Virus record (IMG/VR): IMGVR_UViG_3300045581_000489
Coordinates: 1-29,175 of that record
Source: a virus
DNA: 29,175 nucleotides
Reading direction: 5' to 3' (one strand)
Position numbers and translations under genes: made by a program. Shown here piece after piece: positions 1 through 29,175 of this stretch; the first letter of the stretch is position 1, and every line of letters starts with the position of its first letter. The notes beneath the pieces were generated by a model. That model was not told the DNA's origin. It saw only the letters and a list, made by a program, of their open reading frames with translations, and ran no database searches.

Positions 1-1906
1 CGTCAAATTTTTGCAATAAAGCACACAATAAGACAAAACGAGGGTAATAAGTTTTAAGCTTATTGACGTAGTTTCTCATATGTGACATCTCGTCATCCTC
101 TTGAATTTTACAAAGCTTTTCATCTACTTTTTGCATATATTGTATATGCTCGCCATCAAGTTTTAAAAACACAGTGTCAGTATCTTTATAATAAGTAAAT
201 TCATTATGTATGTCATGCATAAGCTTGTTATACCATGAATTATAATCTTCATCTATTGATTCAAGCGAAAACCTGTTTATTTTTGATTGCGATTCAGTAA
301 ATAAGAATCGGTCTATAAGTCCATTTTCACCTTGCTTTGATACCACATCTGATAACACATCCGGCTGGATTGTTCCAATAAGGTTTATGCATATGTTATT
401 AAGCTTCATGGTATCAGCACCAGCACGATTTATTGTTATCGACCCATTGTTGAATGATTCAAGCCAAAACGCCTCATCTGATCCATTTCTATATTTATTC
501 ATGTCTTGCATAAATCCAATCAGTTCGTCCTTATACATTAATATACCACGAGGGTTTAAAACGTGCATCTTATGAAGAGCCTCCAGTGTTGAGTCCTGGA
601 CTAATATTTGCCGAAAAAACGGTTTAGGAAAAGACTTTTTGTCCTTTACATCCATTGAATTATATTCATATAACTCATGCTGGTACCTATCGTAAGATTT
701 ATCGTCTATTTTTCTGATAGGCTTTAATGCTGTAGTTAATGGATGTGTTTTCATCACGCCTGGCTCACCAACTATGGCAAACCAAAATATTGACTGGGCA
801 TCCCAACCGTTCTTTACCCTTAACTTGTACTTATTACCATTCACGGAAGCGATGGCTGACATTATCGATACTGCAAAATAATCAGGAGTAAATTGCAATG
901 TCCTTTTAGCCTCCATTATGTAATTACGCAAAAAAGTCGGAAATATCTCAATTGGAAAATCTATCTGTTTACGCTCCTCTTCATAATTTATAATCTCTGA
1001 TGTATCCATGCCAAAACGCCTCCGTAACTCATCCTTGGCCTCCTTCCAATTGCCAAAATGCTTGTATTGGGTGTATATGTCAAATGGACTGTATGCCTTA
1101 TTGCTATTAAATTCTTTGACTGAAGATGTAAAAACATAAAAGCAGTTAAAATACTTTCCCCATGTAGCACTTATGCCGTCCTCTACTGATTTACCTGGCC
1201 TTGTCCAATATTCTACGCCATCACGCCTCGTTTCTATGTAATTCCATCCATTATCGTATAGCAATGTTTTGGCTTCATCTGCGCATTCTTTGTTATACTT
1301 TCCATCAGGTTTAGTTTCATCCCAATTTTCGGCCCAAATACCCTTATTTGTCGCTGATTCAAGTATTTGAACACGAGAAAAAGACCTGGCATAATTTATT
1401 AATTCAGTTACTGTGCCTGCATCAGTTTTTTCAAGGTTTTCTATTGCTAAACCACGAATATAGATGTAGCCATCAGATGGATATGTTACAAAGTAAGCAC
1501 CTGACCCTCTCGTTTCAATCATTGTAGTCCCATCTGTAAAATTTGCTATCTTAAATGTGTTTATTGGGTGTTCAGTCTTGATAATAATGTGATAGCCTCC
1601 TGATGGTGTTTTAATGACAGCACAGTTATCCTCTATTGATTTAAAATATTTAGATTCAACGAACTGATTAAATATAGGTGATACGTCATTTCCGTTTTTT
1701 TGATCAAAATCTATGCATAACAGGTTGTCACTAACGTTACCGCAGGCAAGAGCGATTTTGGTTACGTTATCGAAAACAGATAAGTCATTATGCTTTTCAG
1801 ATAGGTATGTATGTCCAGACTTCAATGCAGGTATTTTACCTGTGCCTATAGGTATAGGGTTTATATCGGCAGCAATGTATATTTCAGCGTACTTTTTAAT
1901 GTTCAT
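1..1906 (-). CDS. PrimPol-DUF3987 primase-helicase, 3' end missing
   Basis: I translated the frame by hand from the ATG at 1906; it stays open for 635 codons to the window edge, so the C-terminus lies outside. Residues about 1-190 look like an archaeo-eukaryotic primase-polymerase domain: D66-x-D68 in CIDFDQK, the SGGYH motif (S102, H106), and a third acid, E131, in IETRGSGAY. The stretch YWTRPGKS followed by GISAT (about 233-247) is typical of PrimPol proteins fused to helicases. From about 375 a DUF3987-like ATPase follows: Walker A GEPGVMKT (380-387), Walker B MYKDE (D460, E461) and an arginine-bearing GLIDRFLF near 533. Family knowledge suggests a fused priming and unwinding enzyme for phage replication. 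It starts 6 bp after the HNH gene, so the two are probably co-transcribed. Confidence 0.9.
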   Translation of the reverse strand, partial: MNIKKYAEIYIAADINPIPIGTGKIPALKSGHTYLSEKHNDLSVFDNVTKIALACGNVSDNLLCIDFDQKNGNDVSPIFNQFVESKYFKSIEDNCAVIKTPSGGYHIIIKTEHPINTFKIANFTDGTTMIETRGSGAYFVTYPSDGYIYIRGLAIENLEKTDAGTVTELINYARSFSRVQILESATNKGIWAENWDETKPDGKYNKECADEAKTLLYDNGWNYIETRRDGVEYWTRPGKSVEDGISATWGKYFNCFYVFTSSVKEFNSNKAYSPFDIYTQYKHFGNWKEAKDELRRRFGMDTSEIINYEEERKQIDFPIEIFPTFLRNYIMEAKRTLQFTPDYFAVSIMSAIASVNGNKYKLRVKNGWDAQSIFWFAIVGEPGVMKTHPLTTALKPIRKIDDKSYDRYQHELYEYNSMDVKDKKSFPKPFFRQILVQDSTLEALHKMHVLNPRGILMYKDELIGFMQDMNKYRNGSDEAFWLESFNNGSITINRAGADTMKLNNICINLIGTIQPDVLSDVVSKQGENGLIDRFLFTESQSKINRFSLESIDEDYNSWYNKLMHDIHNEFTYYKDTDTVFLKLDGEHIQYMQKVDEKLCKIQEDDEMSHMRNYVNKLKTYYPRFVLLCALLQKFD

Positions 1907-1912
1907 TATGTC

Positions 1913-2506
1913 TTATTTATTATGGATTCTATCATGACATTTCTTGCATACTGAAATTAATTCAAACATAAATTCATCACCAAGATTATCGTATGTCTTA
2001 TGGTGTACTTCTTCAGCTTTATTTATTAAGCAAGCTTGGCATATGTTATTATCTCTTTTTAAAACCAATTGCCTTTTATTTAGCCATTCAGCACTACTAA
2101 TATAATGGCCATAAAAATCTCTCCACTTTGCCTTTTGTATCTCTCTTACCTTATCACTATATGCATCACGTTTTTTAGCATATAATTCATATGATTGCTT
2201 TTCAAGTAAATCATATCTTGCAAGCAGTTTATCAGCATTAGGTAGCTTATCTTTTTCTTTTGAACTTTTAAGACCTCCTGGTCTCTTATGCCCACAAAAC
2301 TTACATATTGAACTTACTACTTTTCGATTATCAACTGTAGTCCAAACATGATCTGTGTATTCATGGTCTTCGTACATACATCCGATTTCTCGCTCTAAAT
2401 GACTACCGTAACAATAATCTTCGCAGTAATAAAAATAAACATAATCAGATACCTTAATTTGTTTTTTTGTAGCACCGCACTGGTTACATAAATGAAAATT
2501 TTCCAT
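1913..2506 (-). CDS. HNH endonuclease with N-terminal zinc-finger cysteines
   Basis: The 197-residue protein ends in an HNH nuclease core: C156-x2-C159, then EEVHHKTYDNLGD (H168, H169, N174), then C187-x2-CH (C190, H191) and a final H195. The four cysteines should bind structural zinc and the H-N-H residues the catalytic metal. The N-terminus has more cysteine pairs, C7/C10, C28/C32 and C68/C71, which look like zinc ribbons for DNA binding, followed by a lysine-rich helical linker. The gene is more AT-rich by eye than the recombination genes. It follows a structured leader and sits directly before the primase-helicase. It may be a free-standing homing endonuclease or a nuclease used in phage DNA metabolism; the sequence does not decide which. 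Confidence 0.88.
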   Translation of the reverse strand: MENFHLCNQCGATKKQIKVSDYVYFYYCEDYCYGSHLEREIGCMYEDHEYTDHVWTTVDNRKVVSSICKFCGHKRPGGLKSSKEKDKLPNADKLLARYDLLEKQSYELYAKKRDAYSDKVREIQKAKWRDFYGHYISSAEWLNKRQLVLKRDNNICQACLINKAEEVHHKTYDNLGDEFMFELISVCKKCHDRIHNK

Positions 2507-2520
2507 ATTAAACTATTTTA

Positions 2521-2618
2521 AATAAAAAACCCTCGGATATCCTCTGCGCTTCACTTCAGATTCAACCCAAGGGTCTTAATTCTTTAATTGGTCATATAGT
2601 GTGAAGCGTGACCAAACC
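2521..2618 (-). ncRNA. structured leader RNA with two hairpins and complementary loops
   Basis: Read on the minus strand, hairpin 1 pairs TTGGTCA (2615-2609) with TGACCAA (2594-2588) around a 14-nt loop. Hairpin 2 pairs AAGACCCTTGG (2577-2567) with CCGAGGGTTTT (2536-2526), 11 pairs with two G-U wobbles, around a 30-nt loop, and ends in a run of six T. The hairpin 1 loop contains CGCTTCAC (2608-2601) and the hairpin 2 loop contains GTGAAGCG (2554-2547), an exact 8-nt complement, so a loop-loop (kissing) contact is possible. It lies just upstream of the HNH start at 2506 and just downstream of a promoter-like box. The base pairing is visible; a role as attenuator, regulatory leader or separate small RNA is inference. 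I do not recognise a named RNA family. Confidence 0.55.
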
Positions 2619-2623
2619 GACTA

Positions 2624-2631
2624 CAAATATA
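2624..2631 (-). promoter_or_regulatory. Bacteroidota-type -7 promoter box
   Basis: TATATTTG on the minus strand matches the Bacteroidota -7 consensus TAnnTTTG exactly. A convincing -33 TTTG is not present; the sequence at that distance is GTTACACC. The box lies after a terminator-like hairpin and before the structured leader, HNH and primase genes, which is where a promoter would be expected. Start of transcription would be near 2618. Confidence 0.4.
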
Positions 2632-2666
2632 AAAAACTTATAATATCATTGGTGTAACTTGATTTT

Positions 2667-2702
2667 AAAATCCAGGCCACCGATACTTTAACCGGGGCCT
2701 GG
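2667..2702 (-). terminator. hairpin terminator closing the recombination gene set
   Basis: On the minus strand CCAGGCC (2702-2696) pairs perfectly with GGCCTGG (2678-2672). An inner CCG/CGG pair extends it across one bulge, leaving a loop of about 10 nt. It is followed by ATTTT, a short T tract, so the call is moderate. It sits about 100 bp after the stop of the 81-residue gene at 2803. The remaining bases between 2507 and 2802 hold the leader RNA, a promoter box, a palindrome GATTTTAAAATC at 2661-2672 and a small GTGCA/TGCAC hairpin at 2769-2784. I found no open frame there. Confidence 0.5.
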
Positions 2703-2802
2703 GTGCTAATCAAAAAACCGTTCACATGAAAATTTAAAATCGCTAAGGTCTATTCTTTCATTCACTATGTGCAATTTAATGCACTAATGATTGTTTTATT
2801 AT

Positions 2803-3048
2803 TCACCGGATCAACTCATCCAGGTTAACATTATGTTCTTGTAGAATCTCGTAAATCCTGTCAAAAACCATATATACGGCCTCGTGACTATTAAGGGGTA
2901 CGTGCTCTAATTGATTAACCAGGCCCTTACGTGTGTTATGGCATAACTCCCACAGCGCAAGTGCCATATCTGTAGACTTATTGCATCGGTTGTATGCCAA
3001 TGTATCGTCTGTATCATTTAGATCGAATTTAAGTATTGCTTTGGCCAT
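2803..3048 (-). CDS. small phage protein of unknown function, 81 aa
   Basis: This 81-residue acidic protein opens with MAKAILKFDLNDTDD, then a helical stretch with LALWELCHNTRKG and an acidic C-terminus (LQEHNVNLDELIR). The layout, a beta strand with the KAILKFDL pattern followed by helices around a W-E-L core, resembles a small protein I associate with many phages, but I know of no established function. It is the last gene of its set, 9 bp downstream of the 95-residue gene and about 100 bp before a terminator-like hairpin. Confidence 0.7.
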   Translation of the reverse strand: MAKAILKFDLNDTDDTLAYNRCNKSTDMALALWELCHNTRKGLVNQLEHVPLNSHEAVYMVFDRIYEILQEHNVNLDELIR

Positions 3049-3057
3049 TTTGTTATA

Positions 3058-3345
3058 TTATGATTTTAAAATGAATTTAAATAAATCTTTTAATATATTG
3101 CTATCATATGAATTACAATCTGATGTACCTTGTTCTGTCCAGACATGGTAAAGTTGTCCATCGGTATCATATATTTTTTCATAAACTATCTTTTTTAACT
3201 TTAAATCAAAAATGTGACACCATTTAAATTGCTCATTATTTAATGATTTTATCGCAACATCCAAATATTTAAAGTCCATTTTGAAATCATTCCATCCACC
3301 ATCAAAATGATCATATACGCTTGAAAAAACTAAGTATCTATTCAT
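3058..3345 (-). CDS. unknown phage protein, 95 aa, AT-rich
   Basis: The protein starts MNRYLVFSSVYDHFDGGWND and later has the pattern WCHIFDLKLKKIV. The combination of a Tyr/Val-rich first strand, a GGW-x-D segment and a strand ending in -D-L-x3-K-I-V resembles small phage proteins of unknown function that look like one alpha/beta domain. No catalytic motif is visible. Its start overlaps the stop of the VRR-NUC gene by 4 bp (ATGA), indicating translational coupling. By eye it is distinctly more AT-rich than the nuclease gene before it. Confidence 0.7.
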   Translation of the reverse strand: MNRYLVFSSVYDHFDGGWNDFKMDFKYLDVAIKSLNNEQFKWCHIFDLKLKKIVYEKIYDTDGQLYHVWTEQGTSDCNSYDSNILKDLFKFILKS

Positions 3346-3809
3346 ATTTTATTATCCCAATAATTAAAAAAATCATCCATCGACCTCACTATGATATATA
3401 CACCACCGGATCGCTCGATTTGTTGCTGGTAAATCTTTTGATGTGTTGACTGTCGGTCTTTGCCTATCTTGACTTCGATCTCGTAGGACTTCCCCATGAA
3501 CAAGGCCGAGATGTCCGCAGAGCCACGCACTCCTGTTGTTGGAATGTATGTCATACTTCCTATGGTCTTTTGTCGGCCCACAACGTCCGTTACGGTCTTG
3601 CGCTTATCGATTACTCGCCCCATGGTGTTTATGCGCCTTGCGAAGCCGCCAATACTGTTTATGTACATAATGACTAATTGCGTAAGTCCGTTGGCTGTTC
3701 GGTCGGATGGTATCTTAATCTTACGTGTATGATCGGGAATATTCGGATACCTGCGCTTTGATTGCTGCATTAAAATGTCATGCAATCGCTTACGGTTGTC
3801 TGGTGTCAT
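3342..3809 (-). CDS. VRR-NUC type PD-(D/E)xK nuclease
   Basis: Within 155 residues the C-terminal half carries a VRR-NUC-like active site: GSADIS (D99), then EIEVK (E112-x-K114), then a glutamine-rich helix (Q124, Q128-Q130). A closing strand, GGVYIIVRSMDDFF, is typical of the fold. The family includes nucleases acting on branched DNA, so a junction-resolving or DNA-processing role in replication or recombination is reasonable. The N-terminal 60 residues are basic, with a helix containing N40 and T43 that may complete the nuclease fold. Start and stop overlap neighbours by 4 bp on both sides, so it belongs to a tightly coupled operon with the exonuclease and annealing protein. Confidence 0.82.
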   Translation of the reverse strand: MTPDNRKRLHDILMQQSKRRYPNIPDHTRKIKIPSDRTANGLTQLVIMYINSIGGFARRINTMGRVIDKRKTVTDVVGRQKTIGSMTYIPTTGVRGSADISALFMGKSYEIEVKIGKDRQSTHQKIYQQQIERSGGVYIIVRSMDDFFNYWDNKI

Positions 3810-4318
3810 GCTTGCAGGTATTGCGCACCACGGTCATGAGCATATGTTTTAGAAAGGTTTCCGCCTATAAATTTTCGCACTAATTTGATTCCATTCAAAT
3901 CAATCTCATCATATACTGCTTTAACTTCTACGAGTACGTGATTACGTTCCTTTATGCTTAATCGTTTATCAGGATCAACAAGCTGCTCGGTATAAAGGTC
4001 TAATCGTTCAATCTTTTGAAATACTATTCCGGCATATACCCACTCATGCTCTTTGCGTGACTTTAGGCTGTGGTAATTCACGCCCAACATCGCAGCCATA
4101 TTCTGTTTGTTATCGAATCTCACTCCATTGGCCAGCCAGTACATCTCCTTTCGGTGCAGCTCCCACGTGATCAGATGTTCACGGTGGTAAACCTGGCGAT
4201 ACATTAGATGTGTGCGCAGCTTTCTGTAAACGTTTGCGTCTTCAAAATATCGTGTTAACTGTGGTATGCTCATCGGCTTGCCATCGACCTTGATGTTCAT
4301 TATGCATATTTGGTTCAT
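3806..4318 (-). CDS. unknown protein with possible DNA-binding helices, 170 aa
   Basis: I do not recognise this 170-residue protein. It is rich in basic and aromatic residues, with MSIPQLTRYFED (17-28) followed by helical stretches. A segment near residues 70-90, KQNMAAMLGVNYHSLKSRK, has the spacing of a weak helix-turn-helix. No nuclease or NTPase motif is visible. It overlaps the VRR-NUC gene and the 117-residue gene by 4 bp each, so it is made with the recombination proteins. A role as DNA-binding accessory factor is a guess from composition and context. A second methionine at residue 7 is another possible start. Confidence 0.7.
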   Translation of the reverse strand: MNQICIMNIKVDGKPMSIPQLTRYFEDANVYRKLRTHLMYRQVYHREHLITWELHRKEMYWLANGVRFDNKQNMAAMLGVNYHSLKSRKEHEWVYAGIVFQKIERLDLYTEQLVDPDKRLSIKERNHVLVEVKAVYDEIDLNGIKLVRKFIGGNLSKTYAHDRGAQYLQA

Positions 4319-4668
4319 GTTGTTGGTGCTTTACTTTTATATAATTCAACATAATCATTAAGATTATACCTTTTTACAAAATCATTCATATTATCTGTAA
4401 TATCTTGCAAAAATTTTTCTTTTGATACTAATATAAATTCTAATGTGACTTTTTGCTTTGCTCGTAAATTATAAAAATCAATATATTCTAAAAAATCATC
4501 AGCTATCTGTTTTGATTGTTCATTATGACAAATAAATATTGGAAAATATCCATAACTAAACGGATTATTTGCCCAAAAATCTTTGCTTTTTAGCCAATGA
4601 TTATGATGCAAAGCTTGTTGTCCTTCACAAAATTCTAAAATAAATGGTGTTGTTTTAAAAGTTGTCAT
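4315..4668 (-). CDS. unknown protein, 117 aa, AT-rich insert in the recombination genes
   Basis: This 117-residue protein is aromatic-rich (FWANNPFSYGYFPIF) with histidine pairs near the N-terminus (LHHNHW) and a long charged helix in the second half. I see no known motif. Its base composition is clearly more AT-rich than the exonuclease gene upstream, and its lysine and asparagine codons are nearly all A/T-ending. That suggests a later insertion, although the 4-bp overlap with the next gene shows it is now part of the operon. A moron or anti-defence gene would fit this position, but nothing in the sequence demonstrates it. Confidence 0.65.
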   Translation of the reverse strand: MTTFKTTPFILEFCEGQQALHHNHWLKSKDFWANNPFSYGYFPIFICHNEQSKQIADDFLEYIDFYNLRAKQKVTLEFILVSKEKFLQDITDNMNDFVKRYNLNDYVELYKSKAPTT

Positions 4669-4671
4669 TTG

Positions 4672-5400
4672 TTAAAATTTTAATGTGTCATAAAATTCCA
4701 TTGCTTCACGGTATCTGTCACTTATACGACACATTATGGATTGATCGTATTCAATGTCAAACACCCGGCAACGCTTATTAATTGGCATCTCTTCAGCTAT
4801 CCTGGCATTATGCAGGATCTGCTCTTCATGTCTGTGAATCTCATCTGCATGGACCTGGAAGCGCAGCCTGTTAATCTGTGCATCCTGCATCCATTCCGGA
4901 TCGGGCATCATCACGTAGATCAGACGTGCTTTTGTTTTCCCGGTGAGCCACATATAGCCCTGCAATTGCCACCAGTACGCACTAGTAAGCTCGGCCGTCA
5001 CAAATGTCGTTAACTTTTGTGACACCTTAATATCTTCTACTGCATCGCTGGTGATTATGTCGGGAGTGCCGAAAAGGTAATCGTTTTTAAAGCTGTATGA
5101 CTTGTCATTTAACTGCACGGTCTGATCATTCACTGAATTAAAACCGAACGCATACCCACGCCCTGCGGAATTGATTCGCACTTGGCCGTCATTTATGTAC
5201 TGCTGCCATATGTCGATGGCTTCGGCTTCAAGCTCAATTCCCTTGCGCATTGGCTCGGTAGTGATAAGCTCTTTGTACTTGTATGTATTATACAGGTAGG
5301 TCTCAACCATCAATGTTTTACAAGTTTCTGACAGTTCTCCTTTTTTCCGGGCATCGGTCATGAACCGGCCCAGCTCGCTACATCTGATTCTTACTTGCAT
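4672..5400 (-). CDS. YqaJ-like PD-(D/E)xK exonuclease
   Basis: The 242-residue protein has the ordered motifs of YqaJ/lambda-exonuclease-like recombinases. These are an acidic helix GIELEAEAI (E56, E58), GTPDII (D114), VEDIKVS (D123-x-K125) and WWQLQGYMWLTGK (Q145, Q147). These residues coordinate the metal and DNA in the family. It would degrade one strand of duplex ends to expose single strands for annealing. The annealing protein is encoded immediately upstream with a 10-bp overlap, the usual two-gene recombination pair of phages. The length is normal for the family. Specific substrate polarity cannot be read from sequence. Confidence 0.85.
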   Translation of the reverse strand: MQVRIRCSELGRFMTDARKKGELSETCKTLMVETYLYNTYKYKELITTEPMRKGIELEAEAIDIWQQYINDGQVRINSAGRGYAFGFNSVNDQTVQLNDKSYSFKNDYLFGTPDIITSDAVEDIKVSQKLTTFVTAELTSAYWWQLQGYMWLTGKTKARLIYVMMPDPEWMQDAQINRLRFQVHADEIHRHEEQILHNARIAEEMPINKRCRVFDIEYDQSIMCRISDRYREAMEFYDTLKF

Positions 5401-6020
5401 AATTCATTCGATTTATCGACCCATAATTGTAACAAGTTCTCGGTATCGCAATAGTCCTTTAATTGCCGTAGCTGCGATTCTGTTGTGGCAGACTGTATGG
5501 CCTTGACGATGCTATCTTCAGGCCGTTGGTATGTCTGTTTATACTCCAGTGTATCCTTGCGGTTCAGATCACGCCCAAACAGTTTGCCCAGGTGATCGGC
5601 AGCGTCTTTGATAGCTGCTGTCTTTGCAATCGGTAGGGCCATCTCTACAGCAGCTTTGTTAATGTTTGAAAAATCCTGCTTCAACGGTCCAGATGCTGCG
5701 ATTGTTTGCAGTTCCTTGGCTCCCACGCCATCGTGATACATCCACTGGCCTGTTAGTGGGTTGACGTAGTGAAGGCGCACTGATACGGATATTGAATTGA
5801 ACAATGTTCTGTACTCAAGCACTTCAACCTTCCACTCCTGGAAGATTTTGTCCATTAGGTACTCTATCTTTTCGATGGATAAGTACTCCGAATTGTTGGC
5901 GTACTTGTTTGTTTTAATCCACTGTTTCGGTGGATTCTGATTCAGCAATGTCTTCAGCTGATCGTTGCGATGCAGCTTATCCGGATCAACAAGATCCTGG
6001 ATTGTCGGAACTGGTTTCAT
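5391..6020 (-). CDS. Rad52-like single-strand annealing protein
   Basis: The 209-residue protein shows the pattern of Rad52/Sak-type annealing proteins. There is a strand pair around SVRLHYVNPLTGQWMYHDG (about 80-98) followed by GVGAKEL, and then a basic helix, PIAKTAAIKDAADHLGKLFG (130-149), with RDLNR after it. In the family this helix carries residues that bind single-stranded DNA. The first 35 residues include a DPDK motif, and the last 40 form a helical tail that may contact host SSB. The downstream exonuclease gene overlaps by 10 bp, which strongly supports a recombination role. Family choice (Rad52 type versus another annealing family) is less certain than the general function. Confidence 0.72.
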   Translation of the reverse strand: MKPVPTIQDLVDPDKLHRNDQLKTLLNQNPPKQWIKTNKYANNSEYLSIEKIEYLMDKIFQEWKVEVLEYRTLFNSISVSVRLHYVNPLTGQWMYHDGVGAKELQTIAASGPLKQDFSNINKAAVEMALPIAKTAAIKDAADHLGKLFGRDLNRKDTLEYKQTYQRPEDSIVKAIQSATTESQLRQLKDYCDTENLLQLWVDKSNELCK

Positions 6021-6234
6021 AAATTTGGTTTAATTGTGTGATGAATGATTTCGTGCTGATAGTTCCGGACAGATATAAGTCCAATTTAAAAATGCGAGCA
6101 TCCACGAAATTAAGACTGTGAATCATTAACTGAATCTCGTTTTTTATTTCCTGCTCGTCTATGTCTTCCATCGCCATCTCAAGGTCTTCAATGAGGGCCG
6201 TGATGGCATAGTGTCTGTTGTTGAATTGTGGCAT
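5986..6234 (-). CDS. small acidic protein of unknown function, 82 aa
   Basis: The first 45 residues form an acidic helical stretch (IEDLEMAMEDIDEQEIKNE) and the rest has mixed polarity, ending in NPGSC. No motif identifies it. Its 3' end overlaps the annealing-protein gene by 35 bp, which is unusually long for this operon. The ATG at 6234 lies 3 bp after the stop of the 55-residue gene. It may be an accessory or inhibitory small protein; no function can be assigned. Confidence 0.65.
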   Translation of the reverse strand: MPQFNNRHYAITALIEDLEMAMEDIDEQEIKNEIQLMIHSLNFVDARIFKLDLYLSGTISTKSFITQLNQIYETSSDNPGSC

Positions 6235-6237
6235 TGG

Positions 6238-6405
6238 TTAATTATTACAGATTCTAAATGTTATTTCTCGTTCTCTGAACTTGTAATCCTCATAAAGGAT
6301 AAACAAGTGATCAAATGTAGGCTGCTCGCTCGGCTCAATGAAGATATCCAGGGCAGCATAGTCATATGATAGCACAGTGTGCTTATCTCCTGCGATACTG
6401 ATCAT
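6238..6405 (-). CDS. small unknown protein, 55 aa (58 from a GTG)
   Basis: Hand translation gives 55 residues starting MISIAGDKHTVLSYDYAALD and ending FRICNN; a GTG at 6414 would add three residues. It contains two strand-like halves, YDYAALDIFIEPSEQ and HLFILYEDYKFR. It fills an otherwise empty space between the 42-residue membrane protein and the 82-residue gene, overlapping the former by 23 bp and leaving 2 bp before the next ATG. Dense packing on the same strand supports it as real; function is unknown. Confidence 0.55.
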   Translation of the reverse strand: MISIAGDKHTVLSYDYAALDIFIEPSEQPTFDHLFILYEDYKFREREITFRICNN

Positions 6406-6511
6406 CGTAATCACGTTTGATTTGAATAAATGTTTTGACGATTCCGAGCGGAACCAGTACCACGCATACGGCCATTAGGCCGAGCCATAAAGCAATCATT
6501 AAGTCTTGCAT
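6383..6511 (-). CDS. 42-residue single-pass membrane protein
   Basis: Hand translation gives 42 residues. After MQDLM comes one hydrophobic segment of about 22 residues (from IALWLGLMAV to GIVKTF), then a strongly charged tail (QIKRDYDDQYRRR). The ATG overlaps the stop codon of the 66-residue gene as TAATG, the usual sign of translational coupling, which is the main support for such a short gene. The predicted topology is N-terminus out or in with a positively charged cytoplasmic tail. It lies outside the lysis cassette, beyond the terminator, so it is more likely an early membrane-acting protein than a holin. Function unknown. Confidence 0.6.
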   Translation of the reverse strand: MQDLMIALWLGLMAVCVVLVPLGIVKTFIQIKRDYDDQYRRR

Positions 6512-6711
6512 TAGTTGTTCCAATTGTTTAAAAGGTTGTAAAAATAAAGCTGTGATTCTTCGTGCTGCGTATCATCTTCGTCATCGCACCCATCGTATGC
6601 ACGGCTGTTGGTTGTGTACAATGTTAGACCGTCTTGGTTTTGCGCAACGTACTGACCGTAACCACGTCGAATAACTCGAATTGTCATGTTGTTAATTGTG
6701 AATGTTTTCAT
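6511..6711 (-). CDS. small unknown protein, 66 aa, first gene of its operon
   Basis: It begins MKTFTINNMTIRVIRRGYGQ, has a basic first half and an acidic stretch DGCDDEDDTQHEES in the second, then ends LYFYNLLNNWNN. No family is recognised. It is the first gene after the strong terminator at 6806-6837 and a promoter-like box at 6745-6752. Its ATG is preceded by an A-rich leader (AAAACACAAACACC), typical of Bacteroidota translation starts. Confidence 0.7.
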   Translation of the reverse strand: MKTFTINNMTIRVIRRGYGQYVAQNQDGLTLYTTNSRAYDGCDDEDDTQHEESQLYFYNLLNNWNN

Positions 6712-6744
6712 GGTGTTTGTGTTTTAGTGATTAATTTAATAATG

Positions 6745-6752
6745 TAAAGATA
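6745..6752 (-). promoter_or_regulatory. probable promoter -7 box for the recombination operon
   Basis: TATCTTTA on the minus strand is one base from the Bacteroidota -7 consensus TAnnTTTG. A T-rich stretch lies about 20 bp upstream where the -33 element would be. It falls between the lysis-operon terminator and the ATG at 6711, leaving a leader of about 27 nt. Position is stronger evidence than the match itself. Confidence 0.42.
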
Positions 6753-6805
6753 CACTACTTATCTGAATAAAAAAAATTTTTTATTATTTATTTTGTATTT
6801 TTTAT

Positions 6806-6837
6806 AAAAAAAAATGGCCCCTACTTTTAGGAGCCAT
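6806..6837 (-). terminator. strong intrinsic terminator of the late operon
   Basis: Minus-strand ATGGCTCCTA pairs with TAGGGGCCAT (one G-U) around a 4-nt AAAG loop, followed directly by nine consecutive T. This is a textbook rho-independent terminator. It ends the structural and lysis genes 40 bp after the holin-like gene. The plus-strand side lacks a T run, so it acts in one direction. The bases between 6712 and 6876 otherwise hold an extremely AT-rich spacer and the promoter box at 6745. Confidence 0.9.
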
Positions 6838-6876
6838 ATAATCAATCAAAACACTATGATTAAATGAAGACAAACG

Positions 6877-7119
6877 TCAACAATCTTCAGCTTCGGCCTT
6901 TTTAATCACGGCCGTTGTTCGTGATCCGGTGAGGAATCCTAACACAATGCTGATGTACTTAACGATGTTAGCCAGGTCATATCCTATAATATCTCCCAGG
7001 CCGTTCTCGGATGCATAGATCAGCGTACCCAAAACAAGCACAATTATAGCATAGATTTTTGGATTTCCGGCCTTGAATGCATCAACAATCTTTGCAATGT
7101 ACAATTCTAATAAGTTCAT
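6877..7119 (-). CDS. holin-like membrane protein, 80 aa
   Basis: The 80-residue protein has a short N-terminal amphipathic helix, a hydrophobic segment at about 22-37 (IYAIIVLVLGTLIYAS) and a second at about 50-65 (ANIVKYISIVLGFLTG). A charged C-terminus (KKAEAEDC) follows. Two membrane segments in a protein this small, encoded directly after the amidase and before the late terminator, fit a class II-type holin that would let the endolysin reach the cell wall. The gene lies 1 bp after the coiled-coil membrane protein gene. The assignment rests on topology and context rather than a family signature. Confidence 0.68.
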   Translation of the reverse strand: MNLLELYIAKIVDAFKAGNPKIYAIIVLVLGTLIYASENGLGDIIGYDLANIVKYISIVLGFLTGSRTTAVIKKAEAEDC

Positions 7120-7120
7120 A

Positions 7121-7348
7121 TTAATTTATTTTAGATTTAAGTTCAAAAAGTTCATCCATAAGATGCTTATACTTCTGCTCACATTCCGCATTGGCAGCCT
7201 TAACCTCATCGTATAATTCCTTATATTTTTGCGTCAGTATTTCAAATTGCGATTTATCCGCATCGGTTTTTGCCTTAAACAAATTAACTACCCAAGGCAT
7301 CAATGATCCACCCACAAACGCCATTACCGTCGTTTTCCAATCCTCCAT
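7121..7348 (-). CDS. membrane-anchored coiled-coil protein, possible spanin-like lysis protein
   Basis: One hydrophobic segment at about 8-25 (VMAFVGGSLMPWVVNLF) is followed by a continuous charged helix from about 30 to 75, with heptad-like spacing (ILTQKYKELYDEVKAA). An N-terminal anchor plus an extended coiled coil is the layout of inner-membrane spanins (Rz type). The gene lies between the endolysin and the holin-like gene. However, no partner outer-membrane lipoprotein gene is visible, and similar small proteins are also annotated as holins or holin regulators. Membrane lysis accessory is the safe call. Confidence 0.6.
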   Translation of the reverse strand: MEDWKTTVMAFVGGSLMPWVVNLFKAKTDADKSQFEILTQKYKELYDEVKAANAECEQKYKHLMDELFELKSKIN

Positions 7349-7351
7349 ATC

Positions 7352-7756
7352 TTACAAGTTTTTGTATTCAGTTTTTGCGTCAAACTGTGGGCAGGCCTTT
7401 GTCACGCCCGGAAAATCCCTATGCCCCTGGATTGTTGCCTGTGGATATTTGGTCTTTAATTCGGATAATTTCCAAATAAGTGACTCTCGTTGTTGCTTGG
7501 TCCTGTTATCGTTTATCTTGCCACCGATCCAGCAAACATGAATGCAATCTTTATTATAGCCTCGCACGCCATTGGTTATTAATGACTCATCTGCAATCTG
7601 TACTATCGTCCCATCGGCCTGGATCATGTAATGGTACCCAACATTTGACCAACCAAGATCATTGCGCCAATAGTTTTTTATTGATTCAATCGTTGTGGAT
7701 TGTGGAGTGGCCGTGCAATGCACCACTATGTATTTGATGGCTCTCATTTTTTCCAT
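7352..7756 (-). CDS. N-acetylmuramoyl-L-alanine amidase endolysin (amidase_2)
   Basis: The 134-residue protein is a compact T7-lysozyme-like amidase. It begins IKYIVVHCTAT (zinc ligand H13), continues with GWSNVGYHYMI (tyrosine Y41, H42), and ends with IQGHRDFPG (H112) and TKACPQFD (K120, C122). H13, H112 and C122 match the zinc site of the family, while Y41 and K120 match its catalytic tyrosine and lysine. It cuts the bond between muramic acid and the stem peptide. No signal peptide is present, so a holin is needed for release, consistent with the adjacent membrane proteins. A second Met at residue 4 is an alternative start. Confidence 0.93.
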   Translation of the reverse strand: MEKMRAIKYIVVHCTATPQSTTIESIKNYWRNDLGWSNVGYHYMIQADGTIVQIADESLITNGVRGYNKDCIHVCWIGGKINDNRTKQQRESLIWKLSELKTKYPQATIQGHRDFPGVTKACPQFDAKTEYKNL

Positions 7757-7992
7757 ATTTCTACAATCTTCACAATGAATTCATAACTTGCTACGGCCAG
7801 CCTGTAATAAGCTACGACATTAAACCAGCGCAGAGGAATCACCTTGCCATCCTTAATTACAATGGTACCAACAACACCCATGTAATTCCATAAAGCCACA
7901 ATTGTTTTTTCAATCTTACCCAGGTCAATCTTGTCACGAAAAACAATGTTGTCTATTGTGTCATTGTACTCTTTTTCAGTATACTGTGCCAT
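7744..7992 (-). CDS. unknown protein before the endolysin, 82 aa
   Basis: The 82-residue protein has a polar N-terminus (YTEKEYNDTIDNIVFRDKID). A more hydrophobic middle follows (VALWNYMGVVGTIVIKDG), then an aromatic C-terminal helix (AYYRLAVASYEFIVKIVEIW) that could be amphipathic or membrane-associated. It overlaps the metallophosphoesterase gene by 17 bp and the endolysin gene by 13 bp. A lysis-related or tail-associated role is possible from position only. Confidence 0.6.
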   Translation of the reverse strand: MAQYTEKEYNDTIDNIVFRDKIDLGKIEKTIVALWNYMGVVGTIVIKDGKVIPLRWFNVVAYYRLAVASYEFIVKIVEIWKK

Positions 7993-9010
7993 TGACTATA
8001 CGTTTATTTTCGACCTTATAATTACCATCTTCAAATATTTCCACTATCGCAAATCCATGATTCCACTTTGTGAACGCAAACGGACTATACTCCGGAGTCA
8101 TCTGACACAGGCACCCGGTGCTGAAACATCCGATCAATTCTCCACGCAGATTGGACTCAAAATGTTCTGCTGACTGGTGATGATGGCCACCGAGTGAGTC
8201 GCACTTGTACCGGAGAAACATCCCCCTGGCTGGATTGACCGGAGCGAAAACAGCACGGCCAGCCTCATGATTGTGAACCACTAACAGTTTGCCCATGTAA
8301 GTTTTTTGCCGGCCTGTTACAAATTGAATGCCCAATTCATTAAGCTTGAGCAATCGCTTGAGGCCCACCTCTTCGAACTCTTCAAGGATCGGAGCATTGC
8401 GCAGGATGTACACATCCATTCGCTCCTCATGGTTACCGACCTTGAACACAATTGGCACGCCCAGGATATCGTTAAGGATGCCAATGAAATCATGAAACAA
8501 AGCAATCTCTTCCCTTACGGTCATCATGCTACCGGACTTTGTGAAATTCGATGCCTGATAAAAATCCAATGTGTCACCGTTAAGGTACACACTATCCACC
8601 CCTTGCTGCTTGCCGTACATGATGGCAGCCATGAGTGCATCATAATCATGAAACGGAATATGGATGTCAGACAAGACCAGGGCCTTTTTATATGGAAAAA
8701 TATAATCCGGTTGCCCAATCTTGATTGAGTCAAGTTTGTACAATTTTTGTAAATCTTCGTATTGCAATTCAGTCGGTTTTTGTTGTATTGTTTTCCTATG
8801 CCTTTTAATACATGTTCTGGCACCATCATAATTACATCCAATCTGATCACTAATTATCTTGGCCATCGTTCTGGTCGGCAGGTTAGGGTATTTTTCGCAA
8901 TACTCAATGATCATTTGTTTTGCCGTCATCCTATCGTTGTGGTGTAGGTCCAGTAAGCGATGTTGTATGTCCAGATTGCTACAGTGTCGGGATATTTCAT
9001 GGCCTGTCAT
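7976..9010 (-). CDS. calcineurin-like metallophosphoesterase with N-terminal HTH
   Basis: All five metallophosphoesterase motifs are present in order: SDIH (D115, H117), NGDTLD (D146), GNHE (N193, H194), VVHNH (H246/H248) and GGHHH (H276, H278). Together they build the two-metal site that hydrolyses phosphoesters. The first 100 residues are a separate domain; PTRTMAKIISDQIG followed by YDGARTCIKRHRK looks like a helix-turn-helix that could bind nucleic acid. A DNA- or RNA-directed phosphodiesterase or phosphatase would fit, but the substrate is unknown. The gene lies at the end of the tail cassette and overlaps its neighbours by 14 and 17 bp. Confidence 0.88.
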   Translation of the reverse strand: MTGHEISRHCSNLDIQHRLLDLHHNDRMTAKQMIIEYCEKYPNLPTRTMAKIISDQIGCNYDGARTCIKRHRKTIQQKPTELQYEDLQKLYKLDSIKIGQPDYIFPYKKALVLSDIHIPFHDYDALMAAIMYGKQQGVDSVYLNGDTLDFYQASNFTKSGSMMTVREEIALFHDFIGILNDILGVPIVFKVGNHEERMDVYILRNAPILEEFEEVGLKRLLKLNELGIQFVTGRQKTYMGKLLVVHNHEAGRAVFAPVNPARGMFLRYKCDSLGGHHHQSAEHFESNLRGELIGCFSTGCLCQMTPEYSPFAFTKWNHGFAIVEIFEDGNYKVENKRIVNGTVY

Positions 9011-9590
9011 TAAAAATTAATAATGGACCCCATGCATCTACCAATGGTTGATGTGCCGGATCAATCACATTATAATAAACATGGATTTTGTTATCAATCC
9101 TTATGACTGGAAAACTATTAAAATTTAACCAGGCAAACATTTTCACACCGTTGGTATCAAACATCAATTCTTGTGGTGCAATTATTCTTTTTGCATAATA
9201 CGGATATTGCCAGTAATTACTTCCCAATTCGTTAAGTATAATGGCTAAATCTTCTGCTGACTTTTGCTCTGCTAAACCTTCTACATAATCAGGTATAGTG
9301 GGATGTACTACTCTATCTTTTGGAATATCTACTGTTTTAGTCTCCCCCGTGAATGGGTCTGTTATCTCCTCTGTTTTTGGATGGTTTACCCAATCGGATT
9401 CTTTTTTGTCTATATCTGACTCAATAATGTTAGTAACCATAGTGATATAATCATTCATCGCATCACCGCTCACTATTGGCGCATAGATCACCCAATTATA
9501 ATCATTGCCGTTGTAACTGATGTCTACTGCTACTAATTGACGATTTGTTTTTGTTGGTTGGTTTAAAAACCTTACATCATTGATTATCAT
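8997..9590 (-). CDS. unknown tail-cassette protein, 197 aa
   Basis: I do not recognise this protein. It begins with strand-like segments (VRFLNQPTKTNRQLVAVDIS, NWVIYAPIV), has an acidic and proline-rich middle (DPFTGETKTVDIPKD) and closes with short strands ending in WGPLLIFNDRP. There is no signal peptide, membrane segment or catalytic motif. It overlaps the glycosyltransferase gene and the phosphoesterase gene by 14 bp each, so it is made with them. A minor virion or fibre-assembly component is a reasonable guess from position. Confidence 0.62.
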   Translation of the reverse strand: MIINDVRFLNQPTKTNRQLVAVDISYNGNDYNWVIYAPIVSGDAMNDYITMVTNIIESDIDKKESDWVNHPKTEEITDPFTGETKTVDIPKDRVVHPTIPDYVEGLAEQKSAEDLAIILNELGSNYWQYPYYAKRIIAPQELMFDTNGVKMFAWLNFNSFPVIRIDNKIHVYYNVIDPAHQPLVDAWGPLLIFNDRP

Positions 9591-10395
9591 TTTCTGTATT
9601 TTTTACTTGTGGTAATCTGCTTGCCCATCTGTAATCTATATCCTTTTTGTCTTGCATTGTAAGCTCCCCTGTAATTGGAATATTTGTAAAGTAGTTCTCC
9701 AATTTTACTGACGGATGTGCCGTGTATTTTCCGATTGCTAAATCCATATGAAGACACTGTACGTCTGTATTGACAAGTAATTTATAACCCATTTTGCGCC
9801 ATCTATGCACAAAGAAATTATCTTCTCCTATGAATGGCAGACCTTCGATGTTATGACCTATACAAGTGAATGGCAGTTCAGGTTCTGCTTGTTGCATTTG
9901 TTTTAGTAACTCAATCGGAATTAAGGCTGCATCCAATCCTGTCTGCCATGCTTCGTACACTTGCCCTGGGTCTACATTTGCAGGTGTTATATATCCATTA
10001 TTGTTTACCATAATCATAGCACTTGATAGCTTGATGTAGTAAACACCTACTACCATTGAATCAGGATTTTTCTCCGCTGTTTCGTGCAAGATTCTAAACC
10101 CATCGTAAGGTAGTACTGTATCTTCCCCAACAAATAACATATACTTTGCTCCTGATTCTATTGCTTGCTCTATAAGATAGTTTCGTGCTAAATCTACCGC
10201 TTGACCTCCGATGTTTACAAAACCGTGACTGAATCCGCACAGGTCAATGTGCAGTCCCTCATATCCTTCAAGATTTTGCGCTGCTGTTTCTATTAAGTCT
10301 CTCCTTGGTTGTGCAATGACAACATATGGCTTAATAGGCTTTGCCTCTTCAGCTATGTCGTGCATTGTTTGCATTATTTTTTCTCTGCTGTACAT
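9577..10395 (-). CDS. GT-A fold glycosyltransferase-like protein
   Basis: The 272-residue protein follows a GT-A glycosyltransferase plan. A Rossmann-like start has YVVIAQP, and a helix ARNYLIEQAI precedes the strand YMLFVGEDTVLPYDGF. There GED (E91-D92) occupies the place of the metal-binding DxD. PFIGEDNFFVHRWRKMGYKL (about 187-206), with a second ED pair, resembles the acceptor-side motif of phage and capsule transferases, ending in VQCLHMD (H216). It should transfer a sugar from a nucleotide donor. Its position immediately after two repeat adhesin genes suggests it modifies virion proteins or host surface glycans; the acceptor is not visible. The start overlaps the propeller gene stop by 1 bp. 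Confidence 0.78.
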   Translation of the reverse strand: MYSREKIMQTMHDIAEEAKPIKPYVVIAQPRRDLIETAAQNLEGYEGLHIDLCGFSHGFVNIGGQAVDLARNYLIEQAIESGAKYMLFVGEDTVLPYDGFRILHETAEKNPDSMVVGVYYIKLSSAMIMVNNNGYITPANVDPGQVYEAWQTGLDAALIPIELLKQMQQAEPELPFTCIGHNIEGLPFIGEDNFFVHRWRKMGYKLLVNTDVQCLHMDLAIGKYTAHPSVKLENYFTNIPITGELTMQDKKDIDYRWASRLPQVKNTENDNQ

Positions 10396-11537
10396 TAAAA
10401 TTTGTTAAAAAAAGGTGATTGGCAAATGGATTGATTAAATGGAATGCCTGGTAAAAGTATTAAATTTTGGCCTCTTGTTGCTGAAAAATTTATCATTGCT
10501 ATCGTGCCATCTCTATTAAGTACACCACCGCTGTAAGCATTTGCAATTGTATGTATTAATGAATATGTACTTACCACGCCTGACCTACTAATTTTCTGAC
10601 CTACTGCTGCTGAATGTGGAATAAAATATAAATCACCATCTGGACCAAGTACGCCACCTGAATACGCTGCTGTGGTTGTATATACCAATGAATAAGTACT
10701 TACCGTACCTGTCTTGCTTATTTTCTGACCTACCGCTGCGGAATATGGTACAAAATGCGCACTACCTTCAGCGTCCAGAACAGCACCTTGGTATGCATTG
10801 GTTGTAGTATAAGTTAATGAATACGTGCTTACCGTTCCTGTTGAGTTTAGTTTCTGACCTACTGCTGCGTTGTAATTAGCAAAGTTAATGTCACCATTTG
10901 GCATTAATACACCGCCCCAATATGCGTTAGCTGTTGTATATGTAAGTGAATAGGTGCTTACTGTTTTTGCGCTGTTTATTTTTTGCCCTACAATTGCGGA
11001 GTGGGGAATGAAATGAACATCGCCATTAACTGCCAACACACCACCAGCATAGGCGTTTGCTGTTGTATAAGTTAATGAGAATGTGCTGACAACATTTGAT
11101 AAATTAATCCTCTGACCTCTGTCTGCTGAATGCGGAATGTACTCCACATCTCCTGCGACATTTAAGACACCCCCAGCATAGGCATTAGCAACAGTATATA
11201 GCAATGAAAATGTAGTAACAACACCTGACATTGATTGCCTTGTGCCTACAGTTCCGCTATGGTTAATGTATATAATATCGCCATTAGAATTAAGCACCCC
11301 ACCAACATAAGCCGATGCTGCTGTGTGCGTTAATGAATACGTGCTAACTATTGCATTTTGAAATACATCGCCACCATTAAATGACTTACGCAGTAATATT
11401 TCATAATTCTTCCACGCCACCAAATCCGTACCTACACTACTGGTGTCGTTCTTTGGTAGTGTCCCTGGTCCTGCGTCTATTCCGCTAACGTATCTTAATT
11501 TATCAGGCATTAGAATTTGTTTAAGTAAGGTGAACAA
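10395..11537 (-). CDS. seven-repeat beta-propeller-like tail protein, copy 2
   Basis: The 380-residue protein contains seven tandem units of about 43 residues (63-364). Their consensus is TVSTYSLxYTxANAYxGGVL followed by NGDxxFIPHSAxVGQKI. Short strands rich in GGVL and NGD, a regular period and exactly seven units point to a seven-bladed propeller. The N-terminal 62 residues share TDLVAWKNYEILLRKS with the upstream paralogue's TDLTSWEKFQVMLERG, and both end in SP-(F/Y)-x-NKF, so this is a whole-gene duplication. Units here are more diverged than in the paralogue; unit 1 and unit 7 lose parts of the consensus. The probable role is receptor or glycan binding on the tail. The 5' end overlaps the paralogue by 28 bp. 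Confidence 0.8.
   Translation of the reverse strand: MFTLLKQILMPDKLRYVSGIDAGPGTLPKNDTSSVGTDLVAWKNYEILLRKSFNGGDVFQNAIVSTYSLTHTAASAYVGGVLNSNGDIIYINHSGTVGTRQSMSGVVTTFSLLYTVANAYAGGVLNVAGDVEYIPHSADRGQRINLSNVVSTFSLTYTTANAYAGGVLAVNGDVHFIPHSAIVGQKINSAKTVSTYSLTYTTANAYWGGVLMPNGDINFANYNAAVGQKLNSTGTVSTYSLTYTTTNAYQGAVLDAEGSAHFVPYSAAVGQKISKTGTVSTYSLVYTTTAAYSGGVLGPDGDLYFIPHSAAVGQKISRSGVVSTYSLIHTIANAYSGGVLNRDGTIAMINFSATRGQNLILLPGIPFNQSICQSPFFNKF
10446..11351 (-). repeat. seven tandem ~129-bp coding repeats, copy 2
   Basis: Seven in-frame units of about 129 bp lie inside the propeller gene. The region is 906 bp, the same length as the repeat block in the paralogue. Conserved parts encode GGVL and GQKI; the segment between YT and GGVL varies most. 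Such repeats can expand, contract or recombine with the neighbouring block. Confidence 0.85.
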
Positions 11538-12628
11538 CAGACTCCTAACGAGAATGGTTGTGTTGATTGTGTGGAGATTTTTTGACCTACTGCTGCAGAA
11601 TTTTGTACAAAATAAATTTCACCGTTAGGCGCAAGCACACCACCAGAATTTGCAGCACTAACTGTATATGCCAAAGAATAGGTACTAACCACGCCAGAAG
11701 CAGAGATTTTTTGCCCTACCGCTGCACTATAAGGCACAAAATGTATATCTCCATTTGGCGATAATACACCGCCAATGTAACCTACAGATATTGTATAAGC
11801 CAATGAATAAGTACTAACCACACCATTTACATCAATCTTTTGACCAATTGTACCAATTAATGGTATAAAATGTATATCACCATTCGGTGCCAAAGCGCCG
11901 CCTACATAAGCATTACTGGTTGTATATACAAGGCTGTAAGTACTCACAACACCAGAAGCAGAGATTTTTTGCCCCCTGTTTGCATTTCTTGGGACAAAAT
12001 GAATATCCCCATTAGGAGCGAGAACGCCACCGTGATAGGCACCATCAGCTGTGTATACTAATGAATATGTACTCACTACACCAGCAGCAGAGATTTTTTG
12101 ACCACGATTTGCTCGATAAGGCACAAAATGCACATCACCGTTAGGTGCGAGAACGCCACCAGTATAAGCTCCAAATTGATTAGTATATACAAGGCTATAA
12201 GTGCTTACAACGCCATTGATGTCAATTTTTTGTCCCCTGTTTGCTGCATCAGGCACAAAGTGTATGTCCCCTTTGGGTGAAAGTACTCCTCCATTATAAG
12301 CACTTGATATTGTGTACAAAAGTGAATAGGTGCTAACTACACCAGCAGATGAAATCTTTTGTCCCCTGTTTGCATTAGCTGGAACAAAATGTATATCCCC
12401 ATTAGGTGCTAAAACACCACCTGCATATATTCCAGAACCTGTATAAACCAAACTGTAAGTACTTACAACCACCCTATCCGACAGATTACCTGCAATAGTG
12501 CCACGCTCAAGCATCACCTGAAATTTCTCCCACGATGTTAGGTCGGTACCTATAGTGCTATTATCACCTGTAGGTACTGCGCCATAATCCGCTAATCGTC
12601 CGAATACGTGTCTGCTTACGTCAGGCAT
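11510..12628 (-). CDS. seven-repeat beta-propeller-like tail protein, copy 1
   Basis: Residues 54-355 of 372 are seven units of about 43 residues with the consensus VVSTYSLVYTxxxAYxGGVL then APNGDIHFVPxxANRGQKIS. The first four units carry ANRGQ, and the last two carry AAVGQ as in the paralogue. Unit 3 has one extra residue. The GGVLAPNGD-type repeat is one I associate with propeller domains in phage and bacterial surface proteins. No signal peptide or enzyme motif is present. The N-terminal 53 residues probably attach the propeller to the tail. It follows two small fibre genes with a 1-bp gap, and the paralogue follows it. Adhesion to host surface polymers is the inferred role. Confidence 0.8.
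   Translation of the reverse strand: MPDVSRHVFGRLADYGAVPTGDNSTIGTDLTSWEKFQVMLERGTIAGNLSDRVVVSTYSLVYTGSGIYAGGVLAPNGDIHFVPANANRGQKISSAGVVSTYSLLYTISSAYNGGVLSPKGDIHFVPDAANRGQKIDINGVVSTYSLVYTNQFGAYTGGVLAPNGDVHFVPYRANRGQKISAAGVVSTYSLVYTADGAYHGGVLAPNGDIHFVPRNANRGQKISASGVVSTYSLVYTTSNAYVGGALAPNGDIHFIPLIGTIGQKIDVNGVVSTYSLAYTISVGYIGGVLSPNGDIHFVPYSAAVGQKISASGVVSTYSLAYTVSAANSGGVLAPNGEIYFVQNSAAVGQKISTQSTQPFSLGVCCSPYLNKF
11564..12469 (-). repeat. seven tandem ~129-bp coding repeats, copy 1
   Basis: This 906-bp block of seven in-frame units encodes the propeller blades. Units are more alike here than in the neighbouring paralogue, with near-invariant segments for VVSTYSL and NGDIHF. That suggests recent homogenisation or younger amplification. 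Confidence 0.85.
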
Positions 12629-12629
12629 A

Positions 12630-13118
12630 TTAATCTGTTGTTATCCAAGTTCCGTTAGCGAATCTTATTACCCATTGGGTAGCTGTAGTTAACATTAATG
12701 ATATTACAGCGTCCCCTTCGTCAGCACAATAGATTGTATCACCTGCTCCGCTATCTTCAATCAAATCACTATCGGCAGCATCAATCGTTACACGACCAGC
12801 ACCCAATTTAACTATCGTGTAATTATAACCAATGTGTGATGAATCTACAGATGGGAGATTGAATGTCTGCGCAGAAGCGGAATCACAAGTGAACACCTTG
12901 CCATTATCTGTAGTCAGGATTGTGTACCCTGTGTTTTTAGCTTCAACAGTTAGCGTGCTACTTCCCGATGCAGTCAGATCATACTCCGTTCCGGCCGATG
13001 ACTTACTGTATGCTTTGCCGTCCGTCTTGGCGTAAAAGCGATGGAATCCCGAAGCAGGAGATGCCGGAGCAGATGAAAGCTCCGGCAGATCTATTGGTGT
13101 TAACGATTTGTCAGCCAT
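12630..13118 (-). CDS. small tail fibre tip-like protein, 162 aa
   Basis: The first 50 residues (LPELSSAPASPASGFHRFYA, then KSSAGTEYDLTASG) resemble N-terminal attachment segments of Bacteroidota phage fibres. The rest is a strand-rich domain starting TVEAKNTGYTILTTDNGKVF and ending WVIRFANGTWITTD. That pattern (trend to valine and isoleucine strands, terminal W-x-x-x-(N/D)G-x-W) is common in fibre head domains. No catalytic residues stand out. It lies 2 bp from the next fibre gene and 1 bp from the propeller gene, so the group is co-translated. Confidence 0.68.
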   Translation of the reverse strand: MADKSLTPIDLPELSSAPASPASGFHRFYAKTDGKAYSKSSAGTEYDLTASGSSTLTVEAKNTGYTILTTDNGKVFTCDSASAQTFNLPSVDSSHIGYNYTIVKLGAGRVTIDAADSDLIEDSGAGDTIYCADEGDAVISLMLTTATQWVIRFANGTWITTD

Positions 13119-13120
13119 TT

Positions 13121-13867
13121 TTAGAATCCTATAACTGTTACGCTCACTCCTGTAAGTGCAACAGATGATGTAATTGTAAGATTGTTTTGATCCGTTGAGT
13201 CAACGTCTACACTGATGGAGCTATGGCCTGAATCCATTACATTAATTGTAAATGCATTTCGGTTCTGTAGTCCAAGATTGTGAGCAACGGTAAAGGCAAC
13301 ATTGGCTGTTAATGAAATTGAAGATGCAAAGTAAACCTTGGCAGCCTTGTAATCTGTAAGTTTTCCGGCCAATTTCAAAGGTGTTACCGCTCTTGCGTCA
13401 TCTGTACCTGTGTTTGTTTCCGCACTTGTTGCCAATTCAACAACACCTTTAACGGCTTCTGTCGCATCGATTGTATTCCCTTGGATAAATTTCCATGCCG
13501 TTCCATCGTACACAACGGAATCGCCTGCTTCCACTACAGTAGTGCCTTCCCATGTGTTGGATCCTGCGGAATTGAAAACGTAGAAATCCCCTGTTGCTGG
13601 TGCGCCTGGTTCAGATGCGTTGTGTGCTACAACACCCTTAAATACCATGGCCCCTGATACGGCAGATGTTACTGCGTCCCATGCTGCACCATCCCAAATG
13701 TATAGGCCTTGAAGATCAGTGTCATACACTGTTAACCCCTTATGCGCTGTGTTAAGTGTACCGCCTAATGTTGTTCTGTTAGCTGTCGTAATGTTGTGAA
13801 TCCTAAAATTTAGGACCTCACTAACTTTTACGAGGTCTAAATCGTGATAATACAGTTTAGTTGCCAT
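13121..13867 (-). CDS. tail fibre protein, 248 aa
   Basis: This fibre-like protein starts with a segment containing LTVYDTDLQGLYIWDGAAWD, a phrase frequent in tail proteins. It then has a strand-rich middle (GDFYVFNSAGSNTWEGTT) and the segment VKGVVELATSAETNTGTDDA, a phage fibre repeat unit. A C-terminal beta domain (VYFASSISLTANVAFTVAHN) follows. It is likely a short trimeric fibre or an adaptor carrying other fibres. It is packed 2-3 bp from neighbouring fibre genes. Confidence 0.75.
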   Translation of the reverse strand: MATKLYYHDLDLVKVSEVLNFRIHNITTANRTTLGGTLNTAHKGLTVYDTDLQGLYIWDGAAWDAVTSAVSGAMVFKGVVAHNASEPGAPATGDFYVFNSAGSNTWEGTTVVEAGDSVVYDGTAWKFIQGNTIDATEAVKGVVELATSAETNTGTDDARAVTPLKLAGKLTDYKAAKVYFASSISLTANVAFTVAHNLGLQNRNAFTINVMDSGHSSISVDVDSTDQNNLTITSSVALTGVSVTVIGF

Positions 13868-13870
13868 TTT

Positions 13871-14905
13871 TTATGTTATTTTTAATACGTGATCTAATAA
13901 GTTAACATTGGATTGGATGTACACCTTATCACTGATTGTTGTCACTACGCTGACCTCTTCCCCGGTTGGTTTATAAACTCGTATGCTGTTTGGTTGGAAT
14001 TTAATCGTTGCAAAAGTCACATTAAAAGACGTGCCGGATGTGAATGTCTGTTGGTATCGTCTCGGCTTATTTTTCCAAAATTGGGATGATGACTCATAAC
14101 TTAACAAGTCCTCATCTGCAATGTTGCTAACAGATACATTATGTAGCTCTTCAATCTCGTAGCCATTATCGATCTTCACATAGATCGAGCCTGCACCACC
14201 ACTACCACCATTGACAACAAAACCCAGGATGACAAGATGGGCCGGATCGGTAGGTTGTGTTGTTGTGTACTCCCCTGCTGTCGTTGATAGGTACACCGTT
14301 GCGCCATCCGTCATACCTGATGTGCTTACATTTGTAAGCATACCGGCAATCATTACGAATCCTTCCGCACCGTTGGCGATGGACTCGGCAGTAAAACCTA
14401 TTGTGTCCTTTGACAATGCCTCATTGTCTGCGTCTGCAAGTATGATTGTAGGCCTCTGACCTTGTGATCCTGCAATAGCTACCACCTTGCCTTTGGCAAT
14501 CGGTGCGCCTGTGTTGTTATACACTCTAACGTGTTGGGTCTCACCTACCCGACTGATTACATTGCCACCCTTCAGCACAAGGCCAAGCGTGCCATCCGCA
14601 TCGATGTAGTACATTGATCCCGCTGCCGTAGGTGTGTTTGTTGGAGTCTGATCGAATTCAATGTTCCCGGTCAGCAAACCATATTCCCCCAAGTTAACAT
14701 CTTGCGTTGCTCCAGTGTATGGCACCTTCGCATTGAGTGCATTCTGTAGGTCGGTCTGCGTTGACAATGTCCCGGTAATGTTACCCCATGTCACACCAAG
14801 TCCATCGCCAGGATCACCCTTTGGCCCACGTGCGCCAGACAAAACAATCTGTAATGTGCTTCGTGTTGTTGCGTCAATTACATTGCCTTCAATGGTTATT
14901 TTCAT
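13871..14905 (-). CDS. collagen-tipped tail fibre protein, 344 aa
   Basis: After a short strand-rich start (MKITIEGNVIDATTRSTLQI) comes a miniature collagen-like stretch, GARGPKGDPGDG at about 24-35, which may nucleate trimer formation. Next is NAKVPYTGATQDVNLGEYGL, a signature of Bacteroidota phage fibres, then a beta-rich domain with HVRVYNNTGAPIAKGKVV and repeated GG loops. The C-terminal 70 residues (RRYQQTFTSGTSFNVTF onward) form another beta domain. It probably forms a trimeric fibre at the tail tip. The gene overlaps the BppU-like gene by 1 bp. Confidence 0.78.
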   Translation of the reverse strand: MKITIEGNVIDATTRSTLQIVLSGARGPKGDPGDGLGVTWGNITGTLSTQTDLQNALNAKVPYTGATQDVNLGEYGLLTGNIEFDQTPTNTPTAAGSMYYIDADGTLGLVLKGGNVISRVGETQHVRVYNNTGAPIAKGKVVAIAGSQGQRPTIILADADNEALSKDTIGFTAESIANGAEGFVMIAGMLTNVSTSGMTDGATVYLSTTAGEYTTTQPTDPAHLVILGFVVNGGSGGAGSIYVKIDNGYEIEELHNVSVSNIADEDLLSYESSSQFWKNKPRRYQQTFTSGTSFNVTFATIKFQPNSIRVYKPTGEEVSVVTTISDKVYIQSNVNLLDHVLKIT

Positions 14906-15246
14906 TATTCGACATTTGTAATCTGTTCAACAATATTTACCAGCCCCTTAATCAGCGTCTCGTGTATGTCAGTTGCGATGAATTCAACATCGAATTGATA
15001 CACTCCCTTGGCATCCGCAGGTATATCCACGTTTTCAAGCGAAAGGATGTTTTGATCTTCACCACCAATGCCGAACTCATTACCTGTAAGTGTGCCGGAT
15101 GCAATCACCGTTGCTCCTGGCTTCTTTCGAATCTGCATTTGTATTTCGTCATAAATAGACAGATCATATGGTGTATCATCATCATTGGTAAATGTCGCAG
15201 TCCACGCCCATTTGTCACCTTGAACCGCTCGGAGGCATATGCTCAT
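14905..15246 (-). CDS. BppU N-terminal domain-like baseplate protein, 113 aa
   Basis: The 113 residues match the plan of a BppU/DUF2479-like immunoglobulin-type domain. It opens with a GDKWAWTATFTNDDDTPYDL strand pair, then IQMQIRKKPGATVIASGTL, and ends with a YQFDVEF strand followed by GLVNIVEQIT. In related phages this domain links fibres to the baseplate. It stands alone here, just upstream of several fibre genes, so an adaptor role is inferred. The A-rich, T-rich gap of 28 bp before it shows no strong signal. Confidence 0.66.
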   Translation of the reverse strand: MSICLRAVQGDKWAWTATFTNDDDTPYDLSIYDEIQMQIRKKPGATVIASGTLTGNEFGIGGEDQNILSLENVDIPADAKGVYQFDVEFIATDIHETLIKGLVNIVEQITNVE

Positions 15247-15274
15247 AATATAGTTTTATGCAAATTTACAAAAA

Positions 15275-18200
15275 TTAATTGATACGTTGAACTGATAAAT
15301 TGGTATTGTAAAAATCTATTGTTGAATCTGAACCTCCAACTCTGCGATAGTATAATTCAATTACATCATTAATAGACAAATCAACAATAAAAGATCTACC
15401 ATAGTTCTGCAGATTACTTACCGAATCATCATCATTTCTTACTCTTGATTGACCATTATACCCTATTGAACTACCATTTTTATAAACTTCTAAATATACT
15501 GTATTAACATACGGACTGTCAGTAGCAAATGATCCACTATATTCTATTCGGTAAGTTCCGGCAGTTAAAATTGTAATGCTTTCATTAGCAGTAGATGCAG
15601 TTGTATTATTTGACAATGAATTATCAAATGTTACTTCTCTTGCAGTTCCATCCAAAGTTAATCCCAAAATATTACCAGCATTATGTAGATGACCATATGT
15701 ATTGCCTGGAATATTAATTGTCCCACCACCAACTCCAGAAACGTTAGTCAAACTAATGGCTCCATTACTGCCAAGCGACAACGTCTGTGCTTCATTCGTA
15801 GCTGAACCATCCGCTGGCGTTGCCCATATCCATGCACTTGCACCCTGTGATGTAAGTACCTGCCCGGTAGTACCTGCACTGTTAGAGCTGTTGTATATTG
15901 CACCACGAAGCCGAGCGTCACCAATTACATCAAAGTCCCTGGATGGCTGACCACCGATGCCGACATCCTTACCTGAACCAAATGTTCCGGTTGATCCCCA
16001 TGATTGTATATTAGTTGTAAAGTCACCCCATGTCTGCGGTGCTGTAAGTGTTGATGCTATTGTTATCTGATTACTACTCCGAGTTAATGTTATGCCAGTG
16101 CCTTCAGCAAATGTAACATCCGTACCTGTGTCACTATTTAATGTATATGGGGATGCCGATCCGGTAAACGTTAGATTAGTAGCTGAAGCTACAGGGGTAG
16201 ATGGAGACCAAGCTGAACCGTTATAAGTAAGCACTTGCCCGGTTGTTGGTGTAAATGGAGCTGCAATGCTTGTACCCCTTAATTGATTGGCATTCCATGT
16301 AGCAACGTTATATAATGGATATAGCCTGTTAAAGGCATCAAGACCCATGTAAGTGTTGTCGTAATTTAATGAAATGGTTCCACTTCCAGTAATTATACCT
16401 CCTGTTATTGGCGCACTTGTCGCAATGGATGTTACCGTACCAACGCTTACGTTACCTGATCCAAGTAGTGAATTACTATTTATCGTCTTAATGTTAGTGC
16501 CGGAAAACAGCTTGTCTTGCTTTAATGTAAGATCGTATTGCGTTGCCACCTCGGCAGTGTCAGCCTTTACAGTAAATGTATTCAACGGAGATTCCGTTAC
16601 ATCAATGCCCCATCCTGCAGTAACGATTGTACTATCAATGCCAGTACCTCCACCACTTGTTGGCAATGTCACAACCTTTGCAGGCTCCCCATCACTTGAT
16701 AGAGATATTCGCAATTTGTTAGTGTCAAACACCTGGAACGTATCAATGGTTTGAATCTCGTTAGTTATTGAAGCGTCAGCGTCATTCACATTTAATGTTA
16801 ACGTACTGCCTGAAGAGATTGTAATGTTCCCTGCTGTTCCATTTGTGGTAATATTCTGTATTTCATTTGTTGGGCTTGAATCAGCATCATTTACATTAAG
16901 ATTAAGAGTACCTCCACCGTTTGATAATGTTATGTTTCCAGCAGCACCAGACGTGCTAATTGTCTGTAGTTCATTAGTTGCGCTTTGATCCACTATACTA
17001 ACATCGTATAACGTAGCTATTTTACTTGTATCCGACGTTACAGTAAAAGTGTTAGCTGGACTTTCAGATACTATTATGCCGTACCCTTGTGTTACATTTG
17101 TAGAATCTATTATAGGTACTGTTGTTGCATTTATTGTTACATTATTTGAAGACGTTGTTAGATTTATACCTGTGCCTTCAATTAATGTTAAAGAACCGCC
17201 TGAATTACTCAAAGATACAACATGACTATTTGACGTACTTACATGGCTCAATGTTTGGATTTCATTAGTTGGTGAAGCGTCAGCGTCATTGACATTTAAG
17301 GTGATTGTGTTACCAGCGCTAATTGAAATATTGCCTGCGCTACCGTTTGTACTTAATGACTGAATTTCATTAGTTGCGCTTTGATCCACTTGCAACAAAT
17401 CAAATTGTGTCACCAATTTACTTGTGTCTGCCTTTATTGTAAATGTATTTGCAGGAGATTCCGTTACAAGAACGCCATAACCTGAAGATACTATTGTGCT
17501 ATCAGTGAATGACGGTACATTTAATGTAGTTCCAGTGTAGCTTAACCCCGAACCTAATGTTATACCGCTGACATCACCGTCACCATCAACACCTAACAAT
17601 TGAGTGGGATTGTCGGTTGTTAGGTCTCTAATTCGTAGTTCGCCATTTACGTCTAATGTTCTCGTTGGATTTGTTGTTGATAGACCTACTTTTTTATCGC
17701 CTTTGATTGTGACCGCTATGTCTGCACTGTTTACAGTTGAAAATGTAGGCCAATTAGGTGTAACATTTGTGTGTAGGTTTATTTCGTGACCCCTTAAATG
17801 TAATGGAGGATATCCATTGCTTGCATATTTCATCGCAGTAACTTCTGCACTACCTGGCGAAGCGTCCACAATAACCACATCTGTTGCCCCAGCAATATCC
17901 GAAGACCCTAACCACGCCTTTCCTGTTCCAAAATTTTCAGTTACTAAAAAGTCAGATTGGGCAACCATCCTTTTAATGTCATTCCTGATTAATAATCCAT
18001 CGTTTGCATTCGCCCATATAGATGAATTAGTGCCTTTAATTACACCAACACCGTAACCTCCAATGTTCCCCGGATAATTCTGAATTCGAAACCCTGAATT
18101 TGAATAAGTTGGATTAATTAAAAAGAAATCATTGTTTGTTCCGATTGCTCCATTAGAATGAATTGTATAATTTGGAGATGTTAACCCTATGCCCAATCTT

Positions 18201-18508
18201 ACATTTGAATTATCCCAATGAAAATTATTATTAAAAGATAATGAATCCGAACTTTTCCAATATGCTACTTTACTTGCTGCACCGGAACCTGCTATACCTC
18301 CACCACCGCCAAGTGAATCAATGCCTAACGAATCAAAAAGCGCAGTTAATTGGATCCACTTTCCGGCATATCCAGTCTGCCCTGGGATCGAATCGTATGC
18401 AGCAGGTACATTCCACTTTGTTAGTGATCTTTCAATCTGCCTCCATTTGGTTTGTGACTGGGCCGTGAATGCCGTAAGTAATAATATTGCAATGATTATG
18501 TTTCTCAT
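15275..18508 (-). CDS. giant repeat tail-fibre-like protein with a signal peptide, 1077 aa
   Basis: The N-terminus MRNIIIAILLLTAFTAQSQ is a clear Sec signal peptide with a likely cut after AQS (S18). The ATG overlaps the stop of the tail-tip gene as ATGA, so this start, and therefore the signal, is well supported. The body is beta-rich fibre: TRTLDVNGELRIRDL near 280, then two interlaced repeat types. One is DSTIVxxGYGxxVTESPANT (near 334, 468 and 625) and the other is SATNEIQ...LNVNDADASPTNE. Further on are GQVLTSQGASAW motifs and a C-terminal jelly-roll-like domain (about 940-1077, with SITILTAGTYRIEYSG) recalling C1q/TNF folds. It is likely a host-binding fibre. A secreted or surface-exposed product is equally possible and would be unusual for a virion protein. 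Confidence 0.82.
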   Translation of the reverse strand: MRNIIIAILLLTAFTAQSQTKWRQIERSLTKWNVPAAYDSIPGQTGYAGKWIQLTALFDSLGIDSLGGGGGIAGSGAASKVAYWKSSDSLSFNNNFHWDNSNVRLGIGLTSPNYTIHSNGAIGTNNDFFLINPTYSNSGFRIQNYPGNIGGYGVGVIKGTNSSIWANANDGLLIRNDIKRMVAQSDFLVTENFGTGKAWLGSSDIAGATDVVIVDASPGSAEVTAMKYASNGYPPLHLRGHEINLHTNVTPNWPTFSTVNSADIAVTIKGDKKVGLSTTNPTRTLDVNGELRIRDLTTDNPTQLLGVDGDGDVSGITLGSGLSYTGTTLNVPSFTDSTIVSSGYGVLVTESPANTFTIKADTSKLVTQFDLLQVDQSATNEIQSLSTNGSAGNISISAGNTITLNVNDADASPTNEIQTLSHVSTSNSHVVSLSNSGGSLTLIEGTGINLTTSSNNVTINATTVPIIDSTNVTQGYGIIVSESPANTFTVTSDTSKIATLYDVSIVDQSATNELQTISTSGAAGNITLSNGGGTLNLNVNDADSSPTNEIQNITTNGTAGNITISSGSTLTLNVNDADASITNEIQTIDTFQVFDTNKLRISLSSDGEPAKVVTLPTSGGGTGIDSTIVTAGWGIDVTESPLNTFTVKADTAEVATQYDLTLKQDKLFSGTNIKTINSNSLLGSGNVSVGTVTSIATSAPITGGIITGSGTISLNYDNTYMGLDAFNRLYPLYNVATWNANQLRGTSIAAPFTPTTGQVLTYNGSAWSPSTPVASATNLTFTGSASPYTLNSDTGTDVTFAEGTGITLTRSSNQITIASTLTAPQTWGDFTTNIQSWGSTGTFGSGKDVGIGGQPSRDFDVIGDARLRGAIYNSSNSAGTTGQVLTSQGASAWIWATPADGSATNEAQTLSLGSNGAISLTNVSGVGGGTINIPGNTYGHLHNAGNILGLTLDGTAREVTFDNSLSNNTTASTANESITILTAGTYRIEYSGSFATDSPYVNTVYLEVYKNGSSIGYNGQSRVRNDDDSVSNLQNYGRSFIVDLSINDVIELYYRRVGGSDSTIDFYNTNLSVQRIN

Positions 18509-20616
18509 GCTGTTGCGTCAGGTTTTGCTATGCCAATAAAATGTAATATTACAAGTGAGTTGTCAAGATCGTAGCCAAAGTATATACGATTTGATCCTTT
18601 TATATACGTAAAATGTTGAATGTCCAATTGCCCAGGTGTCGGTGGATTGCTTACCGTTGTAGGGTCTATGTAAATGTACTTTGATCCGTTAACATACAGG
18701 TTGAAATATGTTTTATTTTCTTGAACCGTTCCGTTAAAAAATCGGTCTAAATCCTCTTCGTAATATGTACCGTCAACTGTGACTTCCTTATAAAACTGTG
18801 CATAGTATCTGTCAATGTTACTATTCATTGATGACACCGTGCCGTAGTCGCTTGTGTTTAGATTACTGCTGTTGGTTGGGACCTCGTATGTTGTTACAAT
18901 TGTACCTGTGTTGTTGGCTTGTCGTATCAGTTCAAGTTGATAGATGTTTTCATGTACATTCTGCGACATACCGACAATCTTATACTGTAGGCTCTTATAT
19001 GTTACTGTTGATCCTGGGTAGATGAAATTATTTTTTAGGTCATTATCGCCAATGTTTAACTCAACCATATTACCCATACGTAACAATTGATCCTCTGCAA
19101 TCAATGCCTCCAATGCCTTCCATGCACCGGTACCTATTCGGAATTGATTTGTAAATCCTGTACCGAAAGATTGACTAAAAAAGAAAAATTGTACAATATC
19201 ATTTCCTTTTTCGTGATTGCCGTATATGTTAATCGTTTTTGTATTGACAAATTTCGATGTCGGTATTTCGCTGATTACCTTAATCGTGTCATAATCTTGA
19301 ATCCTTTCTGTAAATGTGTAGCTTACATTTACTACCATGCTGCTCATGTTGGTACCCGACAGACCGCTGATTGATGACGTAACATCCATGTATCGGAAAT
19401 ACGTCTCTTCAGTCAATATTACTTCATCAATTGTCTTACCGATTTGTGTCGGTACAATCATTGAATAATTATTGATAATTACAGTCTGCGTAGATGTTGT
19501 AACATTCTCTTGCCGTACCGATTGCGTCAACGTAAAAAAACCTGGCGTTGTGGGATTGTTGTTTGGCTTCGTGATGCTCACAACATCGCACGTTATAATC
19601 ATCCTGTACACCTTGTTAGGTTTGACCGCACCAGGCATACGTTTATATGATACCGTAGTGATGGCGGGGTAAACTAACTTGTTAAGTGTTGTGTCACCTA
19701 CCTTTCTATTGCTGAATCTTGGGTCTGCATGGATCTCAACCTTATTAAATCCTGACTTGAAAAAATAACGGCCACCGGATAAAGCAGTATTTTCTATGCT
19801 TTGAGCTGTAAAAATTGGATCTGTTGACAAATCAAACGTGGCAGTTCTTGTACCATCACTTAACTGATATGCAGATGCATTTTTTGTACGTGTGCCGAAT
19901 AACGTTTCATTTCCAATAACAAAGAATGTATTTCCAAATAATATAATCTGTGTGTTTAATCGAAGCATCAATTCCTGTAGTACCTCCCAACAATTGAATG
20001 GTTTTTTTTCTTCGTTCTCTGATCTGTAAAAATAATCATTTACATATGTGCAGTCTGCAAGCCTCCCATTTGTGTACGCCCCAATGTTTGGCTCAATCTC
20101 GGATTGAAAAACCATCAATGGTGTGTCCATTAATGGAACAATATCTAATTTATTAAGACAATGGCATATAGCCTGGGCAATGGTCATCTGTGGATCGGGA
20201 TAGTCCCAGTCTTTGCCCTTAAGATCAGTCAGACCATCGATTGCCTTATAAAAAAACGTAGGTCTTACTCGGTCATCAAGTTCAAACCCATCAGCGATGA
20301 TTTTTGCCGTATAAGTTATTTCAGAACCTGACTGTTTACTTACATAAACCCTAACAAAAAACCGCCCCTCCTGCGCATTGAAAACATCATCAAATATAAA
20401 TTCCGTATTCTCGTCCAGGATGATGTTTCCCGATATGCTTATTGTCTTGATCGGATCGAATGGGTCTGACTTATTACCGTTTAATTCAACGTTTACAAAT
20501 GGCGTTTCAATATCATATACTATCGGTTCACCATCATACTCAAGATCGATGATATCGACCGTTACGGTGTCTCCGTATGTTGACTTGGCGATATTTTGCA
20601 GCAGGATGTTTCCCAT
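18505..20616 (-). CDS. tail tip / baseplate hub protein, 703 aa
   Basis: The protein follows the tape measure gene directly (1-bp overlap), the usual place for distal tail and hub proteins. The N-terminal 120 residues are strand-rich (DTVTVDIIDLEYDGEPIVYD). A mixed segment has WEVLQELMLRLNTQIILFGN near 210-230, typical of hub domains that follow the Dit-like part. The middle and end are again beta-rich, closing with YINVNG-like strands (KTYFNLYVNGSKYIYIDP). No lysin, protease or glycosidase motif is seen. It may combine distal-tail and tail-associated functions in one chain, which would explain its length. The exact family is uncertain. Confidence 0.72.
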   Translation of the reverse strand: MGNILLQNIAKSTYGDTVTVDIIDLEYDGEPIVYDIETPFVNVELNGNKSDPFDPIKTISISGNIILDENTEFIFDDVFNAQEGRFFVRVYVSKQSGSEITYTAKIIADGFELDDRVRPTFFYKAIDGLTDLKGKDWDYPDPQMTIAQAICHCLNKLDIVPLMDTPLMVFQSEIEPNIGAYTNGRLADCTYVNDYFYRSENEEKKPFNCWEVLQELMLRLNTQIILFGNTFFVIGNETLFGTRTKNASAYQLSDGTRTATFDLSTDPIFTAQSIENTALSGGRYFFKSGFNKVEIHADPRFSNRKVGDTTLNKLVYPAITTVSYKRMPGAVKPNKVYRMIITCDVVSITKPNNNPTTPGFFTLTQSVRQENVTTSTQTVIINNYSMIVPTQIGKTIDEVILTEETYFRYMDVTSSISGLSGTNMSSMVVNVSYTFTERIQDYDTIKVISEIPTSKFVNTKTINIYGNHEKGNDIVQFFFFSQSFGTGFTNQFRIGTGAWKALEALIAEDQLLRMGNMVELNIGDNDLKNNFIYPGSTVTYKSLQYKIVGMSQNVHENIYQLELIRQANNTGTIVTTYEVPTNSSNLNTSDYGTVSSMNSNIDRYYAQFYKEVTVDGTYYEEDLDRFFNGTVQENKTYFNLYVNGSKYIYIDPTTVSNPPTPGQLDIQHFTYIKGSNRIYFGYDLDNSLVILHFIGIAKPDATA

Positions 20617-23600
20617 TAACGTATCCTGTTTTTAAAGTTCATCGCATAATCGCTGACGAGTATAATGTCGGTACCTTGAATCCTTCCGCTCACTTGGGCC
20701 ATGCCACCCGATCCATTGAATCCACCCTTCGCCACATCAGCAGGCACCACGGCTTCACCTTTGTGCAGCATAGCTAAACCGTCCGATTTCACAAGATCAG
20801 TTCCTATTGCGAGGCTCGGCAATGGTGTAGCTGCAATAAATGCCAATTGCGCAGCAACAAGTCCGGCCGTTATCTTTGCAAGTACAGGACCAATTAATGG
20901 TACCGCCAATGCTTGCAGTACTGCGTTTGCTCCGGCAATTGTGGCACTAAATAAAGCTGATGCCTTGTCTAATGCTGCCTGTTTACGTGCCAATGCTTTA
21001 CGCTTTTTTAGCACCTTCTCGTTTAAGTTTGCAAGGGCAGCCTCCTTGGCTTCCTCACCCATTATTGAATTCGCAATACGTTCTTTTTCCTTTTCCTCAA
21101 ACTGGTCAATCTTTGCCTCTTGCATATCAAAGAATGCACCGAATGTACTGAACACTTGCTGCACTGCTGCGACTGCACCCTCAAATGCCTTGCCGATCTT
21201 TGGTCCAAGTGTCTGAACATTCTCGCCTAATTTTTCGGCAATACCTGGCAATGATGCAATTTTATTCCCAAGGAAATCAAAGATGTTTGTATACGTTGTT
21301 TTTACAGAAGATTCCGCACCTTTTAATTGCTCCTGTAATTTAGCTGCTGCGTCTGTACCGCCAAGTCCCTGCTCAATTAAAGTATTAAGCGCACTTTTTA
21401 TAGCATTAATTCGCTCAACATCTGCATCGGTATCTGATAATAATCCGGCTTTTGTTTTGTCTTGAATTATAGTAATCTGCTTGCTTAATTCAGTTAGTGT
21501 ATCAGTTTGAATTTCATTAAATGGATCTGATAAATCTTTAACGCCTGTAATTAATGCAGCAATATTTTTTACATAATTATCCTGCTCTTCGCCAAGCTCA
21601 ATGTATGATTTATTTAACTTTTGAAATTCTTCAGATGTTGGGGATATACCCTCATCCTTCAATCGCTGCATTTCTGATTTCAAAAATCCTACCTGCTCAA
21701 TGAATGGATTTAAATTGACTAACTGATTTTGTAATTCTTTTGCAAGATTGCTTTCTCCAAGATTTTGTTCAGTTAATGTTTTTAATGCATTGTTTATAGC
21801 ATCAACTTTCTCAATGCTTGCATCTGTGCTACCAATTAATCCTTTACTGCTTTTGTTTTGTACTTCAGATATTTTGCTACTTAATTCATCCAAGGCAGTT
21901 TTTTCAATACTATTAAGAGCAAGACCTGCACTTTTAAAATTATCTATTAAAGTATTTATACTAATGTCTATTGTATTGCCAGCATTGGCCAGGTTATCAT
22001 AAATTTTTGTTAACCTTTGAAATTCTTCAGATGCAGGAGAAACACCTTCATCTTTTAGACGTTGCATTTCAGCCGTAAGTAATTGCACCTTTTCAGATGT
22101 TGCCTGAAAAGACGTAATCGTACCTACCTTTAATTGATTATCTAAATTGGTAAATTGCTTTGATAAATTATCGACAATATCAACAGTTGCAAATTGTTGA
22201 CCTAATTCATTTTGTAAGTTTTTAATTTCATTTTTTGTACTTAATACCGCTTGTGATGTTGGATTAAAACCATTTATTACAAGTAACTTTAATCTATCCT
22301 CAAGTAATTTTAACTTTTCTTCAGATGCTTCACTGCCTGTTATTAATCCGGCTTTAAATAACTTGTCGACTTCTGCAAGTTCATTACTAATTTCTTGCAG
22401 TTGTTTTTTTAGATTGTCAGATATACCTCCACCGCCACCACCTCCATCATCAATAGTTTTATTGAAATTAGTATTGGCAATAATAAAATTCTCTGTTTCT
22501 TTTATATTATTTTTTATCTGATTTTGAGAATCTTGTAATGCCTGCTTTTGATTTTTTAAATTTGTTATTTGTTGTTCTATTGCTAAAACTGCACTGTAAG
22601 AACCCATGCTTCCTGTAGAAGCACCTAATGCGCTTGTGTTTTGTCGTGCTTTACCAAGTTTTAAAGTTTGATCAGTTATCTTTTTTTCAATCTCATTAAT
22701 TTGATTTAATGACGTTATTTCATCTTTTAGTAACTGTTCTAACTTTTCCCCACCAATTTTAGCCTTTGCAGCCTTTGTAATGTTAGCAATATAATCAGTA
22801 TACTGATCGTTAATCTTTTTTATACCATCACGCTCAATATCAAGATCGCCAAAATATTCAGGATTTATTTTTTTAAGTTCTGCAAGCGCACCCTTTTTAT
22901 CATTAATTGATTTTGTCTGATCATTAATAACACCAATTAACGCCTGCGTTTGTGCCTTCTCTGTTGCTACTGATTCACTCGCTTGCTGGTTTAATTCAGT
23001 AACTACATTAATACTTTCACCTGCCTTATCCATTGCCTTGGATAATCCATAAGCAACCGCAACCAATGCGCCAATAGCTAAAAGATAAGGAGCAATAGCT
23101 GCCAATGAAGCACGTATTGCTAATGTACTTGTAATTGTTGCTTTTTCGGCTGCTTCCGTAGCACCTTTTGCAAGAAGTTCAGCTTTTACTTTTGCAAGAG
23201 CAGCAGTAATTATCCTATAATATTCAACCCTTAATAATCCGTATGCTTGCGTTAACTTTCCATAAGCAAAAACAGCCGGTCCAACTAATGCTGTAAGACC
23301 TGCGAACACAACCGCAAACCTTTTCTGCTCCGGTGATAAGTCATTAAACGCATTTGTTACGCTCTTGATTGCGTCACTAATGCCGTTAAGTATTGCCGGG
23401 AAATCTATTGAATCGCTGATTGCCTTGCCTAATGTCGCAAGCGATCCCTGAACACTATCACGGAAATTTTCAAAGCTATTTGATAATCCACCCTGAACCC
23501 TTTCAAGTTTGCCCAGTTCGGCTGTTGTACGTGCAATAAAATCTTGCGCAGATATGCCAAGCTTTTGAAGTTCTTCTGAATTTGATGTTCCAAATGCTGC

Positions 23601-24134
23601 CTGCAATGCCGGCCTGATTTCAAATATCCTTTCCCCTAACTGGTTAAGTTCCTCGGCTGAAATCTTACCCTTGGATGCAATCTGCGTTAAAGCTAAAACC
23701 GCACCATCAAACTCGGCAGCACCACCGCCTGATCGTGCTACCGCATTACCGTACTGCTTAATTGTTTCTTCGGCTTCTAATGCAGACAATCCAACGGCCT
23801 GCAATGATGCGGATGCTTTAACTACTTGTGGAAGCGCAAGACCTGGAGCCTCGGCAATAACCTTTAATCTTTCAAACTGTTCGGCTGCAATCGAAGCATC
23901 ACCGGTAATGGCAACAAGCGCATTTTGTAATCTTTCAAAATCGCCAAACGATTGCAAGGCAGCAGCTCCGGCAGCAGCAATAGGAACGGTAAGGCCAAGC
24001 GTCATTTTGGTACCAAAATCAGTGAATCTCTTACTGCTCGCGCTTAATGCCCTTTCGGCCTTCCGTAGATCAGCCTCAAGCTGGGCCGTTGTGGCACCAA
24101 TCCGTATCGTAACATCACCTATCTTGACTGCCAT
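20616..24134 (-). CDS. tail tape measure protein, 1172 aa
   Basis: The longest gene here and the one after the tail chaperones is a tape measure protein. The start (VKIGDVTIRIGATTAQLEAD, then LRKAERALSASSKRFTDFG) is the standard opening. Two hydrophobic regions lie at about 335-369 and 1056-1106. The C-terminus contains SLAIGTDLVKSDGLAMLHKG and EAVVPADVAKGG, typical of the family. Between about 570 and 935 lie roughly four related helical units with patterns like GLITGSEASEEKLKLL and EMQRLKDEG-(I/V)-SP-x-SEEF, after a six-glycine hinge near 565. At the usual 0.15 nm per residue the tail would be about 175 nm. It overlaps the preceding chaperone frame by 16 bp. Confidence 0.93.
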   Translation of the reverse strand: MAVKIGDVTIRIGATTAQLEADLRKAERALSASSKRFTDFGTKMTLGLTVPIAAAGAAALQSFGDFERLQNALVAITGDASIAAEQFERLKVIAEAPGLALPQVVKASASLQAVGLSALEAEETIKQYGNAVARSGGGAAEFDGAVLALTQIASKGKISAEELNQLGERIFEIRPALQAAFGTSNSEELQKLGISAQDFIARTTAELGKLERVQGGLSNSFENFRDSVQGSLATLGKAISDSIDFPAILNGISDAIKSVTNAFNDLSPEQKRFAVVFAGLTALVGPAVFAYGKLTQAYGLLRVEYYRIITAALAKVKAELLAKGATEAAEKATITSTLAIRASLAAIAPYLLAIGALVAVAYGLSKAMDKAGESINVVTELNQQASESVATEKAQTQALIGVINDQTKSINDKKGALAELKKINPEYFGDLDIERDGIKKINDQYTDYIANITKAAKAKIGGEKLEQLLKDEITSLNQINEIEKKITDQTLKLGKARQNTSALGASTGSMGSYSAVLAIEQQITNLKNQKQALQDSQNQIKNNIKETENFIIANTNFNKTIDDGGGGGGGISDNLKKQLQEISNELAEVDKLFKAGLITGSEASEEKLKLLEDRLKLLVINGFNPTSQAVLSTKNEIKNLQNELGQQFATVDIVDNLSKQFTNLDNQLKVGTITSFQATSEKVQLLTAEMQRLKDEGVSPASEEFQRLTKIYDNLANAGNTIDISINTLIDNFKSAGLALNSIEKTALDELSSKISEVQNKSSKGLIGSTDASIEKVDAINNALKTLTEQNLGESNLAKELQNQLVNLNPFIEQVGFLKSEMQRLKDEGISPTSEEFQKLNKSYIELGEEQDNYVKNIAALITGVKDLSDPFNEIQTDTLTELSKQITIIQDKTKAGLLSDTDADVERINAIKSALNTLIEQGLGGTDAAAKLQEQLKGAESSVKTTYTNIFDFLGNKIASLPGIAEKLGENVQTLGPKIGKAFEGAVAAVQQVFSTFGAFFDMQEAKIDQFEEKEKERIANSIMGEEAKEAALANLNEKVLKKRKALARKQAALDKASALFSATIAGANAVLQALAVPLIGPVLAKITAGLVAAQLAFIAATPLPSLAIGTDLVKSDGLAMLHKGEAVVPADVAKGGFNGSGGMAQVSGRIQGTDIILVSDYAMNFKNRIR

Positions 24135-24460
24135 CGTTGTTTATATTTTTCCTCCATTCGCTTAAACACCTCTTCGGCTTCCGGACTGTCTATTGCTATC
24201 TTGCGCTTGCCTGCTTTCTGCTCCTCATCCTCAAACGTAAACAAGTCTGTCGGTTGGTATTTCTTGCCCTTCGCTGCCATCATGTTGAGCATTAATGTAG
24301 ATTGCCATCGCATGACCTTCCATTCGTTTTCCATCTTCTGACGTTCAAAATTGCCACGTTCATGGATGTATTCAAATGTTTCGCCCAGCGTTGCCTCGTA
24401 AAATTCAGTTACCGACATTCCATAATAAAATGCCCTTGAACGAATCTGACCAAATGACAA
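24119..24460 (-). CDS. tail assembly chaperone, second frame (gpT-like)
   Basis: The 113 residues show the layout of the second half of siphovirus tail chaperones: SFGQIRSRAFYYGMSVTEFY, then ATLGETFEYIHE, then WQSTLMLNMMAAKG with KYQPTDLFTFED. No ATG precedes the conserved part; the first usable start is TTG at 24460, or an ATG 14 codons later that would cut the domain. The frame is -1 relative to the preceding gene and is open back into that gene's last 14 codons. That suggests a gpG-gpGT frameshift fusion rather than independent initiation. It overlaps the tape measure gene by 16 bp. Confidence 0.72.
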   Translation of the reverse strand: MSFGQIRSRAFYYGMSVTEFYEATLGETFEYIHERGNFERQKMENEWKVMRWQSTLMLNMMAAKGKKYQPTDLFTFEDEEQKAGKRKIAIDSPEAEEVFKRMEEKYKQRWQSR

Positions 24461-24462
24461 GT

Positions 24463-24780
24463 CTACTTCTTGGCCGGACCTTTGCCCGGCTTCTGCTCCC
24501 CCACCCCTTCAGGATTCAATTGGGTAGCAACGTACTGCATTAATTCAGTGAAACATTCTATGCGGTTGTCTACTTCGGCATGAATCTCATCGGCAGTAAG
24601 GTTACCCCCTTCTTTGTTTACTGCGAAAACGAAAAGCTTTACCGCCAAATCGTAATTAAATGATGCAAGCACCTTGTCTATTTTTCCAAGATCAATTCCT
24701 TCGGCAGCTGCAAATAATAGCAACGTTGAATTTTTAATCTTTGGATGAAATTTAACTGAATTGATTTGTACTACTGTCAT
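24463..24780 (-). CDS. tail assembly chaperone, first frame (gpG-like)
   Basis: The 105-residue helical, acidic protein (VQINSVKFHPKIKNSTLLLF, later ECFTELMQYVATQLNPEG) lies between the tail tube and tape measure genes, the fixed position of gpG-type chaperones. Its C-terminus turns glycine, proline and lysine rich (GVGEQKPGKGPAKK). It ends 2 bp before the TTG of the next frame. Chaperones of this type coat the tape measure during tail assembly and are absent from the mature virion. Confidence 0.74.
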   Translation of the reverse strand: MTVVQINSVKFHPKIKNSTLLLFAAAEGIDLGKIDKVLASFNYDLAVKLFVFAVNKEGGNLTADEIHAEVDNRIECFTELMQYVATQLNPEGVGEQKPGKGPAKK

Positions 24781-24794
24781 GCTGATTTGTTTGT

Positions 24795-25208
24795 TTATGA
24801 TCTAACTACTTCCCCTGTGAATTCAAAGCTAATTGAATACGTAACATTCTCGTCATTCGGAGCGGACAATTCCATGCTCGTAATTATCGCATCCGCATAC
24901 CAAACAGAATCTCCAGATTCGCCTGTTGTAAACGTCAATGCAAAAGTATCACCGTTTACCATGCCGTCGTAAAGTGTTGCAAAGCTGTTAGTGTCTTCTG
25001 CGTACAGACCTGATGTTGAACCAGTACCCGAAAGCTGACCGGGGAGAACCTCACGCCATCCGCCTGTAAGGCTTGAAGCACTATCCTTGTGTGCGATTTC
25101 TCGTGTCGCTGCTGCAAATGATATTGTACATTCTGTCGCCTTCGCAATAGCTACACCACCTACAAAAAATCTTAAAAAGTGGCCATTAACCACACCTACT
25201 GTTGCCAT
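24795..25208 (-). CDS. major tail tube protein, 137 aa
   Basis: The protein begins MATVGVVNGHFLRFFVGGVA, followed by ATECTISFAAATREIAHKDS, GGWREVLPGQLSGTGS and a C-terminal strand with ENVTYSISFEFTGEV. The T-x-S strand followed by SGTGSTSGLY-type loops and the final strand pair fit the TP901-1-like tail tube family. It should polymerise as hexameric rings around the tape measure. An A/T-rich spacer containing the palindrome TTAACGTTAA precedes the start. Confidence 0.85.
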   Translation of the reverse strand: MATVGVVNGHFLRFFVGGVAIAKATECTISFAAATREIAHKDSASSLTGGWREVLPGQLSGTGSTSGLYAEDTNSFATLYDGMVNGDTFALTFTTGESGDSVWYADAIITSMELSAPNDENVTYSISFEFTGEVVRS

Positions 25209-25234
25209 TTTATTTTATTTTTAACGTTAAAAAA

Positions 25235-25414
25235 TTATTCCTCTTCAAAATATTCCGCTGGCTTTGGCGCAATGTACCACTGATCAAGTGACCTACCAAT
25301 GCGCTGAACCACTCCTTCTTTTTCTAATTTATTATAATATGATTCCAAAATAGGGACTTCCATACCTGCTTTATAACCCATGTAATTTTTTAATAACTTG
25401 CAATTAACTACCAT
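25235..25414 (-). CDS. small unknown protein in the tail-completion gene set, 59 aa
   Basis: Hand translation gives 59 residues: MVVNCKLLKNYMGYKAGMEV, then a helix with ESYYNKLEKEGVVQRIGRSL, then QWYIAPKPAEYFEEE. It overlaps the end of the tail-completion gene by 11 bp and fills the space before the tail tube. The middle looks like a small winged or ribbon-helix domain (NKLEKEGVVQRI), but this is tentative. The in-frame fit and lack of other coding on this strand support it. Confidence 0.68.
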   Translation of the reverse strand: MVVNCKLLKNYMGYKAGMEVPILESYYNKLEKEGVVQRIGRSLDQWYIAPKPAEYFEEE

Positions 25415-25781
25415 TTGATTGCTTTATATGAATTCTATAATCTTGAATCATCCTGTGAATCTCCACGTCCTCGTCTGTATCGTAATAACTATTATCAAAA
25501 ATTACATGGTAAACATTGGCATCACTGTAAGCCAGTAACAAGTCCTTTATGTCAGCTGCCGTATTGCTGATGTTTATATAATTTGTTCCTATAATTTCAA
25601 TCCTGTATGTGCATTCCTCAACAACAATGCCTTCCTTTGTGTTAACCGGAATCTGAGTCAGATTCTTAATTAAAACCTTTGGCGTTGCCTCGTCCAGTTT
25701 AACAGATTGCGCAAACTTGTTAAAGTAAACATTGCTTACGTTGTCGCTTATCAAATCATATATGGCAACGTCTCCGATCAT
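25404..25781 (-). CDS. tail completion protein (DUF3168-like), 125 aa
   Basis: Strand and helix order follow the tail terminator/completion fold: IYDLISDNVSNVYFNKFAQS, then TPKVLIKNLTQIPVNTKEG, ECTYRIEIIGTNY, a helix AADIKDLLLAYSD and a last strand IQDYRIHIKQ. Position is after the gp10-like gene (4-bp overlap) and before the tail tube, as in HK97-like and SPP1-like gene orders. It would cap the tail tube at the head-proximal end. Confidence 0.76.
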   Translation of the reverse strand: MIGDVAIYDLISDNVSNVYFNKFAQSVKLDEATPKVLIKNLTQIPVNTKEGIVVEECTYRIEIIGTNYINISNTAADIKDLLLAYSDANVYHVIFDNSYYDTDEDVEIHRMIQDYRIHIKQSNGS

Positions 25782-26296
25782 ATTCTTATATCCTTTTCAA
25801 TCTGTTTTTGTGTTGCCTTTAATTCACGTTCTATGTTTTTTGCAACCTGCTTTTTTGTCTTCTGAAATGTCTTTTTTACAAGAGCATACCCAGGAATGTA
25901 CTTTGGTCCTTTCTTTTTTCTTTTTTTAAACCAACCGTACTCAATCAAGTGTCCATGCCTTCCACCCCTTCTGTAATCATATCCTAACAAAACACTACTT
26001 GCGCTCCTGGTCCTTATCCATTTGACTGACTTGCGCAAATTACCTGTGTCTCTAATCTCATTTGCTGCTCTTCTTAATTCCTTCAGCGCAACATCTCCGG
26101 CTCGCATTAAGATGGTTTTCTTATCAATCGCAACATTGTACTTATCCAGCATTTTGTAAAGGTTGGCTACACCTTGAGCAATGGCAGCATCTACAGTACG
26201 GCCAGAATATGTTACTGATCTCGGTGCCTTGCCTGTTCGCTCGGCTTTCTTTGATCTTCGTAATCCCTCATTTAATGCATCGGATAATCTACCCAT
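25778..26296 (-). CDS. HK97 gp10-like head-tail protein, 172 aa
   Basis: The key feature is GRHGHLIEYGWF near 115, matching the HxxE-(F/Y)-G motif of the HK97 gp10 family. Before it are ELRRAANEIRDTGNLRKSVK, also typical (the family has helix then SG-x-L-R-x-S-(I/V)). The protein is very basic, including a KKRKKKGPKY stretch and a lysine-rich C-terminal helix. Relatives act in joining head and tail. The 1-bp and 4-bp overlaps with neighbours show tight coupling. Confidence 0.82.
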   Translation of the reverse strand: MGRLSDALNEGLRRSKKAERTGKAPRSVTYSGRTVDAAIAQGVANLYKMLDKYNVAIDKKTILMRAGDVALKELRRAANEIRDTGNLRKSVKWIRTRSASSVLLGYDYRRGGRHGHLIEYGWFKKRKKKGPKYIPGYALVKKTFQKTKKQVAKNIERELKATQKQIEKDIRI

Positions 26297-26640
26297 CAGT
26301 CAACCAATTTACAACGTAACTTCATATACCGCTTTCGGCCCATCGTTTCAATTCGGATAATGTCGTATGTTGCCCCATCGTACAACACCTTGTCAGTCAC
26401 TGCGCACGCCTTATAACGTGTAATAAAATCCCGATAATCCATTACCGTCTGCTTGTCCATGACATCCGTCTCCGGGTCAATGTCATCAATAACATGGCAC
26501 GCCAGGACTGTATCGCTTGTCGTTTGTGCCGTGATCTCGCCCAGTGCATTTGTAGTCGTTGCCGTCACTACCTTCAATGTAAGCTTCTCATCCATTGCCC
26601 CTATGGCAATTACACTACTTAAATTGTTGGCATAGATCAT
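26296..26640 (-). CDS. head closure / head-tail adaptor protein, 114 aa
   Basis: It contains LTLKVVTATTTNALGEITAQ, a conserved beta strand and loop, followed by VLACHVIDDIDPE and a C-terminal pair VLYDGATYDIIRIETMGRKR. The order -(strand)-G-(T/A)-Y-D-I-I-R-I- near the end fits SPP1 gp16-like stopper proteins. It is expected to seal the portal channel and provide the tail docking surface. It sits between the connector and the gp10-like gene, both with 1-4 bp overlap. Confidence 0.76.
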   Translation of the reverse strand: MIYANNLSSVIAIGAMDEKLTLKVVTATTTNALGEITAQTTSDTVLACHVIDDIDPETDVMDKQTVMDYRDFITRYKACAVTDKVLYDGATYDIIRIETMGRKRYMKLRCKLVD

Positions 26641-27161
26641 AGCAAGAGGGATTCAGCGTCAAGTAACATATCAGCAGACCTTCTGAAGACCGCAGTGTTT
26701 TGTAATCTATTCTCACGCTGCTCATACATTTCCGCAATAATCAAGTACGCTGCTTGCTTTACAATGTTAGACACCTGGCATTCCGTTATAATGTCAAACT
26801 TATACTCATAACCATCCGTCAATGCTTCATCGTAATATTGGGAGTAAACCCCATAATTGTCCAACTGCTCAGTAATTGGTGTTATCTCCTCCCATGTACC
26901 GTCCGATTGCCTCTCTTGAATTGCACTGATTGCCACCGTCCCCTTTGGTAATTCAAAATTGTAGTTGTCCGCATAACCTATAACCGTGAATTGATTGGAT
27001 AAAATTGGCAATCCTATATATTTTTCTATATAATCCCCTGCTGCCCTAATGTATGACGTTACCAATGGCTCATCCGCATCATCAAATAATCGCAGATGAT
27101 TCTTAAGGTTTGCGTCATACTTGACGATTAACGCCTTCGGACCGTAGGGTATTACTTTCAT
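26637..27161 (-). CDS. gp6-like head-tail connector protein, 174 aa
   Basis: Helices include KNHLRLFDDADEPLVTSYIR and AAGDYIEKYIGLPILSNQF, matching the LR-(I/L)-D-D-(x)-D-(E/D)-x-L-(I/V) and YIE-x-Y-(L/T)-G pattern of HK97 gp6-like connectors. A beta-rich insert (PKGTVAISAIQERQSDGTWE) and a C-terminal helix bundle ending RRSADMLLDAESLLL follow. Twelve copies normally sit under the portal. It is the first of the connector genes and overlaps both neighbours by 4 bp. Confidence 0.86.
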   Translation of the reverse strand: MKVIPYGPKALIVKYDANLKNHLRLFDDADEPLVTSYIRAAGDYIEKYIGLPILSNQFTVIGYADNYNFELPKGTVAISAIQERQSDGTWEEITPITEQLDNYGVYSQYYDEALTDGYEYKFDIITECQVSNIVKQAAYLIIAEMYEQRENRLQNTAVFRRSADMLLDAESLLL

Positions 27162-27370
27162 ACAGGCTTTATAAATTGTTTCTGAACCAATTCATCATAC
27201 AAGTCAGCAGGCACACTGACAACATCACCAATCTTGCCGGACAATCCGTAAGCATGGTACATTGTCTTCGTAACCACGCCTTCCTTGTGCCAGCTTCTCG
27301 GCTTCGGTACCTCTTGATGTTCCGGTGTTACTATTCTCGTTTCGTATCCTGGCTTTCGTCCTTTTGCCAT
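27158..27370 (-). CDS. small unknown protein after the capsid gene, 70 aa
   Basis: The 70-residue basic protein has MAKGRKPGYETRIVTPEHQE, then WHKEGVVTKTMYHAYGLSGK and a tail VPADLYDELVQKQFIKPV. It sits between a hairpin and the connector gene, with a 4-bp overlap downstream. Small proteins in this location in other phages can be head decoration, head completion or minor capsid proteins, but no motif allows a choice. Confidence 0.68.
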   Translation of the reverse strand: MAKGRKPGYETRIVTPEHQEVPKPRSWHKEGVVTKTMYHAYGLSGKIGDVVSVPADLYDELVQKQFIKPV

Positions 27371-27387
27371 AATGAATTTATATTTTT

Positions 27388-27415
27388 AAAAGGAGGAGGA
27401 TATTTCACCTCCTCC
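27388..27415 (-). terminator. hairpin after the major capsid gene (partial terminator/attenuator)
   Basis: On the minus strand GGAGGAGG (27415-27408) pairs exactly with CCTCCTCC (27399-27392) around an 8-nt loop, followed by TTTTAAAAATA. The stem is strong but the T tract is short, so partial termination fits. It lies 36 bp after the capsid stop, where reduced downstream transcription would let capsid protein be made in excess. Confidence 0.6.
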
Positions 27416-27450
27416 CCGAATCCAGCAGCACAAACCAATCCAGTTTATTT

Positions 27451-28728
27451 TTAGCTCAATGCAGTCCAGGTAATATCGTTACCAAATGCGAACGACTTCG
27501 GCTGCTTCAGCTTTGCATCCCAGTAGCTATTAATCGTTACAATCACTTCACCTGTTCCAGCAGCAGTGTATGGGTCTACTGTGAGATCAACACCTGACCC
27601 CCAATTTGCAACAATCAAATCGGCCCAATTACCGAAGATTACAGCGGTCTTGTTAGTATCAATGTTAGTAGGTACCAGTGTAGATGTTGCAACGTTATAA
27701 CCCAGTAGTGATGTTGTCTGATCCATAACAAACAGACCTGATCCAGTGTCTGTTTTCAGGTTCATCAATTCACCCATTATAATCGGATTCATCAAGAAGG
27801 ACATATTAGCAACATCTGCATTTTCTGTCGCAATCTTGGTGATCAGGTTAACAAGCTTTGCCCTTGTAACCGCACCACCAAACGTAATGTCACTTACACC
27901 AGATGTTCCAAGAACACCATTGATATTACCGGAATTACCTTTGATCGCAGCAGTATCAACCGCACGTGCAACAGCGTTTTCCAATTCAGATCTTACCCAT
28001 GCTTCAACACCGAAAGATGACTGGATGATCAACTGCTTACTGATCTTTGTAAATGCAGCCAATCTATTAGGTCTTAATTGTACAATCCTTGTTGATGGGT
28101 CAGTGTTGTCAGCTGCTCCAGTTTCTGTTTCCCAAACCGCTGTAGACAGAGCATCCGACGCAGGTAAATCCATATTACTTGATAATCCACCCATCAAGGT
28201 AGCACCCAATTGAGCAGTAACAAGTTTTGGACGCAATGCAGGAATGATAGTGCTATCAAGTTCGGTAGCTATTAAGTTACCAGCAGTGGCAGCAGTACCT
28301 GCGGATTGCGCACGCATCATAAATGAAGGCAGCGCATAACCAAGTATTGCAGTTCCGGAATTGCGAGCCTCTGACATAGCCTGCTGGTGTACTTCACCTT
28401 CAGCACCTGTCATGTTCTCCGGTGCAATACCTCTCGTAAGGTTATTGATCACCTTCAGAAATGAGAATCTTTCAGTAACCTTCTGCTCCTCTGACTTACG
28501 TGCAACACCGTTAGCAATCTTGTTAATCGCAATCTGCGATCTTGCCTCCTCTTTCTTTTGCTCAACCTGAATGGACTTGTTGATGCTTGCGATTTCGCGT
28601 GTCAAAGTGTCAAATTCACTCTGTTCTGTCTCGTTAAAATCTCTTTGCTCCGCATCGGAGACGTTCAGGATTTCCTCCTGTCTGTTTAGCTTTTCGGTCA
28701 ATCTGACCTGTAATTCATTAATTGTCAT
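27451..28728 (-). CDS. HK97-fold major capsid protein, 425 aa
   Basis: The first 100 residues are charged and helical (LTEKLNRQEEILNVSDAEQR, then REIASINKSIQVEQKKEEAR), the delta domain scaffold removed by the protease. The rest carries the HK97 capsid pattern: GAEGEVHQQAMSEARNSGT, then LPSFMMRAQSAGTAATAGNL, a segment TKISKQLIIQSSFGVEAWVR and LGTSGVSDITFG near 270. The last strands are TVDPYTAAGTGEVIVTINS. Length is as expected. Upstream of the ATG is an A-rich tract (AAAATAAAGAAAA), a Bacteroidota-type ribosome-binding context. The gene follows the protease gene by 18 bp. Confidence 0.93.
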   Translation of the reverse strand: MTINELQVRLTEKLNRQEEILNVSDAEQRDFNETEQSEFDTLTREIASINKSIQVEQKKEEARSQIAINKIANGVARKSEEQKVTERFSFLKVINNLTRGIAPENMTGAEGEVHQQAMSEARNSGTAILGYALPSFMMRAQSAGTAATAGNLIATELDSTIIPALRPKLVTAQLGATLMGGLSSNMDLPASDALSTAVWETETGAADNTDPSTRIVQLRPNRLAAFTKISKQLIIQSSFGVEAWVRSELENAVARAVDTAAIKGNSGNINGVLGTSGVSDITFGGAVTRAKLVNLITKIATENADVANMSFLMNPIIMGELMNLKTDTGSGLFVMDQTTSLLGYNVATSTLVPTNIDTNKTAVIFGNWADLIVANWGSGVDLTVDPYTAAGTGEVIVTINSYWDAKLKQPKSFAFGNDITWTALS

Positions 28729-28746
28729 TTTTCTTTATTTTAAATT

Positions 28747-29175
28747 TTACAATAAATTCCTGTTTCCTGCCAAGTTGAGTAAATGCTCCCTTTGGTTTCT
28801 TATCTTACGTAAATTATACTTGTAGTCTTTTTTGAATCCTTCGCTTACGTGTTCCTCTGCTCTTTTGCCCATGAACCAGTCATAAGCTTCGTATGACTTT
28901 TTTACGGCATCCGGATTTGATGGAATGTTAACGATGCTGAATTCCTTCAGTATCTGCTTATCAAAGTAATATGTTTCCGGGTCTTCATCCTTTCGCTCTG
29001 ATCCCCAATGCCCTTCCAATGGCATAAACCCAACGGATGTGCTGGTCAGTGTGCCATAGTCCACCTTTCGCATAATCTTTTCGGCAAGCGGATTAATGTC
29101 CGCAGGCTCAAAAAATGCCTTACCTATAAGTGTCTTGTCTTCCTTCCACGCTTGCCCAGGGCCGAGTACATTGTC
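28747..29175 (-). CDS. HK97 prohead protease, 5' end outside the window
   Basis: The frame is open to the window edge: 34 codons precede the internal ATG at 29073, starting DNVLGPGQAWKEDKTLIGKA, so the true start lies beyond 29175. The segment LTSTSVGFMPLEG is the SVGF motif of U35-family prohead proteases, and LKEFSIVNIPSNPDA matches the L-x-E-(V/F)-S-(L/I)-V motif with the catalytic serine. The last 40 residues are basic and helical (KDYKYNLRKIRNQREHLLN). It cleaves the capsid delta domain during head maturation. The capsid gene lies directly downstream. Confidence 0.92.
   Translation of the reverse strand, partial: DNVLGPGQAWKEDKTLIGKAFFEPADINPLAEKIMRKVDYGTLTSTSVGFMPLEGHWGSERKDEDPETYYFDKQILKEFSIVNIPSNPDAVKKSYEAYDWFMGKRAEEHVSEGFKKDYKYNLRKIRNQREHLLNLAGNRNLL

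Follow-up and report, generated by a model that had tools for sequence, protein, structure and literature searches.

Control of plasmid replication by transcription attenuation, as in the pIP501/pT181 type, and by kissing-loop antisense RNAs relies on an RNA from the opposite strand to switch between two exclusive structures. A structured RNA is likewise found beside IscB, as HEARO or OMEGA RNA. In the satellite phage P4, the CI RNA, with its seqA, seqB and seqC segments, brings about premature termination before the replication genes by RNA pairing (PMC4825925). Type III toxin-antitoxin RNAs and AbiF RCd22 follow the order promoter, structured RNA (pseudoknots in ToxI), terminator and gene (PMC12373285), while hairpins or terminators limit the expression of the T4 homing endonucleases I-TevI, mobE and segF (PMC2988022). 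Here we describe a leader element found in an IMG/VR virus record of 29,175 bases, analyzed over its whole length and called the window below, and in its relatives.

Like the P4 immunity RNA, this element is a phage leader before replication genes, with complementary segments inside it and a predicted role in premature transcription termination; unlike in P4, the complementarity is between two hairpin loops, the second hairpin doubles as the terminator, a third site was not seen, Rfam gave no match and the host group is a different one. With pIP501/pT181 attenuation and antisense kissing RNAs it shares a leader before a replication gene, a terminator before the start codon and loop-loop pairing, but the present leader carries both partners in a single RNA, and we found no antisense promoter box and no antiterminator. 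The order promoter, structured RNA, terminator and gene is that of type III toxin-antitoxin systems and AbiF RCd22; however, the leader has no tandem repeats, and the proteins downstream are mutually unrelated rather than a toxin family. We rejected a type III system as a candidate, given the single hairpin pair and next genes (HNH, GIY-YIG, primase, replication proteins) that are not ToxN-like or AbiF-like. Endonuclease expression is limited by hairpins or terminators in T4 as well, but the T4 hairpins hide a Shine-Dalgarno sequence or sit in the coding region, have no kissing loop and are not common to non-endonuclease genes. The position next to an HNH gene recalls HEARO or OMEGA RNA, but the HNH protein of the window has 197 residues, and the leader has a terminator at its 3' end and is also found ahead of many other genes; this candidate was dropped, as there was no Rfam match and a Pfam search of the 197-aa protein returned zero matches. 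A pistol-type ribozyme, which differs in topology from a kissing-loop leader, likewise had no Rfam match and was rejected. With Rfam 15, at gathering as well as permissive E-value thresholds, neither the window nor eight element loci gave a match, in line with the preliminary description of this locus, which could assign no named RNA class; only tRNA genes elsewhere in these loci passed. Some of these lie near the element-bearing module, above the Rfam cut-off (L209, 269-376; L256, 90-187 and 562-630). As no published description of a kissing-loop leader family was found among open-licence papers, Bacteroidota phages, for which little RNA regulation is known, would gain an apparently undescribed structured RNA family, although a leader with premature termination is as such already known.

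On the minus strand of the window, the order is the 81-aa gene, a GC-rich hairpin, the sigma-A box, the element, the HNH gene and the DUF3987 primase-type gene (Table 1).

Table 1. Coordinates of the leader element and of its neighboring genes in the window
Feature	Position	Strand	Remarks
81-aa gene	3048-2803	-	first in minus-strand gene order
Sigma-A type -7 box TATATTTG	2624..2631	-	from sequence; Bacteroidota consensus TAnnTTTG
Whole element	2619-2524	-	7-bp hairpin and terminator hairpin, loops pairing over 8 nt; preceded by the box
Hairpin 1	2588..2615	-	TTGGTCA-CGCTTCACACTATA-TGACCAA; 7-bp stem, 14-nt loop
Kissing strand 1, CGCTTCAC (also listed as CGCUUCAC)	2601..2608	-	within hairpin-1 loop
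A/U-rich single-stranded linker	2576..2587	-	~11-24 nt in most relatives
Hairpin 2 (terminator hairpin)	2529..2575	-	outer stem and apical stem
Kissing strand 2, GTGAAGCG (also listed as GUGAAGCG)	2547..2554	-	apical loop of hairpin 2
U6 tract	2524..2529	-	intrinsic-terminator-like, from sequence; 3' of hairpin 2
HNH endonuclease gene, 197 aa	1913..2506	-	PHROG HNH families, best E 1.4e-10
Primase-type DUF3987 gene	2..1906, off contig end	-	PF13148; operon neighbor after HNH

The two hairpins with loops complementary over 8 nt given in the preliminary description were placed correctly, with CGCTTCAC (2608-2601) perfectly complementary to GTGAAGCG (2554-2547). The outer stem of hairpin 2 has a 10-bp core (2574-2565 with 2538-2529, two pairs being G-U), extended to 12-13 bp in the full minimum-energy stem, and its 4-bp apical stem TCTG/CAGA encloses the loop AAGTGAAGCG. 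In the minimum-energy fold, the hairpin-1 loop is open and the kissing strand of hairpin 2 nearly all open; the fold is stable (z -2.8 to -3.0), with 1 of 200 shuffles equally stable. The HNH gene is the next gene after the leader, its start codon being ~22 nt past hairpin 2. Because flavobacterial sigma-A boxes cover positions -12 to -5 relative to +1 (PMC9723704), transcription of the leader would start at about 2619. This box, together with distant matches of the window primase in Cellulophaga phages, points to Bacteroidota as the host group. A second GC-rich hairpin, CCAGGCC...GGCCTGG (2672-2702, minus strand), followed by ATTTT, is located past the 81-aa gene and ahead of the promoter and may be the terminator of the upstream operon. 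A possible extra element on the plus strand (6036-6143) is antisense to a gene and has a poor stem, and was taken as chance.

The same architecture, placed right before the next start codon, was found at loci encoding HNH relatives and, subsequently, at those encoding relatives of the neighboring VRR-nuclease and primase, so that dozens of related phages carry this ~90-letter element ahead of replication or endonuclease genes. Seven IMG/VR contigs (L002, L003, L005, L007-L010) encode HNH relatives with 31-36% amino acid identity and have the same arrangement abutting the HNH start. The HNH protein of the window has a cysteine-rich, zinc-ribbon-like N-terminus, which is kept in element-bearing relatives; in L006, which has no element, the HNH match begins only at residue 68. 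A box, a hairpin 1, a kiss of at least 7 nt, a terminator hairpin and a start codon within ~30 nt define the family, and all are present in the window. An exact TAnnTTTG no more than 45 nt upstream of the loop is found in 38 of the 48 listed elements and is absent in the other 10; at VRR-NUC loci, this promoter box overlaps the last codons of the VRR-NUC gene. Before HNH relatives, the loop pairs are GTGAAACC/GGTTTCAC, GTAGAACC/GGTTCTAC, GGGAAAC/GTTTCCC and GCCGG/CCGGC. Primase and VRR-nuclease neighbors contributed GGTGAGATCG, GGTTGAAGC, GGTTGAAGT, GGTAGAAGT, GGTGAAAGCA, GTGGAATC, GTAGCAT, GTGCCGG, ATTGCAG, GTAGCAG, GTAGGAG, ATGCCAGT, ATACCAGC, GTGAGAG, GTGGTAG, GAGCGAAC, CTGCGAAC and CTTAACCC, all of them matched in the terminator hairpin. 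More than 20 different loop sequences were found among the relatives, every one with its matching partner, whereas relatives without complementary loops were what the preliminary description had named as the outcome against it. Near-identical phages with primases 97% identical differ in the loop (GTGAAACC vs. GTAGAACC), and two elements with different loops are present in each of the genomes L201, L202, L262, L267, L269 and Flavobacterium phage FL-1.

FL-1 (L274) is a cultured phage, and its two copies make experiments possible. The element at 18935-19022 has the apical terminator sequence of the window, CTGAAGTGANNCGCAG (FL-1 18991-19006). Between the window and FL-1, two bases differ (AG to GA) and hairpin 1 shows the compensating change, from CGCTTCAC to CGTCTCAC; kissing strand 1 covaries with 2547-2554 when set against the FL-1 pair CGUCUCAC/GUGAGACG. 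Past its first element, after the terminase gene, FL-1 has ~400 nt without an annotated gene (3802-4200), for which the leader alone offers no explanation. A blastn search with the FL-1 element matched Klebsiella topoisomerase genes, which we took as coincidence, and the window element gave only chance-level blastn matches to cultured phages. No promoter-bearing element was found in Cellulophaga phi38:1 (first 50 kb), FpV9, Riemerella CRP5, phage 1/32, half of crAss001, one Porphyromonas phage stretch and two faecal phage contigs. Among genome contigs, an HNH profile search returned no matches and the hairpin-1 pattern a single one, in a Gemmatimonadetes MAG, judged to be chance; a pattern search of IMG/VR with the window's own loop pair was too loose, its 120 matches being mostly chance.

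Because the first sets of loci were partly gathered by seeking complementary loops, we used an independent set in which loci were picked only by VRR-nuclease homology and hairpin 1 was defined blind to the kiss. Each loop was then set against downstream sequence from its own locus and from the other loci; complementarity of at least 6 nt within the own locus was present in 22 of 32 non-redundant VRR-NUC loci vs. 99 of 992 swapped pairs (10%) and 5.7% of shuffles. Compensatory changes, the evidence that the preliminary description had proposed to look for, affect the two stems as well as the loop-loop helix in alignments A7 and A8. With the kiss included, 93.3% of cells are paired in A7 (100% in the kissing helix) and 97.5% in A8; 4 of 8 kissing pairs in A7 and 5 of 9 in A8 changed on both sides (9/17 together). 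The covariation score was matched by 0 of 500 shuffles and slid structures paired in 32-52%; given that A7 and A8 hold related sequences, these shuffle counts are not probabilities, and better controls are provided by the slides and by the G-U asymmetry. Wobble cells in the helices of A7 and A8 comprise 43 G-U vs. 1 A-C, and 134 of 135 kissing cells are Watson-Crick, with almost no wobble tolerated. Since G-U and A-C would be alike in a DNA-level feature, this asymmetry indicates that the element functions as a sense-strand RNA, transcribed toward the downstream gene. An origin by chance, or a role at the DNA level as inverted repeats recognized by a protein or used in single-stranded replication, is consistent with the region being part of the replication module, but is scarcely tenable in light of the one-strand asymmetry, the covariation and the random control, as 1.17 Mb of second-order Markov sequence derived from the window yielded 1 descriptor match with an 8-nt kiss and 0 with a promoter box. 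When five diverse members were folded separately, the kissing strands were unpaired or nearly so (z -2.8 to -4.8). A covariance model of seven members, built without the kissing helix, recovered the main sister subgroups with E ~5e-5 or better for most; this model fails to reach the window element, which we assign to the family by its architecture, gene context and match to FL-1.

The genes behind the leader are diverse. They encode HNH proteins (window, L196, L191, L262), a GIY-YIG protein with NUMOD3 (L163), an unrelated HNH endonuclease (L172), HNH_3 with NUMOD1 following a terminase gene (L267, and similarly L183 and L269), DUF3987 primases (L203, L204, L265), VapE/BT4734 primases (L238, L201), Lin1244_N (Lin1244/DUF4373) replication proteins (L211, L216), a protein that we take from its sequence to be DUF1376-like (L293) and, in further loci, small unknown proteins. 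In the window, the leader would control the HNH and primase genes; in tying it to these two genes in particular, the preliminary description was too narrow, as the same element precedes many unrelated genes, e.g. GIY-YIG in L163 and HNH in L172, where virtually identical RNAs have different endonucleases downstream. In several phages of the same group, the VRR-nuclease leads directly to the next gene without an element, and L177, the closest primase relative of the window, has none either. Because the downstream genes vary and the element comes and goes among relatives, the element belongs to a gene slot, often at the start of a replication module, which homing endonucleases occupy; unrelated homing endonuclease families thus sit immediately behind one common regulatory leader. 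In L151-L177, the gap between VRR-nuclease and primase is a cargo hotspot, in which HNH, GIY-YIG, D12 methylase and small unknown ORFs vary between close relatives.

A leader specific to homing endonucleases, travelling along with them and holding their expression low, is close to the idea of the preliminary description and would suit the many elements ahead of HNH or GIY-YIG genes, the identical hairpin 1 that L183, L267 and L269 have in common before HNH/NUMOD genes adjoining the terminase, and the precedent of T4, where RNA hairpins and terminators hold down endonucleases (PMC2988022). We consider it highly unlikely, as DUF3987, VapE and Lin1244/DUF4373 genes are directly preceded by the element with the endonuclease absent, and L267 (HNH) and L293 (DUF1376-like) have the same hairpin 1 and linker, with different loops and next genes. 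As a general rule it is contradicted, and at most the GTGGTAG subgroup could follow it. An independent small-RNA gene, acting on host or phage targets with the downstream gene incidental, would account for a full transcription unit of ~80-105 nt that has a box and a terminator of its own, and for virtually the same RNA ahead of unrelated genes in L163 and L172. It is nevertheless improbable, given that the start codon in the relatives typically lies 9-28 nt downstream of hairpin 2, leaving no room for another promoter, and that the loops match each other but lack the sequence conservation that a fixed target in trans would impose.

The family itself is well supported: comparative sequence establishes that the element is structured at the RNA level, contains a kissing helix, is read from one strand and lies by a start codon, with downstream genes of many kinds. 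The folded leader with kissing loop and terminator that had been proposed upstream of the HNH gene is seen in the window and in the relatives alike. Our best reading, held with modest confidence, is a default-terminating kissing-loop leader that restricts expression of the gene behind it. With regard to mechanism, we infer that the box is active as a promoter, that transcripts terminate at hairpin 2 and that how efficiently they do so is set by the kissing helix. The sigma-A promoter would start the RNA at or just ahead of hairpin 1, which would be the first to fold; its loop would capture the exposed strand of the emerging terminator hairpin through 7-10 Watson-Crick pairs, with the kissing helix forming as soon as this second strand emerges and strengthening or protecting the terminator RNA, to yield a compact pseudoknotted terminator immediately upstream of the following start codon. 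The majority of transcripts would stop there, giving an RNA of ~80-105 nt, and rare read-through would allow low-level expression of the next gene, whether it encodes a replication protein or, in that slot, a homing endonuclease. Ahead of genes that start replication, such a leader could govern when the phage replicates or at what dosage.

The preliminary description had likened the element to a riboregulator or attenuator. A structured leader is indeed present, and its terminator-like hairpin directly adjoins the start codon, but the mutually exclusive antiterminator pairing of a classical attenuator was not found in 15 elements, in which pairing of hairpin 1 and linker with the 5' arm of the terminator was no better than in shuffles; the element is therefore probably not a textbook two-state attenuator. 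Leader-peptide attenuation was also rejected, as only some members have short start-stop frames in their hairpin 1. Such a tiny frame (e.g. ATG AAG TGA, GTG AAG TAG or GTG AAA GCA TGA) overlaps the kissing strand in hairpin 1 of L196, L188, L197, L203, L204, L216, L211 and L209, and in L188 and L197 the stop is kept despite the TGA to TAG swap; these frames are not universal and may be due to chance.

Termination needs no pseudoknot, pointing to an additional function of the loops, and strengthening of the terminator by itself leaves unexplained why the loops vary freely yet stay matched. Such variation would be explained by a trans-acting immunity or copy-control RNA, like the P4 CI RNA or the plasmid attenuation RNAs, in which the released leader would pair with nascent sister loops and force termination before replication genes, so that phages with the same loop exclude each other. 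The placement before primase and other replication genes fits this account, as do the strict Watson-Crick pairing of loops that change quickly yet stay matched even between near-identical phages, the different loops of two elements in one genome, and the termination by RNA pairing before the P4 replication genes (PMC4825925). We nonetheless regard it as rather unlikely: a third downstream copy of the loop, corresponding to seqC of P4, was observed in 7 cases vs. 4.3 expected, no antisense promoter box was found near the window element, and the elements of L183, L267 and L269 precede homing endonucleases by the terminase, where copy control makes little sense. A more specific and likewise unlikely proposal is that the loops are specificity tags, by which a default-terminated leader RNA would silence sister leaders with the same loop in trans. 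If so, environmental Bacteroidota phages would possess a protein-free, sequence-tagged immunity or copy-control system, in which loop pairs diversify like incompatibility groups and homing endonucleases park behind the leader; loops that change fast yet remain matched make a role in specificity or immunity directly testable. A third site is seen in L149 alone, which has no clear terminator and was excluded from the family for this reason. Its divergent layout (1761-1898) has three copies, AGCGACAC, GTGTCGCT and AGCGACACC, before a primase, with the U tract absent, and the order of these copies resembles seqA-seqB-seqC of P4.
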